DNA of 64,000 nucleotides from Profundicola chukchiensis. Lineage in GTDB: Bacteria > Bacteroidota > Bacteroidia > Flavobacteriales > Weeksellaceae. The DNA lies in NCBI RefSeq assembly GCF_029664245.1, contig NZ_JANAIE010000002.1, positions 62,001 to 126,000 on the forward strand. Direction: 5' to 3'. Position numbers and translations under genes: made by a program. This document shows, piece by piece, positions 1-64,000 of this stretch (positions are counted from its first letter, which is position 1; the number at the start of each line of letters is the position of its first letter). The notes under the pieces are model-generated. The model did not search any database. It was not told the origin of the DNA and worked only from the letters and a program-made list of their open reading frames with translations.

Positions 1-154
1 AAACAGTAATAGACCAAACTTGATCGGTTGTATTGTTAATTTCACTTGAGGTAGTTGGTTGTGAATTATTAAATCCATGGGAGTCACTCTCAACCGGTTG
101 GGCATTGAAAATAATAGCAATGAATAAAATAAAGTATAGGTAGGTATTTTTCAA
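1..154 (-). CDS. Secreted protein, N-terminal fragment
   Basis: Only the first 51 codons lie in the window. The frame opens with TTG at 154-152, two codons after an in-frame TAA, so TTG is the only usual start. The N-terminus is a clear Sec signal peptide (Lys-Asn-Thr, then a hydrophobic run ending in FNAQ), followed by a Ser/Thr/Asn-rich segment (NNSQPTTSSEINNTT) typical of the start of a surface or periplasmic protein. A -7-like box at 173-180 fits a short leader. Function cannot be told from this fragment. Confidence 0.6.
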   Translation of the reverse strand, partial: MKNTYLYFILFIAIIFNAQPVESDSHGFNNSQPTTSSEINNTTDQVWSITV

Positions 155-172
155 AAGTTAGGATTTATGCTA

Positions 173-180
173 CAAAGATA
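173..180 (-). promoter_or_regulatory. Putative promoter -7 box for the secreted protein
   Basis: On the minus strand this reads TATCTTTG, an exact TAnnTTTG match, 18 nt upstream of the TTG start and just beyond the tsf terminator. No good -33 TTTG is visible at normal spacing. Confidence 0.4.
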
Positions 181-196
181 ATAAAGCATAAATAAA

Positions 197-224
197 AAAA
201 GCTCCTCCCGAGGGAGAAGCTTTA
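197..224 (-). terminator. tsf: Terminator of the rpsB-tsf operon
   Basis: On the minus strand AAAGCTtCTCCC pairs with GGGAGgAGCTTT around a two-base turn and is followed by a run of T. It lies 25 nt past the tsf stop codon. Confidence 0.85.
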
Positions 225-249
225 CGAATTCTATAATTGGAGGTTTATA

Positions 250-1074
250 TTATAAACCTACTCTAGCATAATCTGTGATAGATAAACCTTCTTTAACTTC
301 AGCTAAGTATTCTTTAACTGATTGTTTTTCTCCCATGATATAATCTTGGTGAACTAAAGTATTATCTTTAAAGAATCTTTGAAGTTTACCTTTAACGATA
401 TTGTCTAAAATATTTTCTGGCTTACCTTCTTTTCTTAAAGTTTCTTTAGCGATTTCGCTTTCTTTCTCAATGATTTCTTTATCAACACCATCTTCGTCTA
501 AAGCGATTGGGTTCATAGCAGCAACTTGCATTGACAAGTTTTTAGCTACTTCTTCTCCATTATCTACAGCTTCGCTTAATCCTACTACAGCAGCAATCTT
601 GTTACCATTGTGAATGTAAGAACCAACGAAAGGAGCTTCGATAGATTTGAAATCTACGATACCGATTTTCTCACCGATAACACCTGTTTGCTCAACTAAT
701 TTATCTTCTACTTTCATTCCTTCGAATTCAGAATTTAATAATTCTTCTTTCGTAGAAAAGTCTAATGCGTGATTTGCTAATTTAGTAGCTAAAGCAACGA
801 AATCATCGTTTTTAGCAACGAAATCTGTCTCACATCCAAGAGCTACAATCACTCCTTTTTTGTTCTCAGAACAAGTAGCAGCGATAACAGCACCTTCAGA
901 TGTTTCTCTGTCAGCACGCTTAGCAGCAACTTTTTGTCCTTTCTTTCTAAGGATTTCAATGGCTTTGTCAAAATCTCCCTCAGCTTCAACTAAGGCTTTT
1001 TTACAATCCATCATTCCTGCACCTGTGATGTTTCTTAATTTACCAACCTCTGCAGCTGTTACTTTATATGACAT
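250..1074 (-). CDS. tsf: Elongation factor Ts
   Basis: This is the guanine nucleotide exchange factor that recycles EF-Tu in the cytoplasm. At 274 residues it has the normal length. The N-terminal UBA-like region (VGKLRNITGAGMMDCKKAL) and the TDFVAKND motif, which contacts EF-Tu, are intact. It follows rpsB by 66 nt on the same strand, the usual rpsB-tsf order, and ends in a strong terminator. The ATG start matches the conserved family N-terminus. Nothing about it is unusual. Confidence 0.98.
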   Translation of the reverse strand: MSYKVTAAEVGKLRNITGAGMMDCKKALVEAEGDFDKAIEILRKKGQKVAAKRADRETSEGAVIAATCSENKKGVIVALGCETDFVAKNDDFVALATKLANHALDFSTKEELLNSEFEGMKVEDKLVEQTGVIGEKIGIVDFKSIEAPFVGSYIHNGNKIAAVVGLSEAVDNGEEVAKNLSMQVAAMNPIALDEDGVDKEIIEKESEIAKETLRKEGKPENILDNIVKGKLQRFFKDNTLVHQDYIMGEKQSVKEYLAEVKEGLSITDYARVGL

Positions 1075-1140
1075 TTATTTATTTTTTTTAAGTTTACAAA
1101 AATTTTAAAGATAAGTTTTCACTAAAAAGTGAAGAGAAAT

Positions 1141-1911
1141 TTATTCTTCTTCGTCTTTAGAAGCTTTAGCTGGCTTAGCTGCCTTTTTAGCTGGTTTATC
1201 TTCTTTACCTTTTGATTTCTCTGCTTTTCTAGCAGTTAATCCTTCTCTTACAGCGTCAGTAACTGTTTGCATGATAATCTCGATAGATTTTGTAGCATCG
1301 TCGTTTGCTGGGATTGGGAAATCAACTTCTCTAGGATCAGAGTTTGTATCTACAATTGCAAAAACAGGAATGTTTAATTTCTTTGCTTCTTTAACTGCGA
1401 TTGATTCGTTTACGATATCAACAACGAATAAAGCCGAAGGCAATCTCGTCATATCAGAGATAGAACCTAAATCTTTTTCTAATTTAGCTCTCTGACGATC
1501 AACTTGTAATCTCTCTTTTTTAGATAAACTGTTGAAAGTACCATCTTTCTTCATTTTATCGATAGAGTTCATTTTCTTAACTGCTTTACGAATGGTAACA
1601 AAGTTAGTTAACATTCCACCAGGCCAACGCTCAGTGATGTAAGGCATGTTAACATCTCCAGCATATTTTGCTACGATGTCTTTAGCTTGTTTCTTAGTAG
1701 CAACGAATAAAATCTTTCTACCAGAAGCAGCCATTTTCTCCATTGCATTAGAAGCATCTTCTAATTTAACTGCAGTTTTGTGTAAGTCGATGATGTGGAT
1801 TCCATTTTTCTCCATGAAAATGTAAGGAGCCATGTTTGGATTCCATTTACGCGTAAGGTGACCGAAATGTACACCTGCGTCTAACAATTCTTTAACGCTT
1901 TTTTTTGCCAT
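1141..1911 (-). CDS. rpsB: 30S ribosomal protein S2
   Basis: Small-subunit protein S2, 256 residues. The family signatures are present: the start KELLDAGVHFGH, WNPNMAPYIF, the MPYITERWPGGMLTN region and DTNSDPREVDFPIPANDDA. The C-terminus carries a Lys/Ala/Pro-rich tail (KPAKKAAKPAK) longer than in E. coli S2, common in Bacteroidota. It is first in an operon with tsf. The 140 nt before it may hold a leader, but I saw no recognisable r-protein binding structure and no TAnnTTTG box there. Confidence 0.98.
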   Translation of the reverse strand: MAKKSVKELLDAGVHFGHLTRKWNPNMAPYIFMEKNGIHIIDLHKTAVKLEDASNAMEKMAASGRKILFVATKKQAKDIVAKYAGDVNMPYITERWPGGMLTNFVTIRKAVKKMNSIDKMKKDGTFNSLSKKERLQVDRQRAKLEKDLGSISDMTRLPSALFVVDIVNESIAVKEAKKLNIPVFAIVDTNSDPREVDFPIPANDDATKSIEIIMQTVTDAVREGLTARKAEKSKGKEDKPAKKAAKPAKASKDEEE

Positions 1912-2045
1912 TTTGTTGTTTTAAAATTAGTTTACTTTCCGCTCAATAGCAATCAATCATTTGGTGGTCAACCTATATAAATTTGGTCTCGCCCAAAAAA
2001 TTTGGATGCTAAACTAACCGGCTATTTGTTTTACTATTATTATTG

Positions 2046-2075
2046 AAAAAAGTTCGCCCAAAATGAATTGGGCAA
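2046..2075 (-). terminator. rpsI: Terminator of the rplM-rpsI operon
   Basis: On the minus strand GCCCAA and TTGGGC form the stem around ttcatt, followed after a few bases by a T-run. It sits about 45 nt after the rpsI stop. Confidence 0.7.
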
Positions 2076-2121
2076 ACTGTATATTGTTGAATGAGTTTCT
2101 GATTCGAACAAGCGAAATATA

Positions 2122-2508
2122 TTAACGCTTCGAGAATTGGAACTTCTTACGTGCTTTCTTCTGCCCGTATTTCTTACGCTCAACCATTCTTGGATCACGA
2201 GTCAATAAACCTTCTGGTTTAAGAACACCTCTGAACTCTTGGTTGATGTCACACAATGCTCTAGAGATAGCTAAACGAATAGCTTCTGCTTGACCAGTGT
2301 TTCCACCTCCGTGAACTTTTACACTAATATCATACTGACCTAGTGTTTCAGTTAACAAGAAAGGTTGTTGAACTTTGTATTTTAATACTTCTGTAGAAAA
2401 GTAAGTATCCAAATCGCGGCCGTTGATATTGAAATCGCCTTTTCCTTCCTCTACGTAAGCTCTAGCGATAGCTTTTTTTCTACGACCTATTTTGTGAATA
2501 GTTGCCAT
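2122..2508 (-). CDS. rpsI: 30S ribosomal protein S9
   Basis: Small-subunit protein S9, 128 residues, the standard length. It shows the family features GRRKKAIARAYV near the start, GGGNTGQAEAIRLAISRAL in the middle, and the basic C-terminus (KKARKKFQFSKR) whose last Lys-Arg reaches the ribosomal P site. It follows rplM by three bases, the universal L13-S9 pair, and so is translationally linked to it. Confidence 0.98.
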   Translation of the reverse strand: MATIHKIGRRKKAIARAYVEEGKGDFNINGRDLDTYFSTEVLKYKVQQPFLLTETLGQYDISVKVHGGGNTGQAEAIRLAISRALCDINQEFRGVLKPEGLLTRDPRMVERKKYGQKKARKKFQFSKR

Positions 2509-2511
2509 ATA

Positions 2512-2967
2512 TTATTTGAATTCGTTTAAATCTATTTTAGTAGGTTTTTGTGCCGACTGATCGTGCTCCTCTCCTACATAAACTTTCATGTTTTTGTAAA
2601 TCTTTCTACCCAATTTATTTTTTGGCAACATACCTTTGATGGCACTTTCTACCAAACGAGTAGCATCTTTCTTGAATAACTGAGTAGCAGTTTCTGATCT
2701 CTGACCTCCTGGATATCCAGAAAACCTTTGATAAACTTTATCTTCCCACTTATTACCAGTAAGATTAATTTTCTCAGCATTCACAATCACAACATAATCC
2801 CCGCAATCTGCATGAGGAGTAAAGTTTGGTTTGTGCTTACCGCGAAGCATTTTAGCAACTTTAGAAGCTAAACGCCCAAGATTTTGACCATCTGCATCAA
2901 CCAATAACCATTGCTTATCCGCATTAGCTTGGTTTACTGAAACTGTTTTATAACTAAGTGTATCCAC
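2512..2967 (-). CDS. rplM: 50S ribosomal protein L13
   Basis: Large-subunit assembly protein L13, 151 residues. Recognised by VDADGQNLGRLASKVAKMLRGKHKP, HADCGDYVVIVNAEKI and GMLPKNKLGRK. The start codon is GTG (GTG GAT ACA), matching the flavobacterial N-terminus VDTLSYKT; no in-frame ATG fits better. It heads the rplM-rpsI operon and has one of the clearest promoters in the window, about 47 nt upstream. Confidence 0.97.
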   Translation of the reverse strand: MDTLSYKTVSVNQANADKQWLLVDADGQNLGRLASKVAKMLRGKHKPNFTPHADCGDYVVIVNAEKINLTGNKWEDKVYQRFSGYPGGQRSETATQLFKKDATRLVESAIKGMLPKNKLGRKIYKNMKVYVGEEHDQSAQKPTKIDLNEFK

Positions 2968-3013
2968 TGAACTGATTTTAAATATATTAATCTTCCGTAA
3001 TAAAATCGGGGTG

Positions 3014-3044
3014 CAAATTTATAAAAATGTTTTAAGTTACCAAA
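3014..3044 (-). promoter_or_regulatory. rplM: rplM-rpsI promoter (-7 TAAATTTG, -33 TTTG)
   Basis: The minus strand has TAAATTTG at 3021-3014 and TTTG at 3044-3041, separated by 19 nt, which matches the Bacteroidota housekeeping promoter. Transcription would start near 3007, giving a leader of about 40 nt. Confidence 0.75.
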
Positions 3045-3057
3045 ATGTTTTTTGGTA
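3038..3057. promoter_or_regulatory. Perfect dyad over the rplM -33 box
   Basis: TACCAAAA and TTTTGGTA form an 8-bp perfect inverted repeat around TGTT. The left arm contains the -33 TTTTG of the rplM promoter. It could be an operator, or a weak hairpin at the end of the upstream gene; no T-run follows it. Confidence 0.35.
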
Positions 3058-3110
3058 TTTAATCACTTTTTATTAATCCTCAGATTTTAAGACTGCAAAG
3101 ATATATTTTA

Positions 3111-4082
3111 TTATTCAAATACCATCCTATTTTTAAACTTTTCTAAGTCTTCGGACGAAATATATTTACATTTCTCTAAATCTGCTAGTTTTTTAAAGCC
3201 TCCTATGAATTCTTTATACTTAATTATATTCTCTGCATCAGCCGTATCCCAACCCAAAGCTTCCCAATCACTGACCGACATTTTATTAGGATTTAAACTA
3301 GTTGTACTCAACTTAGATTCCTCTTTACTTTCAACTTCAAAGGAAGGAGAATTAGTAATTCTAACATAATCTTTAATCCGATTAAACATATACTCATTAA
3401 TCACAAAACAAGCTTTTATTTGCTCTAAGGTTTCAAAACGCTTACCTGGGAGTGAGTTTTTGTAGTTGAAAATAACAGGAACTTGGTTTTCACTAAAACC
3501 TAATTCCATCCATCCCTTAGCATCTAATTCATTAGGATCAAATGCTTTCATTTTGGAGTAGGACTTTTTAGTCTCATACTTATTCTCGTATTTAGCTTGA
3601 CTTGGTTTCCTAACTAAAGTCGCTGCATAAGGTTTAATATCAATATAAGACTCAAGCCTATCCATCATATAATCCGACATTACATAAGCCGCGAAAAACT
3701 CCTCCACACTACTAAAATTTCCTCCTAAACTATTTCTATACCTAATTAAAGACTCCGCTTGTTTTAAACTAAAACCTAATTCCTCGAAGCCTTTAGCATC
3801 TAAAGCATTTGGATTAAACCTTTTTAGTTCAGCTTTTTGAAACTCGGCATTTTGAGCCCCAGTTTCTTCTTCTTGTTTTAATAATAAAGCTTCTTCTGTT
3901 GGTGTAAAACTTAAGTTTTGAGTAGTTTTATTCTGTCCAAATGGATAAAACTGTATAATTAGTTCTGCCATTACTACCAAGAAAATTAAAATAAAAAACC
4001 CACTCCGTTGACGCTTGGTCATGCCGAAGTGGGAAAAAAAATAGTCCTTAAGACTATTGCTATTTCTTCTTGACTTTTTCAT
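3111..4082 (-). CDS. Membrane-anchored helix-hairpin-helix protein, three repeats
   Basis: A 323-residue protein with a basic N-terminus, one membrane helix at about residues 28-46 and three related 60-residue units at about 87-147, 178-240 and 262-320. Each starts with a variant of (N/D)PN.(L/M) and carries LG......I..YK...GG/PG.....E, the ComEA-like helix-hairpin-helix pattern seen in DNA-binding and protein-interaction modules. Its start overlaps the end of the symporter gene upstream by 23 nt, so the two are probably co-transcribed. Competence-type DNA binding is possible but not shown; a role in the cytoplasm or periplasm depends on the topology of the single helix. Confidence 0.8.
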   Translation of the reverse strand: MKKSRRNSNSLKDYFFSHFGMTKRQRSGFFILIFLVVMAELIIQFYPFGQNKTTQNLSFTPTEEALLLKQEEETGAQNAEFQKAELKRFNPNALDAKGFEELGFSLKQAESLIRYRNSLGGNFSSVEEFFAAYVMSDYMMDRLESYIDIKPYAATLVRKPSQAKYENKYETKKSYSKMKAFDPNELDAKGWMELGFSENQVPVIFNYKNSLPGKRFETLEQIKACFVINEYMFNRIKDYVRITNSPSFEVESKEESKLSTTSLNPNKMSVSDWEALGWDTADAENIIKYKEFIGGFKKLADLEKCKYISSEDLEKFKNRMVFE

Positions 4083-6159
4083 TTTTAAACAAAGTTCCAG
4101 CCTTTAGATTTTTCATGTAATCATTTAAATCAGCTTTAACTTCATTAGACATTATATACAATCCAATAATGTTAGGGAAAGCCATTAATAAAATCATCAT
4201 ATCAGAAAAATCTAATACAGCACCTAAACTAATCGATGCTCCGATTACCACAAACACCAGGAATAAGCCTTTATAAATCAATTCAGATTTAAGACTCTTT
4301 CCGAATAAGTAAGTCCAAGCGCGCATTCCGTAGTATGACCAAGAAATCATAGTAGAAATCGCGAATAAGAATACCGCAAATGCCAAAACATAAGGGAACC
4401 ATGAAATCACAGAACCGAACGCATCTGAAGTTAATTGCGCTCCTGCTAAACCTTCAACTTCGTGCATTCCAGTGAAGATTAATACTAAAGAAGTCAATGT
4501 ACAAATCACAACTGTATCAATAAAAGGCTCTAATAAGGCAACAAAACCTTCACTTGGTGGGTGACTTGTTTTAGCAGCTGAGTGAGCAATAGCTGCCGAA
4601 CCAACACCCGCCTCATTAGAGAATGCTGCTCTTTGGAATCCAACAATTAAAACGCCTATTACTCCACCTTTTAATGCCGATGGATTAAATGCACCATCAA
4701 CAATAGCTTGGAATGCCAAGCCAATATTTTGAAAGTTCATTCCAATAACAACTAAACAAGCAATTACATATACTGTTGCCATAAATGGAACCACTTTCTC
4801 CGTTACACGAGCAATACTTTTAATTCCTCCGATAATTACAGCACCAACTAAAATAGCTGTAATCACACCAAACCAAAAACCATGGCCTTGGAAAGTTTCT
4901 ATTTGTCCGGCTAGCTGCTCAAAAGCTTGATTGGCCTGGAACATATTTCCACCTCCAAAAGATCCTCCTACAGTTAGAATAGCAAATATTACTGCTAAAA
5001 CTTTCCCGAAACCTTTCATCCCTCTCTTTTCTAAACCTTCGCTTAGATAATTCATAGGTCCCCCGAAAATTCTTCCATCTTCGTGTAGTTGTCTATATTT
5101 TACACCCAAGGTACATTCAACAAACTTGGTTGACATACCTAAGAATCCAGCGACAATTAACCAGAAAGTTGCTCCTGCTCCACCTAATGAAACCGCTACA
5201 GCAACACCCGCAATATTTCCTAAACCTACTGTTCCAGATACCGCAGTTGCCAAAGCCTGAAAGTGAGTCACTCTACCTGGCGCATTAGGATCATCATACT
5301 TACCTCTTGCTAAATCAATTGCGTGTTTAAACCCACGAATATTGATAAACCCCATTCTAAACGTAAAGAATATAGCTGCAATAACTAACCAAACTACAAT
5401 AAATGGAATATTCTTGGTTTGAGTACTTCCGTTAGGATGTTTTAAAGCTTGAGGCTTATCATACTCAACTGCTGCAAGGTAAAATGCACCTTGCTCGATA
5501 ACATGAGCCTTGTTCTCAGAATCATAAATAACTCCACCCTCTTTTACTAAATATTTTAATTTACCATTAACGGTAGAGGTAATCTGTTGTACTTCACCCA
5601 ATTTATTTTCAATTTCGGCGATAACTTGACCTTCATTCACATGAGCTCCTTCTTCTAAAAGCCATTTCTTTAATACAAATCTATCTTCAATATCAGAAGT
5701 CCAGTTGGGGATAGGTACTAGTTTTTGATCAGCATAAACCACTGGATCATAAATTCCTAGCCAAGAAAAAACGTCAAAAAACATGACACCAGAAACTTTA
5801 TCAACTAATGGAACAAAGAATCCATTAAACTTTTCTGTGATACTCGTAGCAGGAATGTAAATTTCCTTAGTTAATTCTTTTCCCGTAGCATCCTTAACTC
5901 TTACTGTTTTTCTAACTCCCTCTGTCAACCCTACTGATCTATTAGAAAGCGTATCGGTAGTTTCCTTTGGCCAATAATAAACGTAAGGCTCTGTACCGCC
6001 AAATACATTTAATCTAATTTCAGCATCATTAATTAAATCACTTGGATTAATTACCTCCGAAGTCATTCTAAACTCATCTGAACCAGTGCTTAACTGATCT
6101 GGTTCCTGAGCGAAAACCAAAGACGATATAAAAAAGAAAAATATAATAATTCGAGTCAT
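4060..6159 (-). CDS. Alanine/sodium symporter (AGCS) with SprB-like and lipoyl-like N-terminal domains
   Basis: The C-terminal 450 residues are a sodium:amino acid symporter of the AGCS family: RGKYDDPNAPGRVTHFQALATA, GTVGLGNIAGVAVA, FVECTLGVKYR and NEAGVGSAAIAHSAAKT are all there. At 699 residues it is about 200 longer than usual. The extra N-terminus has a signal peptide (1-17), a SprB-repeat-like stretch (about 46-95, with GGTEPYVYYW) and a biotinyl/lipoyl-like barrel (about 160-226: WLLEEGAHVNEGQVIAEIE ... VKEGG). The lysine normally modified sits one position off (EIENKLG instead of EIETDKA), so modification is doubtful. The barrel is inserted before the first well-conserved AGCS helix. 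It may sense or bind something in the periplasm, but topology is uncertain. Confidence 0.85.
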   Translation of the reverse strand: MTRIIIFFFFISSLVFAQEPDQLSTGSDEFRMTSEVINPSDLINDAEIRLNVFGGTEPYVYYWPKETTDTLSNRSVGLTEGVRKTVRVKDATGKELTKEIYIPATSITEKFNGFFVPLVDKVSGVMFFDVFSWLGIYDPVVYADQKLVPIPNWTSDIEDRFVLKKWLLEEGAHVNEGQVIAEIENKLGEVQQITSTVNGKLKYLVKEGGVIYDSENKAHVIEQGAFYLAAVEYDKPQALKHPNGSTQTKNIPFIVVWLVIAAIFFTFRMGFINIRGFKHAIDLARGKYDDPNAPGRVTHFQALATAVSGTVGLGNIAGVAVAVSLGGAGATFWLIVAGFLGMSTKFVECTLGVKYRQLHEDGRIFGGPMNYLSEGLEKRGMKGFGKVLAVIFAILTVGGSFGGGNMFQANQAFEQLAGQIETFQGHGFWFGVITAILVGAVIIGGIKSIARVTEKVVPFMATVYVIACLVVIGMNFQNIGLAFQAIVDGAFNPSALKGGVIGVLIVGFQRAAFSNEAGVGSAAIAHSAAKTSHPPSEGFVALLEPFIDTVVICTLTSLVLIFTGMHEVEGLAGAQLTSDAFGSVISWFPYVLAFAVFLFAISTMISWSYYGMRAWTYLFGKSLKSELIYKGLFLVFVVIGASISLGAVLDFSDMMILLMAFPNIIGLYIMSNEVKADLNDYMKNLKAGTLFKNEKVKKK

Positions 6160-6215
6160 GGATTGTGTTTAGAATTAAAAATCTAACACAATAATAGCGA
6201 TTTCTTAATAAAATT

Positions 6216-6223
6216 CAAATATA
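6216..6223 (-). promoter_or_regulatory. Putative -7 box of the symporter gene
   Basis: Minus strand TATATTTG, an exact TAnnTTTG match, 57 nt upstream of the start codon. A 20-bp dyad lies immediately upstream (6226-6245); no clear -33 box. Confidence 0.4.
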
Positions 6224-6225
6224 AT

Positions 6226-6245
6226 GTTCAAACCGTCAGTTGAAC
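6226..6245. promoter_or_regulatory. Inverted repeat between the -7 and -33 positions of the symporter gene
   Basis: GTTCAA and TTGAAC flank eight bases, placed just upstream of the putative -7 box. The position suits a repressor or activator site; no regulator is identified. Confidence 0.3.
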
Positions 6246-6403
6246 CCCCCTATGTTTAATGAGTATATAGATTTGATAATCAACTCGTTTAGATGCATTT
6301 TAGAGCTTGTATATTTAACATAGGTATTACAAAGGAAAGCTCAATTTATGGCAAGATTCTTTAACTTTTCAGCTAAATCTGATAGGTTTTGAATGAGAAA
6401 TTC

Positions 6404-6625
6404 TTATAAATCAAAAACAGATTTTCTTTTTACTACTAAACCATCTTTCACCCATAAGAAAAACGCCAATACTAAGTAAAAAACAAAGGTTACTCCGAGC
6501 GTGGCAAAAGATAAGTAAATAAACAACAAACGTAGTTTAGAAGCTCGTAATCCGAACTTGTCCGAGATACGAGAAATCACCTCGAATCCGTTTCCCTCCA
6601 TAGTTGTTCGCAATTTATCTAACAT
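6404..6625 (-). CDS. PspC-domain small membrane protein
   Basis: A 73-residue protein starting at the second in-frame ATG (MLDKLRTTMEGN). It shows the PspC pattern: ISDKFGLRASKLRLLFIYLSF followed by a hydrophobic helix (about 35-55) and a charged tail. PspC domains occur in phage-shock and envelope-stress proteins; here a single short copy stands alone. The longer reading from 6646 adds seven residues inside the preceding gene and is less likely. It overlaps the end of the DUF2851 gene by 11 nt, suggesting translational coupling. Confidence 0.8.
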   Translation of the reverse strand: MLDKLRTTMEGNGFEVISRISDKFGLRASKLRLLFIYLSFATLGVTFVFYLVLAFFLWVKDGLVVKRKSVFDL

Positions 6626-7880
6626 GATGAATGATTTTATTTCCAATTCTGCAATTTAAGCATTTTTTAGAATCACAGTAGTGTTTTTTCAATTCCAAAT
6701 AAGCTTGACTATCTAAAGCATCTTTAATATTCGCGCCAATTTGCTTAAAGCTTTTAATAATAGAATTGTTTTCAGGTTTAATTTCTCTTACTATATCCAA
6801 TAAATCCTCGATATTATCGGCTCCATATTTCTTAGCATATAAATACTTAATAGGCACAACGGCATTCAAAATAATGAGTTGAATTCTTTGTTGTGTCAAA
6901 CACTTTTCAGTATTGGTTTTAGCTAGATTACCAAAAGTATAATGCGTATTCCAATAAGTGGAAGCTTTTACCTTTTGAAAAATATCATTCAATTGATTTA
7001 AACTTTTAGCTCCCATTATTTTTGAGAATAAATTAACCTCATCGGCATACAAACTCGACAATTGCGAAATTCTAATCGTGGGAAAGTTAGGCGGTCTTAA
7101 TCGCAATAATTTAAAATGATGATTTTCTAATGCTTTTAAATTGTATTTATGTTTAAGGAATTGATATTCATTTGAAAGCATTTGATGGTATTCATCGGTG
7201 GGTTCATTCAAATATCCCGCTTGACCGAATAAAAATGCTTCCATATTTTCAGCTTTACGATTGATTTCTTGTAGGTTTTTAAATGGGAAAGATTTAGCTA
7301 ACATTTCAAAAGCATCAGCATTTACTTTTAAACCAAAAACATAAGCAATTCGTTCAAACATCAGAGCTTCCCAATCACCATTTAAGCGCTCGAGGCGTTG
7401 CTCTAACATACGTGATCTCTCCTCTAATCTTTGAATATACAAAGCCTCTAAAAAGCTAGATTTAGTAAATCCATCTACCGTATGGAAAAGATTTTCGCAG
7501 GGAATAAATTGAGTTGTTTGCTGAAGGTTTTTATAGTTTTCGAAAAGACTCAATGGGATTTTCTGATTCAATTCTACCAGCGGACAGTCATGTGGCATTG
7601 CATCAGTATCGTGGTGATAAACCACGTGTAAAATTAAATTTTCATAATTAGGATCATGATCATGACCATGGAGATGCCAATCAGATGTTTTGACATGAAT
7701 TTCTACATTTCCATGCCATGATATATTACCAATTTTAAGACTAGCATTCAAAAAATCTGGACCAGCATTAACATTTCTAAGACCTGGCTTTTCAACAAAG
7801 ACCTCTTCACCATCCCATGTAAACAAAGGATTATCGAACAGTTTAAACTGCCAAATATAATATAGGAAGTCCTCAGTCAA
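6615..7880 (-). CDS. DUF2851 family protein
   Basis: A 421-residue protein of the DUF2851 family, known mainly from Bacteroidota and without assigned function. Family marks are the N-terminus EDFLYYIWQFKLFD, GLRNVNAGPDFLNASLKI, WHGNVEIHVKTSDWHLHGHDHD and the C-terminal cysteines (CDSKKCLNCRIGN), which may bind metal. The start codon is TTG, since no ATG or GTG precedes the conserved N-terminus. That TTG lies in the 3' arm of an 8-bp perfect hairpin (7875-7896). The histidine-rich H-G-H-D-H-D segment suggests a metal site, but no enzyme activity can be assigned. Confidence 0.88.
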   Translation of the reverse strand: MTEDFLYYIWQFKLFDNPLFTWDGEEVFVEKPGLRNVNAGPDFLNASLKIGNISWHGNVEIHVKTSDWHLHGHDHDPNYENLILHVVYHHDTDAMPHDCPLVELNQKIPLSLFENYKNLQQTTQFIPCENLFHTVDGFTKSSFLEALYIQRLEERSRMLEQRLERLNGDWEALMFERIAYVFGLKVNADAFEMLAKSFPFKNLQEINRKAENMEAFLFGQAGYLNEPTDEYHQMLSNEYQFLKHKYNLKALENHHFKLLRLRPPNFPTIRISQLSSLYADEVNLFSKIMGAKSLNQLNDIFQKVKASTYWNTHYTFGNLAKTNTEKCLTQQRIQLIILNAVVPIKYLYAKKYGADNIEDLLDIVREIKPENNSIIKSFKQIGANIKDALDSQAYLELKKHYCDSKKCLNCRIGNKIIHHVR

Positions 7881-7896
7881 AAGTCTCGTTTTGACT
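7875..7896 (-). promoter_or_regulatory. Hairpin that covers the TTG start of the DUF2851 gene
   Basis: On the minus strand AGTCAAAA, six bases, then TTTTGACT. The start codon TTG (7880-7878) is inside the second arm, so folding of the mRNA would hide it. Confidence 0.4.
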
Positions 7897-7956
7897 AAGT
7901 TATAAAAAGAAAATTATTTAATCTTAAAAATTATTCAGATTTGAACCTAGAACTAA

Positions 7957-9045
7957 TTAAAAAACCTCATCACTACCTGCTTGTAACTTAGCTGTATTCT
8001 CAGCAAGTTTAAGCGCATCGATCATTTCTTGAATATCTCCATTCATGAAATTATCTAAATTAAAGATAGATTTATTGATTCTGTGATCCGTAACTCGACC
8101 TTGTGGATAGTTATAAGTTCTAATTTTAGCCGAACGGTCACCACTAGACACCAATGATTTTCTTTGTTCTGAACGTTCATTTTGAGCTTTTTCTAACTCA
8201 ATCTCATACAATTTAGCACGTAATAGTTGTAATGCTTTCTCTCTATTCTTGTGCTGCGAACGAGATTCTTGACATTGAATCGTAATTCCAGAAGGATGGT
8301 GAGTTAATTGAACTTTAGTTTCAACCTTGTTTACGTTCTGTCCTCCAGCACCACTCGAACGAGCCGTTTGGTATTCTAAATCAGCTGGATTAATTTCAAC
8401 ATCCACTTCTTCTGCCTCTGGCAAAACAGCCACGGTAATCGCCGAAGTATGAACCCGTCCTTGAGATTCAGTTTCTGGAATACGTTGAACACGGTGAACT
8501 CCAGATTCGAACTTCATGGTTCCATAAACACGATCCCCCGAAACTTCCATCACCAATTCCTTGTAACCTTTTACACTACCCTCGTTGGCATTTATAATTT
8601 CAAATTTCCAGTTCTTTTCTTTGAAGTACATGGTGTACATTCTGAAGACATCTTCCACAAAAATTGCAGCTTCGTCTCCTCCAGTTCCTGCACGTAATTC
8701 TACAATCACGTTCTTATCATCTGCAGGGTCTTTAGGAATCAACATAAACTTGATTTCCTCTTCAAAATCAGACAAATTAGAAAGAACCTCATCCTTTTCC
8801 ATTTTCGCTAATTCAATCATACCTGGATCTCCTGAGTTTTCTATAATCTCATTCGCCTCCTTAAGTAGATTCAAGCGAGCTTCATAGTCTTTTTTGACTT
8901 CCATATATTCCTTTAAATCGGAATATTCTTTATTTAATTTGGCATAACGTTCATGATCTTGAATAATATCCGGCTGGATGATTAAATCCTGAATTTCATC
9001 AAAACGTTGTTGTATACCTTGTAATTTTTCTAATAAATCTGACAT
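7957..9045 (-). CDS. prfA: Peptide chain release factor 1
   Basis: Reads UAA and UAG stop codons and triggers peptide release. The 362 residues carry the GGQ motif ([15 protein letters not shown]) that enters the peptidyl transferase centre, and the tripeptide region as PET in [18 protein letters not shown], the PxT form that separates RF1 from RF2 (SPF). Length is normal. It stands alone between DUF2851 and glutamine synthetase, with a TATATTTG box at 9081-9088. Confidence 0.97.
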
Positions 9046-9080
9046 ATGATTGCTGGAATTTTCTTCTTATAAAAGAGATG

Positions 9081-9088
9081 CAAATATA
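9081..9088 (-). promoter_or_regulatory. prfA: Putative prfA -7 box
   Basis: Minus strand TATATTTG, 35 nt upstream of the ATG. No clear -33 element. Confidence 0.4.
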
Positions 9089-9177
9089 TATAAATTTGAT
9101 TTAGAGTTAATACTTATAAATAGATAGTGTTTGGGTTTTAAGATAGATTTATAAGTTCCAAAGCATATTTTTAAGCA

Positions 9178-9208
9178 TAAAAAAATCCGCTCAACAAGAA
9201 CGGATTTA
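9178..9208 (-). terminator. glnN: Terminator of the glutamine synthetase gene
   Basis: Minus strand AAATCCG, an 11-base loop, CGGATTT and a T-run, starting 22 nt after the stop codon. Confidence 0.75.
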
Positions 9209-9229
9209 TAAAATTGAAGTAAGTGTCTT

Positions 9230-11416
9230 TTATCTCAAGAACATCATCTCTCGATATTTTGGTAATGGCCACATTTCATCGTCAACCATCATTTCTAATT
9301 CATCTACATGAAAACGAATTTCTTCCATTCTTGGTTTCACATTCTTACAGAAGTACTCTGCTTTTTCTTGAGCATCTTCCATTTGAATCGCCATATCTTT
9401 ATCTTCTAATAAAGCCTCCGTTAATCTCTTTAATTCAGAGTTGTGAGAAGAAATCTTCTGAATAAATTCAAATTCTTCTTTTCCGTATTCCATAAAGTCT
9501 GGACCGAAAATATCTTTTAAACCTTTAACGTTTTCAATCAATTCGTTTTGATATCTTATAGCTGTTGGCACAATGTGATTTCTCGCTAAGTCAGCCAAAA
9601 CTTGTGATTCAATAGCAAGTAAATTACTATATTTTTCAAGTTTAATTTCATTTCTCGCTCTTACCTCTCTTTCTGTTAGAATTCCAGTTTCAACATAAAC
9701 ATCGATATTCTTTTTCTCTAACTCAATTGCCAAAGCTTCTGGCGTAGATACAAGATTTTTTAAACCACGTTTTTCTGCCTCTTCAACCCAAGCTTGAGAA
9801 TAACCATCACCTTCAAAACGAATCTTTTTACTTGTTTTAATATATTCTCTTAAAACATTAAAAATAGCTTCATCTTTTTTCAAGCCTTTTTTGATTAAGG
9901 TATCTACTTCTTTTTTGAAGTCACGTAATTGTTTTGCCATAATGGTATTCATTACGGTCATGATTTCAGCACAGTTCGCAGTTGAGCCTACAGCACGAAT
10001 CTCGAATTTGTTACCTGTAAAAGCAAAAGGTGAAGTTCTGTTTCTATCGGTATTATCCAACAAAATCTCAGGGATTTTACCTACTAAATTTAATTTTAGG
10101 TTGGTTTTCTCATCCGGACTTAATTTCCCTTTCTTCACTTTTTCTAACTCATCTAATACGCTAGACAAAGCAGAACCTATAAATACAGAAATAATAGCCG
10201 GTGGCGCTTCTCCTGCTCCAAGTCTATAATCGTTGGTAGCAGTTGCAATTGCCGAACGAATTAAATCTCCATATTCAGCAACAGCTTTAATGGTATTCAC
10301 AAAAAATGTAAGGAACTGAAGGTTTTGTTTTGGATTTTTTCCTGGACTCAATAAGTTATCTCCAGAATCTGTAGCTAATGACCAGTTGTTATGCTTACCA
10401 GATCCATTCACTCCTTTGAATGGTTTTTCATGTAAAAGAACTTTAAAATGGTGCTTTCTAGCAATACGCGCCATAATATCCATTAACAATGAATTATGGT
10501 CAACTGCCAAATTCGCTTCCTCAAACATAGGAGCAAGCTCAAACTGATTCGGTGCCACCTCATTATGTCTAGTTGTAACAGGAATTCCCAGTTTTAAACT
10601 CTCTCTTTCTAATTCCTTCATGAAGTTCATTGTCCTTGCGGGAATCGAACCAAAGTAGTGATCATCTAATTGCTGACCTTTTGCCGGTGCGTGACCTAAC
10701 AAAGTTCTTCCTGTTAGTTGTAAATCTGGTCTTGCATTTACAAAACCTAAGTCAATCAAGAAATACTCTTGCTCCCAACCCAAGGTTGCCTGAACTTTTT
10801 TAGTATTACGATCAAAGTAAGACTTCATAACATCCGTTGCAGCAACATCGATTTCATATAAGGCCTTTAATAAAGGTGTCTTATAATCTAATGTCTCTCC
10901 AGTGTAAGAAATAAACACCGACGGAATACATAAAGTTGTTCCGATGATAAAAGCCGGAGAAGTTGGATCCCATGCTGTATAACCACGCGCCTCAAAAGTA
11001 TTTCTAATTCCACCACTTGGAAAAGATGAAGCATCTGGCTCTTGCTGAATCAACATACTACCATTAAAACGTTCAATAGCCTTTCCTGGTTCGATAGGTG
11101 TAAAGAATGAATCATGCTTTTCGGCTGTTGCTCCATTCAGTGGCTGGAACCAGTGTGTATAGTGCGTAACACCTTTTGCTAATGACCAATCTTTTAATGC
11201 AACTGCAATTTGATCAGCAATATCGCGAGAGATTTTATCACCGCTTTCAACGGCTCCGCTTATACTTTTATAAGCTTCTTTGGTAAGATATTCTCTCATG
11301 GTGTCCATGGAAAACACATTGTCGCAGAAGTACTCTGATAATTTCTTTTCTAATAGGACTTCGCGGTCAGGCAAAGTGCTTAATTTTTCAATGGCTTTGA
11401 ATCGTAAAATAGACAT
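9230..11416 (-). CDS. glnN: Glutamine synthetase, type III
   Basis: Makes glutamine from glutamate, ammonia and ATP. At 728 residues it is the long type III form (GlnN) found in Bacteroidota and some cyanobacteria, not the 450-470-residue type I. Recognisable parts are RHNEVAPNQFELAPMFEEAN, HEKPFKGVNGSGKHNNWS (catalytic core) and NRTSPFAFTGNKFEIRAVGS. It is monocistronic with its own terminator and a -7-like box 22 nt before the ATG. No PII or amt gene is adjacent, so nitrogen regulation is not visible here. Confidence 0.97.
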   Translation of the reverse strand: MSILRFKAIEKLSTLPDREVLLEKKLSEYFCDNVFSMDTMREYLTKEAYKSISGAVESGDKISRDIADQIAVALKDWSLAKGVTHYTHWFQPLNGATAEKHDSFFTPIEPGKAIERFNGSMLIQQEPDASSFPSGGIRNTFEARGYTAWDPTSPAFIIGTTLCIPSVFISYTGETLDYKTPLLKALYEIDVAATDVMKSYFDRNTKKVQATLGWEQEYFLIDLGFVNARPDLQLTGRTLLGHAPAKGQQLDDHYFGSIPARTMNFMKELERESLKLGIPVTTRHNEVAPNQFELAPMFEEANLAVDHNSLLMDIMARIARKHHFKVLLHEKPFKGVNGSGKHNNWSLATDSGDNLLSPGKNPKQNLQFLTFFVNTIKAVAEYGDLIRSAIATATNDYRLGAGEAPPAIISVFIGSALSSVLDELEKVKKGKLSPDEKTNLKLNLVGKIPEILLDNTDRNRTSPFAFTGNKFEIRAVGSTANCAEIMTVMNTIMAKQLRDFKKEVDTLIKKGLKKDEAIFNVLREYIKTSKKIRFEGDGYSQAWVEEAEKRGLKNLVSTPEALAIELEKKNIDVYVETGILTEREVRARNEIKLEKYSNLLAIESQVLADLARNHIVPTAIRYQNELIENVKGLKDIFGPDFMEYGKEEFEFIQKISSHNSELKRLTEALLEDKDMAIQMEDAQEKAEYFCKNVKPRMEEIRFHVDELEMMVDDEMWPLPKYREMMFLR

Positions 11417-11437
11417 AAAGTTTTATAATTATAGAAG

Positions 11438-11445
11438 CAAAAGTA
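11438..11445 (-). promoter_or_regulatory. glnN: Putative glnN -7 box
   Basis: Minus strand TACTTTTG, fitting TAnnTTTG, 22 nt before the start codon. No convincing -33 box. Confidence 0.4.
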
Positions 11446-11532
11446 AAGTAAAAATATTTTACCCCCTATAAAACTCATGTAAAATTTACATAAAATTGCT
11501 TTTACCAAGCTTCAACCCTATTAAATTATAGG

Positions 11533-12474
11533 TTAAAAAGCTAAATACACAAAAGCAAGGTATGCGAGCACCAAAATTAGACCATGTGGTCGGCTTAATC
11601 TGTATTTCTTTCCAATAAGAGCCATTGGTAATAAGATTAAAGAAAACCCTAGCATCCACCATATATCATTATTAATAAAACGAACATCCTCTACTATAAT
11701 AGGTTGGATTATGGCTGTAATCCCTAAAACAGAAAGTATATTAAAAATATTGGAGCCAATTAGATTACCGAAAGAAATCGATCGCTCACCTTTTATAGCT
11801 GCAATGACAGAAGCCGCCAACTCTGGAACGCTCGTCCCAACGGCTACTACAGTTAATCCAATCACACTTTCTGGAACATTAAAACTAAGTGCAATACTCT
11901 TGGCACTGTCAACCAACAACTCTGAACCTAACCACAAACCTCCTGCACCCAGAACAAGGTAGAAAAATATAATGGTCCATTTTTCATAAACTTTGGTTCG
12001 CTTTTGATTACTCTTAGAATAAGAAGGTTTTTGAGTTTTAATTAAAAAGTAAATAAAGAAGCTTAAATATAAAATAAAAATTATCCCATGCCACCTCATT
12101 ATACCGTCATAGTATATCATAAAAAGCATTGCCATGGCAGTGGAAACAATCAAGAATATCCAGTCGGTCTTGAAGAACTTGCGTGGAATATTCATAGGGG
12201 TAATAAGAAGCGTTACGCCCAATACCAGACCGATATTAGCGACATTAGATCCAATAACATTTCCCAAAGCAATCCCCGAGGAACCCACCAAAGCAGCTTT
12301 TAAACTAACAATTAATTCAGGCATTGAAGTCGCAAATGACACCACAGTAAGCCCAATCATCATAGAAGACATTCCCAATCTAGACGCCAATGCAACAGAA
12401 GACCGGAGAAGCCAATTACCGCCTAACACAAGTAGTCCGAAGCCAGCAAGTAAGAATAGAATGTCTAAAATCAT
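11533..12474 (-). CDS. Calcium/sodium antiporter, CaCA family
   Basis: A 313-residue inner-membrane exchanger of the YrbG/K+-dependent exchanger type with about ten helices. The two inverted alpha-repeats are plain: ATSMPELIVSLKAAL with LGNVIGSNVANI in the first half and GTSVPELAASVIAA with FGNLIGSNIFNI in the second; Glu and Asn in these motifs bind the cations. A hydrophilic loop (KTQKPSYSKSNQKRT) separates the halves. It is transcribed away from icmF and has a TATATTTG box at 12500-12507. The true ion pair (Ca2+/Na+ or H+) cannot be settled from sequence. Confidence 0.93.
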   Translation of the reverse strand: MILDILFLLAGFGLLVLGGNWLLRSSVALASRLGMSSMMIGLTVVSFATSMPELIVSLKAALVGSSGIALGNVIGSNVANIGLVLGVTLLITPMNIPRKFFKTDWIFLIVSTAMAMLFMIYYDGIMRWHGIIFILYLSFFIYFLIKTQKPSYSKSNQKRTKVYEKWTIIFFYLVLGAGGLWLGSELLVDSAKSIALSFNVPESVIGLTVVAVGTSVPELAASVIAAIKGERSISFGNLIGSNIFNILSVLGITAIIQPIIVEDVRFINNDIWWMLGFSLILLPMALIGKKYRLSRPHGLILVLAYLAFVYLAF

Positions 12475-12499
12475 AAAGAATTTCTTTTAATATATCCTG

Positions 12500-12507
12500 C
12501 AAATATA
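12500..12507 (-). promoter_or_regulatory. Putative -7 box of the Na/Ca antiporter gene
   Basis: Minus strand TATATTTG, 26 nt upstream of the ATG. Confidence 0.4.
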
Positions 12508-12680
12508 GGGCGTTTATAAGGCTTTTCTTTAAAAGCGACCCAATAGAATACGATGCTAGGATTAAATTTCTATTAAATCTTCGAATTTTAGTCTGTTCTC
12601 CTTGTTTCCTAAGCTTCTAGCCTTATAAGCTTTTAAAACCCAAAAAAATCCTTAATTTTACCTACTTCAAAGTAAAGTTT

Positions 12681-15600
12681 ATGAGTACAGCAACAGATAC
12701 TAAGAAATCTAAAGATTCTAATCATGTCTATTCGCCTAAGAACCATATTCGTATGGTTACTGCAGCTTCCCTATTCGATGGGCACGATGCAGCCATTAAT
12801 ATTATGCGACGCATCATTCAGCGCACAGGTGTTGAGGTAATTCATTTGGGCCACGATCGCTCGGTAGACGAAGTAGTGAATTGTGCTATTCAAGAGGATG
12901 CACAAGCCATTGCAATGACTTCTTACCAAGGAGGACACAATGAGTACTTCAAATACATGTATGATTTGCTAAATGAAAAAGGTGCTGGACACATCAAGAT
13001 TTTTGGTGGCGGTGGTGGTGTAATTCTACCTGAGGAAATCAAAGATTTGATGGACTATGGTATTGGTAGAATTTATTCTCCAGATGATGGTCGTGAATTA
13101 GGTCTACAAGGTATGATCAACGACATGGTAGAGAAATCAGATTTCGCTACAGGAGAAGAGTTATCTTCAGAAATGATTTCTAGACTATCTACAGATAATT
13201 TGGTAGACGTTGCACATAGTATTTCTGCTATTGAAAACAATCCAGAAAAATTTGAGGATTTAATCAAAGAAATCGAAAACAAAGCCAATAGCGATGAAGC
13301 CAAGGATATTCCAGTAATTGGTATAACAGGTACAGGTGGAGCTGGTAAGTCATCTTTAGTAGATGAATTAGTTCGTAGATTCTTAATGAACTTCCCTGAT
13401 AAGAAAATCGGAATTATTTCTGTTGACCCTACCAAACGTAAAACTGGTGGAGCTTTATTAGGAGATAGAATTAGAATGAATTCCATCAACCATCCGAACG
13501 TATATATGCGCTCGATGGCGACACGAACGGCTAACGCATCGATTTCTAAGCATGTGGCTCCTGCCTTAGATGTTTTAAAAGTTGCTGGATTTGATTTAAT
13601 TATTCTTGAAACCTCAGGAATTGGGCAAAGTGGTGCTGAAGTTTTAGAATATTCAGATTTACCAATCTATGTGATGACGCCAGAATATGGTGCAGCGACT
13701 CAATTAGAGAAAATTGACATGCTTGACTTTGCGGAGTTGGTTGTTGTAAATAAAACCGACAAAAAAGGTGCATTAGATGCCTTACGCGATGTTAAGAAAC
13801 AATACCAAAGAAACCACGAGTTATTTACACAGTCACCAGATGAAATGCCTGTTTATGCAACACGAGCTTCTCAGTTTAATGACCACGGAACAAACGAATT
13901 CTATGCAGCATTAATCGCAAAAGTAAATGAACTAACGAATGATAAGTTCAATGCTGAGTTATTCCATACAGCAGAAGCTGACGAGAACTTATTCATCATT
14001 CCTCCGAGAAGACAAAGATATTTATCTGAGATTGCTGAAGAATCTCAACGCTATGAAACATGGGTGAAAAACCAAACTGAATTAGCGGATAAACTTTATG
14101 CTATTAAAAAGACATTAGATTTAGTTGAAAACAAAGAATTAGAACTTGACAGCGAGTCTCTTTCAACTAAGTTTGAAGACTTAAAAGCAGATTTAGATAA
14201 GGACAACTGGAAAACTTTAGAAGGCTGGGAAGAGGAAAAAGATCGTTACAAAGCTGATGAGTACATCTTTAAAGTTCGTGACAAAGAAATTAGAATTAAA
14301 ACACATACAGTATCACTTTCTCATACGCAGCTACCAAAAGTTTGCTTACCTAAATATAAAGCTTGGGGAGATGTTCTAACTTGGGTTTTAAGAGAGAACG
14401 TTCCAGGGAAATTCCCTTACACCGCAGGTATTTATCCATTTAAACGTGAAGGTGAAGATCCAACAAGGATGTTTGCTGGAGAAGGTGGCCCAGAGCGTAC
14501 CAACAAGCGTTTCCATTATGTGAGTTTAGGCATGCCAGCTAAGAGATTATCTACGGCATTTGACTCGGTAACGCTATATGGACAAGATCCAGGTGTGCGT
14601 CCAGATATTTATGGTAAAATTGGTAACGCTGGGGTTTCGATTGCAACTTTAGACGACGCCAAAAAATTATATTCAGGATTTGATTTAAGTAATCCAATTA
14701 CTTCTGTTTCTATGACCATCAATGGTCCGGCAGCTATGTTGTTAGGGTTCTTTATGAACGCAGCCATTGACCAAAACTGTGAGAAATTCATTAAAGAAAA
14801 TGGATTAGAAGATAAAGTTGAGGCAAAACTTAAAGAGAAATTTGACGATAATGGTTTAGAAAGACCTACTTATCAAGGTGATTTACCAGAAGGAAACGAT
14901 GGTCTTGGGTTAATGTTATTAGGTTTAACCGGAGATGAGATTTTAGAGGCAGAAGACTACAACCGAATTAAAGAAGAAACTTTAAAACAAGTTCGTGGAA
15001 CGGTTCAAGCAGATATCTTAAAAGAAGATCAAGCTCAAAATACTTGTATTTTCTCAACAGAGTTCGCTTTAAAATTAATGGGAGATGTTCAGCAGTATTT
15101 CATTGATGAAGGTGTTAGAAACTTCTACTCTGTTTCAATTTCAGGTTACCATATTGCAGAAGCTGGAGCTAACCCAATCACACAATTGGCATTTACTTTA
15201 GCAAACGGATTTACCTATGTGGAATACTACTTAAGTAGAGGAATGGACATCAACAAGTTCGCTCCTAACTTATCGTTCTTCTTCTCAAACGGTATCGATC
15301 CAGAATATGCTGTGATTGGACGAGTTGCTAGACGTATTTGGGCGAAAGCAATGCGCAATAAATACGAAGCTAACGAGCGCTCACAAATGTTGAAATACCA
15401 CATTCAAACAAGTGGTAGATCACTACACGCACAAGAAATCGATTTCAACGATATTAGAACAACACTACAAGCATTGTACGCGATTTACGACAACTGTAAC
15501 TCATTACATACGAATGCATACGACGAAGCTATTACAACGCCTACAGAAGCAAGTGTGCGTCGTGCTATGGCAATTCAATTGATCATCAACAAAGAGTTAG

Positions 15601-16094
15601 GTTTAGCTAAAAACGAAAACCCGATTCAAGGTGCATTTATCATAGAAGAGCTTACAGATTTAGTAGAGGAAGCTGTTTATGCTGAGTTCGACAGAATCAC
15701 AGATCGTGGTGGAGTTTTAGGTGCTATGGAAACTATGTATCAACGTGGTAAGATTCAAGAAGAGAGTTTATACTACGAACACTTAAAACATACAGGTGAC
15801 TTCCCAATTATTGGGGTAAATACTTTCTTGAGTAAAGATGGTTCGCCAACAGTTACGCCAGGTGAAGTAATTCGTTCTACAGAGGAAGAAAAGCAATACC
15901 AGATTACGGCTTTAAATAATTATCATAAAGCAAACGAAGAAAAAGCAGCTAAAGCTATTGAAGATTTAAAATCAACGGCACTGCATAATGATAATATATT
16001 TGACGCTTTAATGGAGACAACCAAATATTGCTCATTAGGAGAAATCACACACTCTCTATATGAGATTGGGGGTAGATACAGAAGAAATATGTAA
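12681..16094 (+). CDS. icmF: Fused acyl-CoA mutase with G-protein chaperone (IcmF)
   Basis: A single 1137-residue chain in IcmF order: B12-binding domain (about 22-150, with [10 protein letters not shown] and HLGHDRS), MeaI-type GTPase (Walker [10 protein letters not shown] near 216-224), a linker, then the mutase barrel. IcmF uses coenzyme B12 to interconvert branched and linear acyl-CoAs, and its GTPase gates cofactor loading. Substrate-selecting positions read Phe587 ([14 protein letters not shown]) and Gln786 (AQNTCIF), where methylmalonyl-CoA mutase has Tyr and Arg, so methylmalonyl-CoA is unlikely; isobutyryl/n-butyryl or isovaleryl/pivalyl-CoA is expected. A terminator follows the gene. 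The nearby fused E1 (49698-52136) could supply branched acyl-CoAs. Confidence 0.95.
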
Positions 16095-16121
16095 TACTCA
16101 CTTTATAATTAAACATCAAGT

Positions 16122-16157
16122 GGTCATAGATTTTCAGAAATTTATGGCCATTTTTTG
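16122..16157 (+). terminator. icmF: icmF terminator
   Basis: TGGTCATAGATTT pairs with AAATTTATGGCCA (two G-T wobbles) over a four-base loop, then a T-run. Confidence 0.7.
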
Positions 16158-16237
16158 ATTTTCAGGCTCATATTAACTTTGAACACTAAATCTCAATACA
16201 AAAAAATTTGTTATCTTTAAGAATTATATTTTAAAAA

Positions 16238-16510
16238 ATGACAATTAAAATTACGGTAAAGGGCAAAGTACAAGGTGTTTTTTTTAGGGACACGTCCAAA
16301 GAAGTTGCCGACAACATGAACATTAGAGGAACAGTTGAAAACCTAAAAAATGGAGATGTAGAGATTCTAGCTCAAGGAAAGAAAAAAGCCTTGAAGGAAT
16401 TTTTAAAATGGTGTGATGAAGGTCCAGAAGACGCTGAGGTTTCGGAAGTAACTTGGGAGGTAATTCCTAATTCGAACTTCTTGAAAAACTTTATTATCAA
16501 ACGTTGGTAG
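16238..16510 (+). CDS. acyP: Acylphosphatase
   Basis: A 90-residue enzyme that hydrolyses carboxyl-phosphate bonds such as acetyl phosphate or carbamoyl phosphate. The catalytic arginine (KGKVQGVFFRD) and asparagine (RGTVENLKNGDVEI) are in place, and the length is that of the family. It is monocistronic with its own terminator; no metabolic partner is adjacent. Confidence 0.93.
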   Translation: MTIKITVKGKVQGVFFRDTSKEVADNMNIRGTVENLKNGDVEILAQGKKKALKEFLKWCDEGPEDAEVSEVTWEVIPNSNFLKNFIIKRW

Positions 16511-16552
16511 ATAAGATTTTTCAAAGAGATTTAAAGTAATATTTATAAATAT

Positions 16553-16586
16553 AAAAGGTTCGGTTTTTTAAATCGAGCCTTTTTTC
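16553..16586 (+). terminator. acyP: acyP terminator
   Basis: AAAAGGTTCG and CGAGCCTTTT pair with one mismatch, closing an 11-base loop, followed by T's. Confidence 0.75.
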
Positions 16587-16692
16587 ATGCATTAAAAATC
16601 ATTAAACCCATTCATTCAACAACTTTAAAGGCTTTAAGCTTATAAATTTTTCATCACTAATATTTATATTAGCTATTATAAAACAAAACTCT

Positions 16693-17880
16693 ATGAAAAA
16701 TTTAATCTTCTCATTACTCATTTTCCATGTTACTTTCGTCTTTTCTCAAGAAAAAACATGGAAAGGAATCAACGAACAAGGACAAGAATTATTCGAAATT
16801 CAGGCGAAGCAAGTTTCTAGTTTTAAGGATGGAATGGCGCGAGTCGTAAAACTAGTTACGATGGGAAATAAAATTTATTCTCTCGAAGGCTTTATCGATA
16901 ATTCCGGAAGGCTGATTATTGAGCCACAATATGACAAAATCAAGGGAACAGGTTTTGTAAATGGCCGAGCTTGGGTTAAAAAGAAAGGCGATAAATATTG
17001 GACATTGATCGATAAACGTGGTAATATTATTCCCACTAAAAACTATGAAGATGTTGGCTATTTATTCCCGTTTAATAAATCTGTAACAGCTGTTTATGAA
17101 AATCGTAGGATGGGATTTATTGATTATAACGGTGTCGAAGTTATACCATGCAAATATGTTGGGGCAAGCGCATTTGAGGAAGGCTTGGCTAATGTAGCTG
17201 AATACGATAAACAAAATTATTTTGGTTTTATTAATGAACAAGGTGAAGTTGTAATTCCTTTTAAATATAAACAAACAGGAACTGCTAACTTTATGAAAAG
17301 TGGTTTTGCACGAGTTAAAATCGGAGGCCAAAGCGCACTTATTGACAAGGCAGGTAATGTTGTTATTAAAACCTCTAAAGGTAATATACAAGGCGTAAGT
17401 AATAATTGGATAAGATTATTTACTGGAAATATGCTCAATAATTGGGGATTCATGGATTTTAATGAAGAATTTAAAATTAAACCCATTTATGAAAGCTTAA
17501 GTGATTTTGATGAATATGGTCATGCAGTGGCTGAAAAAGGTGGGCTAAAAGGATTGATTGATACCCAAGGAAATACAGTTTTGGAATTTAAATATTCGGC
17601 TTTTTCTAGCAATCCACAAGAAAATGGATATTACAGAGCTGAGTATCCGAGCGATTATTCATCATCCAAAAGAAGAGTTGACTACTTCACTACAAGTTTA
17701 AAGAAAATGGAAAACAGTCAGGTCTTACATATTTATCCTGCCGAAGGAGGTCGATTGATTCCATTTAGTAATATAGACAAAAAGCATGGTTACTTAAACA
17801 GAAATTTCGAAATCGCAATTCCAGCTATTTATTCAGACTCTAAACCTTTTAATGATGGATTAGCTTTAGTTGCCGAATAA
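16693..17880 (+). CDS. Secreted WG-repeat protein
   Basis: A 395-residue exported protein. Residues 1-18 are a signal peptide ending VFSQ. The rest is built of WG-type repeats (pattern GFID..G..VI.P.Y....F..G.A.V): examples are EGFIDNSGRLIIEPQYD, MGFIDYNGVEVIPCKY, FGFINEQGEVVIPFKYK and GLIDTQGNTVLEFKYS. Such repeats form a beta-structure of unknown role, common in Bacteroidota. It has its own terminator and no linked partner. Function is not assigned. Confidence 0.88.
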   Translation: MKNLIFSLLIFHVTFVFSQEKTWKGINEQGQELFEIQAKQVSSFKDGMARVVKLVTMGNKIYSLEGFIDNSGRLIIEPQYDKIKGTGFVNGRAWVKKKGDKYWTLIDKRGNIIPTKNYEDVGYLFPFNKSVTAVYENRRMGFIDYNGVEVIPCKYVGASAFEEGLANVAEYDKQNYFGFINEQGEVVIPFKYKQTGTANFMKSGFARVKIGGQSALIDKAGNVVIKTSKGNIQGVSNNWIRLFTGNMLNNWGFMDFNEEFKIKPIYESLSDFDEYGHAVAEKGGLKGLIDTQGNTVLEFKYSAFSSNPQENGYYRAEYPSDYSSSKRRVDYFTTSLKKMENSQVLHIYPAEGGRLIPFSNIDKKHGYLNRNFEIAIPAIYSDSKPFNDGLALVAE

Positions 17881-17902
17881 TTAAAAGAATTTCTTAAAAT
17901 AA

Positions 17903-17940
17903 AGAAACCTGTAAAGACAATCTAGTCCTTACAGGTTTTT
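17903..17940 (+). terminator. Terminator of the WG-repeat gene
   Basis: AAACCTGTAAaGAC and GTCcTTACAGGTTT form a long stem followed by TTTTT. The reverse reading may also stop convergent SDR transcription. Confidence 0.85.
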
Positions 17941-17968
17941 GCTTTTTCTTGACTAAAGATTTATTGAT

Positions 17969-18685
17969 TTATTTCTTTAAATCTGGTCTTGTAGGCCTTA
18001 CCTCGATTTTACTTGGTAAGGTACGAGGATGCATTTGCAGTAAATCCCAAACTAACTTACCGATATCTTCTGGTTGAATTTTCCAAGCATCTTTATCTGA
18101 TGGCTCATGGTTGTTAAACTCTGATTTCACAGAACCTGGCATAATCGTAGACACCTTAATATTATGCTGTCTTAAGTCTAACATCGCAGCCTGCGTAAAT
18201 CCTACCACTCCAAATTTAGATGCATTATATCCTGCTCCGTTGGCAAAGAAATTCGTTCCCGCCAAACTCGCTAATGTCATATAATATCCTTCTGATTTCT
18301 TTAAGGCTTCGAAACTAGCCTTTAAAGTGTGGAAACACCCTGTTAGATTGGTTTCAATCATCTGTTTCCACTTATCGACTTCCATTTCATAAATGGGTGC
18401 AAAATGCCCAACACCTGCATTGGCTAATACGACATCTAACTGACCGAATTTCTCGATAATTTGCTCTACAGCTTTTTGTTCATCTTCAAAATTTGTCACA
18501 TCCGATGAAATTCCTAAAACTTTAGAATCATCTGAGCTCAACTTTTTAGCCGCCTCTTGAGCCGTTTCTAACTTTCTACCCGAAATCGCAACACGCATTC
18601 CGTGTGATAATAAAACTTGGGCAACGCCAAATCCAATTCCGTGAGTTCCACCTGTAATGTAAGCTACTTTATTTTTGTAATCCAT
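17969..18685 (-). CDS. Short-chain dehydrogenase/reductase
   Basis: A 238-residue classical SDR. The Rossmann motif TGGTHGIG (about residues 11-18), NAGVG and the active-site pair Ser plus YxxxK (GYNASKFGVVGF) are present. The residue after the second strand is SGRK, which favours NADPH. The substrate is unknown; close relatives in Bacteroidota are usually labelled 3-ketoacyl-ACP reductase-like. It is probably a separate unit from the anti-sigma gene upstream, since a terminator hairpin lies between them. Confidence 0.92.
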   Translation of the reverse strand: MDYKNKVAYITGGTHGIGFGVAQVLLSHGMRVAISGRKLETAQEAAKKLSSDDSKVLGISSDVTNFEDEQKAVEQIIEKFGQLDVVLANAGVGHFAPIYEMEVDKWKQMIETNLTGCFHTLKASFEALKKSEGYYMTLASLAGTNFFANGAGYNASKFGVVGFTQAAMLDLRQHNIKVSTIMPGSVKSEFNNHEPSDKDAWKIQPEDIGKLVWDLLQMHPRTLPSKIEVRPTRPDLKK

Positions 18686-18782
18686 AAGATTGTTTGTTTT
18701 AAAATCCTAGTGTGCATAGCTTCAAAAACCAATCCAATGCAGTTCAACTGACGTAAAGTCAACTTTATGATTAAATAAAAAT

Positions 18783-18820
18783 GACGCCACAGATTTGAAT
18801 AAATCAAACTCTGTGGCGCC
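18783..18820 (-). terminator. Terminator of the sigma/anti-sigma operon
   Basis: Minus strand CGCCACAGA..TTTGA and TCAAA..TCTGTGGCG form a long GC-rich stem, then TCATTTTTATTT. Confidence 0.75.
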
Positions 18821-18862
18821 ACTATTAAAACAAAAAATATATAAAAGTGTCTTTTTAAATAT

Positions 18863-20290
18863 CTATAAGGCAATGCTCAAACCAGCATTTACAGCTAATA
18901 AATAAGGTTGAACTTCATCATTGGCAGTAACCGTGTTAATCATATATCTCACTTGTGGCTCTACATTCACTGAAACCTTTTCCGTAATTGCATAATCTAA
19001 TTTAACACCGGCGTTAGCTGAAAATGAAACCGATTTCATATTGGTGGACTCAGCAAAAAGCCTGTTTTGTTCAGATAAATAAACATCGTTTTTATTCAAA
19101 AACAAAGTACTTAATCCACCAGTTGCCGCCATATTCATTTTTTTATTATCCGTCAATTGATATTCCACCTCTACAGGTACTTCAATAAATTGAAGCTCAT
19201 GAGAAATACCTTCTCTCATTCTCTTTCCTTCGTCTAATTCATTGGCAGCATAAGTAGATGTTGCTTGTCGGTGATCCGATAAATCAACGCCTAAATTAGA
19301 GTGACTCTTTAAATTATAACGAATCTGACCGTCCATTGTATTCACGCTTAACGGAACATCGTATGTTTCTTGCTGTAAATCAATCACGCCAAGTCCTGCT
19401 CTCATCTTCAAGCGATCATTTACTCTATAAGAAGCTTTTGCACCATAAGAAGTAGCTAATTTATTTTCAATTTTTAATGGATTATACTCCGGTGAAATTA
19501 AACTCGCCTCGTTCAAACTTCCTAAGTAAGCAGTACCCGCATAAGGAGAAATCTCAAAACTTCTTCTCTTTCTTGGCTTTACCTCTTCTACCTCATTTTC
19601 TTTCTCATCCTCTCCAAACAAACTTAAATCTAATGCATTAGAAGCATGTAAGTCATTATTCCCATTACTTTCTTGATTAACTTTTTTATTTTGATTTCTA
19701 AAAGGCGAAACCAGAGCTGTAAGCGTATTTACTCTTCGTTTAGGGAAGATATCATAGCTTTCATTCTTAACTTTATTTTCGTCTGAAACCTCAGATCCCG
19801 ACCATAAATTCGAAAAGAAGTTCATGACTTTATTTCCTCTTAAAACAGTATTTGATTTATCCTTCGCAGGCACTTGATTTCTCATCGAATTTGCATCGAT
19901 ATTATTTGCATAACCCTTATTCGGAACATCAGAGTTAGTCCAATCATATAAACCATTATCCATTCTTGTTTCTACTCCATTTACAGAATCTTGCGTGTTT
20001 TTATCTTCAACGACTGTTGCTTGTTGACTAGATTTAACAATAGTTTTTTCTGTACTCTGAATACTAGAATTAGAATCCTCATTTACATCAAAAGGATTGG
20101 TCAACCAAATACCCACAGCCACAAAAGCAGGAATCAAAATAGCTGCTATACTTAGCCATTTAGCCCATGGTTTAGCCTTTGGTTTTTCATTTTGCAAAGC
20201 AGATGAAATATTTTCCCATGCCATTGGAGGGGGTTGCATTTCATGGTTTTGCAAGCTTTCTTTTATTTTATTTTCAAATTTATCTTGCAT
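18863..20290 (-). CDS. Anti-sigma-like membrane protein with outer-membrane barrel domain
   Basis: A 475-residue protein that begins one base after the ECF sigma stop codon. Its cytoplasmic start (NKIKESLQNHEMQPPPMAWENISSAL) resembles the sigma-binding segment of Bacteroidota anti-sigma factors. One membrane helix lies at about 45-65 (WLSIAAILIPAFVAVGIWL), then a 180-residue Asn/Ser-rich linker, then from about 248 a PorT/OmpW-like beta-barrel of alternating hydrophobic strands ending in SIAL. If read correctly, one chain would span the inner membrane and periplasm and insert in the outer membrane, carrying a signal to the sigma factor. This is inferred from layout; no biochemical role is shown. 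Confidence 0.75.
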   Translation of the reverse strand: MQDKFENKIKESLQNHEMQPPPMAWENISSALQNEKPKAKPWAKWLSIAAILIPAFVAVGIWLTNPFDVNEDSNSSIQSTEKTIVKSSQQATVVEDKNTQDSVNGVETRMDNGLYDWTNSDVPNKGYANNIDANSMRNQVPAKDKSNTVLRGNKVMNFFSNLWSGSEVSDENKVKNESYDIFPKRRVNTLTALVSPFRNQNKKVNQESNGNNDLHASNALDLSLFGEDEKENEVEEVKPRKRRSFEISPYAGTAYLGSLNEASLISPEYNPLKIENKLATSYGAKASYRVNDRLKMRAGLGVIDLQQETYDVPLSVNTMDGQIRYNLKSHSNLGVDLSDHRQATSTYAANELDEGKRMREGISHELQFIEVPVEVEYQLTDNKKMNMAATGGLSTLFLNKNDVYLSEQNRLFAESTNMKSVSFSANAGVKLDYAITEKVSVNVEPQVRYMINTVTANDEVQPYLLAVNAGLSIAL

Positions 20291-20291
20291 T

Positions 20292-20849
20292 TTAGGCTAT
20301 ATTGGTTTTAACATATTTTTTTTTTAGCTCTTTCCTTAGCCAAGCTTTGGCACGAGAAAGATTTGATTTAGAAGTCCCTACAGAAATATTTAAAGATTCA
20401 GCAATCTCTGCATGCGTATAATTTTCTACAACATACATATTGAAAACTAATCTATATTGATCTGGTAGTTCTTGTATCGTTGAAATCAACTCATCATTAG
20501 AATAAGGCAATTCAACTTCTTCCTCTTCTAATTCTTGTTCTTGTTCTTGGTAAATCTGTGGATTATCCGTTACAATCGTCAAACGTTTACTCCTGAATTT
20601 ATCCATACATTTATTGACCATTATTCGTCTTAGCCAACCTTCAAAAGAACCATCACCATTATAGGAATCTATCTTCTGAAAAGCTTTGATAAAAGCCTCC
20701 TGAAAGGTATCCTGCGCATCATCTCTACAATGCGAATAGCGCATACACACAGCGAACATTACAGACGAAAATCGTTCATAAATCTCGCTTTGCGCTTTCG
20801 GATCGTTCCGTTTGCAGCGTTCAATCAGTATGTTAAGATCGGGTTCCAG
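20292..20849 (-). CDS. ECF sigma factor with a probable CTG start
   Basis: An RNA polymerase sigma-70 factor of the extracytoplasmic group. Region 2 (DDAQDTFQEAFIKAFQKI, GSFEGWLRRIMVNKCMDKFR) and region 4 (LPDQYRLVFNMYVVENYTHAEIAESLNISVGTSKSNLSRAK) are intact. The first ATG (20759) would delete the conserved start of region 2. The frame stays open upstream and encodes the expected LIERCKRNDPKAQSEIYERF, back to an in-frame TGA at 20855-20853, without any ATG, GTG or TTG. CTG at 20849 gives a 185-residue protein of normal length; ATA or ATT further in are alternatives. The lipoprotein stop lies 17 nt upstream, so translational coupling is plausible. Confidence 0.85.
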   Translation of the reverse strand: MEPDLNILIERCKRNDPKAQSEIYERFSSVMFAVCMRYSHCRDDAQDTFQEAFIKAFQKIDSYNGDGSFEGWLRRIMVNKCMDKFRSKRLTIVTDNPQIYQEQEQELEEEEVELPYSNDELISTIQELPDQYRLVFNMYVVENYTHAEIAESLNISVGTSKSNLSRAKAWLRKELKKKYVKTNIA

Positions 20850-20866
20850 ATATCAGAATTCAATGA

Positions 20867-21277
20867 TTAACGAATATAAATATCTTTTGTCAAGAAAACA
20901 TCTTCATTGGTTTCCTCATCTACCCCAGCCCAGAATCTAAAGTTGTACCATCCAGTGGATTGTGGCATAAAGTAAAAAGATGGACTAATCACAGTCTCCT
21001 CACCACATTCAGAATTGTCAAATCTCACAAACCAAGCCGTCACCGTTCTTTCATTTCCTACAATATCATATCCATGCGTCTGAAAATTCTCACATCCCTC
21101 ATACAGTTTTGTGTAAGTTTTAATCTCAACACGCTGATTCAGCATCGCCGTATCTGGCATAGAAATACTGTCAATTCCGCGTCCAACATAGTGAAAACTA
21201 GATTTTGCATCGTCATCGTTACAAGACCATAAGGTCAGCGCCGTGAATAAAATACCAATGATCCAAAAGTTTCTCAT
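20867..21277 (-). CDS. Small lipoprotein upstream of the ECF sigma gene
   Basis: A 136-residue lipoprotein: MRNFWIIGILFTALTLWSC ends in a lipobox Cys at position 19, followed by NDDD, a signal often seen on Bacteroidota lipoproteins. The body has two further cysteines (YEGCENF, NSECGEE) that could form a disulfide. It resembles a small beta-sandwich with no recognised family. Position at the head of the sigma/anti-sigma operon suggests a periplasmic or surface component of the same signalling unit, but this is inferred from order only. Confidence 0.75.
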   Translation of the reverse strand: MRNFWIIGILFTALTLWSCNDDDAKSSFHYVGRGIDSISMPDTAMLNQRVEIKTYTKLYEGCENFQTHGYDIVGNERTVTAWFVRFDNSECGEETVISPSFYFMPQSTGWYNFRFWAGVDEETNEDVFLTKDIYIR

Positions 21278-21370
21278 CTTTTCTATTTTATTAAATATAT
21301 TAGGTTATTTACAAGTTAGACGCCCATTAAAACTCAAGGTTGCGTATAGTTTTTAAAGTTTTATTTCTTT

Positions 21371-21520
21371 GGGCGCTATTGCTGGCTATTCGCTTCAATC
21401 TTTGGTTTTTGTAGCCACAAAACATGTTGTTGCAAGGAGCTTCTGAAGTCGCTCTCGCAACTTCCTGTTTTGTCTGTCAACAAAAATCCAAAGGATTTCC
21501 GCTGCTATCCAGAGCGCGCT
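21371..21520. repeat. Nested palindromic intergenic element
   Basis: Three nested inverted repeats: CTTTGGTTTTTGT (21400-21412) with ACAAAAATCCAAAG (21480-21493); ACAAAACA (21417-21424) with TGTTTTGT (21466-21473); GTTGC (21429-21433) with GCAAC (21457-21461), plus GAGC/GCTC inside. GGGCGC at the left end faces AGCGCGCTCT at the right. It is richer in GC than its surroundings. The layout (GGGCG...CTATTCGCTTCAATCTTT ... GGATTTCCGCTGCTATCC) resembles dispersed intergenic repeats I recall from flavobacterial genomes; only one copy is in this window. Confidence 0.65.
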
Positions 21521-21613
21521 CTGCTCCTAATGCTTAGTCCTTATAAATATACTCAATACTCGGTAGAATTCATGTAATACCAAAATTAATCTTCTTATAA
21601 CTCAATTTTCTAG

Positions 21614-21645
21614 GCACAAAAAAAGCCCTGATTTCTCAGAGCTTT
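21614..21645 (-). terminator. rho: rho terminator
   Basis: Minus strand AAAGCTCTGA, four bases, TCAGGGCTTT then a T-run, 30 nt after the rho stop codon. Confidence 0.8.
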
Positions 21646-21675
21646 ATTTAATATCTATTTTCAAGTAACTATGAA

Positions 21676-23514
21676 TTAAGTATTCATACTTACTAAAAAT
21701 TCTTCGTTTGATTTAGTCATTTGCATCTGCTTCTTAATGAATTCCATAGCTTCTACAGGATTCATATCTGCCATGTGATTTCTAAGAACCCACATACGTT
21801 TAGAAGTTGGTTCATCTAATAATAAATCATCACGTCTAGTAGAAGAAGAAACCAAGTCGATAGCAGGGAATACACGCTTGTTAGCAATCTTACGATCTAA
21901 TTGTAACTCCATGTTACCCGTACCTTTAAATTCCTCAAAGATTACCTCATCCATTTTAGAACCTGTATCAATTAATGCAGTTGCAATAATTGTTAATGAT
22001 CCACCACCTTCAATATTTCTAGCAGCTCCAAAGAATCTTTTTGGTTTGTGTAATGCATTCGCGTCAACACCACCCGATAAGATTTTACCTGATGCAGGTG
22101 CAACTGTATTATAAGCTCTTGCCAAACGAGTGATTGAATCTAATAAAATCACCACATCATGTCCACACTCTACTAATCTCTTAGCTTTAGAAAGTACAAT
22201 ATTTGCAACTTTCACGTGGCGTTCTGCTGGCTCATCAAAAGTTGAAGCAACTACTTCACCTTTCACATTTCTTTGCATATCTGTCACCTCCTCTGGACGC
22301 TCATCAATCAATAAGATGATTTGATAAACCTCTGGATGATTAGCCGCAATAGAGTTAGCAATGTCTTTCATCAACATTGTTTTACCCGTTTTGGGTTGAG
22401 CTACAATCATTCCACGTTGACCTTTACCAATAGGAGCAAATAAATCTACAATACGAGTAGAAACTGTACTTTGCTTACCTGCAATATGGAAACGCTCTTG
22501 TGGGAACAATGGAGTTAAGTGTTCAAAAGAAACACGATCTCTAACGTAGCTAGGTTCGCGACCATTGATTTCAACAATCTTCAATAAAGGGAAATATTTT
22601 TCTCCTTCTTTTGGTGGACGAACTTCTCCAACAACTGTATCACCTGTTTTTAAACCAAAAAGTCTAATTTGTGATTGAGAAACATAAACATCATCTGGAG
22701 ATGGCAAGTAATTAAAGTCAGATGACCTTAAGAAACCATAACCTTCATTCATCATATCCAAAACACCCTCTGAACGAATAATACCATCAAACTCGTAGTT
22801 TGGATCTAGATATTTATTCTTGTGTTTGTTTTGACTTTGGGGCGCATTACTTTTATTTCCATCAACATCATTTCCTTTTTGGTTCTGATTTGATTGGTTT
22901 CTGTTATCGTTGCGCTGATTCCCTTTCTGATTGTTGTGCTTAGGCTTGTTTTGCTGATTCTGATTAGAATTTCTGTTTTGGTTATTCTGGTTAGAATCTT
23001 TGTCTTTGTTCTGATGCTTATTGTTATTAGCATCTTTATCATGGCCTTGATTCTTGTTATCATGATCTTGGTTCTTGTTCTGAACATTGTCTTTGTTAGA
23101 ACCCTGATTCTTTTGATTAGAATGTTGGCTATGTGTATTTTTTCTTTGAGGTTGAGCTTTTTGTTGTTTGTTTGGCTCTCTCTCTTTTTGATCTTTATTC
23201 TTATGAGAAGGGTGATCAGCCTGTGATTTATTCTCGCTATCGTTAGAATTTTGATCTTTGTTAGCCTGCGATTTAGAGTTATGTTTTTTAGAATTATTAT
23301 CCTTTTTACTTTGTTTAGCTTCTTGTACTCTTTTATTGGTAGGCTCTGCAGCAGAAACGTTTTTAATTGCAGAAGGATTAGCTGCTTGATGATCAAGGAT
23401 AAGGTAGATAAGTTCTTGTTTCTTTAAAGGTTGAAAACCTTTTAAACCAAAATCTTTAGCAATTCCTCGAAGATCGGCAACTTTCTTGCCTTTCAATTCA
23501 TTTAAATCGAACAT
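21676..23514 (-). CDS. rho: Transcription termination factor Rho with long Asn/Gln/Lys-rich insert
   Basis: Hexameric RNA helicase that ends transcription. N-terminal Rho_N (about 1-48, [20 protein letters not shown]), cold-shock RNA-binding domain from about 245 ([22 protein letters not shown]) and the ATPase with P-loop VAQPKTGKT, Walker B region [16 protein letters not shown] and the LSGG.DANAL loop. Between the first two domains, about residues 52-245 are almost only N, Q, K, D, S, H: a disordered insert. Large inserts are known in Bacteroidota Rho, and one in Bacteroides thetaiotaomicron is reported to drive phase separation. At 612 residues it is about 190 longer than E. coli Rho. Confidence 0.97.
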
Positions 23515-23737
23515 ATAGTTTGTGAATGTGATTGTTTAAAATGTAAATTTTTCAAGTGAAAAATAGGAGAAAGTCGTTGTTGTATGGTATTCTCTTAATG
23601 CAATATTACAAATAAATTACGAAACACTGCAAAAAAAAATAATATCTGAAAATCCTATGTATTATAGCTTTATATAGATTTAAAGAATTAAAAACATTTG
23701 AATTAAAATTAAGCTTCCCTTTTTGAGCAAAATTTGA

Positions 23738-23745
23738 TATATTTG
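23738..23745 (+). promoter_or_regulatory. Putative -7 box of the DUF4293 gene
   Basis: TATATTTG, 17 nt upstream of the ATG; the nearest TTTTG is too close to act as -33. Confidence 0.45.
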
Positions 23746-23762
23746 CGGTCGATAATTAGAAT

Positions 23763-24170
23763 ATGATTCAGAGAATACAATCTATTTTTTTATTTCTTGC
23801 AGCACTTGTTTCAGGTGTTTTTTCGAACATTTTTGATTTGTGGAAAAGCGGATCAGAATGGATGCAAGCCAATGATTATACAGTAATTTACGCGTTATTT
23901 ATTGCTTCTGGTATTTTAGCCTTAGCTAATATTTTCTTTTATGGAAATAGAAAACGCCAAATGCTGTTTAATGTTATTAATATCTTTTTGAATATAGTGT
24001 TGGTGGGACTATTGGTTTATCAACTATACAATTTACCTGGAGAAGGATTTTCTTCTGAGAAAGGTATTGGGTTATTTCTTCCTGTAATTTCGATGCTGTT
24101 GCTTTGGCTTGCCAATCGCAGCATTATCAAGGACGAAAAACTTGTAAAATCGGTAGATCGGATCCGATAA
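23763..24170 (+). CDS. DUF4293 family membrane protein
   Basis: A 135-residue protein with four predicted membrane helices, of the DUF4293 family found in Bacteroidota beside rho. The start MIQRIQSIFLFLAA and the C-terminal charged end (RSIIKDEKLVKSVDRIR) are characteristic. No function is known. It is divergent from rho, separated by 248 nt with no other gene, and has its own terminator. Confidence 0.9.
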   Translation: MIQRIQSIFLFLAALVSGVFSNIFDLWKSGSEWMQANDYTVIYALFIASGILALANIFFYGNRKRQMLFNVINIFLNIVLVGLLVYQLYNLPGEGFSSEKGIGLFLPVISMLLLWLANRSIIKDEKLVKSVDRIR

Positions 24171-24199
24171 TCGCACTTACTTATTTATATTGAGTGTTG

Positions 24200-24230
24200 A
24201 AAGCAGTTGAGAAATCAGCTGCTTTTTTTT
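24200..24230 (+). terminator. Terminator of the DUF4293 gene
   Basis: AAAGCAGTTGA, gaaa, TCAGCTGCTTT, then eight T's. Confidence 0.85.
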
Positions 24231-24275
24231 ATTCTAATTTCTTACAAATCTAAAACTTACAATTCATCCACATAA

Positions 24276-24614
24276 TACAACAGTTTGGTAACTCTAATAA
24301 TATCAGCGTTTAATAAATTCAAAAATACACGCCAAAATCCTGTTTTATTTTCAGCGAAACAAATACAAGATTTGATTCAAGCTAACTTTCTACAAAGTCA
24401 AAATAGAAGTTACTTAATAGACAACTCTCTAGAGGAGATTTTGGAGTAATTAGATCCTAATCAATTTTATAGAATTAGCCGTCAAGCTTTGGTGCATTTA
24501 TCTCACATAGTAGAAATCCTCTCCCACACCGGAAGTCGACTTACTCTTAGCTTCAAAGACGATAATGAAAAATGGGTCGTTAGATGCGAGTGTGAGACTT
24601 TAAAGTATAATTAG
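24276..24614 (+). pseudogene. LytTR response-regulator remnant
   Basis: One reading frame, broken by TAA at 24447-24449, encodes a degraded LytTR DNA-binding domain: RSYLIDNSLEEILE, stop, LDPNQFYRISRQALVHLSHIVEI, then TLSFKDDNEKWVVRC. The phrase LD..QF.RI.R is diagnostic for LytTR regulators. Upstream the frame reads ISAFNKFKNTRQNPV, like the receiver-LytTR linker, but the receiver domain and start codon are gone. Truncated and interrupted, so non-functional; it ends at TAG 24612-24614. No partner kinase is adjacent. Confidence 0.85.
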
Positions 24615-24651
24615 CGAGTTTAGATTTATTAAAATTTAATTCTTAAAAAAA

Positions 24652-26487
24652 CTATCCGAAATTCTGCATTCTAATCAGGTTAGCATAAATTCCATTTTGC
24701 TCGATTAAATCTAAATGCTCTCCAGTTTCTTTAATTTCACCGGAATCCATTACAATAATTTTATCTGCATTTTGAATGGTAGACAAACGGTGAGCAATTA
24801 CCAAAGAAGTTCGATTGGTCATCATATTATCCAAAGCCTCTTGCACTAAACGCTCGGATTTAGTATCTAATGCCGAAGTTGCCTCATCTAAAATCATAAT
24901 CGGTGGATTTTTCATGACGGCTCTAGCAATAGATAAACGCTGCTTCTGCCCTCCCGAAAGTTTACCTCCACTTTCTCCAATATTCTCGTAATACCCATTA
25001 GGCAGGGTAACAATAAATTCATGAGCATTAGCAATCATAGCCGCTTCTTTCACCATATCTTCAGTAGCATCTTCTTTACCCATGGTAATATTATTGTAAA
25101 TACTATCATTAAATAAAACAGATTCTTGTGTTACCATTCCCATCAGAGCGCGGTAATCATCTAGTTTAACATCTTGAATTGGTGTCCCATCAATAAGAAT
25201 CTCCCCTTCGGTCACGTCATAAAAACGTGTCATCAAATTGGCTACGGTAGTTTTACCACTACCGGATTGCCCAACCAAAGCAACCGTTTCACCTTTATTA
25301 ATAACTAAATTGAAATTCTTTAATACAGGTTGATCTGATTCATACGAAAATGAAACATTTCTAAACTCAATACTTTTTTCAAATTTAGTCAAAGGCTTAG
25401 CATCCACTTTTTGATTAACAACCACATCTGCATCTAAAACTTCAAATACTCTTTCTGCAGAAGCATTACCTCTAGAAACATCTGAAAATGATTTAGATAA
25501 AGCTTTCGCTGGGTCTAATAATTGAAAGAACAAACCTAAAAATAAAATAAAAGCAGGTCCTTCTAATCCTTCACCTTCCAATACCAGTTTTCCACCAAAC
25601 CAAACCAACATAATAATAGTCAATGAACCTAAAAGCTCACTGGTTGGAGAAGCCAATTCATATTTACGCTCAACTCTATTGGTCAATGATCTCCATTGGG
25701 TATTGGTGTCAGAAAATCTTGTGCTCAAATGTTTTTCGGCGTTAAACATTTTTACAATTTTGGCTGCACTTAAAGTTTCTTCAACCTGAGAAATTAAATT
25801 TCCTAAAACTTTCTGAGCCTCACGCGTATCATTTTTTAAACTTTTGGAGATTGTTGAAATCACCAATCCCATAACTGGCAGAATAACAAATGCCGCTAGA
25901 GTTAACTTCCAATTCATGAAAATCAACATAGCCAGTGTAGCAATAATCATAATTGGCGCACGGAAAAACTCGATAATCGGCATCAACGTGAAACGCTGAA
26001 CTCCATCTACATCACTTGAAATTCGGGTCATAATATCTCCCTTCCTCTGATCGGTAAAATAAGAAACTGGCAAGGCCAATAACTTATTGTACATAGCATT
26101 TCTGATGTCTCTCGATGTTCCAGACCTCAATGCAATCATATAATATTGAGCAATATACCTAAAGAAGTTTCTGAAAAAGAACATAACTACCGTAGCAGCA
26201 CATAGCCAAGCTAAAACTGTTAATTGACCATATTGCTGCATTAACTCCGCAACATAAACGGTGGCATCATGTTGAAGTTTATCAAATAAACTCACATCGG
26301 CAGCTGTGGTATCGATAGGTTCTAAATCTTCTTTCTTAACATTGTCAAAAAGTATCTTTAGAATAGGTAAAATAGATGTAATAGAAACAATGGCCATTAA
26401 TGAATAAAGGACATTGAACACAATGCTCAACACAAAGTAAATGCGGTAAGGTTTTGCGAACTCTAATATACGTCTGAATGGACTCAT
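24652..26487 (-). CDS. ABC exporter, MsbA-like
   Basis: A membrane-ATPase half-transporter that works as a dimer to export lipids or drugs. From MSPFRRILEFAKPYRIYF it has 611 residues: six helices (about 15-320), then the nucleotide-binding domain with Walker A GQSGSGKTT, signature LSGGQKQR, Walker B IMILDEATSALD and the H-loop AHRLST. The ORF continues ten codons upstream to 26517, but a -7 box lies at 26505-26512, so ATG 26487 is the better start. It is divergent from apt. The MsbA label rests on overall domain form; lipid A export is not proven. Confidence 0.93.
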   Translation of the reverse strand: MSPFRRILEFAKPYRIYFVLSIVFNVLYSLMAIVSITSILPILKILFDNVKKEDLEPIDTTAADVSLFDKLQHDATVYVAELMQQYGQLTVLAWLCAATVVMFFFRNFFRYIAQYYMIALRSGTSRDIRNAMYNKLLALPVSYFTDQRKGDIMTRISSDVDGVQRFTLMPIIEFFRAPIMIIATLAMLIFMNWKLTLAAFVILPVMGLVISTISKSLKNDTREAQKVLGNLISQVEETLSAAKIVKMFNAEKHLSTRFSDTNTQWRSLTNRVERKYELASPTSELLGSLTIIMLVWFGGKLVLEGEGLEGPAFILFLGLFFQLLDPAKALSKSFSDVSRGNASAERVFEVLDADVVVNQKVDAKPLTKFEKSIEFRNVSFSYESDQPVLKNFNLVINKGETVALVGQSGSGKTTVANLMTRFYDVTEGEILIDGTPIQDVKLDDYRALMGMVTQESVLFNDSIYNNITMGKEDATEDMVKEAAMIANAHEFIVTLPNGYYENIGESGGKLSGGQKQRLSIARAVMKNPPIMILDEATSALDTKSERLVQEALDNMMTNRTSLVIAHRLSTIQNADKIIVMDSGEIKETGEHLDLIEQNGIYANLIRMQNFG

Positions 26488-26504
26488 ATTTAATTTTGAA
26501 TTTT

Positions 26505-26512
26505 CAAAGGTA
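26505..26512 (-). promoter_or_regulatory. Putative -7 box of the ABC exporter gene
   Basis: Minus strand TACCTTTG, 18 nt upstream of the chosen start. No good -33 match. Confidence 0.45.
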
Positions 26513-26527
26513 ATCAAATTGTATTTC

Positions 26528-26559
26528 TTTGAATAGAGCTTATTATTTTCCTAACTTTG
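26528..26559 (+). promoter_or_regulatory. apt: apt promoter (-33 TTTG, -7 TAACTTTG)
   Basis: TTTG at 26528-26531, 20 nt, TAACTTTG at 26552-26559: a full match to the Bacteroidota consensus. The start site should lie near 26566, which places the apt start at 26577 and rules out the earlier in-frame ATG at 26529. Confidence 0.8.
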
Positions 26560-26576
26560 AACATACAAGATTTAGA

Positions 26577-27107
26577 ATGAATTTACAGAAAAAGATTGAA
26601 TCTCATATTCGCATTGTCGAAGGTTTTCCTAAGAAAGGCATCTCATTTAAAGACTTTAGTGGTGTTTTCCAAAATGCCGAATTATCCAAAGAAATTATAG
26701 AAACTTTTGCCGATCATGTGAGAGGTGAAGTCGATTTGGTCTGCGGTATCGAGAGTAGAGGCTTTATATTTGGGTTTCCAATTGCCTTAGCTTTAAATGT
26801 TCCATTTGTAATGGTGCGCAAGGAAGGAAAGCTTCCACCACCCATTGTTTCTGCTAGTTATGAACTAGAATACGGCGAAGCGACACTCGAAATTGTCGAA
26901 GGACAAATTCCAGAAGGAGCTCGTGTTCTGATTCATGATGATGTATTAGCAACAGGAGGAACCGCTGCTGCATGTAGTGAACTGGTTAAGAAAGTTGGAG
27001 CTATTCCTGCCTCCTATTCCTTCTTGGTTGAGTTAGACTTCTTGAACGGGAGATCTAAGATTGAATCAGAAGCAGAGGTGTTTTCTTTGATTCATTATCA
27101 ATCTTAA
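26577..27107 (+). CDS. apt: Adenine phosphoribosyltransferase
   Basis: Salvages adenine to AMP using phosphoribosyl pyrophosphate. From MNLQKKIESHIRIVEGFPKKGISFKDF it has 176 residues, the usual length. The PRPP-binding motif VLIHDDVLATGGTAAA and the substrate loop region CGIESRGFIFG are intact. It is a single gene facing the ABC exporter, with its own strong promoter. Confidence 0.95.
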   Translation: MNLQKKIESHIRIVEGFPKKGISFKDFSGVFQNAELSKEIIETFADHVRGEVDLVCGIESRGFIFGFPIALALNVPFVMVRKEGKLPPPIVSASYELEYGEATLEIVEGQIPEGARVLIHDDVLATGGTAAACSELVKKVGAIPASYSFLVELDFLNGRSKIESEAEVFSLIHYQS

Positions 27108-27261
27108 AATTCCAATAATTTATTTAATTCCTAATAAATCTTATTTTTAAGAACTCATTAATTGTTAAAAACTGGCTGAAATTAATTTAAATTTCATTTC
27201 TGAATAGTTGTGAATATTAAAAGGTATTTCTAAATTGCCCTTTCCCTGAAATTTAATTTCT

Positions 27262-28176
27262 ATGATTTTAAATGTAACTAATGAAACCGATACTCTTAAA
27301 GCTGTTGTTCTAGGACAACCAGGCGGTATGGGTGAAGATCCAGAATTAAAAGACACTTTTGACTCAAAGTCAAGAGAAAGTGTTAAGCGCGGTATTTATC
27401 CAAGCGAAGAAGATGTAACCAAAGAAATGGAAGCTTTTGAAAAAGTGCTTAAAAAGCATGATGTTCAAGTTTTTAGACCTTGGGTGATTGAGGATTTAAA
27501 CCAAGTTTTCTCCCGTGATGTTGGATTTGTAATCGATGATAAATTCATCATTGCCAACCTAATCGAAGATAGAGAAGAAGAACAAAAAGCCTATGAGCGC
27601 ATTATTGATTCTATCTCAGAGAAAAATATAATTAAAACTCCAGATGATGTTCATGTAGAAGGTGGTGATGTTATTTTATGGAATGAATTTATGTTTGTAG
27701 GCTGCTATAAACAAGATGATTATTCTAAATATAAAACAGCACGAACTAACGCAAAAGCTGTTGAGTTCTTAAAACATCATTTCCCACACAAATGGGTGAT
27801 TGATATGGAGTTAATTAAAGATGACAACGATCCATTTAGAGGAATTCTACATTTAGATTGCACTTTCCAGCCTGTTGGTAAAGACAAAGCTATTATCTAC
27901 AAAAATGGCTTTTTAAATGAAAGACATTACCAAATTCTATTGGATTTATTTGGTCGTAAAAATGTGTTTGAAGTAACCAGAGAAGAAATGTATTGGATGA
28001 ATACCAACATTTTCTCTATTTCGCCTGAAGTGGTGGTTTCAGAAAAGAACTTTACGCGTCTAAACAATCACATGAGAAATGAATGGGGACTAACCGTAGA
28101 AGAAATTCCTTATCGTGAAGTTTCTAAAATGGGTGGTTTATTAAGATGTTCAACTATGCCGTTGATTCGAGAATAA
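27262..28176 (+). CDS. Amidinotransferase/arginine deiminase-fold hydrolase
   Basis: A 304-residue enzyme of the guanidine-modifying superfamily (dimethylarginine hydrolase, arginine deiminase, amidinotransferases). The expected catalytic set is visible: Glu-Gly-Gly-Asp (HVEGGDVI), His in LHLDCTFQPV and Cys in GGLLRCSTMPL near the C-terminus. It acts on a guanidino compound, but whether as deiminase, dimethylargininase or amidinotransferase cannot be decided. No arginine genes are adjacent. A bidirectional terminator separates it from the convergent ppx. Confidence 0.85.
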   Translation: MILNVTNETDTLKAVVLGQPGGMGEDPELKDTFDSKSRESVKRGIYPSEEDVTKEMEAFEKVLKKHDVQVFRPWVIEDLNQVFSRDVGFVIDDKFIIANLIEDREEEQKAYERIIDSISEKNIIKTPDDVHVEGGDVILWNEFMFVGCYKQDDYSKYKTARTNAKAVEFLKHHFPHKWVIDMELIKDDNDPFRGILHLDCTFQPVGKDKAIIYKNGFLNERHYQILLDLFGRKNVFEVTREEMYWMNTNIFSISPEVVVSEKNFTRLNNHMRNEWGLTVEEIPYREVSKMGGLLRCSTMPLIRE

Positions 28177-28193
28177 GCTTAACTTAAAAACAT

Positions 28194-28235
28194 AAAAAAG
28201 AGCGATAGTTTAGAAATAAATTATCGCTCTTTTTC
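28194..28235. terminator. Bidirectional terminator between the amidinotransferase-fold gene and ppx
   Basis: AAAAAGAGCGATA and TATCGCTCTTTTT form a 13-bp stem, with A's on one side and T's on the other, so it works on both strands. Confidence 0.9.
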
Positions 28236-28252
28236 CTTTTATCTGGTAATCC

Positions 28253-29143
28253 TTAATACTTGTTGTGATGATACATAAACTGAATAATTCCATCTGATAA
28301 ACCAATTTTAGGAACGTGAATCTTCTTAGATCCAGCGAACTTCATAATACTTACATAGATTTCAAGTGCTGGAATTACCACGTCTGCTCTATCCGTTTTC
28401 ATATTATATAGCGTCAATCTATCTTCAAAACTTAAGCCTTTAAGAATCTTTAATTGTTTAAATAAATAATTATATGACAAAGGCTTTCCAGGTTTACTTC
28501 CAGATTGCTTAAAAATGTGGTTAATATTACCTCCTGAACCCAAAAGCTCAATACTCTCATATGGTTTACAGTTTTCAACAACCCATGGTTTAACTTCTTT
28601 TTCAAGAAAATCCGCGCCCACTTTATCATGCAACCAACGTACAGTACCCACAGGAAAACTCTTGGTTGTGATTACTTTTCCATGCGCTAATAGCGTACAT
28701 TCGGTAGAACCACCACCAACATCCACGTAAAGATAATTCTTAGAATCAGTTACATAAGATTTTAATTCTGTTTCGAAAATAATATTCCCTTCGGTTTCTC
28801 CATCGATAATCTGCAAATCAATATCAGCCTCGTCTTTAATTCTCTGCACTACTTCTTCTCCATTACTCACTTCCCTCATCGCTGAAGTGGCAAAAGCTCT
28901 ATAATCCTGGATTTCGTGTACATCCATCAATAACCTAAAGGCTTTTAAAGCTTTAATCAATCGAGTAAGATTTTCATCTGATACATGCTCGGCAACAAAA
29001 GCGTCATACCCTAAACGCACAGGAGCTCTCACCAAACTTGTTTTGTTAAAAGTCCTGTGTGTTCCGTCGTCGTAAATGGTATTAACCAGCAAACGAATCG
29101 CATTGGAACCGACATCTATTGCTGCGAGTTTAGTTATCTTCAT
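28253..29143 (-). CDS. ppx: Exopolyphosphatase (Ppx/GppA family)
   Basis: Degrades polyphosphate from its ends, or hydrolyses pppGpp. From MKITKLAAIDVGSNAIRLLV it has 296 residues. Actin-like ATPase motifs DVGSNAIRLLV and VDVGGGSTE are present. It is a short, two-domain form lacking the C-terminal HD-like domain of E. coli Ppx, as in most Bacteroidota. Its start overlaps the ppk1 stop by 14 nt, linking synthesis and breakdown of polyphosphate in one operon. Confidence 0.92.
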   Translation of the reverse strand: MKITKLAAIDVGSNAIRLLVNTIYDDGTHRTFNKTSLVRAPVRLGYDAFVAEHVSDENLTRLIKALKAFRLLMDVHEIQDYRAFATSAMREVSNGEEVVQRIKDEADIDLQIIDGETEGNIIFETELKSYVTDSKNYLYVDVGGGSTECTLLAHGKVITTKSFPVGTVRWLHDKVGADFLEKEVKPWVVENCKPYESIELLGSGGNINHIFKQSGSKPGKPLSYNYLFKQLKILKGLSFEDRLTLYNMKTDRADVVIPALEIYVSIMKFAGSKKIHVPKIGLSDGIIQFMYHHNKY

Positions 29144-31220
29144 TGTATCTTTTTTTATAATATTCATAAATGCTCACTTGTGAGCGATTAGGTGCTAAGT
29201 CGTTTTCCTGATAAATCTCGTCTAAGGTTGCATTTTGAATTCTACCTTTCACATTATCATTAAAACTTAACTCAAATGTATCCATTATTTCTTCTTGAAG
29301 AATTGGATCATAAATCGGGCAAGTCATCTCTACCCTATGGTCAATATTTCGTGCCATTAAATCTGCAGAGGAAATATAAATTTTATCTTTTCCAGCATTT
29401 TTAAACCAAAAAACTCTCGGATGCTCAAGAAATTTATCGACTACACTTATGGCTTTTATATTTTCGCTTAACCCATACTTACCTGGTATCAAACAACAAA
29501 TTCCACGCACAACTAATCTCACTTCAACGCCAGCATCATTTGCTTCGTAAAGCTTATCAATCATTCCTTTATCAGATAAACTATTGATTTTAATATTAAT
29601 CTGTGCTGGCAAACCATTTTTCTGATTTTCAATTTCTTGATCAATAAGTTCATAGATTCTTCTTCGGGTACTAAATGGAGATAAAATCAAGTGTTTGTAA
29701 TCTTTAACTTTATAATTAGCTTGGAAAAAGTCAAAAACTTCATCAATTTCAGTGGCAATTTCTTTGTGCGATGTTAAAAGAGTGAAATCCGTATAAATCC
29801 TGGCAGTTTTCTCATGAAAATTCCCGGTTGAAATAAAGGCAATCTTCTTTAAATTTTCTTCATCCTCTTCATCCGTGTAAGTTACTACACCTATTTTTGA
29901 GTGAACTTTAAGATCAGCCACTCCAAAAATTACTTGAACACCTTCGTCTTGCAGGATTTTAGACCAATTCACATTGTTAGCCTCATCGAATCTAGCACGT
30001 AATTCTAAAACAGCTGTGACTTCCTTCCCGTTTCTAACAGCATTAACTAAGGCACTCATTATTTGCGACTGATTCGCCACACGATAAACTGTCATTTTAA
30101 TCGCCTTAACCTTAGGATCTATCGCGCACTCTCTAAGAAACTTTAAGAAAATAGAATAGTCCGTATAAGGCGCATGCAACATGTGGTCTTGCTGTTCAAT
30201 GGCTTTAATATAACTTTTAACACCAACCAAAGCAGGAGGCGTCAAAGGTTGAATGGCTGCATTATTTAATTCGGCTCTACCTAAATCCGGAAAGCCAATA
30301 AAGTCTCTTTTGTTGTGATATTTACTCCCTGGCGAAACACTATCGTATTTATCGATGTGCATGATATTTTTAACGTACTCAAAAGTATCTGGAGCCATGT
30401 CTTTATCATAAACCAAGCGAACGGGCTCGCCACTTCTACGTCGCTCTACGCTTCGTGCTATTCTATCCATAAAACTACGCTGAACATCTTGATCTAAATC
30501 TAGTTCAGCATCTTTAGATGACTTAATAGAATGAGCTTCAATATGGTCATAATCAAAGATTTCGAAGATTTCATCGAGATTATATCGAATCGCATCTTCT
30601 AGCATCATAAAATACTTCTTATTTTCCTTGGAAGGTAAAACGATAAACCTTGAAAATATATAAGTTGGAACCTCTATTATGGCATAATTCACAATATCTT
30701 CATTCAGGTTTTTACTGAACTTGGTCATCTTAACTGCCAAATAATAAGCATCCTCTCTAAAAGACGGAATCCTTTCTTGGTCAGGTTTCCATAAGAAAAC
30801 AGCCGTTGTGTGACTTAACTTTTCTTGATATAATTTTTTGATATAAGCAATATGCTCCTCCTCTAGCTGATGCTCGTCGATAAAATAAATATCCTCATCC
30901 TCTAGCTGTCTGATAATCTCTTGAAATGTTCTATCGTAATTATCTTGTTGAAGCGCTACCACTTCTCTTATTTCAGATAAAAGCTTTTTTAAAGATTGAC
31001 CTTCTATAATATTATTATATGCTGCAGAATCAAGTTCTAATGCACGCAAAACGGTAGCATATCTAACCTTATAAAACTCATCTAAGTTATTGGAGTAAAT
31101 ACCCAAAAACCTCAATCTATCTAATAAGGGAACTGTTTTGTCTCTCGCCTCCTGCAGCACTCTTGCATTGAATTTCAACCAAGTTATTTCGCGATTTATG
31201 TATTTAATAGGAGTCGTCAT
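29130..31220 (-). CDS. ppk1: Polyphosphate kinase 1
   Basis: Reversibly polymerises the ATP gamma-phosphate into polyphosphate at the membrane. At 696 residues it has the full four-domain length. The autophosphorylated histidine lies in GVADLKVHSKIGVV, and the conserved ISTGNFHEKTARIYTD and SSADLMARNIDHRVE match PPK1. It starts one base after the SixA-like phosphatase stop and overlaps ppx. Confidence 0.96.
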   Translation of the reverse strand: MTTPIKYINREITWLKFNARVLQEARDKTVPLLDRLRFLGIYSNNLDEFYKVRYATVLRALELDSAAYNNIIEGQSLKKLLSEIREVVALQQDNYDRTFQEIIRQLEDEDIYFIDEHQLEEEHIAYIKKLYQEKLSHTTAVFLWKPDQERIPSFREDAYYLAVKMTKFSKNLNEDIVNYAIIEVPTYIFSRFIVLPSKENKKYFMMLEDAIRYNLDEIFEIFDYDHIEAHSIKSSKDAELDLDQDVQRSFMDRIARSVERRRSGEPVRLVYDKDMAPDTFEYVKNIMHIDKYDSVSPGSKYHNKRDFIGFPDLGRAELNNAAIQPLTPPALVGVKSYIKAIEQQDHMLHAPYTDYSIFLKFLRECAIDPKVKAIKMTVYRVANQSQIMSALVNAVRNGKEVTAVLELRARFDEANNVNWSKILQDEGVQVIFGVADLKVHSKIGVVTYTDEEDEENLKKIAFISTGNFHEKTARIYTDFTLLTSHKEIATEIDEVFDFFQANYKVKDYKHLILSPFSTRRRIYELIDQEIENQKNGLPAQINIKINSLSDKGMIDKLYEANDAGVEVRLVVRGICCLIPGKYGLSENIKAISVVDKFLEHPRVFWFKNAGKDKIYISSADLMARNIDHRVEMTCPIYDPILQEEIMDTFELSFNDNVKGRIQNATLDEIYQENDLAPNRSQVSIYEYYKKRYNEDN

Positions 31221-31706
31221 TTACAGGATTTTGCCTTTTGAAATTAAAAAATTTAACTTTCCATCAGCAATATCATGCCAATTATCTTGCTTAAAACTAA
31301 TAGATGCAACACTAGCAGTTTTAAACTCAAATAATGATTCACCTGTAAGAAAGCTTATTAAATCAATACAAGCATCATTGTGTCCAAAAATAATCGCTGA
31401 ATCCATTTCATTAGGAAACTCTGCAATAGCTTTTTTTAAATCTAGATAGAAGAATGTGTATAAATCTTTATGAATTTTCAACCGATCTAGCTGCTTAAAT
31501 TCTTTAGAAAATATAACCGCTGTATGCAAAGCTCGTGTCGCATAACTTGTAGCCCAAAAAGCAGGTATTTCGGTTAGTTTATTTTTTAAGATGGCAGCGT
31601 GATTTTCTGCTCTATCAATGCCACGTGGAAGCAAAGGACGATCATAATCTGCGATATCATAATCCCAACTCGATTTGGCATGTCTTACGATGATTAAATT
31701 CTTCAT
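31221..31706 (-). CDS. Histidine phosphatase, SixA-like
   Basis: A 161-residue phosphatase of the RHG-type histidine phosphatase family. It begins MKNLIIVRHAKSSWDY, where the RHxKS motif is the SixA subfamily form of the RHG catalytic loop, and later has IIFGHNDACIDL with the second catalytic His. SixA acts on phosphohistidine proteins; the target here is unknown. The ORF runs upstream to 31790 but conserved homology begins at this ATG. It is first in the operon with ppk1 and ppx, so it might act in phosphate signalling, an inference from position. Confidence 0.88.
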   Translation of the reverse strand: MKNLIIVRHAKSSWDYDIADYDRPLLPRGIDRAENHAAILKNKLTEIPAFWATSYATRALHTAVIFSKEFKQLDRLKIHKDLYTFFYLDLKKAIAEFPNEMDSAIIFGHNDACIDLISFLTGESLFEFKTASVASISFKQDNWHDIADGKLNFLISKGKIL

Positions 31707-31747
31707 AAATGAAGCTTGTAGATTTCTTGGTGAATGTTGATTTCTAA

Positions 31748-31755
31748 CAAATGTA
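31748..31755 (-). promoter_or_regulatory. Putative -7 box of the sixA-like/ppk1/ppx operon
   Basis: Minus strand TACATTTG, 42 nt before the ATG; TTTG at 31772-31769 is only 13 nt away. Confidence 0.4.
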
Positions 31756-31863
31756 CAATTTAATAAAACAAATTTTATTTTAAAAAACACGAATGAAAGC
31801 TAGAGAGAACCAAGCAAATAATGCTTAAATTGCAGGATACTTAACTTTAAATTTTATTTTAAA

Positions 31864-31887
31864 GTGGTAATTCTCTATTTTTACCAC
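31864..31887. promoter_or_regulatory. Inverted repeat upstream of the DUF4290 gene
   Basis: GTGGTAA and TTACCAC flank ten bases, in the promoter region (TATTTTTA lies inside). Operator is a guess from position. Confidence 0.3.
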
Positions 31888-31918
31888 CTACTTACACATT
31901 TTTAATCCATAGATTTCA

Positions 31919-32539
31919 ATGCAATATAATACAACGAGAGAGAAATTGATCATTCCAGAATATGGTCGACATGTTCAGGAAATGGTAAATCATTGCAAAA
32001 AGATAGAAAACAAGGACGATAGAAACGAATTTGCTCATGCTATTATAGAGGTAATGGGTAACCTAAACACGCATCTACGTGATGTTCAGGATTTTCAACA
32101 TAAGCTTTGGGATCAGTTATTTATAATGGCAGATTTTGATTTAGATGTTGATTCTCCCTATCCAACACCTAAAAAAGAAGATTTCTCTAAACCACCTAAC
32201 AAAATTCCTTATCCGGTATTTAATTTAAAATATCGCTACTACGGACAAAACATCCAGCGAATGATTGATGTGGCTGTTGAGTGGGAAGAAGGAGAAAAAA
32301 GAGATGGGCTTATCCAGTCGATCGCCAACCAAATGAAAAAAAGTTATTTGCTTTGGAACAAGGATAATGTAGACGATAGAGTTATATTCAATCAATTAAA
32401 AGATATGTCTAATGGTAAAATTGATATCCAACAAATGGAAGAAGATATCAATCTTTCCTCTTCGCGTGATTTAACGCAAGGAAAACCAAGAGGAGCCAAG
32501 AAATACTCTAAGAAAAGAAGACCAAAAAGAAAAAAATAA
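31919..32539 (+). CDS. DUF4290 family protein
   Basis: A 206-residue cytoplasmic protein of a family restricted to Bacteroidota. The family start YNTTREKLIIPEYGRHVQEM and ...AHAIIEVMGNLNTHLRDVQDF are exact. The C-terminus is a strongly basic tail (KYSKKRRPKRKK) that could bind RNA or DNA. It is 14 nt ahead of murA, an arrangement common in the phylum. Function is unknown; proximity to murA hints at the envelope but proves nothing. Confidence 0.9.
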   Translation: MQYNTTREKLIIPEYGRHVQEMVNHCKKIENKDDRNEFAHAIIEVMGNLNTHLRDVQDFQHKLWDQLFIMADFDLDVDSPYPTPKKEDFSKPPNKIPYPVFNLKYRYYGQNIQRMIDVAVEWEEGEKRDGLIQSIANQMKKSYLLWNKDNVDDRVIFNQLKDMSNGKIDIQQMEEDINLSSSRDLTQGKPRGAKKYSKKRRPKRKK

Positions 32540-32553
32540 AATTCTAAATTTAT

Positions 32554-33870
32554 ATGCCAAAATTGGAGATTCGTGGTGGGAAACCGCTTAAAGGCGAAAT
32601 CATACCACAGGGAGCTAAAAATGAGGCGCTGCAAATTCTTTGCGCTACCTTATTAACAGATGAACCCGTACGAATTAAAAATATTCCCGACATTAAAGAT
32701 GTCAACCGCTTGATAGAAATCCTAGGAAGTTTAGATGTTAGCATCACCAAACACGCCAAGGGAGATTATACTTTTCAAGCGAATAATCTACACATAGACT
32801 ACCTTAAAACTAAAGACTTCAAAAAAGATGGCGCGTCTCTTCGTGGGTCGGTTATGTTAATGGGACCTTTCTTAGCAAGATTTGGATTTGCTTATATGCC
32901 AAAACCAGGTGGAGATAAAATCGGTAGACGTAGATTAGATACGCACTTCGAAGGATTCGAAAAACTAGGCGCTGAATTTAGATATTCTCCAGAAGAAAGT
33001 TTCTATGGTGTAGAACTTCCCGAAGGCAAAAAATTAAAAGGAAGCTATATGCTTCTAGAAGAAGCTTCTGTTACGGGTACAGCCAATATTCTTATGGCAG
33101 CCGTTTTTGCAGAAGGTAAGACTCAGATTTACAACGCTGCTTGTGAACCATATATTCAACAATTGTGTAAGATGTTGAATCGAATGGGAGCTAAAATCGA
33201 AGGAGTAGGTTCAAATTTACTAACCATTGAAGGCGTTGAAAAACTAGGTGGAACAGAACACACCATTCTTCCAGATATGATTGAAATCGGTTCTTGGATT
33301 GGCTTAGCGGCGATGACAAGATCTGAAATTACAATTAAAAATGTTGGATGGGAACATCTTGGTGTTATTCCAGATACTTTCAAAAAACTTGGTATTAAGT
33401 TAGAAAAAGTTGGAGACGACATTTATATTCCAGCTCAAGAAAGTTATGAAATCCAAAGTTTTATCGATGGTTCAATCATGACAATCTCTGATGCGCCATG
33501 GCCAGGTTTCACACCAGATTTATTGAGTATTATTTTGGTAGTAGCAACACAAGCCAAAGGAAGTGTGCTTATTCATCAGAAAATGTTTGAAAGCAGATTG
33601 TTCTTCGTCGATAAATTAATTGACATGGGAGCTCAGATTATTCTATGTGATCCTCATCGTGCAACTGTAATTGGACAAAATCATGCGACACCTTTGAGAG
33701 GTCAGACTTTAACTTCTCCTGACATTAGAGCGGGTATTGCTTTATTAATTGCAGCTTTATCGGCAAAAGGAACAAGTACGATTTTCAACATTGAACAAAT
33801 CGACCGTGGATATGAAGATATCGACGAAAGATTACGCAAAATTGGTGCGGATATAAGACGTGTCGATTAG
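32554..33870 (+). CDS. murA: UDP-N-acetylglucosamine 1-carboxyvinyltransferase (Asp-type)
   Basis: First committed step of peptidoglycan synthesis: transfers enolpyruvate from PEP to UDP-GlcNAc in the cytoplasm. The 438 residues have the family fold: start RGGKPLKGEIIPQGAKNEAL, SLRGSVMLMGPFLARF and IGSWIGLAAMTRSE. The catalytic-loop residue, Cys115 in E. coli (PGGCTIG), is Asp121 here (PGGDKIG). Enzymes with this change are active but not alkylated by fosfomycin, so intrinsic fosfomycin resistance at the target is expected. It is in an operon with the DUF4290 gene and has a terminator. Confidence 0.97.
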   Translation: MPKLEIRGGKPLKGEIIPQGAKNEALQILCATLLTDEPVRIKNIPDIKDVNRLIEILGSLDVSITKHAKGDYTFQANNLHIDYLKTKDFKKDGASLRGSVMLMGPFLARFGFAYMPKPGGDKIGRRRLDTHFEGFEKLGAEFRYSPEESFYGVELPEGKKLKGSYMLLEEASVTGTANILMAAVFAEGKTQIYNAACEPYIQQLCKMLNRMGAKIEGVGSNLLTIEGVEKLGGTEHTILPDMIEIGSWIGLAAMTRSEITIKNVGWEHLGVIPDTFKKLGIKLEKVGDDIYIPAQESYEIQSFIDGSIMTISDAPWPGFTPDLLSIILVVATQAKGSVLIHQKMFESRLFFVDKLIDMGAQIILCDPHRATVIGQNHATPLRGQTLTSPDIRAGIALLIAALSAKGTSTIFNIEQIDRGYEDIDERLRKIGADIRRVD

Positions 33871-33896
33871 ACTAAAATAATATATATAAATTACAG

Positions 33897-33934
33897 AAAA
33901 CCATGTTCAAAATACGTTCTTTTGGCATGGTTTT
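33897..33934 (+). terminator. murA: murA terminator
   Basis: AAAACCATG and CATGGTTTT with a 20-base loop that holds a further AAAA/TTTT pairing; 27 nt after the stop codon. Confidence 0.65.
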
Positions 33935-33966
33935 CATTGTAAATAGGAATTAAATAAAGCTAGAAA

Positions 33967-34000
33967 TTGTTTTCATCTCATTAGATTAAGACTACCTTTG
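33967..34000 (+). promoter_or_regulatory. Promoter of the DUF368 operon (TTG, TACCTTTG)
   Basis: TTG at 33967-33969 and TACCTTTG at 33993-34000, 23 nt apart, at the long end of accepted spacing. It puts the start codon at 34025 and not at the earlier ATG-less ORF start. Confidence 0.6.
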
Positions 34001-34024
34001 CAAACGATTATTTCAATCCAAACT

Positions 34025-35041
34025 ATGCGCAGTTTCAAAGATTATTTTATTATATTTTTAAAAGGCCTAGGAATGGGTGCAGCCGATGTTGTACCAGGAG
34101 TTTCAGGAGGGACTATTGCCTTTATCGCAGGTATTTACGAAGAATTATTAGATAGTATCTCCGCCATAAAACCTTCTTTAATTAATGATTTAAAAGAAGG
34201 TGGAATTTCGGCTGTTTGGGAAAAAGTAAATGGAAATTTCTTAGCTGCTCTACTTTCAGGAATCGCTGTTAGTATTTTGTCATTAGCTAAAATATTAACC
34301 TATGCCATGCAGTTCTACCCTACCCAATTATGGGCATTCTTTTTTGGGTTGATTATCGCCAGTATTTGGTACGTTGGAAAACAAATCAAAAAATGGGATT
34401 TCGGGGTTATTGCCGGTCTTATTCTTGGAACTTTAGCGGTTTATTATCTTTCGATTACACCACCATTAGGTGCTAATTCATCCTATTTATTTTTATTCTT
34501 TGCAGGTTCAATTGCGGCTTGCGCTATGATTTTACCCGGCGTTTCAGGTAGTTTTATCTTACTACTTCTAGGAGCATATGCCACGGTGATTTCGGCAGTT
34601 GGAAATCATGATTTTGTGACCGTTGGCGTAGTTGGAATTGGAGCTGTAACTGGATTGATCGCATTTTCGAAGTTATTAAAATACCTTTTGCATCATTATC
34701 ACAATACACTCATAGCTGTTTTAACCGGTTTTTTAATCGGATCATTATGGAAGATTTGGCCATGGAAAAAAGATGAAATGATTTATGTAAAAGAAGTCGG
34801 AGCCTCAGAAGCATCCAATTATTTGGGTGATTTCAACAGCCTATCTGCCTATCTTAAGACAGCAAGCACAGAAGAGTTTGGACGATACAAAGCATTTATA
34901 GAAACTAATATATTACCAAAAACCTACGAAAACCTTAACCCTGGAGCTAGCGCAGATTTAATACCTGCTGCTATATTTTTAGTCCTAGGCTTTTCGGTTA
35001 TATTTATCATAGAATTCATCGCGAAAAAGAAAAATGTATAA
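34025..35041 (+). CDS. DUF368 polyprenyl-phosphate carrier, copy 1
   Basis: A 338-residue membrane protein with about nine helices. It begins MRSFKDYFIIFLKGLGMGAADVVPGVSGG, and the motif PGVSGGTIAFIAGIYEE plus the second half-repeat LPGVSGSFILLLLGAY mark DUF368. Members (PopT) are reported to recycle undecaprenyl phosphate across the inner membrane for wall and glycan synthesis. It overlaps copy 2 by 8 nt. The upstream ORF extension lies inside the promoter. Confidence 0.92.
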   Translation: MRSFKDYFIIFLKGLGMGAADVVPGVSGGTIAFIAGIYEELLDSISAIKPSLINDLKEGGISAVWEKVNGNFLAALLSGIAVSILSLAKILTYAMQFYPTQLWAFFFGLIIASIWYVGKQIKKWDFGVIAGLILGTLAVYYLSITPPLGANSSYLFLFFAGSIAACAMILPGVSGSFILLLLGAYATVISAVGNHDFVTVGVVGIGAVTGLIAFSKLLKYLLHHYHNTLIAVLTGFLIGSLWKIWPWKKDEMIYVKEVGASEASNYLGDFNSLSAYLKTASTEEFGRYKAFIETNILPKTYENLNPGASADLIPAAIFLVLGFSVIFIIEFIAKKKNV

Positions 35042-36047
35042 AAGATCATTCATAGACTACGTCGTACTTTATTTTAAAGGACTCCTAATGGGAACTGCTA
35101 ACAAAATCCCAGGGGTTTCTGGTGGAATGATAGCATTGGTGACGGGATTCTATGAAGAAATGATTTATTCATTTCAAAAAATCAATATCAAATCACTTCA
35201 ACTACTCTTGGCGGGTAGATTTAGAAAGTTTTTTGAATACATTAATTTTAAGTTTTTATTCGCAACCAACTTTGGTTCTATTTCTGCCTTTTTCTCCATC
35301 TCTCTATTGATAGATTGGCTTATGAGAACCCCGGCAGAAAAGGGTTTAGGTTTAGAAACTGAAGTCTGGAGTTATTTCTTCGGACTAATTATCGGATCTA
35401 TTTATTATGTTTCCTTAAAAGTCAAGAAATGGACACTCAAACCTTATATGGGGGTTGTTTTCGGGGCAGTTTTGGGACTTATAATATCCTTTATGGACCC
35501 GATGCCACCCAACGATAATTATTGGTTTATCTTTCTCTGTGGTATAATTGGCGTATCTGGAATGACATTACCCGGTTTCTCAGGATCCTTTATATTAATC
35601 ATTATTGGAAATTACAACTTATTAATGGTAGATGCGGTAAATAACCTATTCTATGCGCTCACAGCAGTATTTAACGGCGACTTCAAGATGTTGGGAACTT
35701 CATCTTTGGTTGAGCGTGCTGAACGCGTTAGAATGATTTATTTAGTTGGAATCTTTGCCTCTGGTTCTTTGTTTGGAATGGTAACTTTTTCCAAATTGAT
35801 GGGCTTCTTATTAAGACGTTGGCACAATATCGTAATTGCCACATTAATGGGCTTTATTATTGGATCATTAGGAGCCGCTTGGCCTTGGAAAACAGAAGAT
35901 TTAGACCATCACAATCAATTGATTGGCTACACTCGATTTATACCAGAAATTGATGCTAGATTTTTTATCCAAATTTTATGCATTATCATTGGTATTGCAT
36001 CCATATTACTTATTAAGCATTATGAAAACAAAAGAATCAAACTTTAA
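35034..36047 (+). CDS. DUF368 polyprenyl-phosphate carrier, copy 2
   Basis: A 337-residue paralogue of the preceding gene with the same two half-repeats: KIPGVSGGMIALVTGFYEE and LPGFSGSFILIIIGNY, where Phe replaces Val in the second. Both copies begin with a similar short basic start and end in a last hydrophobic helix. The two are divergent enough to be an old duplication and may form a heterodimer or serve different lipid carriers. It overlaps the aroE start by 26 nt. Confidence 0.92.
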   Translation: MYKRSFIDYVVLYFKGLLMGTANKIPGVSGGMIALVTGFYEEMIYSFQKINIKSLQLLLAGRFRKFFEYINFKFLFATNFGSISAFFSISLLIDWLMRTPAEKGLGLETEVWSYFFGLIIGSIYYVSLKVKKWTLKPYMGVVFGAVLGLIISFMDPMPPNDNYWFIFLCGIIGVSGMTLPGFSGSFILIIIGNYNLLMVDAVNNLFYALTAVFNGDFKMLGTSSLVERAERVRMIYLVGIFASGSLFGMVTFSKLMGFLLRRWHNIVIATLMGFIIGSLGAAWPWKTEDLDHHNQLIGYTRFIPEIDARFFIQILCIIIGIASILLIKHYENKRIKL

Positions 36048-36771
36048 AAGGTTTGGGTTAGTTGGTAGAAAAATTAGTTATTCTTTCTCTCCTGCCTATT
36101 TTAAAGAGAAGTTTAGCACAGAAAAAATAGATGCCAGCTATAAAATTTTTGAATTAAACCAGATCCAACAATTTCCTCAATTGTTTTTAACAAGCAATTT
36201 AGCTGGATTAAACGTTACAACGCCCTACAAAGAGGAAATCATGATTTTCATGGATAGTTTATCTCCAGAAGCAAAAGCCATTGGAGCAGTTAATACAATT
36301 AAATTTAAAGGTGATCACTTAATCGGTCATAATACAGATTATATTGGTTTTAGAGACTCCATTAAACCTTTACTAAAGGAAAACCATACAAAAGCTCTTA
36401 TCCTTGGAACAGGTGGCGCTACCAAAGCTGTGAAATATGCACTTGAGTTATTAAATATAGAATTCAAGACTGTTTCGCGAGATAGTAGTAAGGCAGATTA
36501 TACTTACGAGGATTTAACACCAGAAATAATTACTGAACATCCTATCATTATTAATGCAACTCCACTGGGTACATTTCCCGAGGTAGAACAAGCACCAGAA
36601 ATTCCATATGAAGCTATTACAAATCAACATTTAGCTTATGATTTGGTCTATAATCCGGAGAAAACTCTGTTTTTGACTCAAGCTGAAGCTCAAGGAGCTC
36701 AAATTAAAAACGGCTATGAAATGTTGGAAATCCAAGCCGAAGAATCTTGGAAAATTTGGAATTCGAAATAA
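36022..36771 (+). CDS. aroE: Shikimate dehydrogenase
   Basis: Reduces 3-dehydroshikimate to shikimate with NADPH in aromatic amino acid synthesis. From MKTKESNFKRFGLVGRKISYSFSP it has 249 residues. Shikimate-binding Ser residues (SYSFSP), catalytic Lys (NVTTPYKE), Asp (GHNTDYIGF) and the nucleotide loop GTGGATKAVKY are present. The ORF runs 99 nt further upstream inside the DUF368 gene, but homology starts here. It is third in the DUF368 operon. Confidence 0.95.
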   Translation: MKTKESNFKRFGLVGRKISYSFSPAYFKEKFSTEKIDASYKIFELNQIQQFPQLFLTSNLAGLNVTTPYKEEIMIFMDSLSPEAKAIGAVNTIKFKGDHLIGHNTDYIGFRDSIKPLLKENHTKALILGTGGATKAVKYALELLNIEFKTVSRDSSKADYTYEDLTPEIITEHPIIINATPLGTFPEVEQAPEIPYEAITNQHLAYDLVYNPEKTLFLTQAEAQGAQIKNGYEMLEIQAEESWKIWNSK

Positions 36772-36798
36772 TTTCTTATTTCAAGCATGAATATTATT

Positions 36799-36829
36799 AA
36801 AAATTTAAGCAAGCACGGCTTTAAATTTT
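36799..36829 (+). terminator. aroE: Weak terminator after aroE
   Basis: AAATTTAAGC and GCTTTAAATTT pair with a one-base bulge over a 7-base loop, ending in TTTT. The stem is AU-rich. Confidence 0.45.
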
Positions 36830-36935
36830 AGAATCTTAAAATCAAAATATTCTAAGCTTTTTAGGTTAAAAATACCATTCAAATATCTATTAAAATTGTA
36901 AGCTATTCTGTTTAGGTATTTTAGATTGAATTCAT

Positions 36936-36943
36936 TAGATTTG
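36936..36943 (+). promoter_or_regulatory. Putative -7 box of the DUF349 gene
   Basis: TAGATTTG, 23 nt upstream of the ATG; no clean -33 element. Confidence 0.4.
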
Positions 36944-36966
36944 TTATTTACTGAAAGTATATTATT

Positions 36967-39090
36967 ATGTCAATTGATAAAGATAACCTGCCAAAGGCAG
37001 ATGGACAAGAGAATCTTACCAACGCACCTGAAACAACAGAGACTAATCAGGATGCAAAAGCTAGTGAGCTAACCGCTGAAGACACAACAGGAGAAGCTCC
37101 TATTCAAATTCACGGCGATAGCGCTGAGCAAGAAATGACGGAAGATTTAGAAAAATTACCTGAAGGCGTAGTTCCTGATGCAGAGGAAATGAAAGAGCAA
37201 AAACCTACAAGTATTGAAAAGGATTTTGATGAAAACGCCGATCAAGACCAAGCTCAGAATGAGGATGAAGAAGAAAACGAAGATGAAGAGCAAACGGTTC
37301 CATTAAAGGACTATGACGACATGTCATTGGCCGATATGGTAAAGGAAGCTAAAGAATTAATTGGTACGTACGCACCCCTTAAACTTCGTGAAGCTTTTGG
37401 AAACTTGAGAGATTCTTTCCGTAAAAAAGCAGAAGAGATTGAAGCTGCTGCAAAGGAAAAATTCTTAGAAGAAGGAGGAAATGCCATCGACTTTAGACAT
37501 GATAATCCACATGGCACACCTTTCTTTGATGTTTATGCTGAGTTCCGCTCAAAAGTAGATGCTCATTATAAGAAAGTAGAAGCTGAACAAGAGGCTAATC
37601 TTAAAGAAAGAGAAGCAATCATCAATGAATTAAAGGCTTTATATACTGAACCTTCAGAAAACAATTCACATATATTCAAGAAGTTTAGAGATCTAAAAAC
37701 GCGTTGGCACAATGCGGGTAGAATCCCTAAAGCACAAGCTGGAAACATTTTTAAAACTTATTATTTCCACTTAGATAACTTTAATGAATTCTTGGATTTA
37801 AACCAGGAATTAAGAAAAATGGATTACGAACACAACTTAGAGGTTCGTCATTCGATTATTGATAGAGCAAAAGCTTTATTAAAAGAAGAAAACGTTCAAA
37901 AAGCATTGAACGAGCTACAATACCTTCACCGTATGTGGAAAGAAGAAGGTGTTCCTGTAGCGGAAGAAATGCGTGAAAAAACTTGGTTAGAGTTTAAAAG
38001 TTTAACCAATAAAATTCACGATAGAAAAACTGAATTAAACGAGAAACTTCAGAAAAAACAGCAAGAAAATCTTGAAAAGAAAAGAGCTGTAATTGATAAA
38101 ATTTCAAAGTTAATCGAGGGAGATTTACCGAAATCTCACAATGCATGGCAAAAGAAGATTAAAGAAATGAAAGGCCTTCGCGAAGAGTTCTTTGCATTAG
38201 GTAGAGTTCCAAGAGAGAACAATCAACCAACTTGGGATGCATTCAAAGAAGCTTCTAAAGGATTTAACCATGAGAAAAATGCTTTCTACAAGAACATGAA
38301 AGCTGAACAGATGGAAAATCTTGAGAAGAAAAGAAAATTAGTAGAAATTGCTAATGAACACAAAAACAGCTCAGATTGGAATAATTCTGTTCAAGTTGTT
38401 AAACGTATTCAAGCTGAATGGAAGAAAATTGGACATGTTCCAAGAAAGTATTCAGATAAGATTTGGAAAGAGTTTAGTCAGGCAAATAATCAATTCTTTG
38501 ATCGTTATAAAAATAGAAACAACGAAAAACTAGAGAAGCAAAAAGAAAATCTAGACAAGAAATTGGCGCTATTAGAAGAAATGAAAACCGCCGAAAAGCC
38601 AAAAGACAAAGATGCTTTATTAGCTTGGATTAATGATTATAGCGTTAAATGGTCTACGATTGGTTATGTTCCAAATGGAAAACAAGATATCAATAAAGAT
38701 TTCTCTTCATTAACAGAGAAGTTCTTGACAGATGCTGGTTTAGATAAAAATGCTATTGCAAAAGCACAATGGGAAAGTCAGATCGATAGAATTAAGACTA
38801 CCCTTGACGAAGATGCATTACGTAATCTTAAGTACGACACCAGAAAACAAATGGATGAAGTTCAAAAAGAGGTTACTCATTTACAAACCAACTTAGCGTT
38901 TTTCTCTAATGCAGACGAAAATAATCCATTATTCAAAAATGCGATTCAAAACATTGAGAATAAAGTAAATGAACTTAAAGAGCTTGAGTCTAGATTTGAT
39001 GATTTAAGACATATAAACTTAGATGCACTAGAACAAGCACAAGATGCAGCAGCAGAAATAGAGGCTGATGCTGCTTCTGAAGAGGAATAA
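36967..39090 (+). CDS. DUF349 repeat protein
   Basis: A 707-residue, highly charged cytoplasmic protein. Residues 1-110 are acidic and disordered (many E, D, Q). Then at least five DUF349 units of about 75 residues follow, each with a W...G.VP motif: RWHNAGRIPKAQ, MWKEEGVPVAEE, EFFALGRVPREN, EWKKIGHVPRKY and KWSTIGYVPNGK. They should form a long helical rod or coiled coil. Related proteins are widespread in Bacteroidota; no biochemical role is established. It stands alone between terminators. Confidence 0.9.
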   Translation: MSIDKDNLPKADGQENLTNAPETTETNQDAKASELTAEDTTGEAPIQIHGDSAEQEMTEDLEKLPEGVVPDAEEMKEQKPTSIEKDFDENADQDQAQNEDEEENEDEEQTVPLKDYDDMSLADMVKEAKELIGTYAPLKLREAFGNLRDSFRKKAEEIEAAAKEKFLEEGGNAIDFRHDNPHGTPFFDVYAEFRSKVDAHYKKVEAEQEANLKEREAIINELKALYTEPSENNSHIFKKFRDLKTRWHNAGRIPKAQAGNIFKTYYFHLDNFNEFLDLNQELRKMDYEHNLEVRHSIIDRAKALLKEENVQKALNELQYLHRMWKEEGVPVAEEMREKTWLEFKSLTNKIHDRKTELNEKLQKKQQENLEKKRAVIDKISKLIEGDLPKSHNAWQKKIKEMKGLREEFFALGRVPRENNQPTWDAFKEASKGFNHEKNAFYKNMKAEQMENLEKKRKLVEIANEHKNSSDWNNSVQVVKRIQAEWKKIGHVPRKYSDKIWKEFSQANNQFFDRYKNRNNEKLEKQKENLDKKLALLEEMKTAEKPKDKDALLAWINDYSVKWSTIGYVPNGKQDINKDFSSLTEKFLTDAGLDKNAIAKAQWESQIDRIKTTLDEDALRNLKYDTRKQMDEVQKEVTHLQTNLAFFSNADENNPLFKNAIQNIENKVNELKELESRFDDLRHINLDALEQAQDAAAEIEADAASEEE

Positions 39091-39112
39091 ATAGGTTTTA
39101 AATAATCAATTC

Positions 39113-39159
39113 AAAAATCCCAAATTCTTAATATTTGATATATAAAGTTTGGGATTTTT
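39113..39159 (+). terminator. Terminator of the DUF349 gene
   Basis: AAAAATCCCAAA and TTTGGGATTTTT form a 12-bp perfect stem around a 23-base AT-rich loop, followed by T-rich sequence. Confidence 0.75.
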
Positions 39160-39189
39160 CTTCTGAATAAAATTAATTATCGGTTGAGT

Positions 39190-40218
39190 ATGGACGAATT
39201 AATGATGCAAAGATGTTTAGAACTTGCCAAAAATGCTTTGGGAACCACTTATCCCAATCCATTGGTTGGAAGCGTCATTGTTCATAATCAGAAAATTATA
39301 GGCGAAGGTTGGCACAAAAAGGCAGGTCAAGATCATGCTGAAATTGTAGCCATCAACAGTGTTCAAGATAAATCACTTTTGAAGGAAAGCACCTTATATG
39401 TGAACCTAGAGCCATGCTCCCATTTTGGAAAAACACCTCCATGCTCACATAAAATCGTAGAATACGGCATTCCTAAAGTAGTTGTTGGAATTAGAGACAA
39501 AGCAGCACATGTCAACGGAAAAGGCATCGCTTATCTGAGAGAAAACGGTGTGGAGGTCGTTGAAAATATTCTTGAAGAAGAGTGCGAATGGTTGAATCGT
39601 AGATTTTTCACCTTTCACACCAAAAAGCGTCCTTATATTATTCTAAAGTTTGCTCAAACTTCTAACGGGTATTTTGCGCCACTTGGTCAAGAACAAAAGT
39701 GGATTACTAATGCCTATTGCAAACAACTTGCGCATAAATGGCGAACCGAAGAAGCATCTATTTTAGTAGGAAAAAGAACTGCTGAGATCGACCAACCTCA
39801 ATTGAATGCCAGATTATGGCAAGGGAATCAGCCGATTAGAGTATTAATTAGTAGGGAATTGAGCCCAGAAATTAAATCCTTTCTATCATCTGACCTTAAA
39901 ACCATCGCTTTTACGGAAGCAGAGAATGAAAAGAGGCAAAATGTTGATTTTATTAAAATCGATTTCAAGGTAAATGTGTTAGAACAAATTCTTCATCATT
40001 TACACGAACAAAATTTACAGTCGATTATAATAGAAGGTGGTGCAGCGACTTTAGCACATTTTATAGAAGAAAATCTTTGGGATGAAGCGAGAGTTTTCAC
40101 TGGTGATGTGGCTTGGGAAAATGGAATCAAAGCACCTATATTGGAGAATGCTAGTTTAAAGTTCCGACAGGATTTGGGCAGAGATGAATATAAATTATAT
40201 GTGAATCGCAAACAATGA
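39190..40218 (+). CDS. ribD: Riboflavin biosynthesis deaminase/reductase
   Basis: Bifunctional enzyme of riboflavin synthesis. The N-terminal zinc deaminase has DHAEIVAI and EPCSHFGKTPPC, the full zinc-ligand set; the C-terminal reductase has VLISRELSPE and IIIEGGAATLAHF. 342 residues, the usual length. ATG at 39190 (MDELMMQRCLEL) is preferred; a TTG two codons earlier is the alternative. It overlaps the YigZ gene by 4 nt (ATGA). Confidence 0.95.
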   Translation: MDELMMQRCLELAKNALGTTYPNPLVGSVIVHNQKIIGEGWHKKAGQDHAEIVAINSVQDKSLLKESTLYVNLEPCSHFGKTPPCSHKIVEYGIPKVVVGIRDKAAHVNGKGIAYLRENGVEVVENILEEECEWLNRRFFTFHTKKRPYIILKFAQTSNGYFAPLGQEQKWITNAYCKQLAHKWRTEEASILVGKRTAEIDQPQLNARLWQGNQPIRVLISRELSPEIKSFLSSDLKTIAFTEAENEKRQNVDFIKIDFKVNVLEQILHHLHEQNLQSIIIEGGAATLAHFIEENLWDEARVFTGDVAWENGIKAPILENASLKFRQDLGRDEYKLYVNRKQ

Positions 40219-40820
40219 AATACGAGTGCAAGACCATAAGTAAATCCGTGGTGGATATTATTCAAAAGGAAAAAGGCAGCAAATTCATTGGCTACGCCTA
40301 TTATGTCCGAAATGAAGGTGATGTAAAGAAAAGATTAGAAGAAATCAAATCGATTCATCCGTCTGCAACACATCATTGTTATGCCTATCGCTTAGGATTT
40401 GCCGGTAAAAAATACAGAGCTAACGATGATGGCGAGCCAAATGGAACGGCTGGATTACCTATTTACAATCAACTTTTGTCATTTGATTACACCTTCACAT
40501 TGGTGGTGGTAGTTCGTTATTATGGAGGAACCAAATTAGGCGTTAGCGGCTTGATTAAAGCTTATAAAAACTGTGCTGAGGAGACTTTGCAGAATGCTAA
40601 AACTAAGATTTTAGAGAAGAAAGAAAGACATCTTTTGGTTTTCCCTTATTCATCTCAAGGAGATGCCATGCGCATCATCGATCGCTACAATGGCGACATG
40701 TTGACCCAAAGTTACATGGCCGAGTGCGAGATTGAAGTAGAAGTTAGCAAACGAAAGAGTAAAGAATTTCTTGAACATTTAGAGGCGTTTCAAGATATAG
40801 AAATTTATGAATGCGACTAA
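40215..40820 (+). CDS. YigZ/IMPACT family protein
   Basis: A 201-residue member of the IMPACT/YigZ (UPF0029) family. Conserved THHCYAYRLG, NDDGEPNGTAGLPI and VVVVRYYGGTKLGVSGLIKAY are present, with the C-terminal ferredoxin-like domain after about residue 135. In eukaryotes IMPACT acts in translational control; the bacterial role is not settled. Its start overlaps ribD and its end overlaps the EamA gene by 10 nt, so the three are co-translated. Confidence 0.92.
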   Translation: MKYECKTISKSVVDIIQKEKGSKFIGYAYYVRNEGDVKKRLEEIKSIHPSATHHCYAYRLGFAGKKYRANDDGEPNGTAGLPIYNQLLSFDYTFTLVVVVRYYGGTKLGVSGLIKAYKNCAEETLQNAKTKILEKKERHLLVFPYSSQGDAMRIIDRYNGDMLTQSYMAECEIEVEVSKRKSKEFLEHLEAFQDIEIYECD

Positions 40821-41734
40821 GTAAAGTAGTTACAGCCCACATACTTTTGTTGTTGGCTAATTTGATTTATGGGGTCAATTATACCGTTTCTAAAATCCCC
40901 ATGCCTGAATACATCAAGCCGCTTGGTTTGGTTTTATTAAGATGTATTGCAGCGGTTGCCTTTTTCTGGATATTACATTATTTCATTAAATCCCCAAGTA
41001 AAAAGCAGAAAATAGAATCCAAAGATTGGGTACGACTCGTTCTAGCTGGATTATTTGGGATAGCCATCAACCAAATTCTATTCTTCAAAGGATTAGAGTT
41101 ATCACAGCCCATTAGTGCGTCCATTATTATGACGAGCACACCTATAGCCGTTCTAATCGTTGCCTTATTCATTGCAAAAGAAAGACTCACATGGAATAAA
41201 GCTATTGGATTATTCCTAGGTCTCGTGGGTGCATTGGCACTTATTCTTTCAGGAGACTCTAGAGCCAGCTCTTATGCCCCCAACCCTACTTTAGGCAATA
41301 TTATGATTTTCATAAATGCCTTATCCTATGCTATTTACCTTGTTATTTCTAAAAAATTAATTGAGAAATATGACAATATGCTTTTCATGAAATGGGTGTT
41401 TAGCATTGGCTTATTTATGGTTTTACCCTTTGGATTTAATGAAGTTATAGACGCCAGATGGTCTGAGATGAATACAGAAATATGGTTGTCGATTGGGTTT
41501 ATTTTAATTTTTGTTAGCTGTTTAACCTACTATTTCACTACCGTAAGTTTAAACGTCCTTCCCTCGTCTACCGTTGGAATTTATATCTATGCACAACCTG
41601 TTTTCGCTGTTCTGACAGCTATAATTTTAGGAGCTGACTCGTTGGACTTGGTTAAGGTAGTATCAGCTTTAATGATTTTTGTGGGAGTATATTTAGTTTC
41701 GAATACTAAAAAATTAAAAACAAAAGCAACTTAA
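40811..41734 (+). CDS. EamA-family drug/metabolite transporter
   Basis: A 307-residue inner-membrane exporter with ten helices in two EamA halves. The first has NLIYGVNYTVSKI and ASIIMTSTPIAVLIVALF, the second NALSYAIYLVISKKL, VLPSSTVGIYIYAQPVFAVLTA. Substrates of such proteins are amino acids or other metabolites and cannot be told from sequence. Co-transcription with ribD suggests, but does not show, export of a small molecule. Confidence 0.9.
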   Translation: MRLSKVVTAHILLLLANLIYGVNYTVSKIPMPEYIKPLGLVLLRCIAAVAFFWILHYFIKSPSKKQKIESKDWVRLVLAGLFGIAINQILFFKGLELSQPISASIIMTSTPIAVLIVALFIAKERLTWNKAIGLFLGLVGALALILSGDSRASSYAPNPTLGNIMIFINALSYAIYLVISKKLIEKYDNMLFMKWVFSIGLFMVLPFGFNEVIDARWSEMNTEIWLSIGFILIFVSCLTYYFTTVSLNVLPSSTVGIYIYAQPVFAVLTAIILGADSLDLVKVVSALMIFVGVYLVSNTKKLKTKAT

Positions 41735-41886
41735 ATTAAAAATAGGATTAAAATCCTCTTGATTTGTTGTGGAATAATCCAGCATTTCAAAAAAGTGAAT
41801 ATATCTATCAATAAATTGAGTTTCAAAAAAAAGTTTCCTGATTTTTAGGGTTAAATTTTTAGAAAACTAATCTTTCCATCTTTAAT

Positions 41887-42309
41887 TTAGCTTTCCTTCA
41901 AATTATCATAATCGAGGAGTTTTTCTCTCAAATTGTTCGGAATTCGGCAAGGTCGATTTTTTAACATATCAACAAATACCAATTCTGTACTTCCTTCATG
42001 AAGTAATAAATCTGATTCATTAAAAATTTTATATTCAAATTTTATCCTTACACCATCGGGAACTTTTGGGATGCTAGTAACGATTTTCAACCTATCATCA
42101 TAGCGTGCTGGGTGGTGATAAAAACTTTGCATATTTATTACCGGCATCATTACTCCTTTGTCCTCCAATGACTTGTATGTTACACCGATTTTTCTAAAGA
42201 GTTCTACACGTCCAATTTCAAAGAATTGCGCGTAATTACCGTAATAGACATAACCCATCTGATCGGTTTCGCCATATCTCACTCTAATAAAAGTAGTTGC
42301 CTCAATCAT
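41887..42309 (-). CDS. Acyl-CoA thioesterase, YbgC-like hotdog protein
   Basis: A 140-residue hotdog-fold thioesterase. The start MIEATTFIRVRYGETDQMGYVYYGNYAQFFEIGR carries the catalytic Asp (YGETD) and the HotDog helix of the 4-hydroxybenzoyl-CoA/YbgC family. It hydrolyses some acyl-CoA, specificity unknown. The ORF can be read from 42414, but homology starts at this ATG; the leader is about 150 nt and shared with the divergent dnaA region. Confidence 0.9.
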   Translation of the reverse strand: MIEATTFIRVRYGETDQMGYVYYGNYAQFFEIGRVELFRKIGVTYKSLEDKGVMMPVINMQSFYHHPARYDDRLKIVTSIPKVPDGVRIKFEYKIFNESDLLLHEGSTELVFVDMLKNRPCRIPNNLREKLLDYDNLKES

Positions 42310-42405
42310 GCTTAATGTATTCTTTAATAGATACGAAAATGTTTTCAATTTTGCAATAGGTAAGTGACTTTTTTTGTTCAAAGTTTTTTCACATTTTTGT
42401 ACCAC

Positions 42406-42432
42406 AGGGCTCAATTATATGTGAGCCTTTTT
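42406..42432 (+). terminator. dnaA: Hairpin with T-run in the dnaA upstream leader
   Basis: AGGGCTCA pairs with TGAGCCTT (one G-T) over an 8-base loop, followed by TTTTT, 29 nt before dnaA. It may be an attenuator in the dnaA leader or a stop for readthrough from upstream. Confidence 0.6.
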
Positions 42433-42460
42433 CGACTAACAAATTTAACTAAAAATAGCT

Positions 42461-43891
42461 ATGTCCAAAACAGCAGCTTCTGTATGGAGCAATTGCTTAG
42501 AGTTCATTCAGGATAATATCTCTCCTCAAGCCTACACGACTTGGTTTGAGCCGATAAAGGCCATTAAACTTGATAAATCAATCTTAACCATTCAAGTTCC
42601 CAGCAAATTCTTCTACGAATGGCTAGAGGAACACTACATAAAATTATTAAAAGTTTCCTTACAAAAAGAGTTAGGAAGCGATGCTAAGTTAGTTTATAGT
42701 ATCGTAATGGATCAGAATATTTCTAAAAAAGATCCTTACACCGTAAAGATACCGAGTTCGAATAAAGAAAAATTAAAACCACAAGAATTAAATGCTCCTC
42801 TTCACCTAGAAAGTTCTAAGGTTAAGAATCCATTCATCATTCCTGGTTTACAAAAAATAAAAATTGATTCGCAATTAAATATTCATTTTAATTTCGATAA
42901 TTTTATAGAAGGTGAAACTAACAGATTAGCGAGATCTGCAGGTAAAGCTATCGCCAAAAGACCTGGCGGGACTTCATTTAACCCTTTATTTATTTATGGT
43001 GGTGTTGGTTTAGGGAAAACTCACTTAGCACACGCCATTGGACTTGAAGTTAAAGAAAAGCATCCAGAGAAAACGGTTCTTTATGTAGACATGCAGAAGT
43101 TCATTCAGCAATACGCAGAGGCATCACGTTCTAACAATAGAAATGATTTCATTCACTTCTATCAAATGATTGATGTATTGATTATTGATGATGTTCAATT
43201 CTTGTCAGGCAAAAAAGGTACTCAAGAAGTATTCTTCCACATTTTCAATGATTTACACCAGAGAGGGAATCAATTGATTTTAACTTCTGATAAACCACCT
43301 GTGGATATTCAGGATATGGAGCAGAGATTAATCTCTCGTTTCAAGTGGGGACTATCTGCTGATTTACAAGCACCTGATTATGATTTAAGATATAATATTC
43401 TTAAGCATAAATTAGAAAAAGATGGAATGGAAATTCCAGAGGAAGTGATTGAATATATTGCTAAAAACATTAAAACCAACTTCCGTGAATTAGAAGGTGC
43501 GCTTAACTCTTTGATGGCTCAATCTTTATTGAACAAGAAAGAAATTACCTTAGAATTAGCTGAAAGAGCTTTAGTAACATTGATTCAAACGCAACGAAAG
43601 GAAATCTCTATCGATTATATTCAGAAAGTAGTTTGTGACTATTTCAAGATTCCATTAGAGAAAGTTCAGTCAAAAACAAGAAAGAGAGACATTGTTCAGG
43701 CTAGACAGTTGGCGATGTTCTTTGCAAAGAAATATACCAATGCTTCATTGGCGAGTATTGGAACTCAAATTGGGAAACGCGACCACGCAACTGTGTTACA
43801 CGCTTGTAAGACCGTAAAGAACTTATCTGAAACAGATAAAGTATTCAAGGGTTATGTTGATGATTTAAGAAGAAAAATTTCTGCAGAGTAA
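42461..43891 (+). CDS. dnaA: Chromosomal replication initiator DnaA
   Basis: Binds DnaA boxes at oriC and opens the duplex. 476 residues with domain I (SVWSNCLEFIQDNI), AAA+ core with Walker A GGVGLGKTHL and Walker B IIDDVQFLSGK, and the C-terminal DNA-binding domain with GKRDHATVLHACK. The order dnaA, LMW phosphatase, SAM methylase is tightly packed (1-nt overlaps). No cluster of TTATCCACA-like boxes was found nearby, so oriC is not clearly here. A hairpin with T-run sits in its leader. Confidence 0.98.
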   Translation: MSKTAASVWSNCLEFIQDNISPQAYTTWFEPIKAIKLDKSILTIQVPSKFFYEWLEEHYIKLLKVSLQKELGSDAKLVYSIVMDQNISKKDPYTVKIPSSNKEKLKPQELNAPLHLESSKVKNPFIIPGLQKIKIDSQLNIHFNFDNFIEGETNRLARSAGKAIAKRPGGTSFNPLFIYGGVGLGKTHLAHAIGLEVKEKHPEKTVLYVDMQKFIQQYAEASRSNNRNDFIHFYQMIDVLIIDDVQFLSGKKGTQEVFFHIFNDLHQRGNQLILTSDKPPVDIQDMEQRLISRFKWGLSADLQAPDYDLRYNILKHKLEKDGMEIPEEVIEYIAKNIKTNFRELEGALNSLMAQSLLNKKEITLELAERALVTLIQTQRKEISIDYIQKVVCDYFKIPLEKVQSKTRKRDIVQARQLAMFFAKKYTNASLASIGTQIGKRDHATVLHACKTVKNLSETDKVFKGYVDDLRRKISAE

Positions 43892-44337
43892 TGAGAATTT
43901 TAATGGTTTGCTTAGGAAATATCTGTCGTTCACCATTAGCCGAAGGCATTTTAGCCTCTAAAGTGGGGGACGATGTATTTGTTGATTCAGCTGGAACAAG
44001 TGATTGGCACGTTGGAAAGGCACCAGACCCTCGTTCGATTGAAGTGGCTGCTCAACATAATTTGGATATTTCTCATTTAAGAGGAAGACAATTTACGGTT
44101 GAAGATTTCGATAATTTCGACCTCATCTATGTGATGGATGCCAGCAACTACCAGAATGTTGTGAGATTAGCTAGAACCCAAGAAGATGAAGATAAAGTTA
44201 TCATGATTCTGAACGAAGTTAATCAAGGACGAAACGAGCAAGTTCCAGACCCATACTATGGTGGCGATGATGGTTTTGAGAAAGTTTATCAAATGCTGGA
44301 TGAAGCTACAGATCGTATCCTTATGAAAATTTCTTAA
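43891..44337 (+). CDS. Low-molecular-weight protein-tyrosine-phosphatase
   Basis: A 148-residue phosphatase. The P-loop CLGNICRSPLAEG (CX5R) and the general-acid loop VPDPYYGG are intact. Bacterial members act on tyrosine kinases of polysaccharide export or on phosphoarginine; no kinase is adjacent. It shares one base with dnaA and one with the next gene, so is co-translated with both. Confidence 0.95.
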   Translation: MRILMVCLGNICRSPLAEGILASKVGDDVFVDSAGTSDWHVGKAPDPRSIEVAAQHNLDISHLRGRQFTVEDFDNFDLIYVMDASNYQNVVRLARTQEDEDKVIMILNEVNQGRNEQVPDPYYGGDDGFEKVYQMLDEATDRILMKIS

Positions 44338-45044
44338 TGAAAACGGCTAAAGTTTATGTAATTCCTTCTCTCTTAGGCGAAAGTTCACCTGAGCGTGTTT
44401 TGCCTACTTATAATTTAGATATCATACGAGAGCTAAATCATTTTGTAGTTGAAAATGAAAAATCAGCGAGAAGATTTATTAAAACTATTTTACCCGAAAA
44501 GGTTCAATCTGAATTAAAGATTGAAATCTTGAACAAACATACGGACGATCAAGAAATACCCAAATTATTAAAACCATTAAAAGATGGAGAATCGATTGGG
44601 ATTATTTCAGAAGCAGGTATGCCAGGCATAGCCGATCCAGGAGCGAGATTAGTTTGGGCTGCACATCAAAATAAAACACCCGTGATTCCACTGATTGGCC
44701 CCTCTTCTATTTTTCTAGCTTTGGCAGCTTCAGGCTTTAATGGTCAATCCTTTAGTTTTCATGGCTATTTACCTATTGATAAACGCGAAAGGAGACAAGC
44801 ACTATCAAGACTTGAAAACAAAAGCCAGAAAGAAGGTTCTGCAGAGATCTTCATGGAAACCCCTTATCGTAACAATAAGTTCTTAGAGGACATAAAACAG
44901 ACCTTATCTAAAAACACACGACTATGTGTAGCTTGTGATATTACTTTAGAAAGCGAAATGATTTATTCGGGGACGATTCAACAATGGAACTCTATGCAAG
45001 TCGACTTACATAAAAGACCAGCTATTTTTATCCTACAAGCCTAA
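44337..45044 (+). CDS. SAM-dependent methyltransferase, RsmI-like
   Basis: A 235-residue protein of the tetrapyrrole-methylase/RsmI family. It shows YVIPSLLGE, ISEAGMPGIADPG and PSSIFLALAASGFNGQSFSFHGYLP, the RsmI pattern that methylates C1402 of 16S rRNA. Unlike classical RsmI it lacks the N-terminal GTLYVVATPIGN form (here KVYVIPSLL), so it is probably the Bacteroidota paralogue and the rRNA target is not certain. Operon end; a strong bidirectional terminator follows. Confidence 0.85.
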   Translation: MKTAKVYVIPSLLGESSPERVLPTYNLDIIRELNHFVVENEKSARRFIKTILPEKVQSELKIEILNKHTDDQEIPKLLKPLKDGESIGIISEAGMPGIADPGARLVWAAHQNKTPVIPLIGPSSIFLALAASGFNGQSFSFHGYLPIDKRERRQALSRLENKSQKEGSAEIFMETPYRNNKFLEDIKQTLSKNTRLCVACDITLESEMIYSGTIQQWNSMQVDLHKRPAIFILQA

Positions 45045-45074
45045 GTCTTCTATTTTAAAAATTAAATTTAAAGC

Positions 45075-45113
45075 ATAAAAAAACCTGTTATCAATGATAA
45101 CAGGTTTTTTAAT
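45075..45113. terminator. Bidirectional terminator between the RsmI-like and OmpA genes
   Basis: AAACCTGTTATCA and TGATAACAGGTTT form a 13-base arm pair with A's before and T's after on both strands. Confidence 0.9.
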
Positions 45114-45131
45114 TTTATTGAATCAGAATAT

Positions 45132-45980
45132 TTACTCAGTTGGAGCTTGTCCAATTAATTCCATAAACTGATCTAAGTTAGGAAGAATAATAATTTCTGT
45201 TCTTCTGTTCTTATTTCTACCTGCAGGCGTAGCATTTGTAGCAACAGAGTTGTACTCACCACGTCCACCAGCAGTCATTCTCTTAGGATCTACACCATGC
45301 TTAGTTTGTAATGCCTGAACAACTGAACTTGCACGTAAAGCACTTAAATCCCAGTTATTTCTAATGTTTTCTCTAGAAATTGGCACATTATCCGTGTTAC
45401 CTTCAACCATTACGTCATAAGTTGGATAATCTTTAATGATTTTTGCAATCTTAGAAAGAACATCGTTTGCCGCTGGGCTAATTTCGTAGCTACCAGATCT
45501 ATATAACATGTTGTCTGATAAAGAAATGAAAACAACTCCTTTCTGAACTTGAACATCAATATCTTTTAACTCTTCTCTAGATAGAGATTTTGTTAAGTTA
45601 TTAGTCAATACTAAGTTAAGTGAATCACTCTTATTTTTAGAGTTAATTAATTGCTTAATGTATTTGTTAGATGAATCAATCTGCTCAATCAACTTGGTAA
45701 TGTTCATACTACCACTAGATTGTGCATTTAAACATTTATCTAAAGCATTCTCAAGAACCTTTACGCTCTCTTTATCTGATTGACTTAGATTTTTAACCCC
45801 TTCTAACTGAGCTTGTAGAGATGCTACATCGCTATTACATTTTGTTAGCTCGTTGCTCAATGATTGCTTAGACTGGTAAACACCATCAAATTGGGCCTGT
45901 AAGTCGTCATACTTTTTCTTACTTACACAGCTCGTTAGCAAAAACACCGAAGCACCTGCTAATAAAAGAGTTTTTTTCAT
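45132..45980 (-). CDS. OmpA-family lipoprotein
   Basis: A 282-residue outer-membrane lipoprotein. Lipobox LLTSC at residues 14-18, then VSKKKYDDLQ and a long coiled coil (about 20-130) rich in heptads, and a C-terminal OmpA domain (about 145-270) with TDNVPI, NNWDLSALRASSV and NATPAGRNKNRRTEI. OmpA domains bind peptidoglycan, so it would tie the outer membrane to the wall. It is similar in build to Pal or YiaD. Long upstream region, possible promoter at 46136-46143. Confidence 0.93.
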   Translation of the reverse strand: MKKTLLLAGASVFLLTSCVSKKKYDDLQAQFDGVYQSKQSLSNELTKCNSDVASLQAQLEGVKNLSQSDKESVKVLENALDKCLNAQSSGSMNITKLIEQIDSSNKYIKQLINSKNKSDSLNLVLTNNLTKSLSREELKDIDVQVQKGVVFISLSDNMLYRSGSYEISPAANDVLSKIAKIIKDYPTYDVMVEGNTDNVPISRENIRNNWDLSALRASSVVQALQTKHGVDPKRMTAGGRGEYNSVATNATPAGRNKNRRTEIIILPNLDQFMELIGQAPTE

Positions 45981-46135
45981 AATATTTTATTTTAATTTAT
46001 TTTCAACATTTACCTCTAGAATCTTACTTCAACTATTATTCACCCTCTAGAGTTTCTGAATAATCATTCAAAATTTGTAGCAAAGCCACAAGCTAACTGA
46101 ATTACTCTTTGCATTCCTCGAAATAACAACACTAT

Positions 46136-46143
46136 CAAAGATA
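46136..46143 (-). promoter_or_regulatory. Putative -7 box of the OmpA lipoprotein gene
   Basis: Minus strand TATCTTTG, 155 nt upstream of the ATG. A second match, TAAATTTG, is at 46179-46172. Confidence 0.4.
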
Positions 46144-46301
46144 GGTTTTTATTTACAATATAGATGTACAGCAAATTTAGAGCCAAATTTGTTTATATAA
46201 CGATGTGATATATATATTATTTTTTAGTTAGTTTCAATTCAACATTATTTGACTGCTAATTAGGTTTTAAATCAAATAATTTCATTGAAAATATTTTTGA
46301 T

Positions 46302-46309
46302 TACATTTG
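46302..46309 (+). promoter_or_regulatory. -7 box abutting the K+ channel start
   Basis: TACATTTG ends four bases before the ATG. If used, transcription starts at or near the ATG, i.e. a leaderless message. Confidence 0.4.
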
Positions 46310-46313
46310 CTTT

Positions 46314-47153
46314 ATGCCAACGCGTGACGAAAAAAACTTCGACCCAAATAGCCTAAAAGGAAAAACTCACGAGATAATCTTTGAGGCGAATACTTTTTGG
46401 GGTAAAACCTTTGATGTTTCCTTACTTATCCTCATTGTGATAAGTATTGCTGTATTGATGTTAGAAAGCGTTGATGCTTATAACATACTTTACTATAAGT
46501 ATTTTTATTACATAGAATGGGTCTTAACCATCTTATTCTCTATCGAGTATGCCGCGCGCTTATATGCCGTTAAAAAACCGATGAAATATGCCACCAGTTT
46601 TTATGGTGTCATTGATTTATTAGCCATCCTACCTACTTATTTGGAGTTCTTCATCGTGGGAACCCACTTCTTTATGGTACTTCGTGTGATGCGATTATTG
46701 AGAATCTTTAGGATTTTTAAGTTAGTTCAATTCTTAAACGAAAGAAACACGCTAGCCTATTCGCTAAGAAGAAGTTGGCCTAAAATTTCATATTTCCTAT
46801 TCTTCTTATTACTTACGGTGTGTGTTATTGGAACCTTAATTTACCTCATCGAAGGTGGAAATCCATCTTCATCATTTGAAAATATACCGGTGAGTATTTA
46901 TTGGGCTATCGTTACCCTAACCACAGTTGGATATGGAGATATTACACCCATTACACCTTTAGGACAGTTTTTAGCATCAGCTATTATGATTATGGGTTAT
47001 TCGATTATTGCGGTACCTACTGGAATTATTAGCGCCGAAATTGCTCGACATAAGAGCGGTGATGATCTTGAGATTCTAGTTTGTCAATATTGTAGTGAAG
47101 AAACACATCTTCCTAATGCAGAGTTTTGCCATCAATGCGGACACCCACTTTAA
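46314..47153 (+). CDS. Voltage-gated K+ channel with C-terminal zinc ribbon
   Basis: A 279-residue Kv-type channel. S4 has regularly spaced arginines (RVMRLLRIFRIFKLVQF), the pore carries the selectivity filter TLTTVGYGD, and S6 ends in PTGIISAEIA. The last 30 residues hold CQYCSEETHLPNAEFCHQCGHPL, a two-CxxC zinc ribbon not seen in classical Kv channels. It may sense zinc, redox state or aid tetramer assembly in the cytoplasm. Convergent with the BrkB gene, 12 nt apart. Confidence 0.93.
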   Translation: MPTRDEKNFDPNSLKGKTHEIIFEANTFWGKTFDVSLLILIVISIAVLMLESVDAYNILYYKYFYYIEWVLTILFSIEYAARLYAVKKPMKYATSFYGVIDLLAILPTYLEFFIVGTHFFMVLRVMRLLRIFRIFKLVQFLNERNTLAYSLRRSWPKISYFLFFLLLTVCVIGTLIYLIEGGNPSSSFENIPVSIYWAIVTLTTVGYGDITPITPLGQFLASAIMIMGYSIIAVPTGIISAEIARHKSGDDLEILVCQYCSEETHLPNAEFCHQCGHPL

Positions 47154-47165
47154 GATTTAATTACA

Positions 47166-48161
47166 TCAATAAAGCTCCTCTTCCATTACATCATAAGGCA
47201 AATCGTTTTCACTTTGAATTTTCTTGACCAAAACTTCTTGACGATCCTTAGCGTAAAGCAGTGTCATATTAAGCTCAAATCCTAAGAGGATTATAAGCAC
47301 TGAGGCATATAGGAATAACATCACGATTAATAACGTACTAATCGAGCCATAAAGCAGGTTATAATTATTGAAATTTTCAATATAAAAGCTAAAACCAACT
47401 GTTAGTCCAAAGAACAATAATGTTGTCAAAAACGCACCTGGAATCATCCTTCTAAATCTTCCATCGAATTTAACTCCATAGAAATAAAGGAATGAAATTG
47501 CCGTAAGAAAGAATAAAAATCCAGCCACAAAGAAAATTACTCGTTTAACGCCCGAAACCACCCATTCCGTCTCAATCATAGAAGTCAGAATTTCTGTACT
47601 TGGGGTCAAAAAATAAATTAAAAACCACATATAAACTAGCAGAAAAGCAGTTACGGCAATGGTAAAAACCAGTGCAATCAGGTATTGTTTGATGGTATTT
47701 CTTTCCCTAACTCCCGCAATTCTTCGCGTGGTATTGTTAAACCCCGTCATCAGCGAGTTAATACCATTGGTCGCAAATATAATAGCGATTGAAATCGTAA
47801 AGAAACTACTCGTATTTCGACGCGCAATCACCGAAACGTAATTCTCAATCTGGTCAGCTTCGTTCTGCGGAAAGATTCGGTCTACCAAGAATTCATAAAT
47901 GCTCTTTTCTATCACATCGAAATTAGGCAAGTAGGGAATCCATGAATAAACGAAAAGTAAAAATGGAAATAAGCTCAAGAATAAACTCCAAGAAATTGCG
48001 GCTGCACGAGTGGTAATCGCGCCGCGTAATAGTCCCGAAATGTAAATCTGCAATAAGGTATATAAATTCAAACCTTCTAAAGTGGGAATTTGAATACTTT
48101 TGAGAAAGACTTTTGTTCGGCGAACAATTTTTAGATTATCAAATTTATCTTGAAAACTCAT
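47166..48161 (-). CDS. YihY/BrkB-family membrane protein
   Basis: A 331-residue inner-membrane protein with six helices. TTRAAAISWSLFLSLFPFLLFVYSW and NNYNLLYGSISTLLIVMLFLY fit the YihY/UPF0761 (formerly called ribonuclease BN) family; function is not established. From MSFQDKFDNLKIVRRT; the ORF can be read 16 codons upstream to 48209, but that overlaps the divergent rlmH gene. Only 25 nt separate the two start codons. Confidence 0.9.
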   Translation of the reverse strand: MSFQDKFDNLKIVRRTKVFLKSIQIPTLEGLNLYTLLQIYISGLLRGAITTRAAAISWSLFLSLFPFLLFVYSWIPYLPNFDVIEKSIYEFLVDRIFPQNEADQIENYVSVIARRNTSSFFTISIAIIFATNGINSLMTGFNNTTRRIAGVRERNTIKQYLIALVFTIAVTAFLLVYMWFLIYFLTPSTEILTSMIETEWVVSGVKRVIFFVAGFLFFLTAISFLYFYGVKFDGRFRRMIPGAFLTTLLFFGLTVGFSFYIENFNNYNLLYGSISTLLIVMLFLYASVLIILLGFELNMTLLYAKDRQEVLVKKIQSENDLPYDVMEEELY

Positions 48162-48179
48162 ACATTTATCCTCCAAAAA

Positions 48180-48187
48180 CAAATATA
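48180..48187 (-). promoter_or_regulatory. Putative -7 box of the BrkB-family gene
   Basis: Minus strand TATATTTG, 18 nt before the ATG at 48161; it overlaps the rlmH start codon. Confidence 0.4.
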
Positions 48188-48660
48188 TGCAAATTTCATT
48201 GCTCTGCATGGGGTTAACAGACGAATCTCAAATTATTCAACTGATGCAAAAATATGAGAAACGCCTTCCCTCTCATTATAATTTTAAACGAGTAGAACTT
48301 CCTGATATTAAAGGAAGAAAGAACCTGAGCCAAGAACAACAAAAACTTCTAGAAGAGGAAGCTTTTTTAGATAAAATCAATCCTTCTGATTATGTTGTTT
48401 TATTAGATGAAAAAGGGAAAAGCTATACCTCAACTCAATTTGCGAAGTTTCTAAATAATCAATTTATTTCTATGGCCCACCACTTGGTTTTTGTGGTAGG
48501 TGGACCTTATGGTTTTTCAGAGAAAATGTATCAGCGAAGTAATGCTAAAATCTCCTTATCTAAAATGACCTTTACTCATCAGATGGTGAGATTATTCTTT
48601 GTTGAACAAGTCTATAGAGCTTTTACTATATTGCAAGGCAAATCATATCATCACGATTAA
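48187..48660 (+). CDS. rlmH: 23S rRNA (pseudouridine1915-N3)-methyltransferase RlmH
   Basis: Methylates pseudouridine 1915 of 23S rRNA. 157 residues, normal length. The SPOUT-type SAM site FVVGGPYGFSEKMY and the C-terminal YHHD tail, needed for catalysis, are conserved. It starts inside the control region of the divergent BrkB gene and is followed after one base by the CPBP gene. Confidence 0.95.
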   Translation: MQISLLCMGLTDESQIIQLMQKYEKRLPSHYNFKRVELPDIKGRKNLSQEQQKLLEEEAFLDKINPSDYVVLLDEKGKSYTSTQFAKFLNNQFISMAHHLVFVVGGPYGFSEKMYQRSNAKISLSKMTFTHQMVRLFFVEQVYRAFTILQGKSYHHD

Positions 48661-48661
48661 T

Positions 48662-49555
48662 ATGAAATCAAATCCATCGCGTCCTGGCTTAGCCACCTAT
48701 TTTAATTATCAAGTAAGCATCGGTGAAGCTATTTTATACTTTTTCTTAACCCTTCTAATAGGGCAAATTGTAGGTGGAGTCATTTCTGCTCCTACTTATT
48801 TTATGAAAGAGCTTTCTCATGTTCTGCTTCCTTTATCATTTCTATTAGGATTTGGTTTAGCTGCCTTGAGCATCATGACCATAAAAAAGTTGAGAATACA
48901 AGAGTTAAAAAACTTTTTTCACACCAAAGTTCAGGTGAAACATATCGTCATGGCCATTGCTCTGTATTTTTCTATTATGCCCATTGCAGAGTATTTAGCT
49001 ATGATTGTTCCAACCGAAGGATATCCTATTCTCGAAGATTTATACAAGACTTTTGAATCAAGTTTTGCAATGATTTTTGAATATAAAGTAGCTGCTTTTA
49101 TTATGGTGGTTATTTTAGCTCCTATATTAGAAGAATTAATATTTAGAGGACTCATACTTAGAGGAATGCTTAATGCTAACATCTCTCCTTGGGTGGCTAT
49201 ATTTTTAAGTTCATTTTTATTTGGAATTGCACATTTAAATCCTTGGCAATTTCTAGGCGCTGGAATGATTGGGTTGTCACTTGGGTTTATTTATTGGAGA
49301 ACACAGTCTCTATTGCTAGTTATATTTCTTCATGCCTTGAACAATTTCATTGCTTTTGTTATAACATTAAAAACGGAAAGTTTAGACGAAACTATTTTTG
49401 AGCCAAATTACTTAACTCTAGGCATCGCTATTATATTAAGTGTATTAATTGCATTTTTCTTCTACAAACACTCACAGGATACAGCTTTGAACGGGGTTGA
49501 CTCCAATGATGACATACAAGATTTAGAATCTATTGGGGAAATAAATGAGCATTAA
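48662..49555 (+). CDS. CPBP-family intramembrane metalloprotease
   Basis: A 297-residue membrane protein of the CAAX protease/bacteriocin-processing (Abi) family. Motif 1 EELIFRGLILRGML, motif 2 SFLFGIAHL and motif 3 HALNNFIAF are all present, giving the Glu, Arg and His set of the active site. Start at the ATG two bases after the rlmH stop codon. Members trim prenylated or secreted peptides or act in bacteriocin immunity; the substrate here is unknown. Confidence 0.9.
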   Translation: MKSNPSRPGLATYFNYQVSIGEAILYFFLTLLIGQIVGGVISAPTYFMKELSHVLLPLSFLLGFGLAALSIMTIKKLRIQELKNFFHTKVQVKHIVMAIALYFSIMPIAEYLAMIVPTEGYPILEDLYKTFESSFAMIFEYKVAAFIMVVILAPILEELIFRGLILRGMLNANISPWVAIFLSSFLFGIAHLNPWQFLGAGMIGLSLGFIYWRTQSLLLVIFLHALNNFIAFVITLKTESLDETIFEPNYLTLGIAIILSVLIAFFFYKHSQDTALNGVDSNDDIQDLESIGEINEH

Positions 49556-49667
49556 CAATAATTAATTTTAAGCCCTCATTAGGCTTGAATACTAGCTTTA
49601 ATATCAAAATCTTAACGCATCTAGCTATAAGATTAAAATCCAATAAGTAAATCCAAAATAATCTTTG

Positions 49668-49675
49668 TATTTTTG
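49668..49675 (+). promoter_or_regulatory. Putative -7 box of the fused E1 gene
   Basis: TATTTTTG, 22 nt upstream of the chosen ATG; no -33 TTTG at normal distance. Confidence 0.4.
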
Positions 49676-49697
49676 TGATATTCGAAACAATACACAT

Positions 49698-52136
49698 ATG
49701 CACAACGAGAATATTTTGAACCAGGAAATTTCTTTCGACATTTTTAAAGAAGAAATACTTCATGATTATTATTTAGCTCGATTAAGCCGTGAAACCAGTC
49801 TTTTAGGAAGACGCGAGGTTTTAACGGGTAAAGCTAAATTTGGAATTTTTGGCGATGGAAAAGAACTTCCACAAATCGCCATGGCTAAAGTTTTTAAAAA
49901 TGGAGACTTCCGTTCTGGGTATTATCGTGACCAAACTTTTATGATGGCTATTGAGCAATTAACCATCGAAGGTTTTTTCGCTCAACTATATGCTGTAACC
50001 GACGAAAATGTTGAAAAAGCTTCTTCTGGAAGACAAATGACGTCGCACTTTGCTACGCATTCTTTGAACAGAGATGGTTCTTGGAAAAAATTGACGGAGC
50101 AAAAAAATTCAAGTGCTGATATTTCTCCAACGGCTGGCCAAATGCCTAGATTAGTTGGTTTGGCGCAAGCATCTAAATACTATAGAAACCATCCAGAGGC
50201 AGATCAAGACAACAACTTTTCAATAAGCGGAAACGAGATTGCATTCGGTACTATTGGTGATGCTTCTACTTCAGAAGGTCATTTCTGGGAATCGATTAAT
50301 GCAGCAGGTGTTTTACAAGCTCCTATGATTATCTCTATTTGGGACGATGAATATGGAATTTCTGTTGGACACAACTACCAACGAACTAAAAAGAATTTAT
50401 CTGAAATGCTAAAAGGCTTTCAGAGAACAGATAACGAGCGTGGTTATGAAATCATCACAACTTACGCACACGACTACCCACACTTGGTAGAATCTTATCA
50501 AAAAGCAGAAAGATTAGCTAGAGAGGAGCATATTCCAGTGGTAGTTCACGTTAGAGAATGTACTCAGCCTCAAGGTCACTCAACTTCTGGTTCACACGAG
50601 AGATATAAATCTAAAGAACGTTTAGAGTGGGAAAAGAAGATGGATAACATCGAGTCTTTCCGCTCTTGGATCTTAGATTTCGAAGTAAGCGAAGGTGATC
50701 AGGTTTTAAATATTGCCACCGAAGAACAACTAAGCGAATTAGATAAAAAAGCTAAAAAAGAAGCTAAAGCAGGTCAAAAATCAGCTTGGGCAGTTTATAC
50801 TTCTCAGATTGATGATCTTAAAAATGCAGCAGTTCCTTTATTGAAAAACTTAGCAGAAGCTTCAGCTAATAAGAATGCTATCTTAGAAGAAATCAATGCT
50901 TTATCTACTAAGTTAAGCACGTACAAAAGAGATGTTTTCCATACCGTTAGAAAATCATTAAGATTAAGTATTAATGAAAATACGAGCGCACGCACAGCTT
51001 TAATCAATTGGTTAAATCACGCGATGGCAAAACAAAGAGAAAATTATTCTTCTTATCTATATTTTGAAACTCCAGAACAATTGCCAGCAGCAGTAGCTCC
51101 AGTAATTTCAGAAGATTCAGAATTAGTTGATGGTCGTGTGGTTTTAAGAGATAACTTCAAAGAAATCTTTAAGAACAATCCAAAAGTTTTAGTTTTTGGT
51201 GAAGACAGTGGAAACATTGGTGACGTAAATCAGGGATTAGAAGGGTTACAACAAATTTACGGGGAAAGCAGAGTAAGCGACACCGGAATTCGTGAAGCCA
51301 CTATTTTAGGTCAAGGTATTGGGTTGGCAATGCGTGGTTTAAGACCGATTGCAGAAATTCAATATTTAGATTATGTTTTATATTGTCTACAAGGAATGAG
51401 TGATGACTTGGCAACAGTATTATATCGTACCAATGGTCGTCAGAAGGCTCCAGTAATTGTTAGAACGCGTGGTCATAGATTAGAAGGAATTTGGCATGCT
51501 GGTTCTCCAATGGGAGGAATCTTGAACCTAGTTCGAGGAATGTATGTTTTAGTTCCTAGAGATTTAACCAAAGCAGCTGGTTTCTATAATTCATTATTGA
51601 AAACTAATACACCTGCGATTGTTGTAGAAAGCTTGAATGGATATAGATTAAAAGAGAAAATGCCTAGCAACTTAGGTGAATTCATAACACCTATTGGTGA
51701 AGTAGAAATCACTAAAGAAGGAAAAGATGTTACTCTATTAACTTATGGTTCAACTTGGAGAATTGTTGATGAGGCAGCCAAAGAATTAGAGAATTTAGGT
51801 ATCAATGCTGAGGTTATTGATGTTCAATCATTAATTCCATTTGACAACTCTCAACAAATTAAGAAAAGTTTAGAAAAAACAAATCGTTTGGTAATTATAG
51901 ACGAGGACGTTCCTGGAGGAGCATCTGCATATATGCTTAAAAATATCTTAGAAGATATGGATGGTTATCGTCTGTTGGATAGCAAACCGCTAACCATTAC
52001 AGCCAATGACCATAGAACGGCTTATGCTACGGATGGAGATTACTTCTCTAAACCATCATTAGATGATATTGTTGAGAAAGTTTATAACCTTATGAACGAA
52101 AGTAATCCAGCTAAATTTCCAAGTATTTTCGGATAA
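49698..52136 (+). CDS. Fused alpha/beta dehydrogenase E1 component (branched-chain keto acid type)
   Basis: A 812-residue chain that joins the alpha (about 1-330) and beta (about 480-812) subunits of thiamine-dependent keto acid dehydrogenase E1 in one polypeptide. Alpha carries the TPP motif GDASTSEGHFWESINAAG; the usual NN after it is DD (IWDDEYGIS). Beta has VFGEDSGNIGDVNQG, PIAEIQYLDY and WHAGSPMGG. It feeds acyl-CoA formation with E2 and E3, which are not nearby. ATG at 49698 is chosen because a -7 box lies just upstream of it. Keto acid preference (branched-chain or pyruvate) is not decided. Confidence 0.9.
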   Translation: MHNENILNQEISFDIFKEEILHDYYLARLSRETSLLGRREVLTGKAKFGIFGDGKELPQIAMAKVFKNGDFRSGYYRDQTFMMAIEQLTIEGFFAQLYAVTDENVEKASSGRQMTSHFATHSLNRDGSWKKLTEQKNSSADISPTAGQMPRLVGLAQASKYYRNHPEADQDNNFSISGNEIAFGTIGDASTSEGHFWESINAAGVLQAPMIISIWDDEYGISVGHNYQRTKKNLSEMLKGFQRTDNERGYEIITTYAHDYPHLVESYQKAERLAREEHIPVVVHVRECTQPQGHSTSGSHERYKSKERLEWEKKMDNIESFRSWILDFEVSEGDQVLNIATEEQLSELDKKAKKEAKAGQKSAWAVYTSQIDDLKNAAVPLLKNLAEASANKNAILEEINALSTKLSTYKRDVFHTVRKSLRLSINENTSARTALINWLNHAMAKQRENYSSYLYFETPEQLPAAVAPVISEDSELVDGRVVLRDNFKEIFKNNPKVLVFGEDSGNIGDVNQGLEGLQQIYGESRVSDTGIREATILGQGIGLAMRGLRPIAEIQYLDYVLYCLQGMSDDLATVLYRTNGRQKAPVIVRTRGHRLEGIWHAGSPMGGILNLVRGMYVLVPRDLTKAAGFYNSLLKTNTPAIVVESLNGYRLKEKMPSNLGEFITPIGEVEITKEGKDVTLLTYGSTWRIVDEAAKELENLGINAEVIDVQSLIPFDNSQQIKKSLEKTNRLVIIDEDVPGGASAYMLKNILEDMDGYRLLDSKPLTITANDHRTAYATDGDYFSKPSLDDIVEKVYNLMNESNPAKFPSIFG

Positions 52137-52161
52137 TTGGACATTTTTTTAAAATAATTTA

Positions 52162-52194
52162 AAAGGGAATCTATATATCAAGTAGATTCCCTTT
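52162..52194 (+). terminator. Terminator of the fused E1 gene
   Basis: AAAGGGAATCTA and TAGATTCCCTTT form a perfect 12-bp stem, followed by AATTTT. Confidence 0.85.
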
Positions 52195-52206
52195 AATTTT
52201 GCTTTT

Positions 52207-52222
52207 ATTCTGAATTCAGAAT
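52207..52222. promoter_or_regulatory. trmD: 16-bp perfect palindrome upstream of trmD
   Basis: ATTCTGAATTCAGAAT, a perfect palindrome centred 24 nt before the ATG. Suits a dimeric regulator site; regulator unknown. Confidence 0.35.
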
Positions 52223-52238
52223 CATTAAATTTCAAATT

Positions 52239-52916
52239 ATGAGAATTGATATTGTCACTGTTTTACCAGAACTATTAGAAAGTCCCTTTGCTGCATCAAT
52301 TTTAAAGCGTGCGCAAGACAAAGGTCTAGTAGAGGTTCATTTACATAATCTACGTGATTGGACAACTGACAATTACAAATCGGTAGATGATTATCAATAC
52401 GGTGGTGGCGCAGGAATGGTGATGACGCCAGAACCTATTCAGAGATGTTTTGAGGATTTAATGAAAGACCGAGAATACGATGAAATTATTTATCTAACTC
52501 CAGATGGAAAAACTTTCAATCAAAAAATCGCAAACCAATTATCTTTAAAAGGGAATATTTTAATGCTTTGTGGGCATTATAAAGGTGTAGATCAAAGAAT
52601 TCGAGATAAATATATTAGCCTTGAGATTTCTGTAGGTGATTTTGTTTTAAGCGGTGGAGAATTAGCAGCAGCTATTGTTGCTGACGCTGTGATTCGTTTA
52701 ATTCCTGGGGTTTTAAATGATGAAACTTCTGCTTTAGAAGATTCGTTTCAAGATAATTTACTAGCACCTCCCGTTTATACACGACCAGCAGTTTGGGAAG
52801 GCATGGAAGTTCCAGAAGTCCTGTTGAGTGGCGACTTTAAGAAAATTGATGAATGGCGAGAAAATCAAGCTTTGAAACGAACAAAAGAGCGACGCCCAGA
52901 TTTATTAGAAGACTAA
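52239..52916 (+). CDS. trmD: tRNA (guanine37-N1)-methyltransferase
   Basis: Methylates G37 next to the anticodon, preventing frameshifts. 225 residues; the trefoil-knot SAM site ([27 protein letters not shown]) is intact. It stands alone, unlike the rimM-trmD-rplS order of many bacteria. It converges on the regulator gene, with only two bases between stop codons. Confidence 0.96.
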
Positions 52917-52918
52917 TT

Positions 52919-53572
52919 TTAGTCGATTAAATTATTATTTCGAGCCTTAATGATAGCTTCAATCTTATTATGTACTTGCAATTTTTTGTAGATATTTTCG
53001 ATGTGCTTTCGCACTGTCCCTGAAGAAATAATTAAATTATCTGCAATAATAGAATAGCTATAGCCTTTTGCCAACTGTTCCAAAACTTCAGTTTCTCTAT
53101 CAGTTAAGGTAATATCAGCTTTATGATGAGAATCTACATTCACAATAGGATTTCGAAGTAGTCTTAAAGTTTTAATAGCGATAGACGGATTCATCGCAGC
53201 CCCACCATTTATAGTATCTACAATACCTTGATGAAGCTCTTCAGGTTTTGTTTCTTTAAGCAGATATCCATCGGCGCCGGCTTTAATGGCATTAAATATA
53301 TTCTCATCGTTATCGAATGCTGTGAGCATAACAATTTTAATATTGGGAAAGCGCTTTTTAATTTCAGCGGTTGCTTCAATTCCATTCATAATGGGCATTT
53401 CAATATCCATTAAAATAAGATCAATCGCAGTGTTTTGATTCAATTTTCTAATCAACTCCTTTCCGTTTAAAGCTGAAAATTGATACTCTAAATCATTAAA
53501 AAAAGACAGCTTTTCTCTAATCGTTGATATTAAGAAGTTATTGTCGTCGGCTATAGCAATTCGAATTTTCAT
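52919..53572 (-). CDS. NarL/FixJ-type response regulator
   Basis: A 217-residue two-component regulator from MKIRIAIADDNNFLIS; the receiver holds the acidic pair (ADD), phospho-Asp in DLILMDIEMP, Thr (MLTAF) and Lys (LLKETK). The C-terminal LuxR helix-turn-helix reads LTDRETEVLEQLAKGYSYSIIADNLIISSGTVRKHI. A further in-frame ATG at 53596 (MKAQNIQL) is possible. It follows the kinase by 38 nt and should be its partner. Confidence 0.94.
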   Translation of the reverse strand: MKIRIAIADDNNFLISTIREKLSFFNDLEYQFSALNGKELIRKLNQNTAIDLILMDIEMPIMNGIEATAEIKKRFPNIKIVMLTAFDNDENIFNAIKAGADGYLLKETKPEELHQGIVDTINGGAAMNPSIAIKTLRLLRNPIVNVDSHHKADITLTDRETEVLEQLAKGYSYSIIADNLIISSGTVRKHIENIYKKLQVHNKIEAIIKARNNNLID

Positions 53573-53609
53573 AAGTTGAATATTTTGAGCTTTCATAGGA
53601 AGAAGACTC

Positions 53610-55529
53610 TTATTTGTAATTAAAACTAATTTTCGTTCCAGCATCCTTTTCAGAAATAATCTCTAATTCTGTATGTAAGTCTGCTGCTCTTTTTCTCATA
53701 GAGTTAATGCCATTTCCATCACCGAACTCAATAGGATCAAAACCTACTCCATTGTCTTCTATGCTAAAATTAATTCCATCAGAATTTTTAGAAATTAAAA
53801 TCTTAATAAGGCTAGCTTGACTATATTTAGTTGCATTATTCACGGCCTCTTGAATGATTCGATAGATATTCATACCCTCTACAGAGTTAAACTTTCGGTC
53901 TAATTGAAGTTGAGGATCTATTTCGAAGATGAAATTCGTATTCTTACGGAAAAGATTAGCTTTCTCTATAAAATTAGTGATTCTTGCTCTTAAATCCTCA
54001 AAAGATATTTCACTTTGATTCATTGCCCAAATTGTATCTCGCAATCCATAAATTGTTTCTCGGGTAAACTCACTAATCTGATCTAAGCGGTCATGAACCT
54101 TATCATTTTCAATACTAAAACCATATTTTAAGTTATCTAATGAAGAAATTATAAAAGTTAATTGAGCACCAATATTATCGTGTAAATCCCTAGAGATATT
54201 CAGCCTTTGTTGCTGCAATTTATTTTCGGTTTCTTTTTGATTCAGCGATTCTCTTAAGACTTTTTCACGCTCTAATTGCCAAGCTTTCATTTTCTGTTGA
54301 TTATAAAATAAATATCCTATAAAGGCAATTATAAAAGTTAATAAAATCAATCCCCAAACGGTATACCCTCGTCTTTGAATTTTTAACTCTTTCTCCGCCA
54401 AAGAAGCTCTTTGTCCAAGAATCTCCCTTTCTTTTTCAGCCGTTTCATAGGTAATCGACATCTCATCAAAGTCTTTTAATTTTGCTTCGCTATAAATCTC
54501 GTCTTCATTCTCCTTATACTTAGTATAATATATCAATGCTTTTTCGTAGTCGCCTTGTTGCAGATAAAACTCATGATATTGATAATAAACTTCAGACAGC
54601 GAACGCAGTTCTCCTAAATTCAAAGCCAAGTTATAAGCACTATCTAAATAGTTTTTAGCACTACTAAAATCCCCTTTATCCATAAGAATTTTCCCCAAAT
54701 TGATTAAGGTCAAAGGTTTTGGATTATTCTGATCTCCTGCATCTAAAGATAATCTGGTAAACTTCTCGGCATTGTCTAAATCACCAATTTTAGAATAGGT
54801 ATTACCCAAATTAGAATACCAAGTAACCTGACTAGCTTGGTCGTTATATTTTTTAAATATATCAATGGCTTTTTTATTGTAAATCAATGCACTGTCATAA
54901 ACTTCAAGACCATCATAAGCAATACCTATCAAACCATATGAACGCCCTTTGCTTTTTTCATCACCCATTTCATCAGCGACTTCTAAAGACTTCTTAAACC
55001 AAACAATCGCCTTTTCGAAATCGTTCATTCTATCATAAGTATATCCAATCTCCTGATGAACTTGGGTCAACAATTTATTTTTAGGCAGATTAGTTTGTCT
55101 AAATTTTAATTCCTCTAATCCCTTGGCTAAAGCCTCTGGATACATGGCATTCATTCGATAGCCTCTATGGGCATAATACATTGCATTAGCTGCCAATGAA
55201 TCTTTAAGACCATTTAATATAGAACTGGCCAAATTAAAATTTTTGATTTGAAGAAAACCTTGATTAAGCAAAACATTAGAAATCCCTAGGTTGTAATAAG
55301 CTTTACCACGTAGCAAGTCTTCTTTAGCGTATTTTAGAGCAAGCTTGGCATTTTCTTGAATCGAAGTTCCGTCCAAGGTTTGAATATAAGCATCAGATAG
55401 ATTTAAATAGGTTCGAGCAGCCTCATCACCCGTTTGCTTTGTAGCTATAGATTTTAAACTATCTATATTTTGACCATTCAATAAAACAGCAAATAAGAGG
55501 AAGAAAAGTTGGAAGTAAAGATTTCGCAT
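53610..55529 (-). CDS. TPR-containing sensor histidine kinase
   Basis: A 639-residue kinase. Signal-peptide-like start (RNLYFQLFFLLFAVLLNGQ), then periplasmic TPR repeats (about 25-360), a membrane helix (about 392-412), a coiled coil, and a HisKA_3 domain whose phospho-His is in RDLHDNIGAQL. The ATPase part has NNATKYSQ, EDNGVGFDP and GNGINSMRKRAADL. This NarX-like kinase type is common in Bacteroidota; the stimulus is unknown. It heads the operon with the NarL-type regulator, after a long gene-free stretch. Confidence 0.93.
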   Translation of the reverse strand: MRNLYFQLFFLLFAVLLNGQNIDSLKSIATKQTGDEAARTYLNLSDAYIQTLDGTSIQENAKLALKYAKEDLLRGKAYYNLGISNVLLNQGFLQIKNFNLASSILNGLKDSLAANAMYYAHRGYRMNAMYPEALAKGLEELKFRQTNLPKNKLLTQVHQEIGYTYDRMNDFEKAIVWFKKSLEVADEMGDEKSKGRSYGLIGIAYDGLEVYDSALIYNKKAIDIFKKYNDQASQVTWYSNLGNTYSKIGDLDNAEKFTRLSLDAGDQNNPKPLTLINLGKILMDKGDFSSAKNYLDSAYNLALNLGELRSLSEVYYQYHEFYLQQGDYEKALIYYTKYKENEDEIYSEAKLKDFDEMSITYETAEKEREILGQRASLAEKELKIQRRGYTVWGLILLTFIIAFIGYLFYNQQKMKAWQLEREKVLRESLNQKETENKLQQQRLNISRDLHDNIGAQLTFIISSLDNLKYGFSIENDKVHDRLDQISEFTRETIYGLRDTIWAMNQSEISFEDLRARITNFIEKANLFRKNTNFIFEIDPQLQLDRKFNSVEGMNIYRIIQEAVNNATKYSQASLIKILISKNSDGINFSIEDNGVGFDPIEFGDGNGINSMRKRAADLHTELEIISEKDAGTKISFNYK

Positions 55530-55562
55530 AAAGAGTTAGTTTCTATAAATTTACTAAAATGC

Positions 55563-55592
55563 TAAAAGCGCACAACCATGTTGTGCGCTTTT
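55563..55592. terminator. Strong hairpin upstream of the kinase
   Basis: AAAAGCGCACAA, ccatg, TTGTGCGCTTTT: a 12-bp perfect stem. On minus it lies 34 nt before the kinase ATG, so it may be an attenuator in the leader. Confidence 0.7.
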
Positions 55593-55593
55593 A

Positions 55594-55868
55594 TTAGGAT
55601 TCATTTAATTAAAAATTTTAAACTTAGATTAATTAGCTAGTTAGTTCTCTTTATTTAATTTAAAATTTTTAAAACCCTCTCCCTTAAAACCTTTGAAAAT
55701 ACGCTCCTTTTCGAGATGTACTTTTAAACCTACCTAAACATGAAAAGAATATAAAAATTTAACTTTATAGCTTAGAGCGCACTTTCTAAGAAATTAATCA
55801 AAACATAAAGTTGAGTTGAGTTAGTGTGAGCTTTCAAAGTGTTCCGATTTTTTCTTATTACAAATGTA
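55594..55868 (-). ncRNA. Candidate leader RNA or small RNA of the kinase operon
   Basis: Minus-strand TACATTTG (55868-55861) could start a transcript near 55855 that runs about 290 nt to the hairpin at 55563-55592. A stem CTTAGA/TCTAAG lies inside. No protein frame is supported. The claim is inference from layout only. Confidence 0.3.
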
Positions 55869-56213
55869 GAACTAAAATTAGTTTCCTGAAATACGCACTA
55901 ATACGTATATTTTCATTTTAGTCACTTGTAAGGAATATATTACTATAAAAATGATTATTCAGATAATAAACAAAAACACCTTAACCCTTATTTATCAATA
56001 AATTAGAAATTTAACCACCAAGGTATAATTCAATTTCCGAATACTCGTTTAACTTAGCATTGCTAATATTCAGTACTATATACGAGAAACTCCATTTATA
56101 GAATTTAAAATAAAAAGTTCCTTATAAGTTTTCTCTATCGTCTAAGCTTACTCTTATTGTCCATAACCTATTTCCACCGCCTAATTTTCTATTAAAAAAA
56201 GCTTTAAACAAAA

Positions 56214-56245
56214 GAAAAGCACACAAATCAATGTGTGCTTTTTTA
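56214..56245 (-). terminator. Terminator of the small lipoprotein gene
   Basis: AAAAGCACACA and TGTGTGCTTTT flank six bases; the minus strand ends in T's, 45 nt beyond the lipoprotein stop codon. Works in both directions. Confidence 0.8.
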
Positions 56246-56287
56246 AAGTAAAAATTCAATTTTGCGATTTTATATACTCGAAGATAA

Positions 56288-56833
56288 TTATTCCCCCCAA
56301 TTTGAAACAAAGAAAGATCTAAACTCTCCATTGGTTATATTAATCACACTTGGAGATCCATTAGGATTATAAGCATTAAAATTAAAACTTCCTTGTATCA
56401 CATCTCCATTATCTGAAGTAACAACAAGTTTACCCTTTTCTAAATCCCCAAGTTCTTGAGTGCTAAAGTTATTACTCCAAAAATGGTCTGTATTAATTTC
56501 ATAGTAAGCCATAGCACCAAAATCATCTTCATTCTGTCCTACATAATATGTTCCTGGGCCAGAATAATTGCCTATGGCAATAGTAATGGATTTATCTTCC
56601 GTTTCACCAGCGATAAGAAGGTATTCACCTTCAAGAACAGCATAGACATCATCATAATCAACAGATTCTTCTGAAGCCACCCAATCTGTGCCATCAATTT
56701 TGGCCCTCATATAATAACTACTTCCACTGCTCCATCCATCACCGCCAGCATCATCGTCACTACTACATGCCGACATACTAAAAGCTAATAAAAAGCTTAA
56801 TAAAATAAGGTTGAGATTTTTAAATTTTTTCAT
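56288..56833 (-). CDS. DUF6252-like lipoprotein
   Basis: A 181-residue lipoprotein. Signal peptide with lipobox MSAC (Cys at 23) followed by SSDDDAGG, a surface-export-like acidic start. The body reads MRAKIDGTDWVAS early and then alternating beta-strands (TYYVGQNEDD, KLVVTSDNGDVIQGSFNFNAYN), the pattern of DUF6252 proteins. No function is known. It has its own terminator; no partner is adjacent. Confidence 0.75.
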   Translation of the reverse strand: MKKFKNLNLILLSFLLAFSMSACSSDDDAGGDGWSSGSSYYMRAKIDGTDWVASEESVDYDDVYAVLEGEYLLIAGETEDKSITIAIGNYSGPGTYYVGQNEDDFGAMAYYEINTDHFWSNNFSTQELGDLEKGKLVVTSDNGDVIQGSFNFNAYNPNGSPSVINITNGEFRSFFVSNWGE

Positions 56834-57155
56834 AATAAAAGTTTTTTAGTTTGCCCTAAGATAATAACTTTTAGGATAAAACCCAAAAAACCAAGCACTT
56901 ACTTATCATTAAATCAAATCCTTAGCTATTTACACCTGTAGTTTCAAGTATCTTTCGTAGACTTTTTTTAATTTTTGATCGTATCAATTAGCCGCTTGTT
57001 TAATACCATTCTAGCCAATAATAAACATGGTCCAATTTCTTGATTTAGGGTGGCAAATTAAAATATTTACCTCTAAAAATTCACTAAATATATTCAAATG
57101 ATTAGATTAATTTTCATAAATCTTAACTACGAAATTGGCAACATAAGAATTGTTT
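56834..57155. other. Intergenic region between patatin and lipoprotein genes
   Basis: 322 nt, very AT-rich. No gene, no clear TAnnTTTG box before the lipoprotein start and no strong hairpin. Confidence 0.5.
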
Positions 57156-59444
57156 TCATTTTCGTGAGTTTTGATTGATATCTGTGATTAAGTTTTCAAA
57201 CATGTGATAGTTTGAGGGCGATTGCAATTGATTTTCTATATACTCTACCGCCACTTCAGATAAATACCTACCTAAGGGAATAATAGGTTTAAACTGATTT
57301 CTTTGTTTGTCTTTATCGACATTGTGCATATAGAAAAACATAGGATTACTTAAAAATCTAGAAGTTTGATATGTATGACCTTCCCTAACATTCATCACCG
57401 TTTGCAAAGGAGCAGTGAGTTGATTATAATTTTCTAGGCTTCTAGGGTTGATTTTGGTATATGTATTTTCATTCACCAGAACCAAATTTACAAGTTCCAC
57501 TTTCGACCTTAACCCCCTTTCAATCAACTGTTTTTCTAATTCATCATATATAAATTCAGTAATAGTCCCACCAATATTATCATAATAACCCGCGTCTGCT
57601 AATTGCCCACCTTGTAAATCCATTTCTTCATCACAACCTCTAATATCTCCCACCGAACCAATCAAAGGGAAACTTGCGTTAAGCGATAATGCCGTAGAGA
57701 GCTTTATAGATTTATCAAAACAATAGCAAGAGTCCAATAATTCATAAAAATCTATATAAGCCGTCGTCTCAAATCCCACAGGAGATATATAGCAATATCT
57801 CCCACTCTGTATATGAGTAGTATTAATTATTAATAAGGGTAAACTAGCTTGTTTATTTTCATAGAACGATAAGAAATCCTGATTTAAAATTGTTTTGGTG
57901 TTATTATGGACCTTGGCAAAATTTCTTTCCCACTCTTCAGCTAAAATTTCTCCTCTATTTTTTGTTAAACTCGTCCCTATTATGGATTGCCAAAAATCTC
58001 TTCCCAATACACCGCTAATGGATGAGGAGAGGTAATTATTTTCATAAAATTCACCCATCTTAGTTTTAATATGATTAGATGATTTATCATCCCAAAACTC
58101 AGTCGAGTCCTTTGATTGAGATGCCTCGGCAAAGAACAAACCATTACCAACCGAACCTCCAGAAGCTCCGGTTAAGGAAAACAAGTGATTATTAAAAAAC
58201 TTTCCCTTTGTTTCTTGATTTATATAGCCTAAGATTAAAGCAGACCACAAACCAGCTTTAGAACCACCTCCTTGGGATGAAACTAAGTAGATAGGAAATT
58301 TTCTATTCTTCAATATCTGATCTTCTCTTTGGTCTATCCACTGTTTCACATAAGACTCAAGGGTTGGCCTTTCTCGCTCAGCATAAGTTTCGAGCGGAAC
58401 AGCATAATGCTCAAACTCCCTTAGGGTCTGACTTCTAATCGATAAAGAAACAATTAGAATTAAGAATATAGTAAAAAATGGAACTTTCCATTTCTTAGCT
58501 AAAAGCTTGAAAGTATAAATCAGTACTAAATAAAAGATTAATGCCGCCACAAAAATCACTAATGGATTGATATGTGGATTGATGGCAATGACAAGGTTTA
58601 GCACAATAAAAAGCAGTACAAAAAACCAGACCGACATAGAAAGCGATGCAAACAGGAAGTACTTCCATTTATCGAAGGAGATATAATTTCTCCCAAAAAT
58701 CAACATTGCCAAAAGCAAACTACTCGATACCTGGGAAATAAACAGAAAACTCATCTTTAGTGGTTGATTATTCTCCGTATAATTGAGATACCCAAGGACT
58801 ATGATGAGTAGCACCAAGAATGGAAATCCTATATTAAATACAACTTTCCTAACCCATTTACGAGTGAAGAATCTTGCATTCCATACATAAAATTGAATAT
58901 TCAAAAGTAGAATAAAGTAGAAACTAATTAACCCAAAAACAATGTTGAGCCATATTTTAGAAATCATGATGATTCTAAAATCTATCATGGAATTAATAAT
59001 GGCAAAAGCTACCAGCAACATGAGAAACATTGCCAGAACTGCTGAAAAATGCTTTTGAATATGATGTTTTAATTTTTCGCGATCGCTTAATTTTGTTTGA
59101 CTGAGTTCAGGATCTAATCGATCATGGAGCTCCGAAGTCGAGTCCATCAACGCCCTAATATTTAAGCTTTTATAATTTTTATCATTAAGATATATGGGAA
59201 TATTCCAAATGAGATATGCTAAAACAAAAATGGAAGCAAAAAGTAAAGGAACAGCTAAAACAATCCGAATTGGATCAATATGCTGATTAATAGATAATAA
59301 TAAATCCTGTGCTTGATCGAATTTCCATAGCAACAAGTACATAAGGAAAATCGCAATAATACTCCAAGCATTTCTGTTTATCTCAGCCCAAATAAATTCA
59401 AGCCAAATATAAAATTTCAAAAACCAGAGTTTCAAGCTTCGCAT
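57156..59444 (-). CDS. Membrane-embedded patatin-like phospholipase
   Basis: A 762-residue protein with several membrane helices in its first 350 residues, then a patatin domain. The oxyanion loop is SQGGGSKAG, the nucleophile Ser is in GASGGS, and the catalytic Asp in LADAGYYDNIGG; all three are present, so lipase/acyl-hydrolase activity is expected. Bacterial patatins are usually soluble, so the large membrane part is unusual. A short -7 match (TAAATTTG, 59468-59461) lies before the ATG. The acyl substrate is unknown. Confidence 0.88.
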   Translation of the reverse strand: MRSLKLWFLKFYIWLEFIWAEINRNAWSIIAIFLMYLLLWKFDQAQDLLLSINQHIDPIRIVLAVPLLFASIFVLAYLIWNIPIYLNDKNYKSLNIRALMDSTSELHDRLDPELSQTKLSDREKLKHHIQKHFSAVLAMFLMLLVAFAIINSMIDFRIIMISKIWLNIVFGLISFYFILLLNIQFYVWNARFFTRKWVRKVVFNIGFPFLVLLIIVLGYLNYTENNQPLKMSFLFISQVSSSLLLAMLIFGRNYISFDKWKYFLFASLSMSVWFFVLLFIVLNLVIAINPHINPLVIFVAALIFYLVLIYTFKLLAKKWKVPFFTIFLILIVSLSIRSQTLREFEHYAVPLETYAERERPTLESYVKQWIDQREDQILKNRKFPIYLVSSQGGGSKAGLWSALILGYINQETKGKFFNNHLFSLTGASGGSVGNGLFFAEASQSKDSTEFWDDKSSNHIKTKMGEFYENNYLSSSISGVLGRDFWQSIIGTSLTKNRGEILAEEWERNFAKVHNNTKTILNQDFLSFYENKQASLPLLIINTTHIQSGRYCYISPVGFETTAYIDFYELLDSCYCFDKSIKLSTALSLNASFPLIGSVGDIRGCDEEMDLQGGQLADAGYYDNIGGTITEFIYDELEKQLIERGLRSKVELVNLVLVNENTYTKINPRSLENYNQLTAPLQTVMNVREGHTYQTSRFLSNPMFFYMHNVDKDKQRNQFKPIIPLGRYLSEVAVEYIENQLQSPSNYHMFENLITDINQNSRK

Positions 59445-59460
59445 AAGTGTTGAGTTTAAT

Positions 59461-59468
59461 CAAATTTA
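59461..59468 (-). promoter_or_regulatory. Putative -7 box of the patatin gene
   Basis: Minus strand TAAATTTG, 16 nt before the ATG. Confidence 0.4.
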
Positions 59469-59577
59469 AGAAAAACATATTAAAATACGCCTTAAATCAT
59501 CAAACTCAACAAAATTATGAGCGCATAGCTAGATTTATCTTTAAAATATAGCTATAAAACTACAATACAATATTTTA

Positions 59578-60723
59578 TTATACTGGAACTGGTGGATGAT
59601 TTTGAATAAATTCTGATACAAGTTCTGGATCGTCCGTTAAGTAAAGTAATTCTTTGTAAGGCTGGTCTACTGCCAATTGATGCAGCACAGAATATAAAGA
59701 AGTATCTTCTACATATCGTTTCTTGCTTAAGAAAACCATAGGACTATAATACCCGAAAGTTCCATAATGATTTTGAGCAGCCTCTTGGAAGATTTCTTGG
59801 GTAGTTCCTGCACTTCCTGGTGCATAAACAACACCATAGAGTGCCATCGCTAGCAAAGTATCTTCTCTTAATGAATTTGAGAAATATTTAGCAATATGAG
59901 AAGCAAATACATTACTAGGTTCGTGACCATAGAACCAAGTTGGAATCGCTAGATTTTCTTTTCCATTCGGGAACATCTCAAGCACTTTTAAGGCATTATT
60001 TACATAGTTTTTAGCTAAATAATCCCTTGGAATTTCAATTTGATTATCGAAATCTAAATCACTTAAAATCTCGATAGCCGTAGCTAAATCCTCATCAGAT
60101 CTACCTGCCATATAAGCTCCCAAATTAGCGGCTTCCATAATACCAGGACCACCACCTGTCATGATATAATAATCCTTCTCAGCCAATAACTTAGCCGCTT
60201 TAGCCACTTTTACATAATATTCTGAACCTCGACGGGTTGCATGTCCACCCATAAAACCTACGGCTTTCTTTTCGGTCATACCTTTTTTGTCGAAGCCCAT
60301 AAGTCTGCGTAAACTTTCGTCTATATTAAAATCATGTAAACGCTGCGCCATAGCCTCTACAAGAGGTGGATTATATTTATTTTTAACAAAACGCTGATAG
60401 ATTTTTAAATCTACTGAAGCATCATTTTCAAAATTATAGCCCTCTAATAATTCTTGATACGTATAAAGGGTGTTTCGATTGGGATTGTAAGGAAGGTTTT
60501 TGAATTTCGGATATACAATCGCTCCATGTGAAATCACTTCGGTAGCTTGATTTCGATTAAATGCACAGCTTAGAAAAGTAGTATTTTCATACACAAACTG
60601 ACTCCAATCAATTTTTTCGTTCCTAAAATTAATTCCTTGAATTACTAAATCCGTGAGATCTTTACTCTCTTTTGTATAGTTGTACCAAGCCGTTAAGCTA
60701 TTAATAAGTATGCCTGACTCCAT
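59578..60723 (-). CDS. LOG-family protein (nucleotide monophosphate nucleosidase-like)
   Basis: A 381-residue protein with the LOG/PpnN fold: GGGPGIMEAANLGAYMAGR and APGSAGTTQEIFQEA. The catalytic PGGxGTxxE motif is PGSAGTTQE, so one Gly is Ser. LOG enzymes split AMP or other nucleoside monophosphates, as PpnN does under stringent response. N-terminal 150 residues are extra compared with plain LOG and resemble PpnN's. It is followed six bases after a zinc-ribbon-like gene. Confidence 0.85.
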   Translation of the reverse strand: MESGILINSLTAWYNYTKESKDLTDLVIQGINFRNEKIDWSQFVYENTTFLSCAFNRNQATEVISHGAIVYPKFKNLPYNPNRNTLYTYQELLEGYNFENDASVDLKIYQRFVKNKYNPPLVEAMAQRLHDFNIDESLRRLMGFDKKGMTEKKAVGFMGGHATRRGSEYYVKVAKAAKLLAEKDYYIMTGGGPGIMEAANLGAYMAGRSDEDLATAIEILSDLDFDNQIEIPRDYLAKNYVNNALKVLEMFPNGKENLAIPTWFYGHEPSNVFASHIAKYFSNSLREDTLLAMALYGVVYAPGSAGTTQEIFQEAAQNHYGTFGYYSPMVFLSKKRYVEDTSLYSVLHQLAVDQPYKELLYLTDDPELVSEFIQNHPPVPV

Positions 60724-60729
60724 AGTAAT

Positions 60730-61260
60730 TTAAAATAATACAGGTTTAATATCTTTATCGAAAATCTTCTTTAATTCGGGTGGAATATCAATGAAATTAT
60801 TATTAAAATCATCAAAGAAATCCTTGGTTTCCTCAGACAATAATTCTTGATATGATTCTAATATTTTTGGACCGAATACCATAGGTGAGATCTGAGTTTC
60901 ACCATCTTTAATAACGCCAATCACATGATATTCATCTAACTCTTCAATAGGTTGTTGTGTAAAAGAACAATGTTCTAAATCGTTCTCCACGTGCATCATC
61001 TCCTCCATTTCTTCCTGATGTTGCCTCATAAAATCTTGCATTTTAAGCATAGATTCTCTTGAGACTTTTTTCATCATGTCACGTTTGCAAGATTCGCAAA
61101 TCGCATATTCGAATATAGCTGTATGATTGCTATCACCTAGATTTCTATGATAAGCTTTTTCTACAAAATAGAGTTGATCATCTAGCTTATTCTCGCATAC
61201 CGAACAGTTCTCGAAGACCTCTCCAGTTACATCTGAAAGTAATTTTTTGGGTAATGACAT
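60730..61260 (-). CDS. Zinc-ribbon-like hypothetical protein
   Basis: A 176-residue acidic protein from MSLPKKLLSDVTGEVFENC. Two CxxC pairs (CSVCENK, CESCKRD) suggest zinc binding; the middle is Met/Glu-rich (HQEEMEEMMH) and the C-terminus DFFDDFNNNFIDIPPELKK. No family is recognised. Only 6 nt separate it from the LOG gene, so they are co-transcribed. The ORF starts 15 codons earlier, but a TAACTTTG box (61273-61266) lies within that stretch. Confidence 0.7.
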   Translation of the reverse strand: MSLPKKLLSDVTGEVFENCSVCENKLDDQLYFVEKAYHRNLGDSNHTAIFEYAICESCKRDMMKKVSRESMLKMQDFMRQHQEEMEEMMHVENDLEHCSFTQQPIEELDEYHVIGVIKDGETQISPMVFGPKILESYQELLSEETKDFFDDFNNNFIDIPPELKKIFDKDIKPVLF

Positions 61261-61265
61261 AAAAT

Positions 61266-61273
61266 CAAAGTTA
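61266..61273 (-). promoter_or_regulatory. -7 box abutting the zinc-ribbon-like gene start
   Basis: Minus strand TAACTTTG ends five bases before the ATG at 61260, so the message may have almost no leader. Confidence 0.35.
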
Positions 61274-61350
61274 GATAATATTTTCTTGAAATAGAATCTT
61301 ATCAAGGATTCTTCTTAGTAAGAAATTGAAAATCAGATTTCCCTTTCTAT

Positions 61351-62559
61351 TTAATGAGCTTGCTCCTTGATCTTGGCATTTCTACTCACAAACCAAGAAA
61401 CTAATAAACCAATCCCCATCACACTAATAATTGTAATAAGATAGTTTTGAACGGTAAATTTAACTGGGAATGGAACATTAAAACTCACCATCACTAGACT
61501 AAATTCATGTTGCATCCAAGCAAAGAAACTTCCTACCAACAAACCAAATATAAGCGCATATAAAGTGATAAGCATTCCAGTGTAGAAGTAGGTTTTACGT
61601 AAGGAATTATTATTGAAGCCCATGCTGTGTAAAGTTCTAGATTCGGGTGCTTTATCTAAAATTAAAATAGCGATGGATCCTGCTAAATTAAAACTTGCAA
61701 TGATTAGAATTAAGAAACAAATCAAGTAGATAATTAAGTTTTCTGTATTCATCATTTTCAAGAAAGCAGCATCGATTTCCTGTCGTGTTTTAACCTGATA
61801 ATCGTCGCCGATAATATTCTGAATCCTACGTTTAAGTTTATCTAAATCACCTGTATTTGCTTTAATTTCGATTCCTGAGAATTGTCCTTCATTATAATTT
61901 AATAAAGCTTGAGCAAGCTCCAAGTTAGAAAAAACATAGTTGGCAAACTTATCATTGATAAAGAATATACCAGATGAAAATGCCATGACTTTGTTTACAG
62001 CATCCTCTTCATTGCTGATTAAACCTTTTCCTGGTTTAGGAACATAAAGTTGAACTGGCAAATCTGGGTCGGTGAATAATGATAATCGAGAAGAAACTTC
62101 CGTCCCAATTACAATTTCGTCTAAATATTCTCTACCTAAAGGATCACCAATTCTAACCATGGTATCCAAACGAAAAATTTGATTGAAATTCTCATCGATA
62201 CCCTTTAAAGTTACAATATGATTCTTGTTATTATAGCGAATAAAAGCTCTTTCTTCAATAACTTTACTAAGAGTTTCCACCTCATCAAAAGCTAATATCT
62301 CATTCAACTTTTTCTCAAACTCTGCAGAAGATTGAATGGTTTTTCCTTTCGCAGGTGAAATAGCAATTTCAGGGTTGATATTGGAATAAAATTGAAGGTT
62401 TACGCTCTCTAATCCCGTGAAAACCGACATGATGATAAACAAACATGCGGTGACAAATCCCAAGGCTAAAAATGCAATCCAAGATATCACGTTTACTTCA
62501 ATGGCATTTTTACCAGAGAAGACATACTTTCGTGCAAGTTTAAAGGGAAATAGATTCAT
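61351..62559 (-). CDS. LolC/E-type ABC transporter permease
   Basis: A 402-residue inner-membrane permease of the FtsX/LolCE family. One helix near residue 25, a large periplasmic part (about 50-265) and three helices at the C-terminus with the FtsX core (SIAILILDKAPESRTLHSMGFNNNSLRKTYFYTG). Works with a LolD ATPase to release lipoproteins to the outer membrane; none is adjacent. It starts 21 nt after rbfA, the usual order in flavobacteria. Confidence 0.93.
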   Translation of the reverse strand: MNLFPFKLARKYVFSGKNAIEVNVISWIAFLALGFVTACLFIIMSVFTGLESVNLQFYSNINPEIAISPAKGKTIQSSAEFEKKLNEILAFDEVETLSKVIEERAFIRYNNKNHIVTLKGIDENFNQIFRLDTMVRIGDPLGREYLDEIVIGTEVSSRLSLFTDPDLPVQLYVPKPGKGLISNEEDAVNKVMAFSSGIFFINDKFANYVFSNLELAQALLNYNEGQFSGIEIKANTGDLDKLKRRIQNIIGDDYQVKTRQEIDAAFLKMMNTENLIIYLICFLILIIASFNLAGSIAILILDKAPESRTLHSMGFNNNSLRKTYFYTGMLITLYALIFGLLVGSFFAWMQHEFSLVMVSFNVPFPVKFTVQNYLITIISVMGIGLLVSWFVSRNAKIKEQAH

Positions 62560-62580
62560 TGATGATTTAAAATCAACTAA

Positions 62581-62940
62581 TTATAATACTGGATTGTCGC
62601 CTTTACCTTTTAAAGCTCTATCAATTTCATCGGCTTTATCTAAAGTAACATCTACAAAGAATTGTAATTCAGGAACAATACGCATTTGTTTACCAATTCT
62701 ATTTCCTAACTCACCTCTAATAAAAGCATGATTTTCTTTCACAAACTCCATCACCTTATCAGTATTGTTGGTTGGAAAAATACTTAAGTAAACTTTAGAA
62801 ATAGATAAATCTGAAGTTGTTCTAACCTCAGTGACCGTAATCAACATATTGCGACCAATTTTACTGGTCAATTTTCTGAAGATATCGGCCATATCCTTTT
62901 GAATCAGTTGATTTACTTTATTAAGTCGATTGCTTTCCAT
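62581..62940 (-). CDS. rbfA: Ribosome-binding factor A
   Basis: A 119-residue cold-shock ribosome maturation factor that binds 16S rRNA. RLNKVNQLIQKDMADIFRK, LITVTEVRTTSDLSISKVYLSIFP and IRGELGNRIGKQMRIVPELQFFVD give the KH-like family pattern. It precedes the LolC/E permease. A TAATTTTG box lies at 63013-63006, 65 nt upstream. Confidence 0.95.
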   Translation of the reverse strand: MESNRLNKVNQLIQKDMADIFRKLTSKIGRNMLITVTEVRTTSDLSISKVYLSIFPTNNTDKVMEFVKENHAFIRGELGNRIGKQMRIVPELQFFVDVTLDKADEIDRALKGKGDNPVL

Positions 62941-63005
62941 GATTGTAGTGTTTAAAATAGCTATAAAATTCGTGTTTGGCAGAAGCCATTACTACGAACT
63001 TTTGA

Positions 63006-63013
63006 CAAAATTA
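63006..63013 (-). promoter_or_regulatory. rbfA: Putative -7 box of rbfA
   Basis: Minus strand TAATTTTG, between the DUF3820 stop and rbfA. Confidence 0.35.
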
Positions 63014-63025
63014 CGGATTTTAAAA

Positions 63026-63259
63026 TCAGTTTCGGCCTGCGCTTGAGGCTATTTGTTTTATTTTATATAAGATCTCGTCGAGTCCGTTGGTTTTAATTTC
63101 AAAAACGGTGGACATCAACATACCTAATTTCCCTGGAGGAAATCCCTTTCGTTGAAACCATTCCAAATAAGAAATAGGTAAATCTGAAATCATTTTACCT
63201 TTATATTTACCAAAAGGCATCGGTGTTCTAACGGTATCTAGCAGTACTTTTTTATCCAA
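63026..63259 (-). CDS. DUF3820 family protein
   Basis: A 77-residue protein of the DUF3820 family. Diagnostic: MPFGKYKGKMISDLPISYLEWFQRKGFPPGKLG. Its role is unknown; it is often called a putative quorum-sensing-regulated factor, without support here. It lies 2 nt after the LolA-like gene and should be co-transcribed. Confidence 0.88.
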   Translation of the reverse strand: MDKKVLLDTVRTPMPFGKYKGKMISDLPISYLEWFQRKGFPPGKLGMLMSTVFEIKTNGLDEILYKIKQIASSAGRN

Positions 63260-63261
63260 AA

Positions 63262-63924
63262 TTAATTAAATATAAATCGTTCTGCAGGAATCGCAGCATT
63301 CGGAATAATCTTATCGAAAATCACAACATACTCCTTTCCTCCTACTGGCGTAGCCTCCATTCTATGAGCAAAACTCAGTTTACCAACTTTCTTAAATTCT
63401 GAATAATTTACGGTTTCTAACTCATTTTGTTCTTTCAATAATTGAAAGTTTTTCGCATCAAACCAATAATAATTTTCAACTGTGTTTTTAGTTAGCTTTA
63501 CCTTAAATACATCTTTTGAATTTAACTTTTCTTTACCCATTAAACTCACTTTGAAACCTTTCTTTTTATAATTTAAAATATCAGTTTCAAATGCATCCTT
63601 CTGATAATTAGCTAATTTCTTATAATTCCCGTCAAGCTCATTATAAGTATAGGCCTGTTCTCCATCAAAACCTTCACTCAACATCTCTTTGCCATCAACG
63701 ATATAACTCACTCTTTTAAAATAAGGTCTAGCGTGTTCTATTTTAATATGTACCCCATCGCTAACGTCAATCGACACTTGACCATCTATAATAATACTAT
63801 TCAGATTGTTCCAAGCTTCGATTCCACCTGTAACTTCTAAATGTTTGTCAATAATTTCCTCAGCACTTTGGGCATTTAAAAACCCAATACTGATTAATAG
63901 AAATAATGCGAAAATTTTATTCAT
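63262..63924 (-). CDS. LolA-like secreted protein
   Basis: A 220-residue periplasmic protein. From MNKIFALFLLISIGFLNAQ, a signal peptide; then SAEEIIDKHLEVTGGIEAWNNLNSI, as in outer-membrane lipoprotein-sorting proteins, and beta-strands of the LolA/LolB fold (YYWFDAKNFQLLKEQNE). Probably binds a lipid or acyl group. A TATATTTG box is just upstream; the ORF's 11 extra codons lie across it. Confidence 0.75.
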   Translation of the reverse strand: MNKIFALFLLISIGFLNAQSAEEIIDKHLEVTGGIEAWNNLNSIIIDGQVSIDVSDGVHIKIEHARPYFKRVSYIVDGKEMLSEGFDGEQAYTYNELDGNYKKLANYQKDAFETDILNYKKKGFKVSLMGKEKLNSKDVFKVKLTKNTVENYYWFDAKNFQLLKEQNELETVNYSEFKKVGKLSFAHRMEATPVGGKEYVVIFDKIIPNAAIPAERFIFN

Positions 63925-63927
63925 CTT

Positions 63928-63935
63928 CAAATATA
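63928..63935 (-). promoter_or_regulatory. -7 box abutting the LolA-like gene start
   Basis: Minus strand TATATTTG ends three bases before the ATG at 63924. Confidence 0.35.
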
Positions 63936-63957
63936 AATTAAGCTTTTCAATATCCAA

Positions 63958-64000
63958 CTATTGTTCCAAGTTTCCAAGATAAACCCGAGCTTCTTCTAAA
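63958..64000 (-). CDS. C-terminal end of an upstream gene
   Basis: The minus strand reads LEEARVYLGNLEQ and then TAG (63960-63958), an open frame running off the window. Too short to identify. It ends 34 nt before the LolA-like start. Confidence 0.5.
   Translation of the reverse strand, partial: LEEARVYLGNLEQ

Follow-up and report, generated by a model that had tools for sequence, protein, structure and literature searches.

The gene at 20292-20849(-) of this Profundicola chukchiensis stretch is best explained overall as encoding a Das-type sigma factor in a lipoprotein-sigma-Dma operon, started at a CTG codon, with the non-AUG start keeping the sigma factor below its anti-sigma factor. We consider this reading probable. 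The window, by which we mean the whole stretch of DNA that was analysed (64,000 nucleotides), holds these relevant features:

21676..23514, minus strand: gene ahead of the operon for a transcription termination factor, rho-like judging by its sequence
20867..21277, minus strand: upstream lipoprotein gene with an ATG start, a lipobox recognised by eye and no Pfam family
20853..20855, minus strand: in-frame TGA, the upstream limit of the sigma frame
20292..20849, minus strand: Das-like ECF sigma factor gene, 185 codons from CTG plus stop TAA, assigned from Pfam, TIGR02937 and an ortholog profile against SigW
20847..20849, minus strand: CTG, the proposed start codon, aligned with CTG in three orthologs (L003, L018, L045)
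20757..20759, minus strand: first standard start, an ATG at codon 31 counted from the CTG, judged not to be the real start
18863..20290, minus strand: Dma-like gene (predicted dual membrane-spanning anti-sigma architecture), whose ATG lies 1 nt after the sigma stop

The open sigma frame (20852-20292(-), with its stop TAA at 20294-20292) contains no ATG, GTG or TTG before codon 31. From the upstream stop, the minus-strand codons read TGA (20855-20853), TAT, CTG (20849-20847), GAA, CCC, GAT, CTT, AAC, ATA, CTG, ATT, GAA, CGC, TGC. Start rules that admit ATG, GTG and TTG yield only a 155-residue ORF from 20759. Among 44 likely window genes picked by script, it is in the sigma frame that the first standard start lies deepest, 31 codons past its upstream stop (the next-deepest are at 29 and 20 codons), and the sigma gene is the one among the 44 for which conservation of the part lost under the standard-start rule was checked. 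The CTG lies 17 nt from the lipoprotein stop TAA (20869-20867). Because the TGA falls between this stop and the CTG, entry into the sigma frame has to take place downstream of 20853, and within a few codons of the CTG if the product is to include the conserved N-terminus. A frameshift fusion of the lipoprotein to the sigma factor upstream of 20855 was ruled out, since it would need readthrough of the TGA. The position of the start is well supported, and we infer that translation initiates at CTG 20849 itself.

The protein read from the CTG matches Pfam Sigma70_r2 (PF04542; residues 23-89, 1.3e-16) and Sigma70_r4_2 (PF08281; residues 120-171, 6.5e-17). It carries only these Sigma-70 region 2 and region 4 domains, the arrangement that defines an ECF sigma factor. 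TIGR02937 gave 115 bits against a cut-off of 42.9, and TIGR02985 and NF058625 matched below their cut-offs. In a profile of 18 orthologs, position 1 aligns with residue 1 of SigW (5wuq; E 7.5e-29). An AlphaFold2 model computed from 18 sequences (mean pLDDT 82) has high-confidence helices at 3-13 and 17-38, with block pLDDT values of 86, 96, 95 and 91 over residues 1-40. Codons 2-30 are under purifying selection: for L002 and L003, pS is 0.91, pN 0.29 and pN/pS 0.32 over this segment, and 0.72, 0.13 and 0.18, respectively, over the rest of the gene. Eight other pairs gave pN/pS values of 0.08-0.69 for codons 2-30, the highest being that of L018 and L045. Three residues before Met31 (C12, Q20 and Y24) are invariant in the ortholog alignment. 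An earlier note had called the gene an ECF sigma factor that needs a non-AUG start and had favoured CTG 20849. The domain, TIGR02937 and SigW matches bear out the first claim, the lack of ATG, GTG and TTG between the TGA and codon 31 the second, and CTG 20849 emerges as the best candidate from its alignment with CTG in L003, L018 and L045 and with TTG in relatives.

Orthologs were gathered at several depths. The search within the genus covered three genomes; G002 carries an ortholog that is 77% identical (L003), and G001 holds distant homologs only (best 31%). In the family sample, 27 of 296 genomes gave a match at 1e-40. L018 comes from G030, a genome of another genus, and L045 from Balneicella halophila. 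The wider sets comprised the best 80 of 571 confirmed loci and 30 loci from an order search (395 genomes, 118 matched) that also gave 40 further stretches. L001, L125 and L126 were removed beforehand as repeats of the same places. From the 190 loci with a sigma hit, we then removed 15 low-similarity paralogs by hand (in L004-L016, L043 and L044), five exact duplicates and L162, in which no Cys was found, leaving 169 distinct loci. Of these, 94 have the lipoprotein gene upstream and the Dma-like gene downstream, as recognised by profiles built from the family's own loci, and form the synteny set, in which the lipoprotein is present by definition. The sigma start call was anchored on the conserved Cys, with the candidate lying 8-13 codons before it. 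The call takes ATG, GTG or TTG first and CTG, ATT or ATC only if none of these is found, a rule that favours standard starts.

The start codon called in the 94 synteny orthologs was TTG in 58, GTG in 23, ATG in 6, CTG in 4, ATC in 2 and ATT in 1, so that 88 of the 94 have a codon other than ATG at the sigma start position. In 82 of the 94, the stretch from the in-frame stop to the conserved Cys is free of ATG, and besides the six with ATG at the position itself, six more carry an in-frame ATG 12-14 codons before the Cys. The flanking genes served as controls. All 94 lipoprotein genes have an ATG no more than eight codons from model position 1 (74 of them within four codons), as do 93 of 94 Dma-like genes (93 within four codons as well), and a wider ATG rule again gave 94 and 93. 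Going beyond the earlier note, a putative non-AUG start, usually TTG or GTG, is common to most orthologs. Outside this set, 59 loci of other Bacteroidia orders, picked from matches together with L224 and scored permissively from 25 to 7 codons ahead of the Cys, had ATG in 39, only GTG or TTG in 18 and none of these in 2; the search behind them detected family members in 330 of 395 genomes. The strong bias against ATG is therefore a feature of the lipoprotein-containing operon, in Flavobacteriales and some relatives, rather than of the sigma family at large. A weak upstream context as part of a throttle was not supported, as the frequency of A at -3 (0.47 for sigma vs 0.54 and 0.66 for the neighbours) and at -6 (0.44 vs 0.47 and 0.29) is not clearly below that of the neighbours. 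Separately, L069, a Bacteroidales MAG, has a Shine-Dalgarno-like GGAGG stretch before its TTG start, which is unusual for Bacteroidota.

Seven of the 94 synteny loci and five of the 75 others lack any ATG, GTG or TTG from the upstream stop to the Cys. These twelve are the four CTG loci (the window, L003, L018 and L045) and eight ATC/ATT loci of the Tenacibaculum lineage. The earlier note had proposed comparing start regions in related genomes, and three further genomes carry CTG in the matching column while lacking any standard start in frame. The ATC/ATT loci include four under Tenacibaculum titles (L055, L063, L073, L098) and four of one genus, g54 (L155, L178, L184, L186), and the tree places two of the latter with L073; in this lineage ATC or ATT sits exactly where relatives carry TTG or GTG. 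L143 also has ATC at the position, but with an ATG 12 codons upstream. No further CTG loci turned up in 395 genomes of the class (E up to 1e-48) or in 58 genomes related to G030 (E up to 1e-50), searches that more distant copies could escape. They yielded two new-looking places: L224, with ATG in range, and L225, which is the place of the ATC locus L186.

A quick tree of the 94 proteins, calculated with the start residue excluded, places the four CTG rows in one group (SH-aLRT 97), the exact placement of L018 and L045 being less sure because of their long end branches. The tree calls for one change for CTG, four for ATG versus non-ATG and thirteen for all codon states. L045 has its CTG sigma gene in a complete lipoprotein-sigma-Dma operon and is placed among Flavobacteriales rows. 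Given that Balneicella, which we take to belong to Bacteroidales, is of another order yet groups with the window genus, horizontal transfer of this operon is suggested. CTG makes up 2.4% of 619 Leu codons in 12 window genes, and within the four CTG sigma genes it accounts for 1 of 13, 1 of 13, 3 of 12 (L018) and 1 of 13 further Leu codons, so that there it is not always rare. Since CTG is rare in the window genes and L002 and L003 approach saturation at synonymous sites, the four CTGs can hardly be leftover identity. With selection acting on the residues ahead of Met31, a Leu codon under no selection is not expected to have stayed CTG. Judged from these alignments, the proposed start position and its codon class are conserved, and the non-AUG start has been retained for long.

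Other accounts of the start were weighed against this reading. If the functional protein were the 155-residue form from ATG 20759, the codons upstream would go untranslated. This is the sole form that ATG/GTG/TTG rules allow, but purifying selection on codons 2-30 and the invariant residues there make so short a product unlikely. Its start would also fall inside predicted helix 17-38, the Met31 column holds Leu in 15 of 18 aligned orthologs and Met in 3, and the profile meets SigW from position 1. The earlier note had left room for this short form, which we regard as very improbable, and for a base-call error. That a sequencing error masks a normal start is hardly credible: the window is a single assembly, but the same CTG and the same lack of standard starts recur in G002, G030 and Balneicella.

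Initiation could instead occur at one of the nearby near-cognates, ATA 20831, CTG 20828 or ATT 20825, and would give a protein 6-8 residues shorter. ATA and ATT are common to all four CTG genomes, and putative ATT and ATC starts occur in the Tenacibaculum lineage. The same ATA, however, is equally present in relatives with TTG, including all five g10 orthologs, which carry TTG at the CTG position. The codon corresponding to CTG 20828 is TTA, TGG and CTC in L003, L018 and L045, and it is CTG 20849 that shares a column with TTG, found there in 24 other orthologs of the family coded f1 (L019-L042). We consider a start at any of these three codons quite unlikely. Alternatively, CTG 20849 might be a drifted, tolerated codon used through reinitiation after the lipoprotein stop, with no dosage function. 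The short gap to that stop (17 nt here, median 18) and the many codon states, with 13 changes on the tree, would suit such drift. Drift is nevertheless not expected to avoid ATG in 88 of 94 orthologs when 187 of 188 neighbouring genes retain it, and CTG has been retained near synonymous saturation across three genera. We think this account rather unlikely, and favour a CTG start that serves to limit the sigma factor.

The genomic context supports assignment to the Das-Dma type. According to the available text of PMC13088901, ECF21/Das sigma factors occur only in Bacteroidota and are encoded beside a Dma family member, and Dma2 holds down Das2, a putative ECF21 sigma factor, in Bacteroides thetaiotaomicron. 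Here, a Dma-like gene begins 1 nt downstream of the sigma gene. As for distribution over phyla, an all-phyla scan gave 571 loci, of which the best 80, the part of the list that was covered, bear names recognised as Bacteroidota. The AlphaFold2 model of the Dma-like protein (mean pLDDT 64) has helices at 2-14 and 22-34, a helix at 41-64, a low-confidence stretch at 65-238 and strands at 245-474; the blocks of the barrel score 76-98, except two at 42 and 58. Foldseek matches the barrel (245-474) to OmpA/NspA folds, and the protein has an OMP_b-brl Pfam match at cut-off. From its position and sequence, helix 41-64 would fit the inner membrane. The predicted domain order is that of Dma: N-terminal domain, transmembrane helix, disordered tether and C-terminal barrel. 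No anti-sigma Pfam domain was found in the N-terminal part, where all 25 aligned sequences share W25 and I28. The predicted Dma anti-sigma architecture of the neighbouring gene also extends the earlier note. The likeness to the described Das-Dma systems lies in an ECF sigma gene beside a gene for a protein with an N-terminal domain, one transmembrane helix, a long disordered tether and a C-terminal barrel (PMC13088901, in the available text). Unlike in B. thetaiotaomicron, a lipoprotein gene precedes the sigma gene here, and the sigma-Dma partnership is putative.

The distance from the sigma stop to the Dma-like start ranges from -26 to 58 nt and is most often -4 (34 of 93 synteny loci). From the lipoprotein stop to the sigma start, the gap has a median of 18 nt and a range of 0-272 in the 94 orthologs; so short a gap permits translational coupling but does not show it. 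The lipoprotein matched no Pfam family above cut-off in a search with six orthologs (E up to 10), and might serve the Dma barrel as a ligand or surface partner. A gene like the presumed rho-like gene also precedes the operon in L003, as judged from compared translations.

We propose that a poor sigma start, lying a few nucleotides past the end of the lipoprotein gene and directly ahead of the Dma-like ATG, with which overlap is frequent, would hold sigma synthesis below that of the anti-sigma factor. The sigma factor would thereby remain silent until Dma is inactivated. Discrimination against CTG, ATC and ATT would be made by IF3. We infer the low output, the shortfall of sigma relative to anti-sigma and the IF3 dependence by analogy. 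The closest parallel is Streptomyces sigR, for which the accessible text of PMC5472188 describes a GTC start repressed by IF3; canonical starts there let SigR exceed RsrA and leave the response unregulated, and TTG gave more SigR than ATG or GTG. Since TTG and GTG are canonical and not necessarily weak, the family-wide pattern need not mean low output.

Like our sigma gene with its proposed CTG, sigR has a noncanonical start kept in relatives (32 of 34 GTC, 2 GTT) and is mis-annotated under ATG/GTG/TTG-only rules; sigR is also cotranscribed and translationally coupled with its anti-sigma gene (PMC5472188, same text), as may hold for the putative pair here. Both operons combine a non-AUG sigma start with an ATG start of the anti-sigma or anti-sigma-like gene and tight junctions. 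In the CTG group the noncanonical start is kept in 4 genomes of one clade, the wider family having mostly TTG or GTG. The sigR system differs in belonging to Actinobacteria and in having an extensive ribosome-binding site, GTC rather than CTG, and the zinc-binding redox anti-sigma factor RsrA, as that text describes it. Here, by comparison, the partner is a Dma-like membrane protein, the codon is TTG, GTG, CTG, ATC or ATT depending on lineage, and the IF3 effect is putative. A second parallel is infC, which likewise starts outside ATG/GTG/TTG. The infC frame of this genome (L203; G000:C32 near 427375) begins ATT ATC GCA ATA AGA AGA, with no ATG, GTG or TTG from the upstream stop to the conserved region. 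The infC start region, which was resolved in 17 of 29 loci, looks alike in L202 and L204 of the same genus. Because this infC frame lacks a standard start, IF3-type discrimination plausibly exists here. Whereas infC regulates itself (PMC5472188, in the portion available), the sigma gene would be no more than an IF3 target. In Listeria, rsbW start mutants (ATG to ATA or ATT) led to the proposal that start strength sets the sigma/anti-sigma balance (PMC13068326, in the text at hand). There the start of the anti-sigma gene was weakened under laboratory selection, whereas here the sigma start is non-AUG over long evolution. The text of PMC6847099, a profiling paper on F. johnsoniae, puts the emphasis on upstream adenines and on structure; in its main text "UUG" appears once, and neither "AUU" nor "non-AUG" appears. 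The available text of PMC13088901 has no occurrence of "start codon".

A separate pattern follows the start in Flavobacteriaceae orthologs, where codons 2-7 (for example L072:2522-2539) show extreme synonymous bias right after the start in 66 loci. Ser2 is AGT in 32 of 33 codons (background 0.22), Leu6 is CTC in 46 of 58 (0.09) and Ile7 is ATA in 54 of 65 (0.35), all uncorrected for the relatedness of the rows. CTC ATA is retained in the ATC/ATT lineage too. This bias looks like an RNA or DNA element. One candidate was a hairpin over the start: the Cys-9 group consensus is NTGAGTTTAGAACAACTCATA, and its inverted repeat TGAGTT/AACTCA would pair the UG of the start codon. With five divergent rows left out (L065, L082, L100, L121, L194), so that 92 of 97 rows were used, 78.2% of cells were paired, compared with 29-47% for slid versions. 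Covariation lent no support in these rows, as shuffles reached the paired percentage in 189 of 500 cases and the covariation score in 168 of 500. The motif is absent from the window, L003 and L018, and the hairpin was kept out of the mechanism.

To our knowledge, well-supported natural CTG starts are few. A literature search, which did not extend to subscription papers including the 2024 Dma1 paper, found no report of a non-AUG start in a Bacteroidota or Das sigma factor. A sigma gene with an IF3-sensitive start is of a known kind, from Streptomyces; what is new is the other phylum and the other type of anti-sigma factor. It is possible, if on balance doubtful, that non-AUG starts throttle Das sigma factors below their Dma partners across Flavobacteriales. 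The CTG and ATC/ATT lineages would then depend on IF3, with the initiation state feeding the outer-membrane regulon, as a second, independent invention of the sigR logic.

These findings bear on annotation and on regulation. Gene finders restricted to ATG, GTG and TTG would truncate this sigma factor within its first domain, and may do likewise with the Tenacibaculum copies. Das-Dma systems have been tied to vesicle production in Bacteroides (PMC13088901, in the available text). If the start is a dosage device, these systems would come under translational control as well, in the manner of SigR. Bacteroidota work without Shine-Dalgarno initiation, and they would then be a place to ask how the fidelity of start-codon choice serves as a regulator.
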